Origin: Prochlorococcus sp. AG-402-K21
GTDB taxonomy: Bacteria; Cyanobacteriota; Cyanobacteriia; PCC-6307; Cyanobiaceae
DNA length: 49,600 bases
Assembly: GCA_003216775.1 (NCBI GenBank)
Contig: QCII01000011.1
Location: 1 to 49,600, forward strand
Reading direction: 5' to 3'
Shown here piece after piece: positions 1-49,600 of the stretch. Below the pieces are notes generated by a model. The model saw only the letters and a program-made list of their open reading frames with translations, was not told where the DNA came from and ran no database searches. Made by a program: the position numbers and the translations under genes. Positions within the stretch are counted from its first letter, which is position 1; every line of letters begins with the position of its first letter.

Positions 1-199
1 AAGTACACCTTAAAATAGTGTACTTTAGTTCACAAAATCAAGTATTAATGACTACAATTTTCGAAATATTGTGCCACTTTTTTGACCTGTACATCCTATT
101 TAAGTTATATCTAGCAAGTTTATTTTTTCTGGAATTCAAATTTCTACCGCAAATTTTCTAACGTTAATTAAAAGAAAGAGATTTGTAACTGACTAATAA

Positions 200-364
200 T
201 TATGCTTTTTTAGCTATTTTGAAAATAACTTGTTTTGTTTTATATTTTTTCTTCTTATTAGTTCCCACATCATCCACATACCACCCAGAAGCTAGTCTGG
301 TATCAATTTCCTCATAACTTTCAATTCGATTTAAACCTTTCAAAGATTTTTTTTTATAGTCCAT
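200..364 (-). CDS. Small lysine-rich hypothetical protein, 54 aa
   Basis: ATG at 364, TAA at 200-202. The protein is strongly basic, with KKK and KKKK runs and a short central stretch containing GWYVDD. No signal peptide, membrane segment or known domain is visible. It stands alone upstream of the apt/tRNA-Pro region. The even use of ordinary codons over 54 residues and a single clean start support it being real, but I do not recognise the family. Confidence 0.5.
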   Translation of the reverse strand: MDYKKKSLKGLNRIESYEEIDTRLASGWYVDDVGTNKKKKYKTKQVIFKIAKKA

Positions 365-573
365 ATTTGGCTATGAATTACTTAGAACATTATGTTTGAA
401 TATAGCATTAAAATAAAATTCTTTCTAAATAAATCCCATTAAATAATAAAGATTGATGATGCAATATTTTTGAATTCTTTAGAAAAAAGAAAAATATTAA
501 GATTTTCTCCTCAAAGAAAAAATTTTTTAGTTATATTTTCTAAAAATTAAATACCTGAGGAGCACAAGGTTAA

Positions 574-678
574 ATGACTCATATCAATTTATTTGTAAAT
601 TCTTTACCTAGAGATTTACTAGAATTTTCTTTCTTTTTAATTGTCGGTTTCACTGCAGGATCTGTTGGTTTGATTTAA
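574..678 (+). CDS. Tiny single-span membrane protein, 34 aa
   Basis: ATG at 574 preceded by GAGGAG (557-562) and AAGG (566-569), both plausible ribosome binding sites. The product begins MTHINLF and ends in a hydrophobic segment of about 16 residues (FSFFLIVGFTAGSVGLI). The size resembles small photosystem or cytochrome b6f subunits, but no family signature is present, so no function is assigned. It converges on apt. Confidence 0.5.
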   Translation: MTHINLFVNSLPRDLLEFSFFLIVGFTAGSVGLI

Positions 679-778
679 TATTAGACAACAATACCGAATT
701 TTAAAAACCATTTGATTAAGTCATATCTTTAATACTTGAAATTCGATATAACCCTTTTGACACGAAAACTTGAAATTT

Positions 779-1291
779 TTATAAACTTATAGATGATTCA
801 ACAGGAAATTTAAATTTTAGTCTCCCTGCCAACTTTTTCAGCTCAATTACAACTAATAGGCCAACAACTTTTTTATGATTGCTTTCAAGTAAATTGAAAA
901 CACAATTAACTGTTCCACCTGTAGCTAGTAAATCATCAACAATTGCATAAGAATTATACTTTTGTAGAGCTTTTTTTTGAACAGACAGGGAATTTTTTCC
1001 ATACTCCAATTTATAGTCTTTTTCAATAAGATTCCCTGGAAGCTTCCCCGGCTTTCTAGCCACAATCATTGGTTTTGAAGCTTGCAAAGCAATTGCAGAG
1101 CCAAATATAAAACCTCTGGCATCTATAGAAATTATTGCCTCTGCATTTTTTATAATCTGACTAGATGACATCTCTAAAATAAGTTCCCTGAATATCCTTG
1201 GTTCTTGAATAATTCCAAGAACATCTTTGAACTCAATACCTTTATTAGGAAAATCTTGATATGTTTCAATTAATTCTTTTAGCTTTTTCAT
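779..1291 (-). CDS. apt: Adenine phosphoribosyltransferase
   Basis: Salvages adenine with PRPP to give AMP and pyrophosphate in the cytosol. The 170-aa length is typical. The PRPP-binding loop VDDLLATGGT is at residues 118-127, and the adenine phosphoribosyltransferase signature SIDARGFIFG lies near residue 55. The N-terminal FPNKGIEFKDV region also fits the family. The start is ATG at 1291, with GGAGAA just upstream on the minus strand. It is a housekeeping gene bordering the island; no operon partner is visible. Confidence 0.95.
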   Translation of the reverse strand: MKKLKELIETYQDFPNKGIEFKDVLGIIQEPRIFRELILEMSSSQIIKNAEAIISIDARGFIFGSAIALQASKPMIVARKPGKLPGNLIEKDYKLEYGKNSLSVQKKALQKYNSYAIVDDLLATGGTVNCVFNLLESNHKKVVGLLVVIELKKLAGRLKFKFPVESSISL

Positions 1292-1679
1292 TCTCCTTAT
1301 CCAAGGGATTATTTTTAAATGTCTAACGTATTGGTCTAATACCAGTTAGAACTTATATGAATTTATTACTTTAAATTTTAAACAAATATTTTAGTTAAAT
1401 CTATAGCTCTTAACTAATGAAAAATGAAATTATGAGGTTTACTTGAAAAGTTTTATTGGGGCTGATGCGTAGAAATATCTATTGATTTTTTGTTTTTAAT
1501 TTTTAGTAAAATTTTTAAAAAAATCAATTTCATCCTTAAGCTAAAGATATTGACATTACTAATAAATTTTGTAAGTAATAGCTGCAAAGGTAGTTTCCTA
1601 ACATAAAAAGTGATTTTTTATAAAATTTTTAGTAATTTGGTCTTTTATAAATGACTGTTATAAACTAATATCTTATGAG
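1292..1679. other. Intergenic region between apt and tRNA-Pro
   Basis: AT-rich 388 bp with no ORF I can support. It must hold the divergent promoters of apt and of the tRNA. No repeat or hairpin stands out. Confidence 0.4.
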
Positions 1680-1753
1680 CGGGGCGTGGCGCAGCTTGGT
1701 AGCGCGGGTGCTTTGGGAGCACTAGGTCGCAGGTTCGAATCCTGTCGCCCCGA
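1680..1753 (+). tRNA. tRNA-Pro (UGG), the only complete copy
   Basis: 74 nt. The acceptor stem CGGGGCG pairs with CGCCCCG before discriminator A. The D arm contains AGCTTGGTAGC. The anticodon stem GGTGC/GCACT encloses TTTGGGA (anticodon TGG), and the T arm contains GGTTCGAATCC. No CCA is encoded. Its 3' part, from the anticodon stem onward, recurs more than a dozen times downstream, making this gene the integration anchor of the island. Confidence 0.98.
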
Positions 1754-1775
1754 CTCTTAAAAACCAAGTCATACT

Positions 1776-1802
1776 AGCGAGTTACCCAGACTCGCTTTTT
1801 TA
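1776..1802 (+). terminator. Rho-independent terminator of tRNA-Pro
   Basis: Stem AGCGAGT (1776-1782) and ACTCGCT (1790-1796) with loop TACCCAG and a T tract. Homologous hairpins follow many of the downstream tRNA fragments, some with a different stem sequence (AGACAG/CTGTCT at 8862-8888, AGAGAGT/ACTCTCT near 28150). Each element therefore brings a replacement tRNA terminator. Confidence 0.85.
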
Positions 1803-1939
1803 TTGGAAATTATGTCGGTTACTTCAGCCGACAAAAAGCCGACAATTGTTTAGTTTTTTTAGCTTACTCTTTTCAGTTTGAATGTTGAATTATAGTTTGG
1901 GAATATTTAGTTGCTTAATTTTAAAAAGGTCAAAAGTCT

Positions 1940-2725
1940 ATGACTAAATACTACGTTGATGAAGAATTTAGTTTTCGACTGGAAATTAATCCAAATTTCG
2001 GAGCGATTTTGGATAAAATTTCTGAATGTTTAAAAGAAGAATTAGGAGAAAAGTTTAAAGATATTGATTTAGAGAAATCTGCTTTTGTTGATAAAGAAGA
2101 AGAAAAACAAGTACAAGTCTTTAATAAAAAAAATCAGTTAGTCGCAATATTTGAATCAACGATTGAAACATTTTGGACGGGAACGATACTTAAAACTGAT
2201 AAAGATGGTAATCCTATCGAAGTTAAACAACAAGACCAAGAATATTTTAACTTGTTTTCATGGATAACTATAAGCAGCTTAAAAGCTAGAGAAGGTGGGG
2301 AGCATTTAATTGAAAATTTTAAGAATTGGCGATTTGATAATGAATCAGAGGAAAATCTTGAAGACTTCGAAAAAGAATCATTAATTATTCAAATACCTAA
2401 AGGTGTTGATCCTGAAAAACCTCTATTAATCAAAGGTCAAGGAATGTTTAATAAAAAATTGGGATTAAAAGGCGATCTTTTAGTGTTTATCAAAGTATCT
2501 GATAAGTCTAAAAACATAAGGTCAACACTATATTTTATGGCATATATTTTAGGTGGATTATTAGTTTTTACTGGAATATTACCTCTGCTCACAGATTCAA
2601 TCAGATTGATTACAGGCAAAGAGGCGATTGATTTTACAACTCTCGATAGTAATTATCTTTTAAGGTTAATTGGTGGGATTATATGGTTAATAGTTATAGA
2701 AAAAGTCGCATCAAGGAATAGGTAA
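1940..2725 (+). CDS. Membrane protein with a DnaJ C-terminal-like segment
   Basis: 261 aa, sole cargo of unit A. Residues about 150-190 read IQIPKGVDPEKPLLIKGQG and then GLKGDLLVFIKV. These match the DnaJ C-terminal substrate-binding beta domain pattern (IPxGVxxGxxLRLxGxG, then GDLxVxIxV). Two hydrophobic segments follow, about 198-222 and 240-255, so the C-terminus is membrane-anchored. There is no J domain (no HPD) and no cysteine-rich zinc repeat. The first 140 residues are charged and unrecognised. Start ATG at 1940 after AAAAGGT. It may use the chaperone fold as a peptide-binding module at a membrane; that role is inference. Confidence 0.7.
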   Translation: MTKYYVDEEFSFRLEINPNFGAILDKISECLKEELGEKFKDIDLEKSAFVDKEEEKQVQVFNKKNQLVAIFESTIETFWTGTILKTDKDGNPIEVKQQDQEYFNLFSWITISSLKAREGGEHLIENFKNWRFDNESEENLEDFEKESLIIQIPKGVDPEKPLLIKGQGMFNKKLGLKGDLLVFIKVSDKSKNIRSTLYFMAYILGGLLVFTGILPLLTDSIRLITGKEAIDFTTLDSNYLLRLIGGIIWLIVIEKVASRNR

Positions 2726-2887
2726 AAGTCGCAAATTATATGTTTAAAATATTCTCATAATAAGATTGCCGACAAATCGCCGACAAATCGCCGACAAATA
2801 ATGCTTAATTTGTCAGGAGAAACTACGCAAAACTAAGCAAAAAAATAGTCATAGCTTGAAAACCTAGTGCGGCACTAGAGCTGTTAA

Positions 2888-2933
2888 GTGCTTTGGGAGC
2901 ACTAGGTCGCAGGTTCGAATCCTGTCGCCCCGA
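2888..2933 (+). repeat. tRNA-Pro 3' fragment (att core), perfect copy
   Basis: Begins GTGCTTTGGG and ends GTCGCCCCGA, identical to the tRNA from the anticodon stem to the discriminator. No 5' half is present, so it is not a tRNA gene. The tRNA-type terminator follows at 2956-2981. Confidence 0.95.
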
Positions 2934-3067
2934 CTCTTTAAATCCAAGTCATACTAGCGAGTTACCCAGACTCGCTTTTTTAATGGTTAAATTGACATCA
3001 CTCTCTTGATGTCAGTTTGATGTCAAATAAATTTTTAAGTCTATTATTTATATAATTATTTTTTTAG

Positions 3068-3751
3068 ATGAACTATACAAAAGATTTGATTAATTTGATC
3101 GATTACGTAGAGGAATTAGTTGAACATAATCAGAAAAGAAGAAAAATTTTAGATATGGCACTGAATTGTAAAAGTGAAAGTGAAAAAATAAATTTCCTGG
3201 AAAATTGTGGGCATAATAAATTGCCACGCAATGAAAATATTATTGATGAACTTATGATTGATAACTGCATAAGCAATAATTATGATTTTCTCGAAGAAAA
3301 TGATTTGTACAAGCATGATCACTTATTTGAGGATTACTTACAGATGGCCACAACTTGGGGAACATTTACTAATGATGATTGGTTGACTTGGGCAAAAAAT
3401 ATAAATATATATCAAGGGGAAACGGAATTGAAAAAAATAATATCGAAAAGAAAATCAGAGCTGAAGGAATTGGCAGAATTTTTTTACAATGTCTATCCAA
3501 ATGGAGATCAACTAATAAAAAGATATAAGCTTAATGAGTTTTCATTTTGGTATGGTTCTGCTTATCAAGATAAAATAGAGGAGACAGAAGAAGAAATTTC
3601 AAAAGAAAAGGAAGTTATTAAACAATGGCAAAAAGAATTAAATGGAGGACTTTCGCAAGAGGAAAAAGAACTTATAGCAAAACAAAGAGGGATAGTTTTT
3701 CTTAAAGATACGACTTCTGGAGGGGAAGTTAAAACTTACTTTGCCAATTGA
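3068..3751 (+). CDS. Hypothetical coiled-coil protein (unit B cargo)
   Basis: 227 aa, soluble, rich in E and K. Helical heptad-like stretches occur at about 118-150 and about 170-205 (for example EETEEEISKEKEVIKQWQK). No catalytic motif, signal peptide or membrane span is visible. The ATG at 3068 is the only reasonable start. The stop codon almost touches the right-arm repeats of the unit, so the gene fills the whole element. Family not recognised. Confidence 0.65.
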   Translation: MNYTKDLINLIDYVEELVEHNQKRRKILDMALNCKSESEKINFLENCGHNKLPRNENIIDELMIDNCISNNYDFLEENDLYKHDHLFEDYLQMATTWGTFTNDDWLTWAKNINIYQGETELKKIISKRKSELKELAEFFYNVYPNGDQLIKRYKLNEFSFWYGSAYQDKIEETEEEISKEKEVIKQWQKELNGGLSQEEKELIAKQRGIVFLKDTTSGGEVKTYFAN

Positions 3752-3858
3752 TGTCAACATGATGTCAATTGATATCAAGATTGTCGTGACAGATTAGGCA
3801 ATACTACGCAAGATAATTGTTATAGCTCGAAACCGTAGTGCTCGCTTTGGGGTGTCGA

Positions 3859-3904
3859 GTGCTTTGGGAGCACTAGGTCGCAGGTTCGAATCCTGTCGCC
3901 CCGA
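3859..3904 (+). repeat. tRNA-Pro 3' fragment (att core), perfect copy
   Basis: Same 46-bp core as the tRNA 3' part. Here the downstream flank is the second type (TCAGTTATACCAGTAAGTCTC) rather than the terminator type. Confidence 0.95.
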
Positions 3905-3980
3905 TCAGTTATACCAGTAAGTCTCAGCTAATAATATATTTAACCTAAAAAGTAGAGTGCCCAAAAAGTGCCCAAAATAA

Positions 3981-4427
3981 TCAAAAGAAACATTTTTCTG
4001 AATTTTCAAATTTTTTTGACCCATCAGCTCTAAAACACATATTTTCAGCTTTTCCAGTGTAGAAATAATCTTCATCAATCATATTGAAGTATGCCCCGGC
4101 CTTACATGGAATTGATGCAGAATTTTTTTGACATTTTTCAATAGTTTTACTATAAGTTCTCTGATAACCAACAAGATCTGTTATTACTCCATTTGCAGTG
4201 CATTCATAAAATTGTTCATAAATACTTGGACCTGACGGTGTATCTGGACCGTAATTTCTAACCGTAATCATATGCCATGATGATGAATCTTTGGTACATG
4301 TTGTATTACTCTCTTTGATCACTAGAGTACTTCCATTTTTCAACTTTACCGTATATTCATTATCAAGAATAAATCCACATCCGCCTAGAAAAAATAAAAA
4401 TATTGGTGCAAGTAGTAAGCATTTCAT
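3981..4427 (-). CDS. Putative lipoprotein
   Basis: 148 aa. The N-terminus MKCLLLAPIFLFFLGGCGF has a lysine followed by a hydrophobic core and a lipobox LGGC, predicting lipidation at Cys17. The mature part has six further cysteines and no recognised domain, which suggests a disulfide-bonded envelope protein. Start ATG at 4427. It lies between the left arm of unit C (3957-3974) and the internal repeat array (4714-4753). Confidence 0.75.
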   Translation of the reverse strand: MKCLLLAPIFLFFLGGCGFILDNEYTVKLKNGSTLVIKESNTTCTKDSSSWHMITVRNYGPDTPSGPSIYEQFYECTANGVITDLVGYQRTYSKTIEKCQKNSASIPCKAGAYFNMIDEDYFYTGKAENMCFRADGSKKFENSEKCFF

Positions 4428-4944
4428 TAATTTTCTTTTTTCAGCTGTAATTTAAATTATATCTGTGATCACAATAAAATTTTAATAGACTTAACTTTTT
4501 AAAAAATACTGCAGAAACTATATTTTGTTAAGTACAAATTATTTCACAAAACTCTCCCTCTAATTGTTCTTGAGCCTTCCTAATCTTCTATAATTTCTTC
4601 ACTATATAAGAACTTTATTTAAAATTTTTTTTCAATTTCTTCTTAGGATAAAAATAAAGGGTCTAATTACTTTCAGTTTAGATCAATTTCCAATCAAAAA
4701 CTACATAGATTATGTGCCCAAAAAGTGCCCAAAAAGTGCCCAAAAAGTGCCCAAAACAAATAAAAACCAATTGACCTTACTATATTTTTCACTGAATTAA
4801 GAATTTAAGATTTGATCTTTATGCTAATTTTCGTAATTTACTTTTTAACTTTTGTAAAAAAATCTATTTATTAAATATATTTTTATAAGGAATTTATTTT
4901 GTTTTTAAATTTTGGTTATATTTTAGATAGATTTATATTTTGTT
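4428..4944. repeat. Gene-free stretch with four GTGCCCA iterons
   Basis: 517 bp without an ORF. It holds GTGCCCAAAAA units starting at 4714, 4725, 4736 and 4747. The bases that follow (about 4790-4835) resemble the bases after the left arm of unit G (about 13366-13415). This is therefore probably a left arm whose tRNA core was deleted. Confidence 0.7.
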
Positions 4945-5268
4945 ATGCCAAAAATTTATGGAGATATTGTAAAGGGAAATGAATTTATGTCCTTCGAATT
5001 TCCGAAAGAAGATTTTAAAAAATATTTTACTGATGAAGACCAATTTAAATCTGATCTCAAAAAAGGGTTGAAGTCTTTTGATCCAGAATCAGAAATTGAA
5101 GCGAAAAACATATATATTGTTGTATTGAGCGACAAAAGTTGCATGTGTTATTCGTACAATAAAGCGAATGGTCCTCACCCTGAGAGATATCAAAGCACTG
5201 ATGATATAACTGATTTCGTGCTGAATGATGTTGGGTTCAAAAAATTATCTGATGTGACAAATAATTAA
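4945..5268 (+). CDS. Hypothetical small acidic protein
   Basis: 107 aa, soluble, acidic, starting MPKIYGDIVKGNEF at ATG 4945. There is no motif I can place. It is convergent with the acidic 135-aa gene at 5377-5784. The long AT-rich leader (4760-4944) may contain its promoter. Family not recognised. Confidence 0.55.
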   Translation: MPKIYGDIVKGNEFMSFEFPKEDFKKYFTDEDQFKSDLKKGLKSFDPESEIEAKNIYIVVLSDKSCMCYSYNKANGPHPERYQSTDDITDFVLNDVGFKKLSDVTNN

Positions 5269-5376
5269 TAAAAAATTTTTAATATATTTTTTTGATTTAG
5301 CAATTAAAGAATTATGCATTAATTAATAAAATATTTGATTAGAAAATTCTTCAAAATTTTATTAAAAATTTTCAAG

Positions 5377-5784
5377 TCAACCAATTTCCTCAAGAACTTT
5401 TTGCAGTCCTTCATTAAATTCCTCGATATCTGAAGTCACTTCTAACAGTCCAAAATTTACCCAAAAAGTTTCATATCCGTCATTCAAGAGAATTTGCTTA
5501 CAAAAAGCAGAAAAACTTTTATTTAGACTTTCTAATAATTCATCAGCAAGAAAATTAGTGGCTCTTTCAATAACATCAGTATGTTCGTCAGCATCATAAT
5601 CGTAACCATCTGGTTCTTCTTCTCCCAAGACTGTCCACACTTCTCGCATGTCCGTACCAATTACATCTTCAATACCTGCCACTGCCATTGCACCGCATAG
5701 AGCTTCTTTGAAATCATTTCCTAAGTCTTCAAAAAAAGTATCGTCATCCTCTGTTATTGCATCTTCATAAATTGAATAATTCAT
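5377..5784 (-). CDS. Hypothetical acidic protein, 135 aa
   Basis: Very acidic (runs such as EDDDTFFEDLG and EEEPDGYDYDADE) and helical toward the C-terminus. No membrane segment or catalytic motif. ATG at 5784, just inside the right arm of unit C (5858-5875). The charge profile recalls DNA-mimic or adaptor proteins, but that is only a resemblance in composition. Confidence 0.6.
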   Translation of the reverse strand: MNYSIYEDAITEDDDTFFEDLGNDFKEALCGAMAVAGIEDVIGTDMREVWTVLGEEEPDGYDYDADEHTDVIERATNFLADELLESLNKSFSAFCKQILLNDGYETFWVNFGLLEVTSDIEEFNEGLQKVLEEIG

Positions 5785-5963
5785 AATAAAAATTTACTCT
5801 TTAATTTATATAACACAAATCTATTTATTGGTAATATTTTTCAAAAGAATTTATTTTGTGCCCATAAAGTGCCCATAATCCTTAAAAAAAGGAATAATAA
5901 TTCCTTACTTAAATTGGTTAAAGCATTGATACAGCAATAAGTCTCAGATATAGCCTTGTTTGT

Positions 5964-6013
5964 GCGGGTGCTTTGGGAGCACTAGGTCGCAGGTTCGAAT
6001 CCTGTCGCCCCGA
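5964..6013 (+). repeat. tRNA-Pro 3' fragment (att core), extended match
   Basis: The match starts four bases further 5' than most copies (GCGGGTGCTTTGGG) and is perfect to CCCCGA. Its upstream flank (CAATAAGTCTCA...) is shared with the copy at 34560, not with the CTAGTGC type. Confidence 0.95.
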
Positions 6014-6142
6014 TCAGTTATTGCAGTAGGTTTGGGATATTGACTAATCGTCTTAATATAAGATTTGCCCCTCTAGTAGCCCCTCCTGAGCTATAGCTTG
6101 CTATTACTTGCACCTAATTGATAAATACTTTTGTTTGCAATA

Positions 6143-6607
6143 TCAACTACTTTGATTTGCTTTCTCCCTATCAATTGCATTTTTCAATCCCTGGACAATC
6201 CACCAATAAACATAAATAGGAAGTTCAAATCCCATTTCTGGATCAAACTTATCTAAAGATCTTTCTAGAGCTATAGAACATTCTTGGACTAAATCTATTA
6301 AGTCCAAGTCCACCCCTAGCTCTTTATTTCCGTAATGTAAGGTTAGGCTGTAAATTAATCCTATTAAGAAATGATCTAGGTCTATATCGGAGTCTCCTTT
6401 ATAAGAAAAATAACCTGTTTGATTCTTGTTTTTAAACTTCTCGAACGAAAGAATAGCTTTAACTAACCTTTCCGCTTCTATGTGAACTTCAATATATCGT
6501 CTTGGTTCATTGAGTTTTGCTCTTTTCTTCTCAACTGAAAGAATATTTTCTACTAATTTTTCTGATCTTTTGTTGGATTCGATTATTTCTTTTGATTCCT
6601 CTTTCAT
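6143..6607 (-). CDS. Sigma-70 region-2-only protein
   Basis: 154 aa. The C-terminal third contains DLVQECSIALERSLDKFDP and then GFELPIYVYWWIVQGLKNAI. This follows the sigma-70 region 2 pattern (DLIQEGxxGLxxAxxKFDPxxGxxFxTYAxWWIRxAI): core-polymerase binding 2.1-2.2 and the 2.3-2.4 helix that melts and reads the -10 element. The protein ends there, so regions 3 and 4 (-35 contact) are absent. In 2.4 several usual basic and threonine positions differ (IVQGL for IRQAI). It may bind core RNA polymerase as a minimal sigma or as a decoy. Its upstream sequence is shared with the helicase gene at 8533. Confidence 0.75.
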   Translation of the reverse strand: MKEESKEIIESNKRSEKLVENILSVEKKRAKLNEPRRYIEVHIEAERLVKAILSFEKFKNKNQTGYFSYKGDSDIDLDHFLIGLIYSLTLHYGNKELGVDLDLIDLVQECSIALERSLDKFDPEMGFELPIYVYWWIVQGLKNAIDREKANQSS

Positions 6608-6633
6608 TTTGCTTATTCAATGAATTTTTTGAT

Positions 6634-6665
6634 GGAAACTTATATAAACAAATTAATGCAAATTA
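6634..6665 (-). promoter_or_regulatory. Conserved upstream element of the sigma-like gene
   Basis: On the minus strand: TTTGCATTAA, then TTTATATAAGTTTCC about 30 bases before the ATG at 6607. An almost identical arrangement precedes the helicase gene (8547-8589), so the two transcripts are probably co-regulated. Confidence 0.55.
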
Positions 6666-7091
6666 TATTTCAATCCATTCATTGTTATCCCATTTATAGT
6701 TCTTTGTAATTTTTTCTAAGTCACTTATCCATAAGGGCCCCATTTCTAGAGTCAGAGGATTAATTTTGAACAAAAATTCTTTCTGCCAAGAAACCTGGAG
6801 ATCAACAATTTTCATATTCATTTTTTCTTTGCGACATACTTGATTTATGTAATCAAATAAATTTTGATATTCAACAAACTCTCCAAATTGAGGAGTAAAT
6901 TTAAAAGTTTCACTAAGATTTTTAATATCTTCACCTATACTTAATTCCCATCTCATTTGAACAATAGCTCCTTTATTTTTATGAAAGCTCAACTCTTTCC
7001 TTTTGGTATTTAATGTTGAGCACGCATAATATCTAAGTCCATCTCCATCTTGATTTGTATGATATTCAATATTACGAAAATCTTTTGCCAT
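6663..7091 (-). CDS. Hypothetical protein, 142 aa
   Basis: I take ATG 7091 (MAKDFRNIEY) as start. It leaves 4 bp after the stop of the TPR gene; the longer reading from 7151 would overlap that gene by 56 bp. The product is soluble, with aromatic-rich beta-like stretches and no known motif. It is the third gene of the minus-strand run helicase - TPR - this gene. Its 3' end overlaps the promoter-like element of the sigma-like gene. Confidence 0.6.
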   Translation of the reverse strand: MAKDFRNIEYHTNQDGDGLRYYACSTLNTKRKELSFHKNKGAIVQMRWELSIGEDIKNLSETFKFTPQFGEFVEYQNLFDYINQVCRKEKMNMKIVDLQVSWQKEFLFKINPLTLEMGPLWISDLEKITKNYKWDNNEWIEI

Positions 7092-7095
7092 AAAT

Positions 7096-7623
7096 TTAAA
7101 AAATATTTTTGAGTTTCTCTGCTTTTCTATCATCCTCATCAGCACCTTCATTATCTCCTAATTTACGCTTACTTTCTGCACGATAATTATATAAATATGC
7201 ATTATTAGGATCTATTTTTATTGCCTTTGTGTAGTCATCAATTGCTCCTTGATAATCTCCTAATTTACACTTCACTCTTGAACGATTTGAGTAAGCATAA
7301 GGATGATTAGGATTTATTTCTATTATTTTTGAGTAATCATCAATTGCTCCTTGATAATCTCCCAATTCACGCTTCACCCTTGCACGATTAAAGTAAGCAA
7401 AATGATAATTAGGGTCAATTTCTATTGCCTTTGTATAATCTTCAATCGCATCTTCACAATTTTCATGCTCTTTAAAAGTCCCGCGACTTATATAAAATCT
7501 GACATCATTCGGTTCAATTTCTATTGCCTCATTTAAATAAATAATTGCATTATTAGTATTGCCTTTTTTAGACTCTTCCATTACAAGTGTCATGAGTTCA
7601 GAAATAGTTTTTGGTTCATTCAT
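7096..7623 (-). CDS. Tetratricopeptide-repeat protein
   Basis: 175 aa made of about four 34-residue TPR units. The repeated pattern is AIDDYTKAIEIDPNxxxAYxNRxxVKxxLGDYQG. TPRs form a superhelix that binds partner peptides. There is no signal peptide, so it is cytosolic. It starts 14 bp after the DnaB-like gene and is followed 4 bp later by the next gene, so the three are co-transcribed. It may be the scaffold joining the unit D proteins (inference). Confidence 0.85.
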   Translation of the reverse strand: MNEPKTISELMTLVMEESKKGNTNNAIIYLNEAIEIEPNDVRFYISRGTFKEHENCEDAIEDYTKAIEIDPNYHFAYFNRARVKRELGDYQGAIDDYSKIIEINPNHPYAYSNRSRVKCKLGDYQGAIDDYTKAIKIDPNNAYLYNYRAESKRKLGDNEGADEDDRKAEKLKNIF

Positions 7624-7636
7624 AATTAAAGTCTAG

Positions 7637-8533
7637 TTAAGCAGCAAGATTTCTATATCTAGTAAATTGCGGTTCAAATAATAATTTCACTGTTCCTACA
7701 GGACCATTTCTATGTTTACAGGTAATAATTTCAGTAATACCTCTATCTTCAGTTTCTGGGTTGTAATATTCATCTCTATAAATCATGGTAATAATGTCTG
7801 AATACACCTCAAGAGGTTCAAAGTCTCGGATATCACTTAGCATTGGTCTTTTATTTCTTCTTTTCTCTACATCCTTACTAAGTTGAGAAATAACAATGAC
7901 AGGAACATTTAGTTCCTCTGCCATCCTTTTAAGACTCTTCGCTAATTTCAATAAATACTCTTCCCTATTTGATACATCTGATATAGGTAAGTAATCAAGT
8001 AGTTGGACATAATCAAGAATTACAAGTCCCAAACTCTTTTTTGTAGATTCCTCTTTAATTTTTTGGCAGATTAATTGCATCTCCTGAATGGAACTAATTG
8101 GTTTATCGTTGATATGCAAAGGTAATTTGCTCAAAGAATCAATACCCTCACTCAATAAAGACCATTCATCAAGTTCTAATCTGCCTGTTCTTAGTCGCCC
8201 AGATTCAATTCCTATTTCCATTGCCAAAAGTCGATTAGATATTTGTTCCTTACTAATTTCTAAATGGAAAAGGCAAATAGGAAGATTCTTAGTTTTAGCA
8301 ACATTCAATGCCATATTTAAAGATAATGATGTCTTGCCCATTGCAGGTCTTCCTCCAAGAACAATTAACCCCCCTCTTGGAAGTCCTTGAGTCATTGCAT
8401 CGTAATCATAAAAAGATACTGGGATACCAGAGTCACAAGTATTACCCAGAGCGCGATTTTCGATTTCTTCAAATTTGGTACTCAGTATTTCACCAATTAC
8501 TTTTGTTCGATCATTAATGCTTTCTTCATCCAT
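7637..8533 (-). CDS. DnaB C-terminal-domain helicase (lacks N-terminal domain)
   Basis: 298 aa. Walker A GRPAMGKT at 61-68, Walker B-type LVILDYVQLLD near residue 165, and a QLSKDVEKR region near 215. This is the RecA-like motor of replicative helicase DnaB. Full-length DnaB is about 450 aa; the whole N-terminal primase-interaction domain is missing and replaced by about 38 residues. It is therefore an accessory helicase of the element, not the chromosomal copy. ATG at 8533. It shares its upstream element with the sigma-like gene. A role in copying or mobilising the unit is plausible but inferred. Confidence 0.88.
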   Translation of the reverse strand: MDEESINDRTKVIGEILSTKFEEIENRALGNTCDSGIPVSFYDYDAMTQGLPRGGLIVLGGRPAMGKTSLSLNMALNVAKTKNLPICLFHLEISKEQISNRLLAMEIGIESGRLRTGRLELDEWSLLSEGIDSLSKLPLHINDKPISSIQEMQLICQKIKEESTKKSLGLVILDYVQLLDYLPISDVSNREEYLLKLAKSLKRMAEELNVPVIVISQLSKDVEKRRNKRPMLSDIRDFEPLEVYSDIITMIYRDEYYNPETEDRGITEIITCKHRNGPVGTVKLLFEPQFTRYRNLAA

Positions 8534-8546
8534 TATTAATTCTTTA

Positions 8547-8589
8547 GGGAAACTTATATAAGCGAACTTTTAATAGAATGCAAATTAAG
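8547..8589 (-). promoter_or_regulatory. Conserved upstream element of the helicase operon
   Basis: Minus strand: AATTTGCATT, then TTATATAAGTTTCC shortly before the start codon. It matches the element at 6634-6665. Confidence 0.55.
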
Positions 8590-8796
8590 TTTCTTAAAGA
8601 AATTTGATGAGATTCAACTTCCTATATTCCATGTGACACTATGTCGTTGAAGAGCCCCTCCGAGAGCCCCTCCCGACTAATATCATGCTATTTCAAGCAA
8701 TATCAAGACCCTTTTTCTGTCTCGAAAACAATAAAATATCTCAAATTTATCAAGTAATAGCAATAGTTCTCATATATCTCGAGAAAATTATCTCTT

Positions 8797-8842
8797 GTGC
8801 TTTGGGAGCACTAGGTCGCAGGTTCGAATCCTGTCGCCCCGA
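8797..8842 (+). repeat. tRNA-Pro 3' fragment (att core), perfect copy
   Basis: The 46-bp core is intact. It is followed by a terminator-type flank with a changed stem, AGACAG/CTGTCT (8862-8888). Confidence 0.95.
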
Positions 8843-8941
8843 CTCTAATAAACCAAGTCATAGACAGCTTTCCCAGCCTGTCTTTTTTATTATTTAAATT
8901 CTGTCCTCAATGATTGCGGACAAATTGCGGACAAAAGATGC

Positions 8942-9355
8942 TTAATTGAAAGGGAAAGTATTCTTAGTAGGAGATATAAAAAGCACTTCAAAAACAATTC
9001 CAGTCAAAGCAATAGGCATTACCCAAATAGCAATAAACCTATGATCAAAAAATCTTAAATGGTCTTCTCCTTTAAAAACACTTTTTAAAGAGGTGTACAA
9101 AGTTTCTGGTCTTTTATAGGAAGGGCCATTTTTAATTGGAGAATATGGTTTTATAAATGAAGAGGAAACTGCGAATTTTGCAATTTTTCTAATTAGATAA
9201 ATAGGTAATACCCAAAGGGCCAAATATCTTCCACCTAACCACTGTCTCGCATTAGGGAGAGCATATTCTTTAATAGATTTATTCTCTGGCATTCCGGATT
9301 CCAAATTCTTGTAGATATTTTCTAATGAGGAAACTTTTTGTGATTTATTGATCAT
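8942..9355 (-). CDS. Membrane protein with an internally duplicated segment
   Basis: 137 aa. Two similar halves each carry an aromatic, proline-containing span: GGRYLALWVLPIYLIRKIAKF (about 41-61) and DHRFIAIWVMPIALTGIVFEV (about 103-123). The duplication of an R-[YF]-[LI]-A-[LI]-W-V-[LM]-P-I motif is clear. There is no heme or chlorophyll ligand I can defend. It lies at the left end of unit E, its stop overlapping the end of the left arm region. Confidence 0.65.
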   Translation of the reverse strand: MINKSQKVSSLENIYKNLESGMPENKSIKEYALPNARQWLGGRYLALWVLPIYLIRKIAKFAVSSSFIKPYSPIKNGPSYKRPETLYTSLKSVFKGEDHLRFFDHRFIAIWVMPIALTGIVFEVLFISPTKNTFPFN

Positions 9356-9808
9356 TTGTTTTTAAGAAAAAATTTACCTAAAAATAAAAATATTCCTAAC
9401 TACTAAAATAACTAAAACGTAGTTAAGAATATTTTCGTTGGCTAGGTTCATAAAGACGGAATCTATACCGTTGCAGATACGCCAAATATCTACATATTCT
9501 TTATAAAGAAAAAACTCTTTTTTAAAAAGTAAATAATATACATAACCATGAATAAAATTTAATGACTGGATTTCTATAGAAAATTAACTTTAATATTCCT
9601 GACTAATAAAAATTATTTAAACCTCATTTTCTAAGATTGCGAAAAAGAAAATGAGGTCAAAGGGAGGTTCTCATTACGAACCGCTTTATCAAAGCTAGCG
9701 GTTAGTAGATTGCCCTAATATCTACTTACATATTTATATAATGAGATTTAAGATAGAGGAAGATTAATTTTATACAATTAAGTGTTTAATATTTTATGTG
9801 ATTATTGC
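9356..9808. other. Long non-coding stretch in unit E with two dyads
   Basis: 453 bp without an ORF. Two related inverted repeats are present: AGATACGCCAAATATCT at 9476-9492 and GTAGAT-N9-ATCTAC at 9705-9725, each followed by an AT-rich ATAT stretch. A hairpin AACCGCT/AGCGGTT lies near 9678-9704. These could be operators or a small RNA; I cannot tell which. Confidence 0.4.
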
Positions 9809-9907
9809 TTAGGAAAAACTAATTAATGCATTAACTATAGTTATTGAAAGATAAAGAAATGCATAAAGAGAAACTGCAAAAAATAAATACTGTTCTATGG
9901 GAATCAT
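9809..9907 (-). CDS. Tiny single-span membrane peptide, 32 aa
   Basis: ATG 9907. MIPIEQYL is followed by one hydrophobic helix to the C-terminus. It starts about 36 bp after the stop of the 62-aa gene. Its size and single span resemble low-mass photosystem subunits, but there is no family signature. Confidence 0.45.
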   Translation of the reverse strand: MIPIEQYLFFAVSLYAFLYLSITIVNALISFS

Positions 9908-9942
9908 GACAAGGTATTAATTAAGGGGTGAGAAAAATTTGA

Positions 9943-10131
9943 TTAATTTTTTGTTAAAAAGATATTCTCTAAAATATAACTTTGTTCTATTGATTCATTT
10001 TTAAGAGAAATATTTTTTGGCAAATTATTATTTGTAGAATTAAAAGCACCCCATTTTTTTAGCCAAAATAAGGTATAAAAAAATGCAATTAAAAATGGTG
10101 CTCCAACAATTAAAAATCTAATGTCCATCAA
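9943..10131 (-). CDS. PsbY-like N-terminus, small membrane protein
   Basis: 62 aa. The first 26 residues (MDIRFLIVGAPFLIAFFYT) resemble the adjacent 98-aa protein and the PsbY pattern M-D-x-R-[VI]-L-x-V-x-x-P. A hydrophilic tail follows. It begins 9 bp after the stop of the 98-aa gene, so they form an operon. PsbY assignment is by pattern only. Confidence 0.55.
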   Translation of the reverse strand: MMDIRFLIVGAPFLIAFFYTLFWLKKWGAFNSTNNNLPKNISLKNESIEQSYILENIFLTKN

Positions 10132-10140
10132 AATTTCCTA

Positions 10141-10437
10141 TTAATAAGATTTAAACTGCATTGCCAATATTGCTCCAAGGAAGAAAACAGTTGGAATCCC
10201 TAGGGCATTAACTGCTGCGGTTCTTACAGTAAATACTGGATAACCTTCTGCTGGTCTGCCAACATCAGGAATTAATGCTGAATCTTCCCATACTTGATAA
10301 TTTTTAAAAGGAGTTACTCCCTTCTTTGGTAATCCTAGTGGCGTTAATCTAAATACATCCCACCTACCTAACCAAAAGACTGTAAATATCCATGAGAATA
10401 TTATTGGTGTAATAACAAGTAAAATCCTGAAATCCAT
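10141..10437 (-). CDS. PsbY-like / PsbF-like fusion lacking the heme histidine
   Basis: 98 aa, two membrane spans. Residues 1-26 ([20 protein letters not shown]) fit the PsbY pattern. Residues 66-98 read [20 protein letters not shown] and then [10 protein letters not shown]. They align without gaps to the cytochrome b559 beta subunit PsbF (YPIFTVRWLAVHTLAVPxVFFxGAIAAMQFIQR). The PsbF heme-ligating His is Asn77 here and the adjacent Trp is Thr, so the chain cannot ligate b559 heme in the usual way. A linker rich in P, D and G joins the two parts. It is probably targeted to thylakoids; whether it enters photosystem II is inference. Confidence 0.75.
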
Positions 10438-10658
10438 TTCTAAAAAGTAATATTAAATTTGATTATTATTTTGTCTTTTTTAGTTAAACAAATGATTTGA
10501 TCATTAACTTATATTTAAAGAAAAACCCCTAATAACGTTGTTTATAATCATTAGTAACATCATGAAATGATTAATTGAATTATTTAAAGTATATTTTTTT
10601 TGATTGAGATATTTAGATATTTTTTTTGATGTAGATTTTAGTTAATTAAAAAACAAAT

Positions 10659-11027
10659 ATGGAAACCTTTAGATTCTTACTTTTTGGTTTTGCAGGGGTT
10701 AGTGTAGTTTTCTGGGTGGCAATAATAGCTTTATGGCATGCATACATGTTTCCAAGATTCTTCAATGAAGATAAAGGTTTAAATTCTGTTATCAATCAAA
10801 AAATAAAAGTTTCAACAGATCCAATTTTAGGCAGTTTGGTTAACAGCAATAATTTCAGAAATAGAGATAAATATTCAATGAAAGGTTTTGTTATTGCAGA
10901 CTTTTCATCTGCAAGTAGTAATTTCAAACTAAATAAACTCTACACAACAGTAATGATTGGAGTTTCTTTTGCAAGTTTTATTTTTCTCACTTATGGATTA
11001 AGCAGTTCAATAACAACGGTAAGTTAA
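10659..11027 (+). CDS. Two-span membrane protein, 122 aa
   Basis: ATG 10659. The N-terminal span has about 25 residues (FGFAGVSVVFWVAIIALWHA), then a hydrophilic loop (about 33-95), then a second span (about 97-115). It is divergent from the PsbF-like gene across a 221-bp AT-rich gap that must hold both promoters. No known family. Its company of tiny thylakoid-like proteins suggests a shared membrane complex, which is inference. Confidence 0.6.
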   Translation: METFRFLLFGFAGVSVVFWVAIIALWHAYMFPRFFNEDKGLNSVINQKIKVSTDPILGSLVNSNNFRNRDKYSMKGFVIADFSSASSNFKLNKLYTTVMIGVSFASFIFLTYGLSSSITTVS

Positions 11028-11115
11028 ATGGAATCTATATATGTAATTGTTTTTATTACTTGCTTTGTTTATTTAATTTTTGACTCATTCAAAAATATAA
11101 ATATTAAATAGATTG

Positions 11116-11277
11116 CTAATGTTTTTTACCAGTTAATAAAATTTTTCTTCTTATATAAAAGAACACTAATGTAGTTATTATCATTACAGGTGGATGAAAA
11201 GATATTGAATTTAGATATTCGAAGTAATCAAATGATTCCAAAATTTTTGCTCGTAATTCCCAAAAACTATATTCCAT
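11116..11277 (-). CDS. Small membrane protein, 53 aa
   Basis: ATG 11277. N-terminal amphipathic stretch MEYSFWELRAKILESFDYF, then one span (about 31-43) and a basic tail ending GKKH. Convergent with the 122-aa gene and immediately inside the right arm of unit E. Family not recognised. Confidence 0.5.
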   Translation of the reverse strand: MEYSFWELRAKILESFDYFEYLNSISFHPPVMIITTLVFFYIRRKILLTGKKH

Positions 11278-11465
11278 CTCTCAAATTTTTATTGATTTAA
11301 ATAGATCAATATCTTGTATAAAATGCTATACAAATTTTTCTTAACTAATATTTTGCGGACAAATTGCGGACAAATATTGCTTTATTTGTCATGACAAACT
11401 TCGCAGAACCAATCAAAAAGTCAGATATAGCTTGAAAACCTAGTGCTGTACTAGACCTGTGCGGC

Positions 11466-11520
11466 GTTTTGGGAGCACTAGGTCGCAGGTTCGTCGCAGG
11501 TTCGAATCCTGTCGCCCCGA
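11466..11520 (+). repeat. tRNA-Pro 3' fragment with an 11-bp internal duplication
   Basis: GTCGCAGGTTC occurs twice in tandem, so the T arm is out of register. The 5' end is also altered (CGTTTTGGGAG). A tRNA with this T arm could not work, showing the copy is not maintained as tRNA sequence. Confidence 0.92.
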
Positions 11521-11732
11521 CTCAATCAAAACCAATTCATACTAGGGAGTTACCCAGACTCGCTTTTTTATTGCATTTACTTGTTGGTTCATCGCGGCCA
11601 ACAAATAGCCAACAAATTACATTAACTTTTAATTAATAAATTAATTAATAAATTATTTAATGTTTTCAAATTGAATAAAATAATTGCAAAATTTGCTCGC
11701 ATTTATAATGTATAAATTAATCTTGTATTTAG

Positions 11733-13073
11733 ATGAAAAGTTTTTTAGTTGTAATTTCATACTTTATCAATTTTGTTTTTATAAATCCAATAATTATACT
11801 TCCCGCATTATCTGCTGAGGTCAATTGTAATTCTCCTGTTTGGAAGAACAAACCAAAATGTATTAAAAAGCAAAAAAAAATTCTTGAGGCAAAAGAATGT
11901 TTACTAGTAGAAAATAACAATTTAAAAATAAAAACTTATAAAGGTACTAATCTTTTCAAATCACTTAAATGCTTACCTGTTGAAGAGAAGATAGTTTTTA
12001 TAAATAAAAAAGGTCAAAAGAAATATATTCTAATCTCTAGATATAAATCCTTATTTGGTTCGTCTTATCTAATTTTTGAAAATCAGGCCGCTTTTTTCAT
12101 GCATTTTACAATGCCACATTCAGGATACGCATTTAGATTAATTTCCTTAGATGGAGAAGAGTATGAGCTTAATCCCAAAAGTATAAGCCCTTATACAAAT
12201 AAGTATGTTTTAAATAAGAGTGTAGTAAGAGCTTTTAAAAATCTTGAAAATTCTTTTGAATTAGCATTAGATCCGGGATATATAAAATGGGCTGTGGTTA
12301 GAGAAATACCTATTATTAATGAATATTTTCTTGCAAAGAAATCAGAATGGAAGACAAGATCAGAAGCATTGCTAAATAGAGAGTTACCTAAAGTATTAAT
12401 TTCATCAGAACCTAAAGATGGCTCAAAAATATTCAAAAATTCTATTGAGAGTCTTGTAACAATTGAACTCGGTGGAGGATCCTCTGGCTCTGGCTTTTTT
12501 ATCGATGATGATTTAGTTGCTACCAATAGTCATGTAGTGAGTGGTGCTAAAAGTATTTCAGTAATCGCATATGACAAAGCTAGTTATGAAGGCGAAGTTG
12601 TTTATGATGATGAACTATACGATTTTGCATTAGTAAAAATTAATCCCAAAAATAAATATAAATCCTTACCAGTTTGCAGGAATAGTAGTTTAAAAACAGG
12701 AGACCCTGTTTATGTCTTAGGAAGTCCAGGAGCGGCAATAGTTGAGAAAGGATATTTAGAAAATTCAATAACCGGCGGTCTTGTTAGTAGTGTGAGATTT
12801 GTTGATGAACAATTATTTGTACAGACTGATGCAGCAATGAATCCAGGCAATAGTGGAGGACCATTGCTAAATAAATATGGAGCAGTTGTTGGTATATCTA
12901 CATTTATTTTGAGTGACCAAAGAATACAAGGTATTTATTTTGCAGGAGAGATTTCTAATATTCTCGCAGAGAGCGGCTTGATAAAACTCAACAACACTTC
13001 CAATGATGATTTTTGTGGTTTAGAGATAATAAAAACTAATTTCTTTGAAGATTTGTTTAATTTCAAAAATTAA
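11733..13073 (+). CDS. Secreted trypsin-like serine protease (HtrA/Deg type)
   Basis: 446 aa with an N-terminal signal sequence (MKSFLVVISYFINFVF to about ALSA-E29). The protease domain spans about 245-415 with the catalytic triad His267 (NSHVV), Asp297 (YDFALVK) and Ser374 (NPGNSGGPL); GSGFFID precedes the His strand as in Deg proteases. No PDZ domain follows. Instead about 215 residues of unrecognised, cysteine-containing sequence precede the protease. It would act in the periplasm on misfolded or foreign envelope proteins. Start ATG 11733. It is the only gene of unit F. Confidence 0.9.
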   Translation: MKSFLVVISYFINFVFINPIIILPALSAEVNCNSPVWKNKPKCIKKQKKILEAKECLLVENNNLKIKTYKGTNLFKSLKCLPVEEKIVFINKKGQKKYILISRYKSLFGSSYLIFENQAAFFMHFTMPHSGYAFRLISLDGEEYELNPKSISPYTNKYVLNKSVVRAFKNLENSFELALDPGYIKWAVVREIPIINEYFLAKKSEWKTRSEALLNRELPKVLISSEPKDGSKIFKNSIESLVTIELGGGSSGSGFFIDDDLVATNSHVVSGAKSISVIAYDKASYEGEVVYDDELYDFALVKINPKNKYKSLPVCRNSSLKTGDPVYVLGSPGAAIVEKGYLENSITGGLVSSVRFVDEQLFVQTDAAMNPGNSGGPLLNKYGAVVGISTFILSDQRIQGIYFAGEISNILAESGLIKLNNTSNDDFCGLEIIKTNFFEDLFNFKN

Positions 13074-13217
13074 CTTATTTAAAAAAAGGATTTTTGGTAC
13101 ACAAATAGCCAACAAATCGCCAACAAATATATCCCAGTTTGTCATGTCAAATTAAGCATTACCAATGCAACTATTCAGTCATGGCTTATAGACATAGTGT
13201 CCTACTAGGGTTGTTAA

Positions 13218-13263
13218 GTGCTTTGGGAGCACTAGGTCGCAGGTTCGAATCCTGTCGCCCCGA
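13218..13263 (+). repeat. tRNA-Pro 3' fragment (att core), perfect copy
   Basis: Preceded by GTGTCCTACTAGGGTTGTTA, identical to the flank of the copy at 17212. Followed by the TCAGTTATAGCAG-type flank. Confidence 0.95.
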
Positions 13264-13427
13264 TCAGTTATAGCAGTAAGTCTCAGCTAATAATATAAAA
13301 CACGCAAAAAAGTGAGCACGCAAATGGCACGCAAATGGCACGCAAATTTAGTTAGAAATATATTTAAAACTCAATTAAGAGCTTAAGATTTGGAAGGTTT
13401 GCTAATATTCCATTAAAAATTAATTAG

Positions 13428-14987
13428 GTGAAAAAGGAAGAAGCAAAGTTTGAGGAATTAAAAAATAAATTTCCTCATTTAGATAAATTTGCAGAGAAAA
13501 AAAACATGCAAAAAAATCTTATTGCTTTATTGTCACCAGAGTTTTTTGAAAAATATAAGCTTCCTGATGATAGTTATTTAAAAGAGTTTGATGATCCTAA
13601 TGCACTTATCGAGAAAATATCTGATCTTTCTACATCCATATCCTTAGGAAGCCAAAAAAAGAAGTTCAAGGAAGATTTTAATACTATATATATTCCAAAA
13701 ATAGGTAATTCTAAAGTTTGTATTTCTATTCTTGACTTAAAAATTAAAGAGCAAAATTATATAAAAGTAATTATTGATCCAACAAAATCTTATGCCGAAT
13801 TTCTAGCGTCCTTTTTGAATTCAGATTTGGGATTAACTATAAGATCTAAATGCATGAAAGGCTATATCCCATTTTTAAACAAAACTTCGGTTAGCAATAT
13901 GCATGTATTAATTCCTTCATTAAAACAACAAAAAAAGATTTTAAATTTTTTATTAATCGTCAATAAAAAGAAGAATGATCTTGCTAACGTATCAAATCGA
14001 TTAGATGAACTTAAGGCAGAATTAATCTCTAAACCTAGTTCACTAGAAGAGGTTTCTAAAGAATATGCTGAGATTGCTAAAGATGTAGAACCTAGTAAAA
14101 AAATCCTTAAGAAAAGTTTCACTGAATGGATAGATACTATTCCATTCCCTTTAGCTGTAATTTTGAGGGAATACCTTTCTCTAAAAGAAGGAGATGGGCA
14201 CAAATTCAGAGTTCTTTTGAAGTTTTTTGAAGCAACTGTTGCCTTCTTCAATACTATTTATTTCGGCGCATATAGAGAAAGTAAGAAAGACTTTGAAGAA
14301 ATTAAAAATAAATTAAAAAATGACAAATTAAATTTTAAACATTTAACTTTTGGGATATGGGTACAAACCTTTGCAGTTTTTTGCAAATATACGAGAACAC
14401 TATTGAATGAGGATAGAAAGACTTGCGAAAGAATTTTTTGTGATGAAGATCTAATACTACCCACGATATTAAGTGACAAGAAACTAGTAAATATTTTTTC
14501 AGAAGCTCTTAGAATTAGAAATCAAGAGGAGGCGCATGGTTCATATATTGATCTTGAGACGGCTGAAAATATGAATAATAATCTATATGAAATGGTTGAA
14601 TCATTTAGAGAAATAATTGGAGACTTATGGACTAGAAATGAATTAGTACAGTTAGATACCTCAGAAGCCTATTCGGAGAATGAATATGTACATCATTTTT
14701 CGAGCTTAATGGGAAGTCATACCACATTCATAAAGAAATCAAAAAAAATGGAGCATGGTTTATTTAAAAACAATTTATATTTAATTAATTCAAAGCCTAC
14801 AAAACCAATAAAACTAGAAAAGTTTTTACAGATTTCTACTCCGCCTAAAAAACTCAAGAATGCATGTTACTTCTACAATAAAGTAAATAGACAGGGTAAA
14901 GTGCACTTTATTTCATATCATTATTCAAATACAATAGAGGGGAATTTTCCTGAGCAACTGTTAGCTCTCATTGATGAATTAACTTAA
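13428..14987 (+). CDS. HsdS-TRD-like / HEPN-like protein, possible orphan defence gene
   Basis: 519 aa, GTG start at 13428. Residues about 85-200 resemble the end of a type I restriction target-recognition domain: FLASFLNSDLGLTIRSK, then IPFLNKTSVSNMHVLIPS, then LKQQKKILNFL, matching the FLNSxxGxxxxxxxxGxxxPxLxxxxLxxxxIPxPxxxxQxxI pattern. The C-terminal half is helical and has RIRNQEEAHG, an R-N-x3-A-H motif (R364, H370) typical of HEPN RNase domains. No methylase, HsdR or nuclease gene is adjacent. Both assignments rest on motif reading. A defence or nucleic-acid-sensing role is inference. Confidence 0.6.
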   Translation: MKKEEAKFEELKNKFPHLDKFAEKKNMQKNLIALLSPEFFEKYKLPDDSYLKEFDDPNALIEKISDLSTSISLGSQKKKFKEDFNTIYIPKIGNSKVCISILDLKIKEQNYIKVIIDPTKSYAEFLASFLNSDLGLTIRSKCMKGYIPFLNKTSVSNMHVLIPSLKQQKKILNFLLIVNKKKNDLANVSNRLDELKAELISKPSSLEEVSKEYAEIAKDVEPSKKILKKSFTEWIDTIPFPLAVILREYLSLKEGDGHKFRVLLKFFEATVAFFNTIYFGAYRESKKDFEEIKNKLKNDKLNFKHLTFGIWVQTFAVFCKYTRTLLNEDRKTCERIFCDEDLILPTILSDKKLVNIFSEALRIRNQEEAHGSYIDLETAENMNNNLYEMVESFREIIGDLWTRNELVQLDTSEAYSENEYVHHFSSLMGSHTTFIKKSKKMEHGLFKNNLYLINSKPTKPIKLEKFLQISTPPKKLKNACYFYNKVNRQGKVHFISYHYSNTIEGNFPEQLLALIDELT

Positions 14988-15168
14988 ATTTTAAAAAATA
15001 AAATTTAAAGTTTTAATTATTAAATTAATAGCTAAACTGGCACGCAAATAGCTGTATTAGGTGGGCTAGTTCCCCATCAATGGCCTAAAGATTAAAAATA
15101 ACTTCTAAAAATACTGGCTTTTTCCTTATTTATTAGTAAGTATGCGTATATAGGCTCTAATTTGCATT

Positions 15169-15444
15169 ATGGAAATTCCAGACGAAATGTTGAAAGAAAT
15201 TAGAGAAAGTGGATACGATAAAGAGCTTGTATATAATTACATAAGAGAGCTATTAGATAGCCAGAAAAGAAAATTTCCTAAAGAAAATAACAATCTAGAG
15301 CTAATAGACAATTACTTATTAGACAAAGATCTACAAGAACCTGCTGCTGAGATACAGATGGCAGCAGAGCTTATAGACAATTACATATTAGATAAAAGAT
15401 TTATGAGAGAGCTTGAAGATAGGGATGGATATGATGCTGCTTAA
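15169..15444 (+). CDS. Small protein with a duplicated LIDNYxLDK motif
   Basis: 91 aa, ATG 15169. It contains LIDNYLLDKDLQ and again LIDNYILDKRFMRELEDRDG. The second copy matches the 42-aa protein at 35659-35787 (LLDNYLTDKRFMRELVDRD), and the N-terminus matches it too (IKEIREKGY / LKEIRESGY). A third relative is at 44042-44158. This is a picocyanobacterial small-protein family of unknown role; this member has a duplicated half. Confidence 0.65.
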   Translation: MEIPDEMLKEIRESGYDKELVYNYIRELLDSQKRKFPKENNNLELIDNYLLDKDLQEPAAEIQMAAELIDNYILDKRFMRELEDRDGYDAA

Positions 15445-15463
15445 AAATAACTATTAAATACAA

Positions 15464-15506
15464 TTGACAGTCGATCTAACATAGAGGGATAAAACCCTCT
15501 TTTTTT
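15464..15506 (+). promoter_or_regulatory. TTGACAGTCGATCTAA element with dyad before ATG
   Basis: TTGACA at 15464-15469, then GTCGATCTAA. The perfect inverted repeat GAGGG (15484-15488) / CCCTC (15495-15499) with loop ATAAAA is followed by seven T and ATG at 15507. It can be read as -35 plus GGATAA -10 at 17-bp spacing with the dyad as operator, or as an attenuator hairpin in the leader. Confidence 0.65.
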
Positions 15507-15767
15507 ATGAATACCTTAATAGTTTCTACTTTTGATTGTTCTTTTGAAGATTTCGATAAATTTGTAGCAGACTTCCATGAAAAGGAGGGACATAAATATG
15601 TCGAAGAATATGAACTTATCAAGGTAAATGAAAATAAAAGTCACTTAATACTTGAAGTTAAAGATTTAGAAGGATTTGCTGCTGCTACAAGTACTCCAGA
15701 GATGAAAGAGTGGGATAAAGAAAATGGTTATAAAGACATTTGTTATTCACTAACTCCAGTTGAATAA
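15507..15767 (+). CDS. Small soluble protein, 86 aa, of the TCGATCTAA-motif set
   Basis: Begins MNTLIVSTFDCSFEDFDKFV. Beta-alpha-beta-like alternation suggests a small alpha/beta barrel subunit, but I cannot name the family. A clear homologue, broken by a stop codon, lies at 32462-32707 under the same promoter motif. The start is fixed by that homologue and by the upstream element. Followed immediately by the ORF at 15768. Confidence 0.7.
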   Translation: MNTLIVSTFDCSFEDFDKFVADFHEKEGHKYVEEYELIKVNENKSHLILEVKDLEGFAAATSTPEMKEWDKENGYKDICYSLTPVE

Positions 15768-15884
15768 ATGAAACGCTTACTACTCCCACTACTAGCTGCT
15801 CTCGCTTTACCACCTACTGCTGTTAATGCAAATTGGTTTATAGAGTTTTGCAAATTCTTGGGAGATTCTTGGGTTCGCTTTTAG
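15768..15884 (+). CDS. Truncated signal-peptide protein, 38 aa
   Basis: ATG directly after the TAA of the preceding gene. MKRLLLPLLAALALPPTAVN is a typical Prochlorococcus export signal, but only about 16 residues follow it. It probably is the start of a larger exported protein cut short by a frameshift: the overlapping ORF 15833-16030 continues in another frame with hydrophobic sequence. Confidence 0.4.
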   Translation: MKRLLLPLLAALALPPTAVNANWFIEFCKFLGDSWVRF

Positions 15885-16030
15885 TTGGAGGTATTCTTTT
15901 CTTTCAGGGTTGGAGATTGGATCCAATTCTCCAAATTGGAATGTTTCTGATGGTATTGATCTATATTATGGAATCTGCGAATAGCGTCTTAAATGACTAT
16001 ATGAAATGGAGAAGAAACAGAAAAAAATAA
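15833..16030 (+). CDS. Possible two-span membrane protein or frameshifted continuation
   Basis: Open from TTG 15833 (65 aa); no ATG is available upstream in frame. It has two hydrophobic segments (about 8-24 and about 32-46) and a basic tail RRNRKK. It overlaps the signal-peptide ORF 15768-15884 by 52 bp. The simplest reading is coupled translation or a frameshifted single gene. Confidence 0.4.
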   Translation: MVYRVLQILGRFLGSLLVGGILFFQGWRLDPILQIGMFLMVLIYIMESANSVLNDYMKWRRNRKK

Positions 16031-16134
16031 AAATAAATACTTTTTAAAATAATCATTAAATAAATATTGGCCAGCAAACAAACAATTGCAGAACCCCATA
16101 TTTGGGTTTATTAATTAGAAAACATTTTGAATTA

Positions 16135-17169
16135 ATGGAATTATTTATATTTTTAGCAAGTCCAATATTTGCAACATTAAGCAGTCTTTCAATTATTTAC
16201 TCCATACGTTTTCTTGATGCAATTGAAAGGGAGCCACTAAAACCAATTATCGCAGCATTTGCTTGGGGTATTGCTTCAGCCATAGCAATATTAATTTTTC
16301 CTTTTTCGATAGGGAATTATATTATTAATACTTTAGATCTCGACCCGAATTTAAGTGAAGTTTTTGGGACAATTATTGACGCTCCAATAAAAGAAGAAAT
16401 TTATAAATTTGTAGGATTGTTTTTTGTTTTTAAAACTTTCAAGAAAGAATTTCATTCATTAACAGATTTCGTTGTTTATAGCTGTCTAGTTGCAGCAGGT
16501 TTTCAATTTATTGAGAATATTATTTATTTATGGGGAACATTAGGCTATGAGAATGACATTACTTATTATTGGAATATGGAGCTAACTGGAAGAGTTATTA
16601 AAAGTGGTTATATGCATGTACTTTTCACTGCTTGGTCTGGCGTTGGATTATGGTTCTACAAAAAATCAACCAAAATCAAACTTAATTTTCTCTTTTTTGT
16701 TTTAATCGCTATTGGATTACATTTTTTCAATAATCTTTCAAGTGTATTCTCTTCCTTCGAATCTTCAAATAGTATTGCAGCTATTAATTATTTAGGAAAT
16801 ATTTTATATGCAATAACTAGAGCTTTATCCATTGCTATATTCATAATTTTAATTGGTTTCTCAGTCATAAGAGATATAAATTATTTAAATTTTTTTATAT
16901 TTGAAATTCATGATCAGAATTTATTAGAAAAACCTCAATTACAAACTTTGAAGGAACTTTCTAATCCTATTTATCATCTCCTAGCAAGATATAAATGGAG
17001 CTGGAGACTTTTTAAGCTTCATAAAACCTCTCCAGTTAGAAGAGATATATTTAATTCTTTTTCAAAATATGCTTTGTCCTATTCAGATGAATATATCAAC
17101 TACGAAAAAAAAGAAAGAAAAATAATCCTATCTAATGCAATTAATTTAATATCTAATGTCTCTTCATAA
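16135..17169 (+). CDS. PrsW-family intramembrane protease
   Basis: 344 aa from ATG 16135 (MELFIFLASP); a TTG at 16102 would add 11 residues. It has eight or so hydrophobic spans. Family motifs are visible: the di-glutamate PIKEEIYK (E87, E88), GFQFIENIIY (E128, N129) and MHVLFTAW (H162), the metal/catalytic residues of PrsW/CPBP-like glutamic proteases. PrsW in Bacillus clips the anti-sigma factor RsiW; the substrate here is unknown. A cytosolic tail of about 90 residues follows the last span. The gene ends about 20 bp before conserved core-flank sequence, suggesting a deletion junction. Confidence 0.85.
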   Translation: MELFIFLASPIFATLSSLSIIYSIRFLDAIEREPLKPIIAAFAWGIASAIAILIFPFSIGNYIINTLDLDPNLSEVFGTIIDAPIKEEIYKFVGLFFVFKTFKKEFHSLTDFVVYSCLVAAGFQFIENIIYLWGTLGYENDITYYWNMELTGRVIKSGYMHVLFTAWSGVGLWFYKKSTKIKLNFLFFVLIAIGLHFFNNLSSVFSSFESSNSIAAINYLGNILYAITRALSIAIFIILIGFSVIRDINYLNFFIFEIHDQNLLEKPQLQTLKELSNPIYHLLARYKWSWRLFKLHKTSPVRRDIFNSFSKYALSYSDEYINYEKKERKIILSNAINLISNVSS

Positions 17170-17211
17170 ACATATATGAAAAAAGTTCAAGTGTCCTACT
17201 AGGGTTGTTAA

Positions 17212-17257
17212 GTGCTTTGGGAGCACTAGGTCGCAGGTTCGAATCCTGTCGCCCCGA
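17212..17257 (+). repeat. tRNA-Pro 3' fragment (att core), perfect copy
   Basis: The core and its 5' flank (from about 17191) are identical to 13197-13263. Followed by the terminator-type flank of the unit A kind. Confidence 0.95.
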
Positions 17258-17368
17258 CCATTTAAAAACCAAGTCATACAAGAGAGTTCCCCAGACTCGC
17301 TTTTTTATTGGAAATTATGTCGGTTACTTCAGCCGACAAAAAGCCGACAAAATCTGAGTTATTCTGGC

Positions 17369-17659
17369 TTATTCTGGATATAACTCTTTACAATTCTTAT
17401 ACATTGGTTTATCTTTCTCATACATTTTTTCGGTTATCAAATTGTATATTTCTTTATTTTTTAATTCTTTGGAACCTTGATAATACACATTAAACAACCT
17501 TTTTGATTTCTCTTTAGGAAATCCTAGTACATTAAAACCAAGACAACTTGAAGACATCCCTCCCCAAGTATTTCCATAGTCATACATATCATCCCCCTCA
17601 AAAGCAATAGCGATATTTGAAAAGGAAATAAGTAAAGGGAGAAATAAATATTTACTCAT
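17369..17659 (-). CDS. Secreted small protein, YG-WGG family
   Basis: 96 aa. Signal peptide MSKYLFLPLLISFSNIAIAF; the mature part begins near EGDD. The motif YDYGNTWGGMSSSC matches YWYGYSWGGMFGAC of the protein at 37721-38026, as do the downstream helix and a second conserved Cys. The paired cysteines suggest one disulfide in the periplasm. Two members in two different units show repeated carriage of the same family. Function unknown. Confidence 0.7.
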   Translation of the reverse strand: MSKYLFLPLLISFSNIAIAFEGDDMYDYGNTWGGMSSSCLGFNVLGFPKEKSKRLFNVYYQGSKELKNKEIYNLITEKMYEKDKPMYKNCKELYPE

Positions 17660-17849
17660 AAAATGAGGAATGAATTACTCTTTATTCTAGCGAGTTTCCC
17701 AGACTCGCTTTTTTGTTAGAAATTATATCGGTTACTTCAGCCGACAAATCGCTGACAAATAATGCTTATTTAGTCATGACAAATTACGCAAAATTAAGCA
17801 AAAAAAATAGTCATAGCTCGAAACGCTAGTGCTTGCAATGGGGTGGGAA

Positions 17850-17895
17850 GTGCTTTGGGAGCACTAGGTCGCAGGTTCGAATCCTGTCGCCCCGA
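17850..17895 (+). repeat. tRNA-Pro 3' fragment (att core), perfect copy
   Basis: Perfect 46-bp core, preceded by CTAGTGCTTGCAATGGGGTG and followed by the terminator-type flank nearly identical to that of the true tRNA. Confidence 0.95.
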
Positions 17896-18185
17896 CTCTT
17901 AAAAACCAAGTCATACTAGCGATTTACCCAGACTCGCTTTTTTATTGGAAATTATGTCGGTTACTTCAGCCGACAAAAAGCCGACAACTGGATGATTATT
18001 CAGAGTTATTCATAGATATTCTTAGTAGATATTAGATCGCCCATGGATACCGATTAAGAGCTGATAAAGAATCCTAAAAACACTAATAATTAAAAACCTA
18101 ATTCTTTAATGAAACTAATAACAAATTGTTTAAAAAATAATAAATAATTGATTTTATTTTATAAATTTAAAAAAAATAATATGAC

Positions 18186-19814
18186 ATGACTAAATTACCT
18201 TCTAGCTGGAATAATTTGAGTGACGAAGAAAAGTTAGAAAATTTAAAACGAAAAAACGTACCGTCTAATGTACTAAAAATACTTGCTAAAAGTAGTAATT
18301 GGGAAATACGCAAAGCTGTTGCGATTCATAAAAATTCCCCTGAAGAAGTTATTGAAGAACTTTCTAATGATGAAGATATAGACGTTAGAGATTCTACAGA
18401 ATTCAGAAGATTGCCCAGTGAATGGAATCAAGTTATTGAAAATTATCAAAGTGATATTGGTAAAACAGTTCAAGAATTAGTTGATAAATTAAAGGAAGAC
18501 CATGTAACCGCTGATATTTTAGAGATTTTTGCAAAAAGTAGTAATTGGAAGATCTTAAAAGTTGTGGCACTTCATAAGAATTCCTCTGAAAAAGTTCTTC
18601 AACAACTATTGGCTTATGATGATGATGATCATGTTGCCACTGGAACAACTACCGCAGACTATATTAAAGATTCCATCCTTTATAGAACTTTACCAAGTGA
18701 ATGGAGAAACCTTGACTCCTTTTTAAATGGCACATATGAAGAAAAACTTAAAAAATTGAACAGTGAAGAAGATATATCTCCTGATGTGCTTGAGGTTTTT
18801 GCAAAAAGCAATAATGGTGAGATTCGTGATGCAGTTCTACGCCGTAGGTTACCTGTTGAGTGGTCAAATTTTGATAGTTGGGAAAGTGAAAAGAAAATAG
18901 AAGATGAAAATACGCCATCTTTTGTTTTAGAGATTCTCTCACAAAGTAGTGACAGTAACGTGCGATGTGATGTTGCAGCTCATAAAAATACACCTGAAGA
19001 AGTTCTTCAAAAACTTTCTGAAGATGAAAATGGTAACGTAAGAGATACTTTACTAATTCGGCAACTTCCTAATGATTGGGATAAGTTGGACTTCTTTGAT
19101 ATTCTTGAAAAATTGGAGGAAGATGATAATATCCCAGACAATGTTCTAGCATTACTCTCGGAATTCAATAGAAGTGAAATTTGTGATGCTGCTAAAGAGA
19201 TAATCCAATCATCCGCAAATAAAGATTTGACTATTAGCAAAGTTGATGATCCAAAAAGTAAAAGAATACTTTATATAAAGGGTGGGGGCTTTGATTGGAG
19301 TAATGAATATATTGATGAAGATCTCTATAACCAACTTTACGAAGAATATTCTGAAACCTATTTAGATGAAGATTTTATAGAAGAAGCAGGTTTTGATTGT
19401 GAAAGTATAGATTGTGAAGATAGTGGACCAAGTTTCCCCCCCGAACTTGTCCTTGTGAACGAAGACTCGTTAGAGGAAATAAATTTGACCTTCAATAAAT
19501 CTCTCGAAGAATTAGGAGTAAAAATTAGCGGAGATTACCCCATAAAAGAAGATTCATCAGATCGGAACGAAGACAGTTCAACAAGCAAAGATTATAGAAT
19601 CCATAGAGTTGAAAGATTTGGTGGAGTTTGGGGGGCATTTTACATTGAAAAAGGAGAAATATTTGACTTATCTAAACTTAGTATTTCTGTAGAAAGAAAA
19701 AATTGCGGCAATCTACAAATAGATATGTGTTTTTTGTCATATGCTGATCAGGAATTAGACCAAGATGTATGCGACTTAGGTGGTAAATATATTGAGTGGC
19801 ATTTAAGTAAATAA
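18186..19814 (+). CDS. Leucine-rich-repeat-variant (LRV-like) protein
   Basis: 542 aa. Residues 1-345 carry several irregular repeats of the form P-x-x-V-L-[EK]-[IL]-[LF]-[AS]-[KQ]-S-[SN]-[ND]-x-x-[IV]-R-x-A-V-[AL]-x-H-K-N-[ST]-[PS]-E-[EK]-V-L, interleaved with RxLPxEWxxLxx linkers. This is an alpha-helical LRV/HEAT-type solenoid for protein binding. The last 190 residues are acidic, have six cysteines and are unrecognised. No signal or membrane segment. ATG 18186. A recognition scaffold fused to an effector-like C-terminus is a plausible reading. Confidence 0.7.
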   Translation: MTKLPSSWNNLSDEEKLENLKRKNVPSNVLKILAKSSNWEIRKAVAIHKNSPEEVIEELSNDEDIDVRDSTEFRRLPSEWNQVIENYQSDIGKTVQELVDKLKEDHVTADILEIFAKSSNWKILKVVALHKNSSEKVLQQLLAYDDDDHVATGTTTADYIKDSILYRTLPSEWRNLDSFLNGTYEEKLKKLNSEEDISPDVLEVFAKSNNGEIRDAVLRRRLPVEWSNFDSWESEKKIEDENTPSFVLEILSQSSDSNVRCDVAAHKNTPEEVLQKLSEDENGNVRDTLLIRQLPNDWDKLDFFDILEKLEEDDNIPDNVLALLSEFNRSEICDAAKEIIQSSANKDLTISKVDDPKSKRILYIKGGGFDWSNEYIDEDLYNQLYEEYSETYLDEDFIEEAGFDCESIDCEDSGPSFPPELVLVNEDSLEEINLTFNKSLEELGVKISGDYPIKEDSSDRNEDSSTSKDYRIHRVERFGGVWGAFYIEKGEIFDLSKLSISVERKNCGNLQIDMCFLSYADQELDQDVCDLGGKYIEWHLSK

Positions 19815-19946
19815 ATTTTTCTGGACAAAAATATCGCACCGACAAATCGCCGACAAATATTGGATCATTAGTCATGTCAAATCCTGCAAATCCACGCAAC
19901 TATTTAGTCATGGTCTGTAGACATAGTGCTCAACTGGGCTTGTTAA

Positions 19947-19992
19947 GTGCTTTGGGAGCACTAGGTCGCAGGTTCGAATCCTTTCGCCCCGA
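19947..19992 (+). repeat. tRNA-Pro 3' fragment, one mismatch
   Basis: CTTTCG replaces CTGTCG near the 3' end. The downstream terminator-type flank is degenerate, with no good hairpin. Confidence 0.93.
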
Positions 19993-20134
19993 CTCTGTAA
20001 AATACCAAGTTACACTAGAGGGCTTCCCAAGATCTATTTTTATTGCTTTTTCTTAGAATAATAAGACTGAGCGAGATTTGAGCGAGAATTTGCATACCTT
20101 TCATAACTTTGCTGCCTCATTCCGCTCAGTATCA

Positions 20135-20370
20135 CTAGAAATATCTATTAAATATAGAAGTTTTCTTCCAAACCTCAGTTAGTAATTGTTTATATTCTTC
20201 CCTCATATCCTTAATATTTTTAACCCTTAATCCCTTAATAAATGATATATCAGTTCTCTTGCTTAAATGATGAAACAAGCCATATCTATTAGATTAATAA
20301 TTTGAGAGGGTTTAGAAATATCCTCTAAAGTTTCAAATACCTTTAAATACCTTTATTCCTAATCTATAAG
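20135..20370 (-). pseudogene. Broken copy of the 86-aa gene at 36760 (DUF1651-like)
   Basis: Minus-strand frame ending at 20135 reads SFIKGLRVKNIKDMREEYKQ and then LLTEVWKK, matching IMKGSRIETIEAARKEYKQL and LDEGWKK of the 36760-37020 product. Upstream, another frame gives KVFETLEDISKPSQ, matching KVFEPFEDLSKPSP. The two halves are in different frames with stops between, so the gene is frameshifted. Both copies sit just inside a left boundary. Confidence 0.7.
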
Positions 20371-20428
20371 TTTTTATTGAATAATTATATCCACAAAGAA
20401 AATCATTGTAGAAAAAAGATAACTGCTT

Positions 20429-20806
20429 TTATAAATACCTACCAAATAAATCTTTATTAGATCCAAATATGCATATTGAATTTTTTTTCAAATAATGAAC
20501 AGATATGTCAAAAACCAATTCAGAGAATCTGTGTAATAAGAAATCAGAATTGATCTCTAAAATATCCTCCTCTAGATCTATTAACTTATCCAGATGGGAC
20601 ATATTAAAACTACCATTTCTTAAATTCCTAGAAATTTTTTTTATCTCATTAATTTTTTCTTTTTCAAAAGTTGTAATCTCATCTATAGTTTTAACGAATT
20701 TATCTGAGTATTTTGACTCAAAAGAGCTGGCAAGGTGTCTGTCACAATATATGCAATATATTTGCCCAGGGTTATTCGATCCACCGCAGGAATTACAGGT
20801 TGGCAT
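20429..20806 (-). CDS. Zinc-ribbon protein of the SPFH operon
   Basis: 125 aa. The N-terminus MPTCNSCGGSNNPGQIYCIY has CxxC-x10-CxxC (C4, C7, C18, C21), a rubredoxin-type zinc ribbon. A helical, charged segment follows. It is the last gene of a four-gene minus-strand run headed by the SPFH-SHOCT protein, the same company (SPFH + zinc ribbon + membrane proteins) as the Bacillus ydjFGHI operon. Confidence 0.75.
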   Translation of the reverse strand: MPTCNSCGGSNNPGQIYCIYCDRHLASSFESKYSDKFVKTIDEITTFEKEKINEIKKISRNLRNGSFNMSHLDKLIDLEEDILEINSDFLLHRFSELVFDISVHYLKKNSICIFGSNKDLFGRYL

Positions 20807-20830
20807 ATCTTAAGTTAAAAAAATAACTAT

Positions 20831-21553
20831 TTACTTTAATCTTTTTCTTTCTCTTGTCATTGTTCTAACAGAACTAACAACTGCTTTAGTCCTTGTAATA
20901 TCTCCACTTTCTTTGTCTTGAGTTTTTGCTACACCATCATTTTCGGTTTGTTCTTTTACTAATTTGGCGTTTCCTCTAATGTAATAAGAAACTGGTCCTC
21001 CAGTTGTCTTTAATTTAAGGATTGTATTTTGTTCAACTTCTATGCCAACAACATCTTGATAGAAATATTCACTAGTGTCATAGTCAGATGTTTTACCATT
21101 ACCTATGTTTACAACTATTTGATAACTGAAGATCTGATCTTTGCCGTAATTTAGTATGCAAATACCTCTAGTATTTGCTCTAGTTATTTTATCATCGCCC
21201 TCCTTATATTCTTTTTCATTCCATGCTCCCGTTTCTGGATCAATAAAGTTATCAACATACCAAAACCACTCAGATTCTTGGATTAACATATCATCACTAA
21301 TCCCGCAGGCATCTTTTGCGTCAGACATTTTAGCCTCAGCAAAATAACGATATTCATCCTCAATTTGTTGATCTGTAAGTGATTTCTTGAGTTTAGTAAA
21401 GCCATAAATTGGTAGGCCGATCATAAGTATCCCGACGACTTTGTTAGCAAAAAAAACAATTATTCCAACGATAATTACGATTACATATAAAACTGCAAGC
21501 GGGTTTCCAGAAAAATATTCCTGTATTTGTTCTTTTTTTGCAGGAGAAGCCAT
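20831..21553 (-). CDS. Membrane-anchored protein of the SPFH operon
   Basis: 240 aa. Two adjacent hydrophobic spans lie at about 18-52 (LAVLYVIVIIVGIIVFF and then VVGILMIGLPIYGF). The following 190 residues are soluble and beta-rich, resembling a PH-like or DUF fold; residues TTGGPVSYYIRGNAKLV end the domain. A basic tail ends RERKRLK. It is separated from its neighbours by 24 bp and 47 bp, consistent with one operon. Confidence 0.65.
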   Translation of the reverse strand: MASPAKKEQIQEYFSGNPLAVLYVIVIIVGIIVFFANKVVGILMIGLPIYGFTKLKKSLTDQQIEDEYRYFAEAKMSDAKDACGISDDMLIQESEWFWYVDNFIDPETGAWNEKEYKEGDDKITRANTRGICILNYGKDQIFSYQIVVNIGNGKTSDYDTSEYFYQDVVGIEVEQNTILKLKTTGGPVSYYIRGNAKLVKEQTENDGVAKTQDKESGDITRTKAVVSSVRTMTRERKRLK

Positions 21554-21600
21554 TTTGAAAAAATTTTTCTTTACATTACTGACTTAATGGGTAAAATTGC

Positions 21601-22269
21601 TCAATTATTAAGCTTCTCTAATAATTTGTTTACAATTTTGTAAATTTGATCCTTAGGTAATGAACTTTTTAGAGCATTTGTTAATTTTGAACATTCATCA
21701 AAAAGAGATTGATCAAATTCACTTGAAGAATACCTTAGGGTGTTAATTAAATTTCTTAAGAGAGATTTAATTTCTAAATCTTCTGTCAAATTTATCCATG
21801 AATTAGTCTCAGCAATAATTGTTTCTTTGTACTGTTTAAAACTTATAGTTTTATTTTTAACTGATTCTATATCTCTAGTTTCAAATGGATTTTTGTCCAA
21901 TAAGTATGTTGAAACTTCTTGAAATGCAACTCTAAAAATTATAAAAAATAATAAAATAAGGAGTAGAAATAAATAATCAATTTTTTCTATTAGGATATTT
22001 TGATTATTTAAATAAATTTTTATTGCCCAATAAATGACATAAGAAACAAAAATTGATATTGAATAATAAATTCTTGATGCATATTTTGCATAATTAAATC
22101 TAAAATCCCTCACCCTTTTTTTATTATTTTTCAGTCCAAAACCTGAAAGATAGATTGAATTTTCAATTGAGGCAATAGACACTATTAAAAAAGTTAGTGA
22201 AACTTGAAAATCAATCGCAATAAAGATCGCTGTTAATAAGCCAAGATTTAGAAGAAAAATTGATTTCAT
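21601..22269 (-). CDS. Polytopic membrane protein of the SPFH operon
   Basis: 222 aa. Four hydrophobic segments in the first 115 residues, then a charged helical cytosolic domain of about 100 residues. ATG 22269 lies 2 bp after the stop of the SPFH gene, so translation is probably coupled. Family not recognised. Confidence 0.65.
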   Translation of the reverse strand: MKSIFLLNLGLLTAIFIAIDFQVSLTFLIVSIASIENSIYLSGFGLKNNKKRVRDFRFNYAKYASRIYYSISIFVSYVIYWAIKIYLNNQNILIEKIDYLFLLLILLFFIIFRVAFQEVSTYLLDKNPFETRDIESVKNKTISFKQYKETIIAETNSWINLTEDLEIKSLLRNLINTLRYSSSEFDQSLFDECSKLTNALKSSLPKDQIYKIVNKLLEKLNN

Positions 22270-22271
22270 TT

Positions 22272-23300
22272 TTAGATATCTCGCAAAATTTCACTTTTCT
22301 TATTTTCATAGTCCTCATTAGTTATGAGACCTTGGTCCAATAATTCCTTGATATTTTTTAACCTTTCTTTGAAATCGAGATTATTATCTAAATTATTATT
22401 CTGGTTTTGTTGATCTGCCATTACATTTCCTAGATTCATCCCTGCTCCGAGACCTAATCCTGCCCCAATAAAAGATCCTGCAGCGCCCCCCTCATTCTTT
22501 GCCGCAGTTTCTAAGACATCAAAACTTCTATCAATTTTATAAGTATCCATGTTTGCACTAATAGCATCGCCCTTAATTCTAATCTTATCTGCATCAGCTT
22601 TTGCTTGAACTCTTGTTTTAGCCGCTTCATCTAAAGTTTTTTTAATTTCAACAAAAGAGGGGTCGTCACTTATTAAAGATATTCCCTCAACAAAAAATTC
22701 ATCCGCTGAGAGACCAAACTTTTTTAAATCAAGAATAACTTTTTCACAACATTTTTGCGAAATAATATTAGTCTGAGAGCTTATCTGAAGAATGCTTTGC
22801 TGAACGGATGCCACATCTGAAATTATCTGTGAAACAACTCTGTGTATGTATGGTTGTACAAATGTACGTAGTTCATGCGGAGAGTACAAAGATCTTGTAC
22901 CTATTATTTGCTTAAAAAAACTTTGAAAATCATGAATATTTAATCTAATACTTCCATGAGCACCAATTGGGAGACTTAATTGGTAAGTCTTATCAAATAC
23001 GTCAATAGGATTTGCAGTACCCCATTTATAGTCTGTGGATGTAGTTGTAGTAATAAACCAAATATCGTATGGAATGGAGTTACTACCACCAGGGAGAAGT
23101 TTCTTAAAGAAAGGAATATTTGGAGACTCTATTGGGTAAGTGCCTGGATCTAAAGTACCAACTAATTCTCCTGAACTTAGTAAAATAACTTTTTGAGTTT
23201 CTTGAACAATAATTTGAGATCCAAACTCTGGATTTGAATTAGGATATTTCCATACAAGAAATTCGCTTGGATTCGAGTCGCACCTAATAATATCAGCCAT
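22272..23300 (-). CDS. SPFH (virion-core/YdjI-like) protein with C-terminal SHOCT
   Basis: 342 aa. An SPFH/band-7-like domain spans about 10-240 (EFLVWKYPN near the start, GTLDPGTYPI, then FFVEGISLISDDP and a coiled segment DEAAKTRVQAKADADKIR). After a glycine-rich AAGSFIGAGLGLGAG hinge the last 35 residues (ERLKNIKELLDQGLITNEDY, then E and KKSEIL) form a SHOCT module. Such proteins scaffold membrane microdomains; YdjI of Bacillus recruits PspA-type repair. It is the first gene of the operon, so it probably nucleates the complex made with the three genes downstream. Confidence 0.88.
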   Translation of the reverse strand: MADIIRCDSNPSEFLVWKYPNSNPEFGSQIIVQETQKVILLSSGELVGTLDPGTYPIESPNIPFFKKLLPGGSNSIPYDIWFITTTTSTDYKWGTANPIDVFDKTYQLSLPIGAHGSIRLNIHDFQSFFKQIIGTRSLYSPHELRTFVQPYIHRVVSQIISDVASVQQSILQISSQTNIISQKCCEKVILDLKKFGLSADEFFVEGISLISDDPSFVEIKKTLDEAAKTRVQAKADADKIRIKGDAISANMDTYKIDRSFDVLETAAKNEGGAAGSFIGAGLGLGAGMNLGNVMADQQNQNNNLDNNLDFKERLKNIKELLDQGLITNEDYENKKSEILRDI

Positions 23301-23489
23301 CTATTTTTTTAAAATTATGATTACTTTAACTCAATTTTACTAATTGTTAGAATTTCTCTAATTTTATTGATTATTAATCCTATTTTATTATCAAAGTATA
23401 ATATTTGATTCCCTAAAAAAGTGAAATAAAGAGAATATTAAACACGATAGTCTTAATCCTCCTCGAAATTATTTTCATAGGGAAAAGTT

Positions 23490-23867
23490 TCAAGGATTAA
23501 AGTCTCTACATTTTGATCTTTCGTTTTCATAATATTTGATAGCAGTATCCCATTCTGATAAATCTATTTCTTTTCCAGAAATATACAATTCCATTTGTTT
23601 CGAATAGTTTGCTGATTCGACCCGACTATTGAATGAAGCATTGCAAAAAATTATACTTCCAAATTTTTCATAGTCCCTATAGTCTCTTTTTGCAGCAAAT
23701 TCTGCGTTCGCCCGTTTCTTATCTAATGCTTTATATTTCAAATCCTCAATACTAGGTTTTGAAAAAAGTAAGGATGGTTTCTTCTGTACATTTAGATATG
23801 CAATAAGGCAAACACCAATAAGAATAACGGCAAATACTCTAATTAACCAAGTGTTAGTTTTATCCAT
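23490..23867 (-). CDS. Hypothetical single-span protein, 125 aa
   Basis: One N-terminal span (LIRVFAVILIGVCLIAYLNV), then a basic and aromatic soluble part with two Cys. ATG 23867. It stands alone upstream of the RRM gene. Family not recognised. Confidence 0.55.
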   Translation of the reverse strand: MDKTNTWLIRVFAVILIGVCLIAYLNVQKKPSLLFSKPSIEDLKYKALDKKRANAEFAAKRDYRDYEKFGSIIFCNASFNSRVESANYSKQMELYISGKEIDLSEWDTAIKYYENERSKCRDFNP

Positions 23868-23903
23868 TTAATTAAGCGGTACAAAATCACCAAGTAAAAA
23901 GTA

Positions 23904-24191
23904 CTAATTGTTTCTATTGAACTTTTTGTATTTTTTATTATTGGGTCCGTTTCTTTTCTCAGCTTCATTAACCCTTATCTCTCTTCCCATCCATTCAACA
24001 TCTTGAAGGTCATCAATAGCTTTTTTTTCAGAATTATGATCATTTAAATCTACAAAAGCAAAACCTCTTTTTCTTCCTGTTTCTCTATCAAGAGGTAAAT
24101 AACATTTCTTTACTACTCCATAATTACTAAAAAGTTGTTCAAGATCTTCAACCTCAGTTTTCCAAGATAAATTACCAATAAAAATTGTCAT
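23904..24191 (-). CDS. RRM RNA-binding protein (cyanobacterial Rbp type)
   Basis: 95 aa from ATG 24191 (MTIFIGNLSW); a longer frame from 24251 lacks family similarity in its first 20 residues. RNP2 is IFIGNL (3-8) and RNP1 is KRGFAFVDL (about 42-50), with the aromatic residues that stack on RNA bases. The basic C-terminal tail (NNKKYKKFNRNN) is short, as in cyanobacterial cold/stress Rbp proteins. It binds single-stranded RNA; likely role is mRNA stability or localisation. Confidence 0.9.
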   Translation of the reverse strand: MTIFIGNLSWKTEVEDLEQLFSNYGVVKKCYLPLDRETGRKRGFAFVDLNDHNSEKKAIDDLQDVEWMGREIRVNEAEKRNGPNNKKYKKFNRNN

Positions 24192-24322
24192 TTCTTTAAT
24201 TTTTTTGTGAAGGTATAAATAGTTGCTTTGGACTAGTGAAGTTATCTCCAATCAAATGCTTCCATTGTTCTTACTCTAACTCTTTTTTCGCCATGTAACG
24301 AGGAGAAAAACTTACATATATT

Positions 24323-24664
24323 TTACAAACCCATTGCTCTTCTTAGCTTTGCAGCTTCATCTAAACCTTCCAAAACTGTAAACGTGGAATTTTCAGTTGC
24401 TTCTTTTCTTAGCTTTGAAAGCTCTTTGTATTCTTCAGATTCATAAGCTTCAACGGCTGCCCTCATTGATGGGAATTCACAAATAACAGCTAAATTGGCA
24501 TCCTCAGTCCTCTCCTTCCCTTGAGGCTCTGTATCTTTTGCAAAGACTTGGCCTCCAACCTCTTTCAGCCATGGACCAACTTTATTTACATATTCATCAA
24601 ATAAGTCCTGATTAATTATTTTTGCCGTTGATATCCAGTAACCTTTAGCCCCTTTTTTATCCAT
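24323..24664 (-). CDS. DUF1330 family protein
   Basis: 113 aa. KGYWISTAKIINQDLFDEYV and, later, LAVICEFPSMRAAVEAYESE follow the DUF1330 pattern (dimeric alpha/beta barrel, GYxxxxxxxxDxxxxxxY...VxEFPSxxxAxxxYxSxEY). Enzyme activity is not established for the family. ATG 24664. Confidence 0.8.
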   Translation of the reverse strand: MDKKGAKGYWISTAKIINQDLFDEYVNKVGPWLKEVGGQVFAKDTEPQGKERTEDANLAVICEFPSMRAAVEAYESEEYKELSKLRKEATENSTFTVLEGLDEAAKLRRAMGL

Positions 24665-24690
24665 TTATTTATATTAGTATTTCAATAAGA

Positions 24691-24825
24691 TTACATCATC
24701 TCGTATTGATCAAATTTATTTTTTAACTTTGCTGCTTTATGGATTAATCCAACTGCCTCTTTTCTTCCAGTAGCTTGTTGAGCTTTGCGCATTAAGTCAG
24801 TATATTTTTTGTTTAGTTTTTTCAT
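24691..24825 (-). CDS. Small basic helical protein, 44 aa (paralogue at 46994)
   Basis: MKKLNKKYTDLMRKAQQATG, then RKEAVGLIHKAAKLK. The paralogue at 46994-47128 shares NKKYxxxMRxAxxAxGRKExVxLxxKAA. Conservation of two separate copies supports it as a real small gene of unknown role. Confidence 0.7.
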   Translation of the reverse strand: MKKLNKKYTDLMRKAQQATGRKEAVGLIHKAAKLKNKFDQYEMM

Positions 24826-25052
24826 TAGTTTACTTTTTTAGTTTTATATACGCAGGCTTAATAAGTGATTTTCATTCTTTGCATTTGCTCTATTGTATAG
24901 ATCAACACAATTTGTTTATCAGAAAGTATTTGACTCTTGCAGGTGGGATTCTTTTTCAAAAATTCTTTAGCTGGTCAATATTGCTTAGTCTTATCTCTAC
25001 CTGAGACTAACCGATAATAACATAATAACAAAAATAGATCTTTAAAAGATGC

Positions 25053-25346
25053 TTAACTCTCTAAATACCTGCAAATAAATTCAAAGTTTTCGTAGTCCAT
25101 AGTAATTGTCTTAAACCTATCTGCTTCTATTTTTCTATTCCCAAAATTCTGCAATTCAACTTTAATAGATGGATGTTTTATTGAGTACGATGGAGTAAAG
25201 CCAATACGCTTAGCACGTTTGTGCAAATCCTTTTTAAGTCGATGATCGCAGCCACAGAACAAGATAGTTGGCCTAGAAGAATTACCTATGGAAGCATCAG
25301 TAATTCTTTGTTCTAAATCGGATGCGATGTTTTCGAGAACTTTCAT
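25053..25346 (-). CDS. Hypothetical protein, 97 aa
   Basis: ATG 25346. Mixed alpha/beta, with ILFCGCDHRLKKDLHKRAKR at the centre. No motif I can name. Downstream and upstream gaps (about 230 and 290 bp) contain nothing clear apart from a hairpin ATGGCTT/AAAGCCAT near 25449. Confidence 0.5.
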   Translation of the reverse strand: MKVLENIASDLEQRITDASIGNSSRPTILFCGCDHRLKKDLHKRAKRIGFTPSYSIKHPSIKVELQNFGNRKIEADRFKTITMDYENFEFICRYLES

Positions 25347-25637
25347 TCAATTTATTTAATTCGGGGCATAATTAATAACCAATATTATTTCTTGGGTTAG
25401 TTATGTAAATTATTAAATTTAGAACGTAATTAGCAGGTAATTTTAATGGCTTCAAAAGTAGCAAAGCCATTCCCTGGGTTACATTAAATCCTTTTTCATC
25501 CATAAATAAAAGAAGGGTCTCTTACATATATTGTAAATAGATTGTCAATTATTAAATTGGTCAAAAGGTGTTGAATCAAAAACTAAGTATTTTATTTGAA
25601 TTATAAAAATCTATTATTAAGTTATTAATTTATTTAA

Positions 25638-25778
25638 ATGGAAATAATTTTAAAGAGAGAAACTTCATTAGGTTTAGAATCCTATGAAGATTTAGGTTTT
25701 AGTTCAGAAGAGGAACTTGAATTAGAAATGTCTAAACTTATTAAATTTAGACCTGAATTTGATACTAATTTAGAATAA
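25638..25778 (+). CDS. Small acidic protein, 46 aa
   Basis: ATG 25638. MEIILKRETSLGLESYEDLG, then an acidic helix (SSEEELELEMSKLIKFRPEF). Too short for family assignment. Located before the hli region. Confidence 0.45.
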   Translation: MEIILKRETSLGLESYEDLGFSSEEELELEMSKLIKFRPEFDTNLE

Positions 25779-25879
25779 GTTGATAGCGGTTCAGAAAGTA
25801 AACGAATTATTTTATATTCTTTATCCTTTAATTATTACTTTAAACTTAATTTTTCCAAGTCACTTGCTAAATACCCATT

Positions 25880-25914
25880 AAAAAAAGTCAGAAAGTATCC
25901 CTACTAGCTGACTT
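25880..25914 (-). terminator. Terminator of the minus-strand hli pair
   Basis: On the minus strand, AAGTCAG-CTAGTAGGGATACTTT-CTGACTT followed by a T run (complement of 25880-25886). It lies just after the stop at 25939. Confidence 0.7.
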
Positions 25915-25938
25915 CTATGACGATGCAAGTTTTAAAAA

Positions 25939-26046
25939 CTATACAAATGTATTTGTTGTTGTGATGCTTAAAACAACTGCAACAAAGAATATGTAAGGAA
26001 CCACCTTAAGGGGTACATATCCTTGTTTTTTAGATATAAAATCCAT
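25939..26046 (-). CDS. Small membrane partner of hli, 35 aa
   Basis: ATG 26046 directly abuts the stop codon (26047-26049) of the HLIP gene, giving TAAATG. MDFISKKQGYVPLK is followed by one span. The same arrangement, with a degenerate start, exists after the HLIP at 37254. It is probably an assembly partner of the HLIP, which is inference from position. Confidence 0.6.
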   Translation of the reverse strand: MDFISKKQGYVPLKVVPYIFFVAVVLSITTTNTFV

Positions 26047-26181
26047 TTATACAAACCCTGGAATAATTTGTCCTGTTGTTAGATATGCTCCAATAAGCGC
26101 AATAAAGCCGATCATTGCAAATCTACCATTGAGCTTCTCAGCTACAATTTTTTCCTTCTCAACTTTTTTTGTTTCGTTCAT
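26047..26181 (-). CDS. hli: High-light-inducible protein, 44 aa
   Basis: Single chlorophyll-binding helix with the motif AEKLNGRFAMIGFIALIGAY and then LTTGQIIPGFV. E15, N18 and R20 of the ExxNGRxAMxG signature bind chlorophyll and lock the helix dimer. HLIPs dissipate energy and protect chlorophyll and photosystem assembly under high light. Near-identical C-terminus to the products at 26855 and 27064, indicating recent hli duplication. Confidence 0.93.
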   Translation of the reverse strand: MNETKKVEKEKIVAEKLNGRFAMIGFIALIGAYLTTGQIIPGFV

Positions 26182-26396
26182 TTGTTTGGTTGGTTGTTTA
26201 GCTAAGACGCTTCCTAATGCAATCTTGGAATGAATCTAATAATAATAATCAATAAGTGTGAGTATAATTACTTACTCTCATACCCTCTATAAGTTGTACT
26301 TATTAGACGTATTTAGATTTTCTCAATTTTGATAGAACAATTATTCAATAAAAGTTAAAAAGAGAATTAATAGCTATTAATAAATAAAGGATATTA

Positions 26397-26546
26397 ATGA
26401 AACTAAAAATAAATATAAATTTTTTAGAAAAATATTTAGCTCATTTTGTAAATGATATTGAATATAAAAGGATTACAAAAAAATTAGAGGAATATGATTT
26501 CATGGCTGACATTGATGATCAAAGATTTCATCACTTTCGTTCTTAA
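26397..26546 (+). CDS. Hypothetical small protein, 49 aa
   Basis: ATG 26397. MKLKININFLEKYLAHFVND, then a helical tail ending DDQRFHHFRS. No family recognised. Convergent, 2 bp apart, with the 30-aa gene at 26549. Confidence 0.4.
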   Translation: MKLKININFLEKYLAHFVNDIEYKRITKKLEEYDFMADIDDQRFHHFRS

Positions 26547-26548
26547 AT

Positions 26549-26641
26549 TTAAGTGTATGGTCCAGAGTTGAAAGGGGTAATCAAGACATAAACGCCTCCC
26601 AGTCCAAGGATCATTGATAAGCAGAGAATAGGATCTGTCAT
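26549..26641 (-). CDS. Tiny membrane peptide MTDPIL family, 30 aa
   Basis: MTDPILCLSMILGLGGVYVL then ITPFNSGPYT. The first 21 residues match the 48-aa protein at 41181-41327 (MTDPILYLSMFLGFGGVYVL), whose tail is instead acidic. A shared membrane anchor with a swapped tail suggests a family with a conserved span. Confidence 0.6.
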   Translation of the reverse strand: MTDPILCLSMILGLGGVYVLITPFNSGPYT

Positions 26642-26854
26642 TACTTAATTTTGATCAATCGAAACAAATCAGAAGAAGCTTTTTCATATCTCCATGATCT
26701 TTTAATTATTAGCTTAAACTTTAAAATTTATTACTCGTTGTTACGTATATGTATCATAATTGCCTATAAAGTACCGAAATACGCATATTTCCAACCTTTT
26801 TCTTTACATTAGTTAATAAGAATGTTACGTTTGTTAACAATTAAATTTTAACTA

Positions 26855-27064
26855 ATGATTAATTCTTCATACGTAACTACCGAATCAGGCGGCAGACAGA
26901 ATATTTTCCCAACTGAACCTCGTCCTTATGTTGATCAATCTGTTTCTTACAATGGATATCCTCAAAACGCAGAAAAAGTTAATGGTCGTTGGGCAATGAT
27001 CGGTTTAGTTGCACTTTTGGGAGCTTATGTAACTACAGGCCAAATAATTCCAGGTATTTTTTAA
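26855..27064 (+). CDS. hli: High-light-inducible protein, 69 aa
   Basis: An N-terminal hydrophilic extension of about 40 residues, then AEKVNGRWAMIGLVALLGAY and VTTGQIIPGIF. The ExxNGRxAMxG chlorophyll-binding signature is intact. First gene of a plus-strand run with 27064 and 27325. The stop overlaps the next start by one base (TAATG), so translation is coupled. Confidence 0.93.
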   Translation: MINSSYVTTESGGRQNIFPTEPRPYVDQSVSYNGYPQNAEKVNGRWAMIGLVALLGAYVTTGQIIPGIF

Positions 27065-27324
27065 TGTCTCCTTTTTCAGGTTTTTTAGCTGTAATCGTAT
27101 TCTTCACAGCTATCCTCGTTGCTTATCTAACCAAGCAATTTCAAAACGAAAATTTAAACTATCTAACTTCAAATCCAATGACGAATTCAAAAACTAAAGC
27201 TAAAACAATCGAAAAAGAAAAAGTTGTTGCAGAAACTCTTAATGGCAGGTTTGCAATGCTTGGATTAATTGCTGCTGTCGGAGCTTACTTAACAACAGGC
27301 CAAATAATTCCAGGTTTCGTTTAA
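27064..27324 (+). CDS. hli: Two-span HLIP: extra N-terminal helix fused to an HLIP
   Basis: 86 aa from ATG 27064, set by the overlap with the previous stop. Residues 1-25 (MSPFSGFLAVIVFFTAILVA) form a membrane span. After a linker, residues about 56-86 are a full HLIP (AETLNGRFAMLGLIAAVGAY then LTTGQIIPGFV). Most HLIPs have one span. A fusion of a small membrane gene with an hli, possibly by loss of a stop, explains it; an internal ATG (MTNSKTK, 27178) could still give the short HLIP. Confidence 0.85.
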   Translation: MSPFSGFLAVIVFFTAILVAYLTKQFQNENLNYLTSNPMTNSKTKAKTIEKEKVVAETLNGRFAMLGLIAAVGAYLTTGQIIPGFV

Positions 27325-27552
27325 ATGCTTTTACTCTCTGTACCATTTTACGATTTTCCATCTTCGCCAATACTAATAATTGGCGCGATAGGAATCGTTG
27401 TAGCACTGGCTGTATTTTTTCTCGCTTATAAAAAGTACTTTAATTCCCCATTTAACAAAGAACTTCAATTAAAGAGAAAGGCTTTATTGAAGGAGAAAAC
27501 AGAACTTAACAAAAAACTTGAAAAAATAGAGCAAGATTTAAAAAATTTATAG
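27325..27552 (+). CDS. Membrane protein with C-terminal coiled coil
   Basis: 75 aa. ATG directly follows the stop of the fused hli. One span (ILIIGAIGIVVALAVFFLAY), then a charged heptad helix (LLKEKTELNKKLEKIEQDLK). Co-transcribed with two HLIPs; possibly an assembly factor. Confidence 0.65.
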   Translation: MLLLSVPFYDFPSSPILIIGAIGIVVALAVFFLAYKKYFNSPFNKELQLKRKALLKEKTELNKKLEKIEQDLKNL

Positions 27553-27560
27553 TAAAATTC

Positions 27561-27650
27561 ATGAACATAGACATTTTCTTAATCTCTTTCTTTACTTATC
27601 TCTTAGTACCAGTAGTAATGATCGCTAAGGGGAAAAAAGTAACTAACTAA
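27561..27650 (+). CDS. Tiny membrane peptide, 29 aa
   Basis: ATG 27561, 8 bp after the previous stop. MNIDIFLISFFTYLLVPVVM, then basic AKGKKVTN. Single span, fourth member of the hli run. Terminator at 27682. Confidence 0.55.
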   Translation: MNIDIFLISFFTYLLVPVVMIAKGKKVTN

Positions 27651-27681
27651 AACCATTTAGACTGCCAAAAATAAGAATTTA

Positions 27682-27724
27682 AACTCTATTCAATACTTAC
27701 AAAGTCGTTATAGAGTTTTTTTCA
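27682..27724 (+). terminator. Terminator of the hli operon
   Basis: AACTCTAT (27682-27689) pairs with ATAGAGTT (27710-27717), followed by a T tract. Confidence 0.75.
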
Positions 27725-27748
27725 CATAAGTTTAAAGAGGGCAATCTT

Positions 27749-27907
27749 ATGAACAACCTCGCTATAGAGCTAATGCTCTTAACTGCAGTTTTAGTAAATT
27801 TTGGAGCAATCCTTACATCTAATATCTATTCAAAATCAGTAAAAGAATTCAAACGCAATAGATTATTTTGTAGTAAATCTTTCAGTAATCCTTATTGCGT
27901 TATTTGA
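27749..27907 (+). CDS. Small membrane protein, 52 aa
   Basis: ATG 27749 after AGAGG (27736-27740). One N-terminal span (MNNLAIELMLLTAVLVNFGA), then a basic tail with two Cys. Downstream at about 27924-27940 is AGCACTAGG, a possible scrap of the tRNA core. No family recognised. Confidence 0.5.
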   Translation: MNNLAIELMLLTAVLVNFGAILTSNIYSKSVKEFKRNRLFCSKSFSNPYCVI

Positions 27908-28078
27908 TAAAAATTTGGTTTATAAAGCACTAGGTAGAAGCGGGGGAGGATTTGTGTATACCTAAAGCTAATTTTGTATATCTTTGGCAAATTCTTAAGA
28001 CTAATATTTTCTAAGGTATCCCAACGAACTTGTCATAGCCTCACTCGTTTATTTAACCGACCGCCTCAAATTGGAGGG

Positions 28079-28127
28079 CGGGTGCTTTAAGAGCACTTGG
28101 TAGCAGGTTCGAATCCTGTCGCCCCGA
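28079..28127 (+). repeat. tRNA-Pro 3' fragment, degenerate
   Basis: GCGGGTGCTTTAAGAGCACT and later GGTAGCAGGTTCGAATCC. The loop reads TTTAAGA instead of TTTGGGA. There is no 5' acceptor half, so it is not a tRNA gene. A recognisable terminator-type flank follows (AGAGAGT/ACTCTCT near 28150). Confidence 0.85.
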
Positions 28128-28255
28128 CTCTATTAAAACCAAGTCGTACTAGAGAGTTTTCAAGACTCTCTATTTTATTGGGTAAAATTTCTTCACACGT
28201 AAAGTGGACAGATAGTGGACATATTTATTGATAATCAATCTTTTATAAGTATCAA

Positions 28256-28564
28256 TTAGCTTCTTCGTACCCAATCAGGAGACCCACTAAACCAATCAGC
28301 AATATCATCATTATTAGGATCAAAATGACTTTCAGTTTCCAAACCATCAAGTCCAAGGGATTGGATTAGTCCATTTATTCCATCTGAATTTTGTTTTCCA
28401 TATCTTCTTAAGCTGTTTGCTTTCTTTAACCATGTCCAAATAGTTGAATTATGTTTTGCAAACTTTTCCACATAAATTCTTTCCTCTAATGAGACTGGCT
28501 CATCTACTGAAATCCTCTTAACGATATCCTTAATTTTCAAACGAGTCTTGATAGTTAGAAACAT
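28256..28564 (-). CDS. Conserved hypothetical protein, 102 aa
   Basis: MFLTIKTRLKIKDIVKRISV, then EERIYVEKFAKHNSTIWTWL, ending in an acidic NDDIADWFSGSPDWVRR. Helical and soluble. It has the look of a conserved picocyanobacterial protein, from memory only; no function is known to me. It is the whole cargo of unit K, with its stop 42 bp from the left-arm iterons. Confidence 0.7.
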   Translation of the reverse strand: MFLTIKTRLKIKDIVKRISVDEPVSLEERIYVEKFAKHNSTIWTWLKKANSLRRYGKQNSDGINGLIQSLGLDGLETESHFDPNNDDIADWFSGSPDWVRRS

Positions 28565-28851
28565 ATTTATAAAAGAAGTTAATGTTTTATAGAAGTTTTT
28601 TTTATAAATGTCTTGTCAATCTTTATTTCAAGAAAAAGTTTTTTTTAGGGTGTTTTCGAGCACAAAAATATTCATTTCGAAATAGACAAACTTATTTGGT
28701 AAAATCTGCTACTTAAGATGATTTGAATAACTTATGTACAATCAAGATCTATATAAGGTTCTCTAACAAAAATTAGGATTTTTTAAAGATTCATGAAAAT
28801 CAACTTTTCTTGGTTTACTTAACAGGTCTAACATATCACTACTTTGATAAA
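28565..28851. other. Gene-free interval in unit K
   Basis: AT-rich, no ORF. It presumably holds the promoter of the 102-aa gene and the spacer to the right arm at 28852. Confidence 0.35.
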
Positions 28852-28961
28852 AGTGGACAAATAGTGGGCGAATGTTGCTGAATTTATCTAGATAAACTGC
28901 CCAGAACTAAGCAAAAAATATCTATAGCTTGAAAACTAGTGCTGAACTAAAGCTGATAAGA

Positions 28962-29005
28962 GCTTTGGGAGCACTAGGTCGCAGGTTCGAATCCTATCGC
29001 CCCGT
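28962..29005 (+). repeat. tRNA-Pro 3' fragment, three changes
   Basis: AGAGCTTTGGGAG at the start, CTATCG for CTGTCG, and a final T for A. Preceded by a CTAGTGC-type flank. Confidence 0.92.
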
Positions 29006-29202
29006 CTCTAAAAATCCAAGTTATAAGTCTGGTTTCTCAGCATGTCTTTTTTGTTAGTTAGATTTTAGAATAATAAGACTGAGCGAGCTTTGAGCGAGAT
29101 TATGCTACCCCTTGCAAACCCTTGCCGAGTGGTATCGCTTAAAGTGATCATGACATTCACAAAATAATCCCAATAATTCCTATTATTAAAAAAACAACAA
29201 TT

Positions 29203-29379
29203 ATGATAAAATCTCTGTTTTCAAGTAAAAGATCAAAAGCAATATTAGGTATTGGTCTAATAGCTATTGGTATTGGTGCAATTTCAAAAAAGGTTATAAG
29301 CTATCCAACTGGAGGCTGTATGAAAGGAACTCAAGAATTGACTTTAAATAAAGTGATAAAAAGCAAGATCTTTATTTAA
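29203..29379 (+). CDS. Small membrane protein, 58 aa
   Basis: ATG 29203. A basic N-terminus (MIKSLFSSKRSKA) is followed by a glycine/isoleucine span (ILGIGLIAIGIGAI) and a short polar tail with one Cys. Family not recognised. Confidence 0.5.
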   Translation: MIKSLFSSKRSKAILGIGLIAIGIGAISKKVISYPTGGCMKGTQELTLNKVIKSKIFI

Positions 29380-29395
29380 CGAGTAAGCTTTTCAC

Positions 29396-29540
29396 TTATT
29401 CAATAATAATTAATCCGCCCATTCCAAAAGATGCATGTGGAGTACAAACATAATAGTATTTGCCTTTAGATACCCCCTTTGTATTCCAGTATAATGTTCC
29501 ATTTTGAGTCCCTGGAGTCCCAGAAAGTATCCCTGTATAA
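29396..29540 (-). pseudogene. C-terminal fragment of a plastocyanin-like copper protein
   Basis: The minus frame ending at 29396 reads GTLYWNTKGVSKGKYYYVCT and then PHASFGMGGLIIIE. C-x2-H-x4-M in YYYVCTPHASFGMGG fits the C-terminal copper-binding loop of cupredoxins. The frame meets a stop codon shortly upstream and has no start or N-terminal His ligand, so only the end of the gene survives. Confidence 0.7.
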
Positions 29541-29545
29541 ATTAG

Positions 29546-29605
29546 CTACCTGCTTAAAAACAAGAAGCCTCTCCAGATATTCGAACTACCAGAGAGGTTT
29601 TTTGT
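29546..29605. terminator. Hairpin CCTCTC/GAGAGG with T tract
   Basis: CCTCTCCAG...CCAGAGAGG then TTTTTT on the plus strand. On the minus strand it would be a leader hairpin of the cupredoxin remnant. A similar sequence occurs at about 35893-35940 upstream of the minus-strand gene at 35787. Confidence 0.5.
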
Positions 29606-29644
29606 TTCTAAATATCTTCTAGCGAATACCTACAATTATTCTGA

Positions 29645-29690
29645 TTGACATTCGATCTAAACTTTAGGGTACGATAACCCTCTTTTTTTT
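29645..29690 (+). promoter_or_regulatory. TTGACATTCGATCTAA element with dyad before ATG
   Basis: TTGACA 29645-29650, then TTCGATCTAA. Inverted repeat AGGGT (29666-29670)/ACCCT (29677-29681), eight to nine T, then ATG 29691. Same design as at 15464. Confidence 0.65.
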
Positions 29691-30077
29691 ATGACTGATA
29701 AAGAAACAATACTTTCATTGTTAAATGAGTTTGCAAATCCAGAAAAAATGGCTTCCTTTTTTATTCATAATGCAACTTCTGATTTTCTATTTATAAGACC
29801 AAGTGGTAATCCTATAAATGCAGAAGGATTTAAAAAAATGATTTCTGGCGATGTTGTTCAAGAAAAGGCAGAAATAACAAAAATACACCGCCTAGAATTT
29901 TTAAGTGATAATGTCTCTTTGTGCATTTTCACTCTAGGTTCAAAATTCACTTACAAAGGAACACCTAATGATGACTTACCAACCGTTACTTCTATTTTTA
30001 AAAAAGTAGATAATGTTTGGAAAATTCACTGGATGCAAAGATCAACAGGAAATTCAGATTTATCTTTATGGGATTAG
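29691..30077 (+). CDS. NTF2/SnoaL-like protein
   Basis: 128 aa. LLNEFANPEKMASFFIHNAT, FLFIRPSGNPINAEGFKKMI, and a closing VWKIHWMQRSTG follow the pattern of NTF2-like (SnoaL/DUF4440) cone-fold proteins. These bind small hydrophobic ligands or act as steroid-isomerase-like enzymes. No catalytic assignment is possible. Its promoter belongs to the TCGATCTAA set. The last 10 bases overlap the start of the next gene. Confidence 0.75.
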   Translation: MTDKETILSLLNEFANPEKMASFFIHNATSDFLFIRPSGNPINAEGFKKMISGDVVQEKAEITKIHRLEFLSDNVSLCIFTLGSKFTYKGTPNDDLPTVTSIFKKVDNVWKIHWMQRSTGNSDLSLWD

Positions 30078-30157
30078 TTAAGTTAATTGCTCTTCTTATG
30101 GTCTTGCTACTTGTGGGAAGTTCTTTTGTTGGCTTGATTATTTATTTTATTAAATAA
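30068..30157 (+). CDS. Tiny membrane peptide, 29 aa
   Basis: ATG 30068 overlaps the end of the NTF2-like gene (coupling). MGLVKLIALLMVLLLVGSSF and then a second half-span ending in lysine. It would be a single helix in the inner or thylakoid membrane. Confidence 0.5.
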   Translation: MGLVKLIALLMVLLLVGSSFVGLIIYFIK

Positions 30158-30203
30158 AATGCTGACCACTTTTAAAAAAGTGGACAGATATTGGGCAAAT
30201 ATA

Positions 30204-30245
30204 TTGACAGTCGATCTAACATGGAGGCATAAAACCTTCATCTTT
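30204..30245 (+). promoter_or_regulatory. TTGACAGTCGATCTAA element, dyad partly decayed
   Basis: TTGACA 30204-30209 with GTCGATCTAACAT. The imperfect dyad GGAGG/CCTTC is followed by TCTTT and ATG 30246. Confidence 0.6.
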
Positions 30246-30359
30246 ATGTCCTCTTCAATTAAAGATTTCTTATATAAATTCTTTGATTTATGTAGAGAAT
30301 ACCAAGAAGATATACCACTTCAAAAGATGGCAGAAATTTTAAGGGATTACGCTGATTGA
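30246..30359 (+). CDS. Small helical protein, 37 aa
   Basis: Start ATG 30246 chosen because the TCGATCTAA element ends there; the longer frame from 30159 runs through that promoter. MSSSIKDFLYKFFDLCREYQ, then EILRDYAD. Unknown family. Confidence 0.55.
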   Translation: MSSSIKDFLYKFFDLCREYQEDIPLQKMAEILRDYAD

Positions 30360-30423
30360 TTAGATGGTTGATAAAGTTAAAAGAAAAATCTAGATTAAAT
30401 AAGTAAATTTTAAGCAGAATCAA

Positions 30424-30801
30424 ATGTCTATCATTACTGACAATAAAGTACTAGTTAATATTTGTAGCGGTTTAAAATCCAAAAATAAAGTAACTTTAGG
30501 TTTATTGGCTGCCCTTGCAGCGGAAAATGAAGGGCATCAAGTAACTCTTTTTCTAGAGGGAAACGGAATAAACATACTAAATTGCAAAAAAGCTGGTGAA
30601 ATAGTTGGTAAGGGCACTGGAGATTTATACGAACTCCTTGAAAATTTAAAAAATTCAAACATCACCATATATGTCTCAGAAATGTCGGCTAACTCGAGGG
30701 GTTATGACAACACGCTTCTTCATGGATATAAGGCAGAGTTTGCAATGCCCAATGTGCTAATTGAAGAGTCGATTAAAGCGGATAGCGTACTTTGCTATTA
30801 A
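30424..30801 (+). CDS. DsrE-family protein
   Basis: 125 aa. KVLVNICSGLKSKNKVTLGL, then AALAAENEGHQVTLFLEGNG and LLENLKNSNITIYVSEMSAN match the DsrE/YchN alpha/beta fold (GxxxxxxxxxAxxLAxAxxxxGHxVxxFL...C). DsrE proteins carry sulfur or bind small ligands in trimers or hexamers. The usual conserved Cys position near TIYVSEMSA is Ser here, so classical persulfide transfer at that site is unlikely. Confidence 0.78.
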   Translation: MSIITDNKVLVNICSGLKSKNKVTLGLLAALAAENEGHQVTLFLEGNGINILNCKKAGEIVGKGTGDLYELLENLKNSNITIYVSEMSANSRGYDNTLLHGYKAEFAMPNVLIEESIKADSVLCY

Positions 30802-30912
30802 ATCGACTTTGCTCTTAAAACTTGCATAAAGTAGAAAATTTAACATAATTTAAAGTAAGCGAATTGCTTTTAAAGAAAACAAAGAGAATTTAAAGAAAAA
30901 AAGTTAATTCCA

Positions 30913-31035
30913 ATGGAATCAACCAAAATCCCAAAAAGAGTTATTAAGAAACGGCTTAAAAATGTAGATAAAACAATTGTTGAAATTGCACAAATGAAAT
31001 TTAAAAATTTTGAGCTAATTAATTATGAATTTTAA
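30913..31035 (+). CDS. Small basic protein, 40 aa
   Basis: ATG 30913. MESTKIPKRVIKKRLKNVDK, then a helical end. It overlaps the start of the pseudogene at 31025. No family recognised. Confidence 0.4.
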   Translation: MESTKIPKRVIKKRLKNVDKTIVEIAQMKFKNFELINYEF

Positions 31036-31213
31036 AAGATCACCATTCGCAATTCAAGATAAGAACTCAAGAGATCTTGATAATGTAAAAGAATATTAAA
31101 CTCTCAAGGATTTAATGGGAGAGCAACTACTGTCAACTGATCTATCTGATTACTGGGATAAGGAATCTGAATCAAATCCATCAGACCCTCGATGCCTGGT
31201 ATATGACGATTAG
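31025..31213 (+). pseudogene. Broken copy of the 54-aa gene at 41778
   Basis: MNFKRSPFAIQDKNSRDLDN then VKEY and TAA. After the stop the frame continues TLKDLMGEQ, matching TVADLMREQ of the intact copy (MNLKRSPFAIQDKNARDLDN at 41778-41942). A nonsense codon replaces CCA. The tail after the stop has drifted. Confidence 0.8.
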
Positions 31214-31222
31214 TTATTGATT

Positions 31223-31405
31223 TTAATAATCTTCGTTGTAATCGGATGGACTACCCGTTAAAGAACAGACAACTGATTCTTCGTTTTTCATTTCTTTTAT
31301 TTCAACTATTGGTCTGCCCATTTTCTTTAGAACATTTATATCTTCTTTAGTCTGACAGCGAGCTATTATATTTCCTTCTTGATCAAAGCAACTGTAGTAG
31401 GTCAT
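31223..31405 (-). CDS. Hypothetical small protein, 60 aa
   Basis: ATG 31405. MTYYSCFDQEGNIIARCQTK, then a charged middle and acidic end SPSDYNEDY. Three cysteines. Soluble, family unknown. Confidence 0.5.
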   Translation of the reverse strand: MTYYSCFDQEGNIIARCQTKEDINVLKKMGRPIVEIKEMKNEESVVCSLTGSPSDYNEDY

Positions 31406-31809
31406 TTTATTAAATGCTATTTGGAGTTTGTGGTTGTTTTCAGTTGTTGCATAGCAACCTAATCATTACAACCATGTTCTAACTCTAGGTCAGCCTTAGT
31501 TTTAAATCACAAAAAAAAAATTAAGTTTTGACTAAATAAAAATTAAATTTACCGTAACTATAATTATCTCAAACTGTACATATTAAATTTCCCATAAATC
31601 CGGGCGGTAATATCGGCGGAACGATGCCAATATTAACCACCCTTCATTTATAGCAACAATAAATCGTATTTATTTGGTTCATTATGATACAAAGTTATTT
31701 AGTTACCAATGGTACAAATTAACCAAAAATTAACTTTTTCTTATTTCCCCTTATTGGAACTAATAAATACACTAACTAGAACTTTAATGACAATACATTT
31801 GGGGAATTT
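31406..31809. other. Non-coding interval with a strong hairpin
   Basis: No ORF. At 31602-31642 the sequence GGGCGGTAATATCGGC, an 8-nt loop, and GCCAATATTAACCACCC form an imperfect stem of about 15 pairs. It is GC-rich against an AT-rich background and not followed by a T run, so it is not an ordinary terminator. Confidence 0.5.
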
Positions 31810-31960
31810 ATGAGTGGAGATTATGAGACATTAGAAATCAACCAAATTAAGATTTCTAATTTAAAAAAGATCAGAAGATAATACTTTAATGCTATGGGAA
31901 ATGATTAAAGAGATTGAAAAGATTGAAGATACGAACAACAACATATCGGATGCTAATTAA
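31810..31960 (+). pseudogene. Frameshifted copy of the 47-aa gene at 43899
   Basis: MSGDYETLEINQIKISN matches MSGDYETLEINQPKITY of the intact gene. After a run of A the matching frame shifts: KRSEDNTLMLWEMIKEIEKI corresponds to KRSDNNTKWLDELINQIEDM. A one-base indel in the A run breaks the gene. Confidence 0.8.
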
Positions 31961-31977
31961 TATACATCGATAAGTTA

Positions 31978-32100
31978 TTACTGATATTTATTTAGTAATC
32001 GGTTATAAATTACCAACAATACTATTACACCAACTATTCCATAAATTGCATGGTTTGGGTCATGATGATTCTGCCAAAGCTCCTTTAAAAATTCCTTCAA
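31978..32100 (-). CDS. Possible small membrane protein, 40 aa, TTG start
   Basis: From TTG 32100: KEFLKELWQNHHDPNHAIYG, then one span (IVGVIVLLVIYNRLL). No ATG in frame; short ATG-started frames just upstream are out of phase. It may be the 3' part of a frameshifted gene. Confidence 0.35.
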   Translation of the reverse strand: MKEFLKELWQNHHDPNHAIYGIVGVIVLLVIYNRLLNKYQ

Positions 32101-32207
32101 TACTTCATAGCCATTGCACAATGAGAATAACACCCATAAGATTTTTCTCTAATTAATTTGCATAATTTCTTACAACTGGTAATTTTAGTGGGCTTCAATA
32201 AATTCAA

Positions 32208-32432
32208 ATGCAAGATCAAAAAATTGAAAAGATAGCAGCTGTTGCAGTAAACATAACTAAGGTGCTAGTAATAATTTATCTAGGCTTAGTAGAATTAGTT
32301 AAAATTGGCAAATTACTTAGAGAGAAGTTAGATGCTGAATTTGATATTTCTCGAAAATGGGCTTCACAAAATTATTCAATTCTAAAAAAACGACTAGCAG
32401 AACGAAAAGTAGCGGGTGTTATAGAGAATTAG
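32208..32432 (+). CDS. Small membrane-associated protein, 74 aa
   Basis: ATG 32208. A short hydrophobic helix (IAAVAVNITKVLVIIYLGLV), then a basic helical tail (ISRKWASQNYSILKKRLAER). No motif. Family not recognised. Confidence 0.55.
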   Translation: MQDQKIEKIAAVAVNITKVLVIIYLGLVELVKIGKLLREKLDAEFDISRKWASQNYSILKKRLAERKVAGVIEN

Positions 32433-32461
32433 TAAGCTTTTCATTTACGCAACAAGTTTGA

Positions 32462-32707
32462 TCAAATATACGGCATCCTTACAATTATTTTTTTATCCCA
32501 TTCCTTTGCGAAAGGAGATTCCATCTCTGCACCTAATTTTTCTAAGTCGGTTCAGTTCATTAATAAATAAGATTTGTGTTCATTCACTTTTACAAACTCA
32601 TAATCAGTTACAAACTCCTTGCACATTTCTTCAAGAAATAATGTCGTTACATCATTTTTAAATTCTTCAAATGTACAGCCAAAAGTAGAGATGATGAGTG
32701 CGTTCAT
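32462..32707 (-). pseudogene. Broken homologue of the 86-aa gene at 15507
   Basis: MNALIISTFGCTFEEFKNDV and YEFVKVNEHKSYLLMN then a stop, then TDLEKLGAEMESPFAKEWDK. These correspond to MNTLIVSTFDCSFEDFDKFV, YELIKVNENKSHLILEV and STPEMKEWDK. One in-frame TGA and a shortened C-terminus mark it as a pseudogene. Its promoter element (32708-32748) is still intact. Confidence 0.82.
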
Positions 32708-32748
32708 TAAAAGGAGCTAATTGCCCCTTATTTTAGATCGACTGTCAA
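32708..32748 (-). promoter_or_regulatory. TTGACAGTCGATCTAAAATAA element with dyad
   Basis: Minus strand: TTGACA (complement 32743-32748), GTCGATCTAAAATAA, then the dyad AAGGGGC-AATTA-GCTCCTT. It precedes the pseudogene start at 32707 and is nearly identical to 36550-36591. Confidence 0.65.
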
Positions 32749-32755
32749 TCTCTCT

Positions 32756-33028
32756 CTATGAGTAGACTTTGGCAACTATTGGACCAGCTTCTTCATCAGT
32801 AAATACAGGTGTGGTTTCCCAATTGAGAAATTCACCCCATTCAGCAGCATGTTGATATATTGATTTTGGATCATCAGTCTTTAAAACTATCCAACCCTCT
32901 AAAGAACCGGGTGCGTGATATCTTCCAATCATCTCAACTCCAGGATAATCTCCCCCACCACCAAGAAATTTTTCTGCACCTTTTTGATGATATCCGGCCT
33001 TAAATGACCAATGCTGAACATAAAGCAT
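32756..33028 (-). CDS. DUF3303 family protein
   Basis: 90 aa. MLYVQHWSFKAGYHQKGAEK, GRYHAPGSLEGWIVLKTDDP and LNWETTPVFTDEEAGPI fit DUF3303 (dimeric alpha/beta barrel). A second member is at 42090. The upstream minus strand has GTCGATCTAC (33110-33120), a weaker version of the TCGATCTAA element. Confidence 0.82.
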   Translation of the reverse strand: MLYVQHWSFKAGYHQKGAEKFLGGGGDYPGVEMIGRYHAPGSLEGWIVLKTDDPKSIYQHAAEWGEFLNWETTPVFTDEEAGPIVAKVYS

Positions 33029-33315
33029 TTTATTTTTTAATTTTTATTGGCTTTCTATTACTAGCAAAAAAAATAATTACTGAAAATAAATAATTTTAAT
33101 TGCCAATTATTGTAGATCGACTTTCTAAAAAAACTATCAAATGTCCGACCTAGTCAACAGAGGGCACTATGTCGTAGAGAGGGAGCTAGGAATATATATT
33201 AAGTATATTAATGTATATACTTTGTACGATGTTGGGTCTCAGATACATTCCACTTACTACAGTAAACTCTAGTAATAACAATACTTTATTGGATATTCTC
33301 AAGTAAATCACGGCA

Positions 33316-33358
33316 TGCTTTGGGAGAACTAAGTATCAGGTCGAATCCTGTCGCCCCA
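33316..33358 (+). repeat. tRNA-Pro 3' fragment, degenerate
   Basis: TGCTTTGGGAGAACTAAGTA then TCAGGTCGAATCCTG and TCGCCCC. Several substitutions and two deletions. Followed by the TCAGTTATAGCAG-type flank, well preserved. Confidence 0.88.
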
Positions 33359-33502
33359 ATCAGTTATAGCAGTCAGTCTCAGCTAATAATATACTCACCT
33401 CACAAATTCCTTCCCTAAAAATTCTCTCAAATGATGTTTTTAATTCACCAACAAACTTATTTAATCAAAAATCCAGATGATAATATTTTGATAATTTCTT
33501 TA

Positions 33503-33985
33503 TTAAGAATATAAACCGTAAAGAATCATTGAAGGAATCGCAGCAACAATTGTCAGTAAAAGGCCAATAATAATCGATTTAAATACTCCTATTTCTTTTT
33601 TATTACTTTTTAAAAAAAGCCATCTTTGATAAGGGAATGTATATCCATAAAAAACACCAATTCCCATTCCTAGACCAGTATTTATATCAATATTAAAAGG
33701 TATAGCTACAAAAATATCTAAAAGAAAAGCAATTATTCCAACGAACCAAAAATAGCTCCAATGCCTAATTTGAGTGGCTAATGCAAATGGAAAGAAAAAA
33801 GCAATCCAAGAGAAACCTGCAAGTGGATCATCGCCATATCTCCAACCATAAGTATTTATTGATTTACCTTGAGGTGAAATTAAATTGGGTATTAAAGTTC
33901 CGAATTGAGTTTTTAAACCATATCCTTTATCAATTAAAGAATCTATCTTCTCCATCTTCAATGTCATTTGCGGAGACAACGTCAT
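33503..33985 (-). CDS. Membrane protein, 160 aa
   Basis: From ATG 33985; Met7 and Met11 are alternative starts. Four hydrophobic spans: about 56-72, 77-97, 101-118 and 135-158. The stretch FSWIAFFFPFALATQIRHWS recalls DUF2628 membrane proteins, but weakly. First or second gene of unit M, no operon partner closer than 92 bp. Confidence 0.6.
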   Translation of the reverse strand: MTLSPQMTLKMEKIDSLIDKGYGLKTQFGTLIPNLISPQGKSINTYGWRYGDDPLAGFSWIAFFFPFALATQIRHWSYFWFVGIIAFLLDIFVAIPFNIDINTGLGMGIGVFYGYTFPYQRWLFLKSNKKEIGVFKSIIIGLLLTIVAAIPSMILYGLYS

Positions 33986-34077
33986 AATTTAAAATATATT
34001 AATTTACTCTACTATTTGTTGTGGTCAATTGTTATTAGATAACTCTTGAAATAACAGAACTAGAGTCATAAATAATT

Positions 34078-34374
34078 TTATTTATCTTTTTCTTCGGAGT
34101 ATCCTCTATCTCTCCCATACTTTAATGATCCTATTGTATCTCCAGAATTTCTATAACCTTTACCTGTTACGTTACCAGCTATTGGATCAATAAGTGACTT
34201 GTTAGTAGGCCATACCGCCCATATAAAAGCCGCAAGCCAAGGAACTCCTCCTGCTATTGCAAAAGTATTTATTCCCAGTATTACCCATTTGTAAGTATGC
34301 CTTCTCTGGAAAGCAATAAAAGTTGGGATAAAGTAGATCGCTAATAATATTAAACCTACTATTAAAAATTCCAT
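34078..34374 (-). CDS. Superinfection-immunity (T4 Imm-like) protein
   Basis: 98 aa. Two spans with the Imm family layout: ILLAIYFIPTFIAFQRRHTY, then VILGINTFAIAGGVPWLAAF and IWAVWP. The pattern LAxYFxPTxxAxxRxHxxxxxIxxxNxxxGxxxxGWxxALxWA is largely met. T4 Imm blocks DNA entry of superinfecting phage at the inner membrane. The hydrophilic tail of about 35 residues is extra. Carriage on a mobile unit fits an anti-phage role (inference). Confidence 0.72.
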   Translation of the reverse strand: MEFLIVGLILLAIYFIPTFIAFQRRHTYKWVILGINTFAIAGGVPWLAAFIWAVWPTNKSLIDPIAGNVTGKGYRNSGDTIGSLKYGRDRGYSEEKDK

Positions 34375-34559
34375 GTATTAAAAGGGTTTAATTGATTTTA
34401 CAAAACTGTTGAAACATAGATGAATTTTTTTTAATTTCAAAACTTTAATTCCCTCAAATTTCCCTCAAACATAACTAACTTAGTCAGATTTGGTCATCGA
34501 TTTAATTCTCAAAAGTATTGATACATAGCAATAAGTCTCATTTATGGCATTAATCTTGA

Positions 34560-34607
34560 GGGTGCTTTGGGAGCACTAGGTCGCAGGTTCGAATCCTGTC
34601 GCCCCGA
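34560..34607 (+). repeat. tRNA-Pro 3' fragment, perfect copy
   Basis: Perfect from GGTGCTTTGG to CCCCGA despite lying 33 kb from the tRNA. The upstream flank (CAATAAGTCTCA) matches that of the copy at 5964. Terminator-type flank after it. Confidence 0.95.
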
Positions 34608-34802
34608 ATCTATAAAAAGCAAGTAATAAAAACAGAATTTCCTAGACTCTCTTTTTTATTGCCAACCATAAGAAATATAAGTCTTAGCGATTATGTAGGG
34701 CTTATTTGCTATGCCTTGCATAACTTTGCAGCCTTATTGGATGCCCATCAATAAATAAAAATGATAAGATAAATCACTTAACAACATAAAAAAAGTTTAT
34801 TC

Positions 34803-35318
34803 ATGACTGAGAAAAAGAATCTTTCATCAGCTTTAGCAAAAAGGGATAAGAAAGAGAAATATATTATTTATTTCGTTGGCGCTGCAGTACTACTTTTTGT
34901 CCTTGTGGGACTTAAAGAGATTAGCCAGTCAAATCCTTATTTATCTGCCCCTGCTTGGTTTGGTTTTTTTGGCGCACTTTTTACACTTTGGAGATTTTGC
35001 AAAAAACAAGTGGAAAATCCATTTGCATCCATTTTTAGAACATTGAGAGATGATTATGTCTTTGATAGATACATAACACTGCAGCTATTCAATATTTTCT
35101 ATGCGTTAGGTCAAGGTCTTGGGGTGGGAGCAGCATTCGGATTCTTCGTAGATTGGGTTCACGCTTTGCTATCTAATTCATACTTAAAAGGTGTTTACTT
35201 CTCAGGCTTTATTGTTAGTCTTCTTTCAGTAATAATTTTGAGAGTAACGATAGAAGTCTATTCAATAATTTATAAAGCTGCTATAGAATTTAGAGACTAT
35301 ATGAAAGAAAAAAAATAA
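34803..35318 (+). CDS. DUF4282-like membrane protein
   Basis: 171 aa. Four spans. The C-terminal half (FDRYITLQLFNIFYALG ... VIILRVTIEVYSIIYKAAIE) follows DUF4282 (FDxxITxxIxxxxYxxG ... RxxxExxxxxFxxxExL). The basic N-terminal 20 residues are cytosolic. ATG 34803. Role unknown. Confidence 0.65.
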   Translation: MTEKKNLSSALAKRDKKEKYIIYFVGAAVLLFVLVGLKEISQSNPYLSAPAWFGFFGALFTLWRFCKKQVENPFASIFRTLRDDYVFDRYITLQLFNIFYALGQGLGVGAAFGFFVDWVHALLSNSYLKGVYFSGFIVSLLSVIILRVTIEVYSIIYKAAIEFRDYMKEKK

Positions 35319-35355
35319 CAGTCCTTTAAAAAGAACTAGGTTGCAGCTCTATCAA

Positions 35356-35460
35356 TTAATAATTAATTTTTTTATTTAATTTATTTATATTTAGCCCAAT
35401 GAACAGCATCCAAATAATTGCAAAGACCACTGGCAAGAAAACGATAGCAAGTTTAATCAT
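35356..35460 (-). CDS. PsbY-like tiny membrane protein, 34 aa
   Basis: MIKLAIVFLPVVFAIIWMLF then a polar tail. The V-x-L-P-V-x-x-A-x-x-W arrangement is the PsbY pattern, as in the unit E proteins. PsbY is a peripheral photosystem II subunit next to cytochrome b559. Assignment by pattern only. Confidence 0.45.
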   Translation of the reverse strand: MIKLAIVFLPVVFAIIWMLFIGLNINKLNKKINY

Positions 35461-35531
35461 TTTTAAAATAATGTTATTTGCTAAAAATAATAACCTTTAA
35501 ATAAATAACTAAGGATAGGTACTTTATCTAA

Positions 35532-35666
35532 TTAATTAGGTAGTTGATGGATGGGTGGTGCATGAAACTTTCTTTTCTTTCTCTTTGATCTCTTGTAAAC
35601 AACAAATACTCCTAAACCTAATAAAGGCATTAATAAACCTTCTATAAAAATTGGAAAGTTAATCAT
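35532..35666 (-). CDS. Small membrane protein, RKFHAPP family, 44 aa
   Basis: One span (FIEGLLMPLLGLGVFVVYKR), then SKRKKRKFHAPPIHQLPN. The same tail, KRRFHAPPTNQLPS, ends the 38-aa protein at 43349. Conservation of a soluble C-terminal motif on a variable span suggests the tail binds a partner. Confidence 0.65.
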   Translation of the reverse strand: MINFPIFIEGLLMPLLGLGVFVVYKRSKRKKRKFHAPPIHQLPN

Positions 35667-35787
35667 ATTCTTTATCCCTATCTACAAGCTCTCTCATAAA
35701 TCTTTTATCTGTTAAGTAGTTGTCTAAAAGCTCTTGATTGTATCCTTTTTCTCTAATTTCTTTAATGATTTCGTCTAAATTTTCCAT
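35659..35787 (-). CDS. Small acidic protein, 42 aa, LLDNYLTDKRFMREL family
   Basis: MENLDEIIKEIREKGYNQEL then LDNYLTDKRFMRELVDRDKE. Related to the 91-aa protein at 15169 and the 38-aa protein at 44042. Its end overlaps the start of the RKFHAPP gene by 8 bp, so they are coupled. The far upstream minus strand (about 35950) has GAGTCGATTTAATAA, a weak TCGATCTAA-type element. Confidence 0.65.
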   Translation of the reverse strand: MENLDEIIKEIREKGYNQELLDNYLTDKRFMRELVDRDKEYD

Positions 35788-36053
35788 AATCGTCAACCCC
35801 CATGTGACAGTTTTTTTAGAGGAAAATAAGCTAGTAATAGAGCTATTTAGAGCAAATTAGAGCCTATATACGCATACTTACGAATAAATAAGAAAAAAGC
35901 AAGAAACCCCTCCAGAAATTCCAACTACTGAAAGGGTTATTAAATCGACTCGCAACTATATTGAATCAATCTATGTCTTGCAGCAAACGTAGAGTGTGCT
36001 GACGAGGTTTGGCCTCAATTAATTTATAGCAAAAGAATTTCAAATAAACTGAT

Positions 36054-36239
36054 TTACACTTCCCAATCTATGTCTGAGTCGTCATCAAAATCTTTTTCAT
36101 AAACCCTCGCAACTTTTCTTAGTAGAGTTTTTACTTCCATATCTGTAGCTCCAGATTCATCTTGGAACTTGGTACAAATTGCCTTAAGTTCGTCGTAAGA
36201 TTGCTCTAGCAATATTGTTTTTTGATCTGGATTTGCCAT
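36054..36239 (-). CDS. Small acidic protein, 61 aa
   Basis: ATG 36239, four bases after the stop of the DUF3764 gene (36244). MANPDQKTILLEQSYDELKA, then an acidic C-terminus DDDSDIDWEV. Soluble, helical. Co-transcribed with the DUF3764 gene. Confidence 0.6.
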   Translation of the reverse strand: MANPDQKTILLEQSYDELKAICTKFQDESGATDMEVKTLLRKVARVYEKDFDDDSDIDWEV

Positions 36240-36243
36240 TTAG

Positions 36244-36549
36244 TTAATCACAACAAGTATCCTTTGATAGTGAAGCAGTCCAAGATGATTCCTCCATTGT
36301 TGATAGGTCAACTCTATGAGTTGCCATCCAGTCACCGTTTGCTTCGACAAACTTTTGAACATTCCCTTCTGGCGCTTGATGAATAACAATAATTTTTTGA
36401 GGATCTTCTTTACTTACCCCTCTGAAAAGCGGCTTAATATCAAATTCTGAATGCCTTTTATCTGCTTCAGCACTATCAAATATTGCAGCCCACTCATCAA
36501 AAGTACTTTCAATTTTAAAAGTAAACACAGAGGTAACAGAGCAAGACAT
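36244..36549 (-). CDS. DUF3764-like family protein
   Basis: 101 aa. TFDEWAAIFDSAEADKRHSE, then LFRGVSKEDPQKIIVIHQAP and VQKFVEANGDWM match what I recall of the marine cyanobacterial DUF3764 family (dimeric alpha/beta barrel-like). It ends with CCD. Its promoter is the best-conserved TCGATCTAA element with dyad (36550-36591). Confidence 0.7.
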   Translation of the reverse strand: MSCSVTSVFTFKIESTFDEWAAIFDSAEADKRHSEFDIKPLFRGVSKEDPQKIIVIHQAPEGNVQKFVEANGDWMATHRVDLSTMEESSWTASLSKDTCCD

Positions 36550-36591
36550 AAAAAAGGAGCTAATTGCCCCTTATTTTAGATCGACTGTCAA
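36550..36591 (-). promoter_or_regulatory. TTGACAGTCGATCTAAAATAA element with dyad
   Basis: Minus strand: TTGACA (complement 36586-36591), GTCGATCTAAAATAA, then AAGGGGC-AATTA-GCTCCTT and T6. The AAGGAG formed on its complement is not the ribosome site; on the coding strand the dyad sits directly before ATG 36549. Confidence 0.65.
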
Positions 36592-36727
36592 TCAAGCAAA
36601 TATTACATAAAATCTTTCCGAATACATTGATTGCCGACAAATAATGCTTAATTTATCAGGAGTGCCTACGCAAAACTATGCAAAAAATAGTCATAGCTTG
36701 AAAACCTAGTACTAAACTAGAGCTTTC

Positions 36728-36752
36728 AAGTGCTTTGGGACACTAGGGTCTT
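36728..36752 (+). repeat. tRNA-Pro 3' fragment, strongly decayed
   Basis: AAGTGCTTTGGGACACTAGG and then unrelated sequence. The preceding flank (CTAGTACTAAACTAG) is well preserved. Confidence 0.8.
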
Positions 36753-36759
36753 CGAAGAT

Positions 36760-37020
36760 CTAAAAAAGGTGCTTAAAAACAACTCCTGAAGATACTCGTT
36801 TTTTCCATCCCTCATCAAGTAATTGCTTGTATTCTTTTCTAGCCGCTTCGATAGTTTCAATCCTACTTCCCTTCATAATTAGTTTACTTGATCGGTTATA
36901 AACACATCCATAACTAATCATAATTGCATCAATACTAGGGCTAGGCTTAGATAAATCTTCAAATGGTTCAAATACTTTAATCCTGCTTCGGTCCTTATTT
37001 ATAAGAGTAAATCTATCCAT
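36760..37020 (-). CDS. DUF1651-like protein, 86 aa
   Basis: RSRIKVFEPFEDLSKPSPSI at the N-terminus, then SRIETIEAARKEYKQLLDEG and WKK near the end. The closing EAxxxYxxLxxxGWKK pattern is like DUF1651 of picocyanobacteria. A broken homologue lies at 20135-20370 in the same position relative to an element boundary. ATG 37020. Confidence 0.6.
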   Translation of the reverse strand: MDRFTLINKDRSRIKVFEPFEDLSKPSPSIDAIMISYGCVYNRSSKLIMKGSRIETIEAARKEYKQLLDEGWKKRVSSGVVFKHLF

Positions 37021-37148
37021 TACTTTTTAAGGATAAAACCTTACTTTGCAATTCATCACATCATAACTTAGAGGGTTATATCCATTGCAATTCCAAAACT
37101 TAAATATTTTTACTTTGAAATGGTGGAAACTAGTATCATTAAAAAAAA

Positions 37149-37253
37149 TCAACCAAAATAAACAACTAATACAGTTAAAGAAAATGCAACAAATTGAAGC
37201 CAATGCGTTCCAGACTTATCTACACCATTTTTATCAAAATTATAATTACTGAT
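37149..37253 (-). CDS. Small hli partner with possible AUC start, 34 aa
   Basis: In frame with, and directly after, the stop codon of the HLIP gene: (ATC)SNYNFDKNGVDKSGTHWL, then one span (FVAFSLTVLVVYFG). In the parallel pair at 25939-26181 the partner begins TAAATG; here it is TAAATC. Either an AUC start, readthrough of the TAA, or a dead gene. Confidence 0.45.
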   Translation of the reverse strand: MSNYNFDKNGVDKSGTHWLQFVAFSLTVLVVYFG

Positions 37254-37508
37254 TTAAAGGATTGGATATGCTATCCATCCAAATAAGGTGTAGTTAATAA
37301 TTACAGCCATGAAGCCTATCATTGCAAGCCTGCCATTTGTTCTTTCCGCAATAAACCAATAGCTATTTGGCCATTGAAAATTTCTTCCCATATTTGATAT
37401 TTGATCTTTGGAAACTGAAGTCTCTTTAGGAGTATTGTCCTGATCAAGATAAAAATTAGTATCTGGGTAATAGCTTTCGCTTCGAATATTGTCTTCTTTT
37501 TTAATCAT
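37254..37508 (-). CDS. hli: High-light-inducible protein, 84 aa
   Basis: A long hydrophilic N-terminal part (about 45 residues), then AERTNGRLAMIGFMAVIINY. ExxNGRxAMxGF is intact, so chlorophyll binding is expected. The C-terminus (TLFGWIAYPIL) differs from the TTGQIIPG type, so this is a different HLIP class from those at 26-27 kb. Confidence 0.9.
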   Translation of the reverse strand: MIKKEDNIRSESYYPDTNFYLDQDNTPKETSVSKDQISNMGRNFQWPNSYWFIAERTNGRLAMIGFMAVIINYTLFGWIAYPIL

Positions 37509-37647
37509 TTTTAAAAAAATTCGTATTTTATATATCTTAAAAACTAAAAAGGCTAAATAGGTTAAAGAGGTTCAATTAGTAATCATTTCATTAATAAAAG
37601 ATCTTTTTAATCCCTTGTCAGTCTTATTATCAATAACCAAATAAAAA

Positions 37648-37672
37648 AGTAGACAGATAACAGACAAGAGTC
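37648..37672 (+). repeat. Orphan arm repeat AGTAGAC/AACAGAC
   Basis: AGTAGACAGAT at 37648 and AACAGACAAGA at 37659, 11 bp apart, similar to the unit K arm (AGTGGACAGAT). There is no tRNA core next to it. It sits left of the YG-WGG gene; a weak right-arm-like stretch lies at about 38050-38100. Confidence 0.5.
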
Positions 37673-37720
37673 TTTTTAAGTTATTATTTAATAAACAGAA
37701 TCTAATTTATAGTATTTAAT

Positions 37721-38026
37721 TTGCTTTCTATTAAAAACAAAAATTTTTCTAGAACTTTCTTATTTTCCCTATTAAGTAGTTCATTAATAACTCCTGTATT
37801 TGCTAACGATATCTATTGGTATGGATATAGTTGGGGTGGGATGTTTGGAGCATGTACCTCGTATAAATTTAATCAAATTTCTAGAAGAGATGCCAAATTG
37901 AATGTAGAAAGTTTTTTAAGCATAGGTAAAGAAAATATTAATGATCGCGAACTATACTTACAATTAAAGAATCTTCAAACAGAAAGCCCTTTCATTGATG
38001 ATTGCGAGAGTTTAATATCCTACTGA
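37721..38026 (+). CDS. Secreted small protein, YG-WGG family
   Basis: 101 aa from TTG 37721; no ATG exists in frame. Signal peptide to about ALITPVFAND. The mature motif YWYGYSWGGMFGAC is shared with the unit H protein (17369-17659). A second Cys near the C-terminus (DDCESL) could close a disulfide. Function unknown. Confidence 0.65.
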   Translation: MLSIKNKNFSRTFLFSLLSSSLITPVFANDIYWYGYSWGGMFGACTSYKFNQISRRDAKLNVESFLSIGKENINDRELYLQLKNLQTESPFIDDCESLISY

Positions 38027-38100
38027 AGTCATACAAATAAAACGAAGAAATTACGAACAAATTTTTCCTTATTTTTTTGGACAAACTATGCAAATTCATT

Positions 38101-38292
38101 ATGTTAAAGGATATTTTAAATAATATGATGTTCTTTAACGGAATGGAAGATAGTACAAATGCGAGCATGGCTTCTATGATCGCAAATTCCCAACAAATAT
38201 ACGACCCCACTTCAAGTACTTTAAAATCAGAAAATAAACCTACAGAAGGAAATATAACTTATTTTTTTGAATTTTTATCCTCTGCCAACTAA
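38101..38292 (+). CDS. Hypothetical protein, 63 aa
   Basis: ATG 38101 (MLKDILNNMMFFNGMEDSTN). Methionine-rich N-terminus, polar middle. An in-frame TTG at 38077 would add 8 residues but lies in the weak arm-like sequence. No family recognised. Confidence 0.45.
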   Translation: MLKDILNNMMFFNGMEDSTNASMASMIANSQQIYDPTSSTLKSENKPTEGNITYFFEFLSSAN

Positions 38293-38408
38293 GTTTTATT
38301 TCCAAATTAATTCACTTTATTAAACACTTTCTCAAAAATCACGCAAACAAATTAATTACTATCTCAAACCCTTATAATATTTAAATTTATAAAAAATTTG
38401 TTTTATTT

Positions 38409-38741
38409 ATGATTAATGCATACAAAATCTTTTGGTCTAAAGCTTTCGACTTTAAAGGTCGCAGTACTAGAAGTGAATATTGGTGGGCTTATCTAGCAAA
38501 TACCATAGTTTATTTTTTACTAGCTTTTTTTGTTGGTATTTCATCAGTAACAAATGAAACCCTTAATCTTATTTATATTCTTTACGCATTAGGGCAATTT
38601 ATACCAAGTATCTCCATTTGCATTCGCAGAGTGAGAGACATGGGTAAAGGTTGGCAATGGATCTTTATAAATTTAATTCCTATTGTTGGAGCGATTTGGT
38701 ATATCGTTCTCTTATGTCAACCATCCTTACCAAACGCTTAA
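38409..38741 (+). CDS. DUF805 membrane protein
   Basis: 110 aa. FDFKGRSTRSEYWWAYLANT is the DUF805 signature (FxGRxxRxEYW), followed by three to four spans and the conserved RRVRDMGKGW. Family function is unknown; found widely in bacteria and in phage-associated regions. ATG 38409. Confidence 0.88.
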   Translation: MINAYKIFWSKAFDFKGRSTRSEYWWAYLANTIVYFLLAFFVGISSVTNETLNLIYILYALGQFIPSISICIRRVRDMGKGWQWIFINLIPIVGAIWYIVLLCQPSLPNA

Positions 38742-38867
38742 ATATAAACTTAAACAAGAAAAACTTAACTCAGGGAAAGAAAACTTAATTTAAATTTTTA
38801 AGCTAAATCAATTAAGGGAAAATCAATGTAGATAATTAAGTCTTAAAAACTTATTTTATTTTGCATA

Positions 38868-38911
38868 TGCTTTGGGAGCTATAGGTTTTATGTTAGATTC
38901 CTTTCGCCCGG
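38868..38911 (+). repeat. tRNA-Pro 3' fragment, most decayed and last copy
   Basis: TGCTTTGGGAGCTATAGG, then GATTCCTTTCGCCCG, followed by GGCTCAGCTAATGATAA, a remnant of the TCAGTTATAGCAG-type flank. No further copy is seen to the right. Confidence 0.8.
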
Positions 38912-38993
38912 AAGATCTATGACAGAAAGGCTCAGCTAATGATAATTAGTCTTCAAAAGGTCCTTCCCTCCTATTTACTTCTAATAAGTGAAT

Positions 38994-39113
38994 TTACCTT
39001 TTGGCTAAGTAAATTATTACTGTCATTGTACTCATAGCAACAATATATAAATTCCATATATTTGAACTATTTCTACTAAAATTTTGAACCCAATGAGGAA
39101 TACCATCTGACAT
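38994..39113 (-). CDS. Small membrane protein, 39 aa
   Basis: ATG 39113. MSDGIPHWVQNFSRNSSNIW, then a span (LYIVAMSTMTVIIYLAKR). Family unknown. Confidence 0.5.
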   Translation of the reverse strand: MSDGIPHWVQNFSRNSSNIWNLYIVAMSTMTVIIYLAKR

Positions 39114-39204
39114 AAAAAAGTTAATCCAATTAAAAACACTATTTGCAATCCTAAAGCCTATCTATTTAATATTTCTTGCTTCTTTTAAATAAATTTATTA
39201 TTAA

Positions 39205-39927
39205 CTAGTCAAATGTTTTTGAAGAGTTCTCAAGTAATTTATTTAATTCTGCGAGTTCTTGTTTAGTAAATTCACGATATTTACCTATTGGTAAGTCTAA
39301 CTTAATATTCATAATTCTTACACGCTTTAATGACTGCACTCTGTATCCTAACGAGTCACACATTCTCCTAATCTGACGGTTAAGTCCTTGAGTAAGTACA
39401 ATTTTGAATTCTTTTGGCCCCAATTGTTTAACAAAACAATTCTTAGTTATGGTTTCTAATATTTCAACTCCATTACTCATACGATTAATAAAGTCACTAT
39501 TAATAGGACGATTAACGCTTACAATGTATTCTTTTTCATGATTATTTCTTGCTCTCAGTATTTTATTTACGATGTCTCCATCGTTAGTTAAAAAAATTAA
39601 TCCCTCACTAGGCTTATCCAATCTTCCAACAGGAAAAATTCTTGTAGGATACTTAATGAAATCTATTATGTTATCAGCCTCTACTGTTCTATCTGTTGTA
39701 CAAACAATTCCAACAGGTTTATTAAAGGCTAAGTACACGTTTTTGTGTTTAGTTAATTTTTCTATTCTTTCGCCTTCAACCTCCACTTGATCACCTTCCT
39801 CTACCTTTGCACCCATTTCTGGAATTTTACCATTAATGGTGACTTTTCCTTCCTCAATTAATCTATCTGCACCTCTTCTGGAACAATACCCGACTTCGCT
39901 TAAATATTTATTTATTCTAGTAGCCAT
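39205..39927 (-). CDS. rluF: 23S rRNA pseudouridine synthase, RluF/RsuA family
   Basis: 240 aa. An S4-like RNA-binding domain (TRINKYLSEVGYCSRRGADR) at the N-terminus, then the catalytic domain with GRLDKPSEGL (catalytic Asp104) and LTQGLNRQIRRMCDSLGYRV. Isomerises uridine in rRNA; RluF-type because of NRQIRRMC. The upstream minus strand carries TTGACACTCGATTTAAAATAAG (written here in two parts: TTGACACTCGAT, TTAAAATAAG), linking it to the TCGATCTAA set. Confidence 0.92.
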   Translation of the reverse strand: MATRINKYLSEVGYCSRRGADRLIEEGKVTINGKIPEMGAKVEEGDQVEVEGERIEKLTKHKNVYLAFNKPVGIVCTTDRTVEADNIIDFIKYPTRIFPVGRLDKPSEGLIFLTNDGDIVNKILRARNNHEKEYIVSVNRPINSDFINRMSNGVEILETITKNCFVKQLGPKEFKIVLTQGLNRQIRRMCDSLGYRVQSLKRVRIMNIKLDLPIGKYREFTKQELAELNKLLENSSKTFD

Positions 39928-39959
39928 TTTGGATATTTCTTTATTATCTGTTTTAAGAA

Positions 39960-39994
39960 TTGACTAATTCCTCTTATTTTAAATCGAGTGTCAA
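39960..39994 (-). promoter_or_regulatory. TTGACACTCGATTTAA element upstream of rluF
   Basis: Minus strand TTGACA (complement 39989-39994), CTCGATTTAAAATAAG, followed by GAATT-AGTC-AATTC. About 33 bp of leader separates it from ATG 39927, unlike the other members. Confidence 0.5.
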
Positions 39995-40070
39995 TTTAAG
40001 TTAATATTCAATTTATTCTTTTTCAAATTATTTTATTAGTAAGTTCTGCCGAACAGATCTAAATCTCTTT

Positions 40071-40298
40071 CTAAATCCAAACTTCTTCAATTCCCTTGCA
40101 TCGCTCAGAAAGTAATCTTTCATAATTTTCTATAGCTAAATCTATTTCAAAAGAAACTGTATTAGTTATTAATGGTGTTTTGTTACCTAATACTCCCACT
40201 ATTTTTCAAGTATCTATAACTATATTCTCAAAAAATCCATCAATACTCTTTTCATTTTTCTTAAATTTTTTAACTTCTGACCTATTTGAATTAATCAA
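40071..40298 (-). pseudogene. Small gene remnant with in-frame stop
   Basis: The frame reads NSNRSEVKKFKKNEKSIDGF, FENIVIDT, a TGA, then KIVGVLGNKTPLITNTVSFE and IDLAIENYERLLSERCKG. The end loosely resembles the DUF1651-like C-terminus (AxxxYxxLLxE). No ATG at the start. Probably a decayed gene. Confidence 0.5.
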
Positions 40299-40348
40299 CT
40301 AACAATATTTAACCATTAATCTAACCTTGGAATTAGTAAGCGTTCAAT

Positions 40349-40987
40349 CTAAAACAAACTCATTTGATCATTTTCTTTTTTCTTTAAATCTTCTACTAGC
40401 CAACCATCAGGTGACCAACTCATTATGATTAGTAATAACCCTTTTAATTCATCAGAATCTTTAACTTGCTCCGTCCATTGTTCTTCAAATCCATTAGGTA
40501 TTATCACAGGCATACGGTGATGTAAAGGTTTAATTAAATCATTTGGTTCGGTTGTTAAAACACAGCAGCTCTCAAGTTCTGCTCCATCTGGTGAGGTCCA
40601 CTTACTCCAAATTCCTCCCAACCAAAAAGTCTCACAATTCGCTTTTCGTACACGATATTTTTTTTCAAAAAAACCACTGGCAGGTATTAGGCACCTTTTA
40701 TGTTTCCAACTTCCACTAAATAATTTTTTTTCTTCTATGGTTTCTAATCTTGCATTAACTGGTCTTGGTCTATCTTTGCCAAATGGGTCTCTCGCCCAAG
40801 GGGAAATAAAACCCCATGTCATAAAAGTAGTTTTAATTCTTCCTTCGTTTTTTATCACAAGCATAGGATCATTAGGTCTTATGAGATTTTGAGTCTCGTA
40901 TTTAGAATCAAGTCCACTTGGATAGTCTTGTTTCAAAAACTTTGGCAAATTCTCAAATTTAGTTTTCAGTTCAAATCTTCCGCACAT
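40349..40987 (-). CDS. SRAP/YedK-type abasic-site DNA-protein crosslink protein
   Basis: 212 aa. MCGRFELK exposes Cys2 after Met removal, the residue that bonds covalently to abasic sites in ssDNA. Other family landmarks: RPNDPMLVI, NARLETI (Glu), RCLIPASGFFE and PLHHRMPVI (His). It shields AP sites during replication (HMCES/YedK). The upstream minus strand has GTAGATCTAAAATAAGG (about 41037-41053), a weak TCGATCTAA-type site. Confidence 0.92.
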   Translation of the reverse strand: MCGRFELKTKFENLPKFLKQDYPSGLDSKYETQNLIRPNDPMLVIKNEGRIKTTFMTWGFISPWARDPFGKDRPRPVNARLETIEEKKLFSGSWKHKRCLIPASGFFEKKYRVRKANCETFWLGGIWSKWTSPDGAELESCCVLTTEPNDLIKPLHHRMPVIIPNGFEEQWTEQVKDSDELKGLLLIIMSWSPDGWLVEDLKKKENDQMSLF

Positions 40988-41180
40988 TAATTTTTAAAAT
41001 CTTTTTAAACCCACTTATAAAAAGCAGCAAATTTTCCTTATTTTAGATCTACTTACGATTTTCTCAAATAAAAAAACAAATTTTTTGATCGCAAAAAGTT
41101 TTACATCTAAATAATTAAAAGAAAATATAGTTATTGAAAAGCTTCCTCAAATTTAATTTAAATGTTTCAAACTGATATTA

Positions 41181-41327
41181 ATGACAGATCCTATTCTCTA
41201 TTTATCAATGTTTCTTGGATTTGGAGGAGTTTATGTATTAATCTCTTCCTTCCATGACGATGACGATGGTGATGATGACGGAGAAAAATTTAATAATAAT
41301 TTCCAATATGCTAATTCAGCGAGATAG
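41181..41327 (+). CDS. MTDPIL-family small membrane protein with acidic tail, 48 aa
   Basis: The N-terminal anchor MTDPILYLSMFLGFGGVYVL is shared with the 30-aa peptide at 26549. The tail is strongly acidic (HDDDDGDDDGEK), facing away from the membrane, perhaps metal-binding. ATG 41181. Confidence 0.65.
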   Translation: MTDPILYLSMFLGFGGVYVLISSFHDDDDGDDDGEKFNNNFQYANSAR

Positions 41328-41580
41328 TTGATAAGATTAAAAAGCAATAATTTTTTGGTTATAATTAGCTCTCTGAATATTCACTCTATCTATGTAGAAA
41401 AAGATTTTTCGTAGTATTGGTAATATTATCTTTTTTTATAGTAAGTAAATCATTATATTCATTTTTTAATTTAATTGTTGGTCCTCTATCCGTATATGTT
41501 TGTGCCTTAAACCGTACATTTTTGTTAGTCAATTGTTAAGTAAGCCTAGTTAGAACTTAGTAGTAGCAGATTTAATTTAA

Positions 41581-41766
41581 ATGCCTTCAACACCGATCAA
41601 ATCTTGTAATAAATATGTGTTGAGTTACAAAGATTCATCAAATAATACACATGAAGTTGGCTTCTATGCTCGCGATGCTTACGATTGCATAATGCTTGCT
41701 AGAGAATTCAACTCTTTTATACATGAAAATCCAGGATCTGTAATCAGAATCCAACAAAAATTTTGA
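41581..41766 (+). CDS. Hypothetical small protein, 61 aa
   Basis: ATG 41581. MPSTPIKSCNKYVLSYKDSS, then an alpha/beta-like stretch (EVGFYARDAYDCIMLAREFN). Two Cys. Followed 11 bp later by the 54-aa gene. Family unknown. Confidence 0.55.
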   Translation: MPSTPIKSCNKYVLSYKDSSNNTHEVGFYARDAYDCIMLAREFNSFIHENPGSVIRIQQKF

Positions 41767-41777
41767 GGTAATTAATT

Positions 41778-41942
41778 ATGAATTTAAAGAGATCACCATT
41801 CGCTATTCAAGATAAAAATGCAAGAGACCTTGATAATACAAAAGATTATCCAACTGTTGCAGATTTAATGAGAGAACAGAAGGTCCCACAAGATGGAGTA
41901 AATACGGTTCACCATAGAAGAGATTTAGACTCTCTAGGCTAG
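41778..41942 (+). CDS. Hypothetical small protein, 54 aa (intact copy)
   Basis: MNLKRSPFAIQDKNARDLDN, then DYPTVADLMREQKVP and a basic tail HHRRDLDSLG. The nonsense-mutated homologue is at 31025. GAGG lies 15-12 bp upstream of the ATG. Function unknown. Confidence 0.65.
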   Translation: MNLKRSPFAIQDKNARDLDNTKDYPTVADLMREQKVPQDGVNTVHHRRDLDSLG

Positions 41943-42089
41943 TTTTTCAAAAATGGCTAGTTACTAATTTTAAAAAATCAACCATCGTGGAAATGTTGTT
42001 TGCATTTCATTCATAAGAAAATTTTTCCAAACTAAAAAAGTACTAACCTTCTATATTAGATAAACTGTAGATCATTTAAAGATTTACTA

Positions 42090-42401
42090 TTAATTTGAGT
42101 CTGCTGCAATTTCTTTTTGCACAGAGAGAAATTCTTGATCGGTTAAAACTGGTGTGACTTCAATTTCTACTCCAAAATTATCGACCCAGATGCTACTCCA
42201 TTTCCAAATGTTCTGATGGTTTGAAGATTCAACTATTGCCCAACCATTAGCTCCCTCAGGATTTACTACTCGATTAATGACTTTAAACCCATCAAACTCA
42301 TCACCTTTGCAACCCCCTTCAACAAAACCTGCGAAAGCTTCTGCTCCTTGCATATGACTTTCTTGATCTGGGAATTGCCAGTGTACTATGTATGTTTGCA
42401 T
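42090..42401 (-). CDS. DUF3303 family protein
   Basis: 103 aa. MQTYIVHWQFPDQESHMQGA, then VNPEGANGWAIVESSNHQNI and VEIEVTPVLTDQEF, the same layout as the 90-aa member at 32756 (EGWIVLK, TPVFTDEE). A small alpha/beta barrel protein of unknown activity. No TCGATCTAA element is seen upstream. Confidence 0.82.
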   Translation of the reverse strand: MQTYIVHWQFPDQESHMQGAEAFAGFVEGGCKGDEFDGFKVINRVVNPEGANGWAIVESSNHQNIWKWSSIWVDNFGVEIEVTPVLTDQEFLSVQKEIAADSN

Positions 42402-42524
42402 TAATAAAAATAATTTCCTTTAATTATTAATTATTCAATTTAAAAATTAAATAAAAAGTCTTTATACACTAATTAAAAAAAGCTAAGCCTAAAATGCAAA
42501 ATAACAAAAAAAAAGACTCTTACG

Positions 42525-42705
42525 AGCCTAGGTGATGGGGACTCCTATCATGACAAATTAAATAAAAACAAACAACCCCATCAATAGGTAATTTTTATTG
42601 CTTACAAACACCATATATAGTGCTAAGATTTTACAAAGGCTGGGTGATGGGGATTATCCTGCTTTTTTATTGGGGGCTAAGCTAAAGCTAAAGCCCTTTT
42701 TTTAT
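42525..42705 (+). ncRNA. Candidate small non-coding RNA
   Basis: No ORF. GGTGATGGGGA occurs at 42531 and again at 42643, and CCCCATCA (42576-42583) can pair with either. It ends in GGGCT (42674-42678)/AGCCC (42692-42696) with seven T, a good terminator. Two mutually exclusive pairings suggest a switchable structure. Both ends of the transcript are guesses except the terminator. Confidence 0.55.
42674..42703 (+). terminator. Terminator of the candidate ncRNA
   Basis: GGGCT/AGCCC stem with a 13-nt loop and a T7 tract. Confidence 0.7.
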
Positions 42706-43030
42706 AGAAAAATTTACTTTAATCAATAACGACAGATCTAGGATTAAAGTATTTGAACTTTTGAAGATAAACAAAGCCATCTTCAATCATTAATGCAATT
42801 TTGATTTATTATGGATGTGTTGATTAGCGACTAAGTAAACGACTTATGAAAAGTTATAGGGTTTAATATATCGAAGAAGCTAGAAAAAAATATAAAAAAA
42901 TATTAGAGGAATGATGGGCAAAAACTTATAGATTCAATAGATTTTTAAAACTTGATAATTAGGTTTTTACCTGAAATTTGACATTGTTTGAAAATAATTG
43001 CTAGATAATCTTCAGAGGAGAGGATTAATT

Positions 43031-43198
43031 ATGAAAAAAGACATTTATACGAACATGAATAATTCAGATGCTTTGGAAAGTTTTTTTGAATGTATTACTT
43101 CTTGTAGCATCAATAGTGAGGGAGTAGGTTGCACAACAGCATGTTATGTAAAACATTTAGAACCAAATAATATCGATTACCCTTTAAAATTTTCATAG
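43031..43198 (+). CDS. Twin CX3C small protein, 55 aa
   Basis: Start ATG 43031 after GAGGAG; the frame is open from 42998 without a better start. The centre reads FFECITSCSINSEGVGCTTA then CYVKHL: CITSC and CTTAC are two CX3C motifs separated by 10 residues. This would form a disulfide-pinned helical hairpin or a metal site. Cytosolic by lack of signal. Function unknown. Confidence 0.65.
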   Translation: MKKDIYTNMNNSDALESFFECITSCSINSEGVGCTTACYVKHLEPNNIDYPLKFS

Positions 43199-43231
43199 GC
43201 AAAGCTTATTGATAATTATTATATTTCATTT

Positions 43232-43345
43232 ATGTTATTTCCTCCTCCTCAAGTTATTTTTGGTCTATTGCTTTTATCTATAGCAGTAGTTCTAATATGG
43301 GATATTAGATACAATCCTTTTGGAGAAGACGAAGACGGGATTTAA
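43232..43345 (+). CDS. Small membrane protein, 37 aa
   Basis: ATG 43232. MLFPPPQVIFGLLLLSIAVV, then LIWDIRYNPFGEDEDGI: one span and an acidic tail. Convergent with the 43349 gene, 3 bp apart. Confidence 0.55.
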   Translation: MLFPPPQVIFGLLLLSIAVVLIWDIRYNPFGEDEDGI

Positions 43346-43348
43346 TCT

Positions 43349-43465
43349 TCAACTAGGAAGCTGATTTGTAGGTGGTGCGTGAAAACGCCGTTTCTTTCTT
43401 TTGATTCTTTTGTAAGCGACTAAAGAGCCTAATAATAACAATGTAATAGCTATTGAGTTAATCAT
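43349..43465 (-). CDS. Small membrane protein, RRFHAPP family, 38 aa
   Basis: MINSIAITLLLLGSLVAYKR, then IKRKKRRFHAPPTNQLPS. Paralogue of the 44-aa protein at 35532 (tail KRKFHAPPIHQLPN). Confidence 0.65.
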   Translation of the reverse strand: MINSIAITLLLLGSLVAYKRIKRKKRRFHAPPTNQLPS

Positions 43466-43646
43466 ATTGAGTAGTTTTATATATATAAAAACAAATATCT
43501 CCTAAATTTCAATGATTAAAGTTATTTATTTAAAAGTGAATAATCAGAGACTAATTTTTAATATTTAGCTTTGACACTAGGTACCCAAAACAACCAATAG
43601 AAAATGCTTATCTGACTAAAAGTAATTTCTATGCAATAAGAATAAA

Positions 43647-43752
43647 TCACTTTTTCTTATTTCTCATTTGATATTGTAGAACAGCTTTTAGGTGTTGTAC
43701 TTCTTTTTCTAAAGTCTAAATTTTTTTTTTCTAGTTCTTCATTAGTTGCCAT
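43647..43752 (-). pseudogene. Frameshifted leucine-zipper-like small gene
   Basis: MATNEELEKK in one frame, then, after an A9 run, TLEKEVQHLKAVLQYQMRNK in the next frame preceded by a TAG. Joined, they give a regular heptad (LEKExxxLKxxLxxQ). The A run is the likely slip site. Confidence 0.6.
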
Positions 43753-43898
43753 GTTTTTTAGAGATAAATTCCTTGATATTTATACTATTAAAAAAAGTGA
43801 ATTGTTATCCATGGCAAGCGTCAAATAAGTATTAGAGCCTATTGAAAGGCATAATTTCTCTAGATAAATTATGCGGAGTATAAATTTAGAGGCAATTT

Positions 43899-44042
43899 AT
43901 GAGTGGAGATTATGAGACACTAGAAATCAATCAACCTAAAATTACATATTTTGAGAAAAGATCCGATAATAATACAAAATGGTTAGATGAATTAATCAAT
44001 CAAATTGAAGATATGAAAAACAATATATCCAAATCTGCTTAA
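43899..44042 (+). CDS. Small protein MSGDYETLEI, 47 aa (intact copy)
   Basis: MSGDYETLEINQPKITYFEK then a helical end. The stop overlaps the next ATG (TAATG at 44040-44044). The frameshifted homologue is at 31810. First of a tight run 43899-44391. Confidence 0.7.
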   Translation: MSGDYETLEINQPKITYFEKRSDNNTKWLDELINQIEDMKNNISKSA

Positions 44043-44158
44043 TGACAGAAAAAGAGTTGAAGGAAATAGAGAAATTTGCAAAAGAAAATGGATACAATGA
44101 CGAGCTAAAAGATATATATTTAAGGGAAGTTATTGATAGAAATAAAGAATACGAATGA
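44042..44158 (+). CDS. Small acidic/basic helical protein, 38 aa
   Basis: MTEKELKEIEKFAKENGYND, then ELKDIYLREVIDRNKEYE. Same family as 35659 and the halves of 15169 (KEI...GYxxEL...DR). It overlaps the following ATG (ATGA at 44155). Confidence 0.65.
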   Translation: MTEKELKEIEKFAKENGYNDELKDIYLREVIDRNKEYE

Positions 44159-44391
44159 GATCAAATTTTCGACCAAATATCCGACTAGCTACAAACATTC
44201 TTTTAGTTATTGGTACTTTTGCTATTGCTTTAAAGATTGCTCCAATAGCAGAGTTATATCAGGAAAAAAATTTATGTATTAAATATTTAAAACATCAAAT
44301 AGATCGAGACAAACTTATCAAAAGACTAAAAATAGTTAAACAAGCAAATCCATCTAGTATTTGTGACTCTATCCTTAATACAAATACTTAA
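44155..44391 (+). CDS. Single-span protein, 78 aa
   Basis: ATG 44155 overlaps the previous stop. One span (IRLATNILLVIGTFAIALKI), then a soluble part with two Cys (LCIKYLK, SSICDSI). It could be a periplasmic disulfide-bearing domain. Family unknown. Confidence 0.6.
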   Translation: MRSNFRPNIRLATNILLVIGTFAIALKIAPIAELYQEKNLCIKYLKHQIDRDKLIKRLKIVKQANPSSICDSILNTNT

Positions 44392-44400
44392 TTTGAAATA

Positions 44401-44622
44401 ATGCATATTTTTCTTGGAAATTTTAAATTTTTAATTTTTTTATTTTCCTTATCTCTAAATTTCAATAGTTATTCGCATGCACATATAAGGGGTACATTTC
44501 TTTCTAAAGAGGACGCCGAAAATAGATCTTTAGAACTTGGTTGCAAAGGAATACATAAGAATCAAGATAAATGGATGCCATGCAAAAACGAAAAAGAATT
44601 ACATATCTATTTGAGGAAATAG
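44401..44622 (+). CDS. DUF3721 secreted protein
   Basis: 73 aa. Signal sequence (MHIFLGNFKFLIFLFSLSLN to about YSHA), then HIRGTFLSKEDAENRSLELG and CKGIHKNQDKWMPCKN, which is the DUF3721 pattern (HxxGTFxxxxxAExxxxxLGC...WMPC). The next gene, a PepSY-like membrane protein, starts at the base after its stop. The two conserved Cys suggest a periplasmic disulfide. Confidence 0.8.
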   Translation: MHIFLGNFKFLIFLFSLSLNFNSYSHAHIRGTFLSKEDAENRSLELGCKGIHKNQDKWMPCKNEKELHIYLRK

Positions 44623-44883
44623 ATGGAAAAATTAAAAACAAATCAAAGAAAAATTCACAGAAAAATAACTGCAATTTCAGCAATCCCTTTACTAATTACT
44701 ATTGTATCTGGGACCATCTATAGTATTTTTCAACCACTAGGAATAGATGCTTTTTGGTTAATAAAATGGCATACAGGTAATTTTGGCATTATTAATTTGC
44801 AACCCTTTTACTCGATATTTCTTGGTATAGCTTCAATAATCTCAATAATATCTGGCGTTAAACTATTACAAAAAAAATCTTAG
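44623..44883 (+). CDS. PepSY-associated-type membrane protein
   Basis: 86 aa. RKIHRKITAISAIPLLITIV then SGTIYSI is the first-helix motif of PepSY-associated TM proteins (RxxHRxxGxxxxxxLxxxxxTGxxY); His12 and His50 (KWHTG) lie at membrane ends and could bind heme or metal. Translationally coupled to the DUF3721 gene. Confidence 0.7.
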   Translation: MEKLKTNQRKIHRKITAISAIPLLITIVSGTIYSIFQPLGIDAFWLIKWHTGNFGIINLQPFYSIFLGIASIISIISGVKLLQKKS

Positions 44884-44911
44884 ATATATTTTAAGCCAAG
44901 CCAAAATCTAA

Positions 44912-45112
44912 CTAATTAATACTATTTGCGCCCCCACTTACTAAGAAAATTATCGCTCCTAGTGCCATTGTTGCTACACCCATATAAGGATATTTCTTAA
45001 TTCTTGATTTAGTAATTGGGAGCCATGAAAGGTATCTATCAGATTTATTTAATTCAACTTTTTTTTGTCTAGGTGGCAATCCTAATTCCTCTCTTCTTTT
45101 AGCTTCGCCCAT
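44912..45112 (-). CDS. DUF2839 family protein
   Basis: 66 aa. MGEAKRREELGLPPRQKK is the family hallmark, followed by one span (YMGVATMALGAIIFLVSGGA). A cyanobacterial small membrane protein. Paralogue at 47308. Confidence 0.85.
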   Translation of the reverse strand: MGEAKRREELGLPPRQKKVELNKSDRYLSWLPITKSRIKKYPYMGVATMALGAIIFLVSGGANSIN

Positions 45113-45219
45113 AACCTTAAATTAATTTATATATCAATATTAAAAATTATGTTCTGAACCTGCGAATTAATTTTATTTAAAAAAAAATAGGCCTTTTAAT
45201 AAGGATAAATTATTTAAGT

Positions 45220-45366
45220 TTATTTAGCCTTCTTTAAATATAGATTCTTTGTATTTGCCTGATCTGATGTAAATAACAAAATTAATATAGTTCCAACTAA
45301 AAATGAAAAAATCATTGTTAAACCAACAACTTCAACCATCTCACTAGGCAGATAATTTAGAAACAT
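45220..45366 (-). CDS. Small membrane protein, 48 aa
   Basis: ATG 45366. MFLNYLPSEMVEVVGLTMIF, then the rest of a long span and a basic end LYLKKAK. Family unknown. Confidence 0.5.
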   Translation of the reverse strand: MFLNYLPSEMVEVVGLTMIFSFLVGTILILLFTSDQANTKNLYLKKAK

Positions 45367-45520
45367 AATTAATAGATCTCTTATTTTAAACTTAGCAATT
45401 GTATTTATTATGTAAAGTAAGTCTTGTTTATTAAATTTCGAAAAGAGCTCATTAAGACTTTATACTTTTACTTTTCTCTATGTTCAGGATAAATCCTTTC
45501 TTAGTCCATAAAAAATTTTC

Positions 45521-45727
45521 TTACTTAGCTATCCCTATTTTCTTAAGAAATTTCAGGTAAGGCAAGGCCCAATTACCAAAGGTAAAAGAGATTGTCGCAT
45601 TTTTTGTAGTTGGGAATAATGTTTTAGAACGCTTAGAGACTAATTTAGAGAATTTCTTAATAGTCTCTGCTTCTAGATTATCCATATACAATTTTTTTTG
45701 AACACCTCGATTTTTCTTCTGTGGCAA
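45521..45727 (-). CDS. Hypothetical basic protein, start uncertain
   Basis: 68 aa from TTG 45727, but the frame is open to about 45827 (reading DQVLWFIENYLPQKKNR across the TTG) with no ATG. The first ATG inside is MDNLEAE (45682). The gene may have lost its start. Aromatic C-terminus FTFGNWALPYLKFLKK. Confidence 0.45.
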   Translation of the reverse strand: MPQKKNRGVQKKLYMDNLEAETIKKFSKLVSKRSKTLFPTTKNATISFTFGNWALPYLKFLKKIGIAK

Positions 45728-45944
45728 ATAATTTTCTATAAACCATAAGACTTGATCTAACTTTGATTTATTGGTTGAGTTATTAAATTGGTTATATTTC
45801 TTTTTAAAAATCTTTATTTACCTCTTTATTCCTAAATTAAATTTGCCATTTATATATTTTTAAATCAATAGTAAAAGCATAAAAATAATTTTCTTTTAAT
45901 AATCGAGAATAGGCAAAAGAAATATATTTTATTTTTTGATAAAA

Positions 45945-45971
45945 AAAAGAGGGATGAATCCCTCTCTTTTT
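45945..45971. terminator. Bidirectional terminator
   Basis: AGAGGGAT/ATCCCTCT (45949-45966) flanked by A and T runs. Confidence 0.7.
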
Positions 45972-46000
45972 GATCAGTTCAAAATAAGAATTTAATTTTT

Positions 46001-46162
46001 TTAGTCTTTCAATTTCATTCCTTTTTGTGTTTGCCTGATTCTTTCTTCAAAGACGGATCTTCTGTATGGAATTACTTCTCCGTTTTTAGTTGCCAAGAGT
46101 TTGGCTTTGTGAAGCCTATTGACTCTTTTGATTTTTTCTCTTATTTGTAAGAGGTTATTCAT
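46001..46162 (-). CDS. Small basic protein, 53 aa
   Basis: MNNLLQIREKIKRVNRLHKA, then KNGEVIPYRRSVFEERIRQT. Strongly basic, helical, possible nucleic-acid binder. The terminator at 45945 follows it. ATG 46162. Confidence 0.6.
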   Translation of the reverse strand: MNNLLQIREKIKRVNRLHKAKLLATKNGEVIPYRRSVFEERIRQTQKGMKLKD

Positions 46163-46349
46163 GGTCTTGTGCAGTTAATGAGAATCCCGTTCCCTATTCC
46201 CATGTCATGCGTCCAGAATTATAAACTTGGATGAACGTAAATGAACAATAACACCTCCTAAAAAATAACGCGAGAGTAATTTTTACTAATTATTTTCACA
46301 AAATAAAGACTTTATAAATTTGGGGAAAAATATTTTAATATTGAGTACA

Positions 46350-46625
46350 TTAGGATAAGAAAATAGTCTGAGAACCATCATTTTTATTCTGAATAACTAT
46401 TTTATTATTTGGGAATATATCTGATAATATTTTCTTCAAATTTGAATTATCTGAAGAAATTTCATTTTCAATATTTTTTGAATTAATTTTCCAATTTTCA
46501 TCTACAAATAGTTCTTTGTCATCACTTTTTTTTATCTCAACAGATGTTTTATTTATAATCTTAAGTAACAATTCGGAATCATAGTCTTTAAATTCTTCAG
46601 GGCTCTCTTTGAAATCTTCAATCAT
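46350..46625 (-). CDS. Hypothetical acidic protein, 91 aa
   Basis: MIEDFKESPEEFKDYDSELL, a charged asparagine-rich middle, and a short beta-like end (KIVIQNKNDGSQTIFLS). Soluble, no known family. Confidence 0.5.
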   Translation of the reverse strand: MIEDFKESPEEFKDYDSELLLKIINKTSVEIKKSDDKELFVDENWKINSKNIENEISSDNSNLKKILSDIFPNNKIVIQNKNDGSQTIFLS

Positions 46626-46852
46626 TATTTAAAAATCTAATGTTTCTAAATCTTGCATTAGAAATTTCAAGAATACAAGGTATTAATTACCTAAAAACTT
46701 TCTTTTAAAATAATAAATTCGGATGAAATTAAAATATTTTTCTGTAAAAAATTTAATTTTCAAAATAGTTAAAGAATGATATTTAAAAAGATTAATTAAC
46801 CATTTACACCTTTTATTTACTTGTTAATTTGCAAATAAGAGATTCAGGAAAA

Positions 46853-46984
46853 ATGGCAAGAATAATTAACAAAAAAATTAGACTTTTAAGATGGTTAAAC
46901 TCAGGCATGATACTACCATTTATCTTTATGGCTGCATCCTCATCTATTATTCTCTATGGTGTTTTATTTATCCTAATAAAATAG
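46853..46984 (+). CDS. Small membrane protein, 43 aa
   Basis: ATG 46853 after AGGAAAA. MARIINKKIRLLRWLNSGMI, then one span (MAASSSIILYGVLFILIK). Basic inside, hydrophobic outside. Family unknown. Confidence 0.55.
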   Translation: MARIINKKIRLLRWLNSGMILPFIFMAASSSIILYGVLFILIK

Positions 46985-46993
46985 CTTTCTAAT

Positions 46994-47128
46994 TTAAGCA
47001 GCTAATTTTTCCTCTGATTCAGACTTAATCATTGCAGCTTTTTTTAATAAACTAACTACTTCTTTTCTTCCAACCGCATTATCAGCTTGGCGCATTATTT
47101 CAGCATATTTTTTATTTATGTTTTTCAT
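46994..47128 (-). CDS. Small basic helical protein, 44 aa (paralogue at 24691)
   Basis: MKNINKKYAEIMRQADNAVG, then RKEVVSLLKKAA. Shares NKKYxxxMRxAxxAxGRKExVxLxxKAA with the 24691-24825 product. Confidence 0.7.
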   Translation of the reverse strand: MKNINKKYAEIMRQADNAVGRKEVVSLLKKAAMIKSESEEKLAA

Positions 47129-47307
47129 GAAAAGATTAAATTTAATCCAAAATTACTGCACAATAAGATGGTGTCAATCGTAAATAAGTCTCATATATTA
47201 TTTAATTGATTTTTTTGCATAATAAAAATTTCTCATTTATTAAACTTAAAGTTATTTTATTGATGATGCAAAAGATTCATAAGTATCAAGATTAAGAACC
47301 ATCATAA

Positions 47308-47523
47308 TTAAGCAATATAAAAGGATTTGAAAACATAAAATAAACCTCCAATTAAAATCAATATTGCAGCTCCATAAAAAAGAAAAGGGATAATTGGATA
47401 TTTATATAATGTAGACCTAACTTTTTGTTGTATGGCTTTTTTATCAAGTTGAGGCAACTTTATATCTTCAATTTTTTCTCTAGGCGGAATACCTAAATTT
47501 TTTCTTCTCTTTGCCTCTCCCAT
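47308..47523 (-). CDS. DUF2839 family protein
   Basis: 71 aa from ATG 47523 (MGEAKRRKNLGIPPREK); the frame upstream to 47550 adds residues not found in the family and overlaps the next gene. One C-terminal span (IIPFLFYGAAILILIGGLFY). Confidence 0.82.
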   Translation of the reverse strand: MGEAKRRKNLGIPPREKIEDIKLPQLDKKAIQQKVRSTLYKYPIIPFLFYGAAILILIGGLFYVFKSFYIA

Positions 47524-47528
47524 AATTA

Positions 47529-47756
47529 TTACTGAGGAATTCCCATACATTTTAAATAATTGTTATCAGCTAAATCTAAAATTTGATTCCATGCTTCATC
47601 AGATGTTTCCAAATTATTTTTAAAATCTTTTTCGAATTTAAGAATACATCTTTTTTCTATATTTTCTGGAGAATTATAGTTTCTTAAAAAAGTAAAACTC
47701 AAATAAGATAATGATGAAAAAACTATAATTACTTTAGCAATTCTAAAATTATTCAT
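47529..47756 (-). CDS. Single-span protein, 75 aa
   Basis: ATG 47756. An N-terminal hydrophobic segment (VIIVFSSLSYLSFTFL), then an acidic helical part with two Cys (KRCILKF, LKCMGIPQ). Its stop is 5 bp before the DUF2839 start, so they are probably co-transcribed. Confidence 0.55.
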   Translation of the reverse strand: MNNFRIAKVIIVFSSLSYLSFTFLRNYNSPENIEKRCILKFEKDFKNNLETSDEAWNQILDLADNNYLKCMGIPQ

Positions 47757-47838
47757 ATCTTAGATCATATTTCCTTATAAATAAATAAGTTACTTTTTGG
47801 TTTTATAATTAATTTAATCTATTTAAAAAAATTATCAA

Positions 47839-48036
47839 ATGATAAATTCGGTAAATTTTAACCATTTGCCTATTCAGGATTTGGTTTTTTCAGGGTTAAT
47901 AATCTTTATAATGTCCACAATTATTGCCAATATTTATAATCCACTATTAGCAATACTTTATGCATTTGGAAATATACTTACTCTGACTTTTTTGAGTTGG
48001 TTATACCAAGAAACTTGGAGTGATCCAAGTAAATAA
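47839..48036 (+). CDS. Two-span membrane protein, 65 aa
   Basis: ATG 47839. Spans at about 14-31 (DLVFSGLIIFIMSTIIAN) and 35-53. Short acidic tail. Family unknown. Confidence 0.55.
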   Translation: MINSVNFNHLPIQDLVFSGLIIFIMSTIIANIYNPLLAILYAFGNILTLTFLSWLYQETWSDPSK

Positions 48037-48072
48037 AAGCAATTAAGAAAAAAAGATTAATATAAGTTTATT

Positions 48073-48186
48073 CTATTTTTGTATTTTTAATTTTGAAGAA
48101 TACTTTAAATTAACAATGTAAGTTGCAACAAGAGATAGTATTAAGAAAAATAATAAGCTCTCTAAAGTAGATTGAGGCATAACCAT
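48073..48186 (-). CDS. Small membrane protein, 37 aa
   Basis: ATG 48186 or 48180. MVMPQSTLESLLFFLILSLV, then a lysine-rich tail. Downstream of the NRAMP-like gene by about 80 bp. Confidence 0.5.
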   Translation of the reverse strand: MVMPQSTLESLLFFLILSLVATYIVNLKYSSKLKIQK

Positions 48187-48267
48187 AATTAGTACCAAAA
48201 GTAATACATTTCTAGAAAAACGAATTCTGAAGAAAAATCAACCCTTTAATTATTTTTTATTTTCAAA

Positions 48268-49584
48268 TTAATAAATCCCAATCCCAAAGAATGAATTTGC
48301 AATAAACAATAAACTAAATAAAATTAGGAAAATTAATCCTATCCAACATATTGTTTTTAGAAACAATCCATATCTATTTTCAATTGGCACTAATTTGCTA
48401 TTTATAGTATCCATTGCCATCCATGCAAATAAAGGAGCGGTTAGAAAACTTCCCGTCATTGCAGCAAATACAAAATCTTTAACACCTACACCTCCAGACC
48501 TTGCGATCAGCAAAGCAATTAAGGATGCAAAAATATGCACAATCATCCATATTTGGAATCTATTTCGCTCAGACTTGGAGTCCATGTGTCCAAAATCAGT
48601 CCCCCTTAATAAACCTTGAATGGCAGAAATACTTCTTGGATATGCATCTAAACAAGTAATTGTAGTACTGAACATTGCGGCAAATGCTGCAGGAATAATG
48701 ATCCATTTGGACCATTCACCAATAGATTTAGTGTAGAGGAGTATTAACTTTTGAGCAAAAGAGATTCCGCTACCAGTAAGCATTCCATCACCAGTGCCAT
48801 ACATAGTTATAGCTCCAAGAGTAAGGAAGAAAATAGCTGTAACAACAGTTATTCCATAACCAAGATTAAAATCAAACTCTGCTTCACTGATATTTGGTGT
48901 ATAGTTTGAATCTTTTGCTCGAGAAAACATCCATAAAGAAGGCCATACACATAACTCGACTGGGCAAGGCATCCATCCCATTAAAGGGATTAAAAATACT
49001 AAATTTGTTGACTTCCATGGGCTTGTTTCTGGTTTTAAAAAACTGATATTTAGAGAATCACTTATCGAACCTTTCAATAGAAGCGATAAAACTGCAAATA
49101 ACGTTAAAAAAGTTAGTAGAGCTACTAATAATTTTGAAATTCTATCAAGGGCTTTATATTTACCAAGAATTAATATTATTCCAGAAATAATAAGGATTCC
49201 TATAGACAGATCCATCGCGGGAAAAGCTGAGAAAAAGGGAATATTTGTTAATAGAACTCCAGAAACAAAACTTACAGCCGCTATTGTGAAAGTACCTGTA
49301 ATTAGACTAACCATTAGAAATAAAGGAAGATATAAAGAATTCCTTTTTTTAAAACCTTCTAATAATGATTTACCAGTAGATGCCGTAAATCTAGTTCCAA
49401 CCAACAAGAATGGATATTTTAAAAGATTAGTAATAAGGATCAGGCCTACTAATGAAAATCCAAACCTCGCACCAGCAGTAGTTGATGACAATAAATGAGA
49501 GCCTCCAATAGCCGCTCCAGCCAGCAAAATTCCAGGGCCTAAACTTTTTTGTATGCCTTTTGTTAAATTCATGTTTTTAATCAA
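48268..49584 (-). CDS. NRAMP-related divalent metal transporter
   Basis: 438 aa, about 11 spans. The N-terminal LGPGILLAGAAIGGSHLLSS aligns to the NRAMP TM1 region (GPGxxxxxAxxDPGN), and GWMPCPVELCVW to TM6 (xxxxxMPHNxxL). The DPGN metal site is AIGGSH here and MPHN is MPCPVE, so metal ligands differ from Mn/Fe NRAMPs; it belongs to the NRAMP-related subgroup with unsettled substrate. ATG 49584 or the internal MNLTKG. It may be a core gene. Confidence 0.8.
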   Translation of the reverse strand: MIKNMNLTKGIQKSLGPGILLAGAAIGGSHLLSSTTAGARFGFSLVGLILITNLLKYPFLLVGTRFTASTGKSLLEGFKKRNSLYLPLFLMVSLITGTFTIAAVSFVSGVLLTNIPFFSAFPAMDLSIGILIISGIILILGKYKALDRISKLLVALLTFLTLFAVLSLLLKGSISDSLNISFLKPETSPWKSTNLVFLIPLMGWMPCPVELCVWPSLWMFSRAKDSNYTPNISEAEFDFNLGYGITVVTAIFFLTLGAITMYGTGDGMLTGSGISFAQKLILLYTKSIGEWSKWIIIPAAFAAMFSTTITCLDAYPRSISAIQGLLRGTDFGHMDSKSERNRFQIWMIVHIFASLIALLIARSGGVGVKDFVFAAMTGSFLTAPLFAWMAMDTINSKLVPIENRYGLFLKTICWIGLIFLILFSLLFIANSFFGIGIY

Positions 49585-49600
49585 ATGATTTAATTTACTT

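Follow-up and report, generated by a model that had tools for sequence, protein, structure and literature searches.

A gene in the window, which is the whole stretch of 49,600 nucleotides from Prochlorococcus sp. AG-402-K21 that was analysed, was found to encode a single HsdS-like target-recognition domain (TRD), two long helices, a helical bundle with a conserved RN-H motif and a terminal beta-barrel. With moderate confidence, the gene is read as a stand-alone HEPN RNase of the abortive-infection type that would be held by an HsdS-derived sensor; the defence role, RNase activity, dimerisation, order of descent and trigger are parts of this reading that we infer. The window protein shared the HEPN and barrel cassette, its invariant residues included, with a broad family, which had been missed in the preliminary description of this DNA. 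The usual form of the family has an eroded methylase-like domain and is often located near type I restriction–modification (R-M) genes; compared with this form, the window protein is reduced.

Gene Coordinates and Domain Layout

The frame began at a GTG codon at position 13428, ended with a stop codon at 14987 and contained no internal stops. The open reading frame of 519 aa and the motif RIRNQEEAHG of the preliminary description were both recovered as described, and the residues of the motif were numbered R364, N365 and H370. The source genome (1.64 Mb, 20 contigs, 99.8% complete) contained only one place that matched the whole window protein. An AlphaFold2 model, for which the window protein was aligned with 37 relatives, had a mean pLDDT of 87.8 and a pTM of 0.60. 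The layout of the domains is given in Table 1. According to the Pfam scan and the alignment with its kin, the window protein had no methylase-like N-terminal domain; residues 20–61 aligned weakly, with a mean identity of 14%, to the linker between the methylase and the TRD of the full-length kin. The best Pfam match was PI3K_P85_iSH2 (E 0.0077, below the cut-off), which fell on the long-helix spacer and was discarded. Promoter-like sites near the gene were no commoner than in shuffled sequences, and the Rfam scan gave no match.

Table 1. Positions of the features discussed in the text (window coordinates unless a locus is named).
Feature	Position	Strand	Basis or remark
TRD–long-helix spacer–HEPN–beta-barrel gene, 519 aa	13428..14987	+	intact frame
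N-terminal helices, residues 1–59, occupying the place of the methylase	13428..13604	+	weak alignment to linker of kin
Reduced HsdS-like target-recognition domain, residues 60–162	13605..13913	+	PADLOC profile and VIA
Two long helices, residues 165–227, at the position of the HsdS spacer helices	13920..14108	+	AlphaFold2 model, VIA
HEPN-like helical bundle, residues 231–403	14118..14636	+	AlphaFold2 model, VIA to Csm6
R364-N365-x4-H370, predicted RNase active-site motif	14517..14537	+	end of helix 351–369
Conserved beta domain, residues 404–519, partly OB-like (403–463)	14637..14984	+	AlphaFold2 model, VIA
tRNA-Pro 3'-end copy, left border of cargo segment	13218..13263	+	exact copy, chance expectation 0
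tRNA-Pro 3'-end copy, right border of cargo segment	17212..17257	+	copy in array
HsdR–HEPN fusion	L066:6776-10912, partly L009:1420-3810		T1RH-like_C E 7.1e-117
Response-regulator fusion, 459 aa	L082:1438-2817	-	next to histidine-kinase-like gene

HsdS-Like Half of the Protein

The half that had been called type I specificity-like was borne out as an HsdS/TRD fold by both profiles and structure. The PADLOC models of type I specificity (Specificity_I) matched residues 71–174 with a best E of 1.6e-9, and the profile and the AlphaFold2 model together placed the HsdS-like span at about residues 57–202. In the VIA alignments, model residues from about 45 to 206 were fitted to R-M structures. The top score for the TRD part was obtained with Esub1 (8vsq, Z 12.6), followed by chain C of the PacII M1M2S complex (7vru_C, Z 12.1), the S subunit 1yf2 (Z 10.9) and HsdS 3okg (Z 10.1). 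Across the structures whose titles name a type I or IIB R-M complex or an S subunit, Z ranged from 12.1 to 9.3, and the alignments to S subunits extended to residues 190–229. Foldseek alone ranked the R-M chains weakly (best E 1.6e-4). The window protein shares the TRD fold and the spacer helices with the HsdS of type I R-M systems; it differs in that it has a single shortened TRD fused to HEPN and in that its genome gave no match to HsdS or HSDR_N.

The claim that this half is a sequence-recognising module was not supported. The PacII match covered 190 residues of the chain and 146 residues of the model, and hence the window TRD falls about 45 residues short of its PacII counterpart. No second TRD was found in the window protein, whose single TRD is followed in the model by two long helices and then by the helical bundle. 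TRDs that read different DNA sites diverge faster than their scaffolds. Such rapid divergence was not seen in the family, where the mean pairwise identity of the TRD (29%) lay above that of the linker (24%) and spacer (26%) and below that of the barrel (33%) and HEPN (36%); the TRD was no more variable across phyla than the neighbouring segments. Among 12 HsdS neighbours, a match between the TRD and the HsdS of its own locus was obtained only for L049 (E 0.010, the sole hit) and L062 (E 0.004, in the second row), and a TRD that mirrors the specificity of the HsdS in its own operon was not supported. Because the TRD is short, shows no excess variability and rarely matches the HsdS of its own locus, it is not called sequence-recognising here. 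It appears as likely that this TRD would sense a partner or proteins that mimic DNA as that it would read a sequence.

HEPN-Like Half and Terminal Barrel

The half described as HEPN-like was upheld in its conserved RN-H signature within a helical bundle, and not in its sequence profile, since residues 231–403 matched no HEPN entry among the models of Pfam, PADLOC and NCBIfam or among the PDB sequences. R364, N365 and H370 were three of only nine invariant columns in the 38-row alignment A4, which includes the window protein, and the motif was also invariant in alignment A6. Moreover, RN-x3-4-H was present in all 42 of the cassette loci. HEPN domains are defined in the consulted part of PMC3710099 by Rx4-6H with a polar residue after the arginine, located where helix 3 ends before helix 4. 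The window motif, Rx5H with an asparagine after the arginine, agreed with this definition in both its form and its placement: in the model, R364 and N365 lay at the end of helix 351–369, H370 in the following loop, and the next helix spanned residues 376–397. HEPN domains also typically have an acidic residue in the N-terminal helices, in the form Ex3[KR] (PMC3710099, same part). E268, in helix 259–283, was invariant in A4, had no lysine or arginine at +4, and was replaced by aspartate in L013.

The best structural match for the HEPN stretch was EiCsm6 (6tug), for which VIA aligned model residues 233–402 with chain residues 235–412 (Z 7.2, rmsd 4.3, 135 residues aligned), a score below the VIA caution level for helical bundles. 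Designed GPCR-like folds scored 6.0 and 5.8 on the same stretch, and ModE scored 7.0 over another range. The catalytic residues of EiCsm6 are R372, N373 and H377 according to the passages seen of PMC7101355, and they lay in about the same register as the window motif when only the end points of the VIA ranges were compared. Structure prediction and search, as proposed in the preliminary description, recovered the TRD fold at Z 12.1, and for the helical bundle Csm6 at Z 7.2 was the best match. The invariant motif, its placement and the Csm6 match, the last of which is only suggestive alone, point to residues 231–403 as a HEPN domain. For residues 403–463, OB folds were matched with Z of 6.0–6.4 and rmsd of 1.6–1.7, also below the caution level of VIA; the matches included a telomere-end-binding protein and human SSB, and the OB-like character of this part of the model is only suggestive.

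Distribution of the Family

The relatives were sought with two cassette patterns over 84,980 species genomes, a scan that is not exhaustive, and 42 cassette loci were found across many phyla of bacteria and archaea. Two pairs of these loci (L048/L053 and L049/L050) are near-copies and not independent, and most of the loci are MAG contigs, for which the organism of any single contig is unsure. When the window protein was the only query, direct pattern scans gave no relatives in the genomes or viral contigs, and sequence searches of the PDB returned nothing; searches of whole genomes did yield relatives. In the mobile collections, four plasmid records, one viral contig and no phage records were obtained: tblastn against plasmids gave the four records (best E 2e-22; C-terminal halves of Gordonia and Streptomyces 'N-6 DNA methylases'), tblastn against phages gave no relative, and the scan of viral contigs for the conserved patterns gave one locus (L073).

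Within the genus, 7 of 266 genomes matched the cassette profile, namely six intact copies and a short fragment with stops in G608. In the sample of the phylum, 6 of 386 genomes matched, and five were left after a frame that we take to be UvrB (G493, E 2.4e-4) was dropped as a false positive, which is a warning on matches near 1e-4. All five, the window included, are rows of the profile's own alignment, and they were also found by a four-row profile or by the window protein alone. The small matches G010, G117, G477 and G214 extended over the TRD-like part or the TRD and spacer only and were excluded from the cassette members. None of the NCBIfam matches shown for seven members, and none of the Pfam matches shown for the members scanned, covered the cassette above the cut-off, and among the PADLOC matches listed for seven members, none covered it below E 0.001. 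The matches that did fall within the cassette were not kept: Csm2 in L002 (E 0.008 and 0.027) and cas_RFas in L012 (E 0.0032) were too weak, and Sec3_CC (E 0.0018) and DUF3151 (E 0.004) in L008 were below the cut-off.

In a quick tree, the window protein grouped with L030 (SH-aLRT 92) inside a set of 11 rows (97). The closest cassette relative was L002, which was 58% identical over 297 codons and was its sister in the quick tree (SH-aLRT 100). The differences between the two cassettes at the three codon positions were 0.33, 0.22 and 0.51 over these 297 codons, a pattern that fits what selection on the protein level gives, in a pair that is too distant for dN/dS.

Eroded Methylase Motif and Varied N-Terminal Parts

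The usual order of domains in the family was methylase-like domain, short TRD, HEPN and barrel, in a protein that commonly has 740–1010 aa. When a full-length relative (L031) was modelled (pLDDT 89.5), its N-terminal part had an HsdM fold with Z 23.7 to 3lkd. The motif [DNS]PP[FYW] was kept in only 2 of 35 cassette proteins (L030 and L064) when the N-terminal parts were scanned; L034, L039, L040, L058, L066, L069 and L071, which are HsdR-fused, truncated or frameshifted, are left out of this count. On the alignment, the motif was present in 2 of 37 rows, with the HsdR fusion L066 among the 35 that failed. Motif I was less eroded than motif IV and passed a loose pattern in 15 of 35 proteins, and the neighbouring HsdM genes kept motif IV in 15 of 19 cases. 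Judged from these sequences, the catalytic motif of the methylase appears mostly lost while the HEPN motif is kept, and the methylase-like domains of the family look dead.

The part ahead of the cassette was of several kinds. L002 encoded a 507-aa protein with two T2SSF domains before the cassette (E 3.9e-23), and no other T2SSF match was found in its genome. The fusion of two T2SSF domains to a HEPN cassette was recorded at L021:9771-11294 (-), in a genome of the same genus with no other T2SSF match. At a single Sericytochromatia locus that has two handles (L009 and L066), HsdR and the cassette were joined in one polypeptide of 1378 aa, with hsdM and hsdS upstream of the fusion. The N-terminus of the 468-aa protein of L081 had no Pfam match at the cut-off, and its cassette was matched with E 6.6e-25 by a profile built without it. 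L082 was first found at a cassette E of 6.9e-4, and its response-regulator domain had an E of 2.1e-5, below the Pfam cut-off. With a profile built without L082, the E was 6.2e-6 for the whole protein and 0.0039 for the best stretch, compared with 0.046 for the UvrB frame of G493. The matching stretches excluded the RN-H motif, which lined up only in the MAFFT alignment, and L082 is likely a distant relative of the cassette family.

The cassette is interpreted as an effector that would be fitted with different sensors in different relatives. A wider reading is put forward tentatively and remains short of probable: a previously undescribed cassette of PFP-HEPN and an OB-like barrel in bacteria and archaea may be wired to exchangeable sensors, which would be an eroded methylase–TRD in most members and a bare TRD, paired T2SSF domains, HsdR or a response regulator in others, and its main form may be an R-M modification unit turned into an RNase trip-wire.

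Two further genes were observed beside cassette genes. In three Prochlorococcus islands (L068:6835-7881, L067:6844-7890 and L030:10933-11979), a 348-aa protein was encoded within 20 bp of the methylase–HEPN gene; the L068 copy matched T5orf172/MUG113, and the L067 and L030 copies were alike by eye. A 985-aa protein at L030:4740-7697, with weak AAA_16/NB-ARC matches below the cut-off, adjoined the cassette gene and is possibly a STAND-type defence protein.

Restriction Genes Near the Relatives and Search of the Source Genome

According to phmmer searches, genes for HsdM, HsdS or HsdR flanked 22 of the 42 loci, with HsdR in 19. Eight of the ten Hsd queries were taken from five of these loci and labelled by eye. 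When matches between a query and the locus it was taken from were dropped, the counts were still 22 of 42, with HsdR in 18, and the two annotated Gordonia queries alone found Hsd flanks at 17 of 42. Pfam confirmed ten Hsd neighbours from L032, L033, L035, L046, L062 and L066; the R gene of L032 is of the EcoEI type and shows no HSDR_N. In nine loci, an Hsd gene was located on the same strand less than 100 bp away, and the cassette gene of L032 stood between hsdS and hsdR in the order hsdM-hsdS-cassette gene-hsdR. No Hsd neighbour was found in the flanks of the other 20 loci, some of which are on short contigs. Of 146 cyanobacterial genomes, 102 contained PF04313, with 1–12 matches each, and the chance of an Hsd hit in about 20 kb should be of the order of one per cent, which is a rough estimate from these counts and not a computed control.

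The source genome contained no match to PF01420 (HsdS) or PF04313 (HSDR_N). A single weak match to PF02384 (E 4.3e-5) lay in a protein that we take to be an RlmL-like rRNA methylase. The statement that no methylase or nuclease gene is near was thus extended to the whole genome for these three families, apart from the one weak match. Likewise, the protein had been described as without partners, and no Hsd partner was matched in the source genome; as far as tested, the window gene stands alone.

tRNA-Pro Array Around the Gene

Eleven same-strand (+) copies of the tRNA-Pro 3' end were located in the window between 1708 and 34607, which is the total for the genome at up to 3 mismatches, and three complete tRNA-Pro genes were called at 1680, 3834 and 17819. 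The frame of the window gene opened about 165 bp after a copy of the 3' end. With regard to the suggestion of a mobile unit, the gene lies between two members of this 11-copy array (Table 1), in a segment that also holds small ORFs and a gene for a PrsW-type protease. In the consulted part of PMC10872708, serial integration at tRNA genes is described for the tycheposons of Prochlorococcus, with a tyrosine recombinase as a feature. Judged by its sequence, the array resembles such serial integration, and the segment of the window gene is bordered by tRNA ends, which is a trait of tycheposon cargo.

Other features of the array were recorded. A partial copy of the 3' end of tRNA-Pro(TGG) was present at about 11493. 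A Trypsin_2-type protease with an N-terminus that is signal-like by eye was encoded at 11733–13073, upstream of the copy at 13218, and the PrsW-type intramembrane protease in the segment of the HEPN gene was encoded at 16102–17169. On the reverse strand, the array contained a sigma-70 region 2 protein at 6143–6607 and a 298-aa protein at 7637–8533, whose residues 36–295 matched the C-terminal helicase domain of DnaB. Repeats of the unit AGTGCCCAAAA (family D7) were found at 3956–5887, near tRNA-Pro copies.

Proposed Mechanism and Alternative Explanations

In the favoured reading, the HEPN domain would dimerise, as do other HEPN RNases, and cleave the RNA of the cell, which would halt the growth of the phage. 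The HsdS-derived TRD and the long helices would keep the HEPN domain off and release it on a cue of infection; candidate cues include the ends of phage DNA, an anti-restriction protein that mimics DNA, and the absence of a partner. The family probably arose within type I R-M operons, where it would have served as a guard subunit with a methylase-like domain, a TRD, HEPN and a barrel; the Prochlorococcus version would have dropped the methylase part and would travel alone in the tRNA-Pro array. Several observations count against this reading. The cassette is rare in the genus and has few records in the mobile collections, the cargo array holds unrelated genes and no recognised defence island, the Csm6 score of 7.2 is below the caution level with no HEPN sequence profile, and no Hsd neighbour was found at 20 of the 42 loci.

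The association of the relatives with hsdM, hsdS and hsdR, with one member fused to HsdR, could also mean that the protein contributes the HEPN subunit to a device of several proteins, in which the partner would be encoded elsewhere in the genome or be brought by an incoming type I R-M system, so that the protein would be a sensor of restriction only. This arrangement would parallel the PrrC model, in which a type I system is coupled with a HEPN RNase (PMC3710099 and PMC3506569, in the parts consulted). It is considered unlikely, since a genome that is 99.8% complete contained no HsdS or HSDR_N match and nearly half of the relatives (20 of 42) showed no Hsd gene in their flanks. Less likely again, the gene might be a 5'-truncated and now functionless remnant of a methylase–TRD–HEPN gene that was cut at the tRNA-Pro integration site. 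No part of the methylase is left, and the start of the frame is only about 165 bp past a 3'-end copy; furthermore, a decayed cassette fragment with stops occurs in G608 of the same genus, and the methylase is split into two frames in L008 (the same locus as L069). Against decay, the frame of 519 aa has no stops, the window protein is included in the nine invariant columns of A4, and the codon-position pattern fits selection. The closest relative, L002, is also without a methylase and has the two T2SSF domains instead; because this relative has another N-terminus, the loss of the methylase need not mean the death of the gene.

The least probable of the three alternatives would make the HEPN domain a module for RNA processing or RNA binding outside defence, for example in the regulation of stress in the host or the mobile element. 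According to the part of PMC3710099 that was consulted, certain HEPN domains, such as that of the regulator MtlR, bind RNA without catalysis, and the response-regulator fusion of L082, a distant likely relative, is encoded next to a histidine-kinase-like gene. However, the catalytic triad is invariant in the family, whereas non-catalytic HEPN domains lose it (PMC3710099, same part), and both the association of the family with restriction genes and its patchy distribution in the genus speak against such a module.

Relation to Known Systems

The comparisons with published systems rest on the consulted portions of the papers. Like Csm6/Csx1, the window protein has R-N-x3-4-H at about the same place in a helical bundle (EiCsm6, PMC7101355), but Csm6/Csx1 has a CARF domain, for which the window protein gave no Pfam match. 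The signature of a HEPN RNase is shared with PrrC/RloC, known HEPN RNases that guard restriction (PMC3710099), and relatives in the family are coded beside hsdMSR; PrrC/RloC differs in its N-terminal ABC NTPase, for which the window protein has no Pfam match, and the control domain here is derived from HsdS/HsdM. In a system related to type 1 BREX with a HEPN–DUF499 fusion (PMC12839542), HEPN is likewise built into an R-M-like system; there it sits on an ATPase, whereas here it sits on a methylase-like domain and TRD or on a TRD alone. DndH, an inactive methylase–TRD–REase (PMC10853773), combines a methylase fold with eroded motifs, a TRD and a nuclease, as in the family, but it is another protein and its nuclease is a DNase. 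Weak profile matches linked MAD2 and MAD5 of MADS to the methylase-like domain and the TRD of the family; the window protein scored 20.8 bits against an NCBIfam cut-off of 400, and the matches were outside the HEPN cassette.

According to the portion consulted of a 2013 survey (PMC3710099), HEPN domains linked to R-M systems are fused to nucleases, helicases and other ATPases, and not to methylases. If the HEPN call is right, the methylase–TRD–HEPN proteins are a counter-example to this statement. No description of a methylase–TRD–HEPN family was found in searches of open-licence papers, and the portions consulted of PMC3710099, PMC12839542, PMC10853773 and PMC3506569 did not describe the family.

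In bacterial defence against viruses, the family has the appearance of a trip-wire that has not been described before. If this is true, modification enzymes would have been reused as sensors of infection, with about half of the members found located near type I R-M genes. The window gene, with its 519 aa, would offer a small single-gene system for the question of what is sensed by a TRD that has no target for methylation or cleavage, and the family makes it testable how several unrelated sensors drive one RNase cassette.
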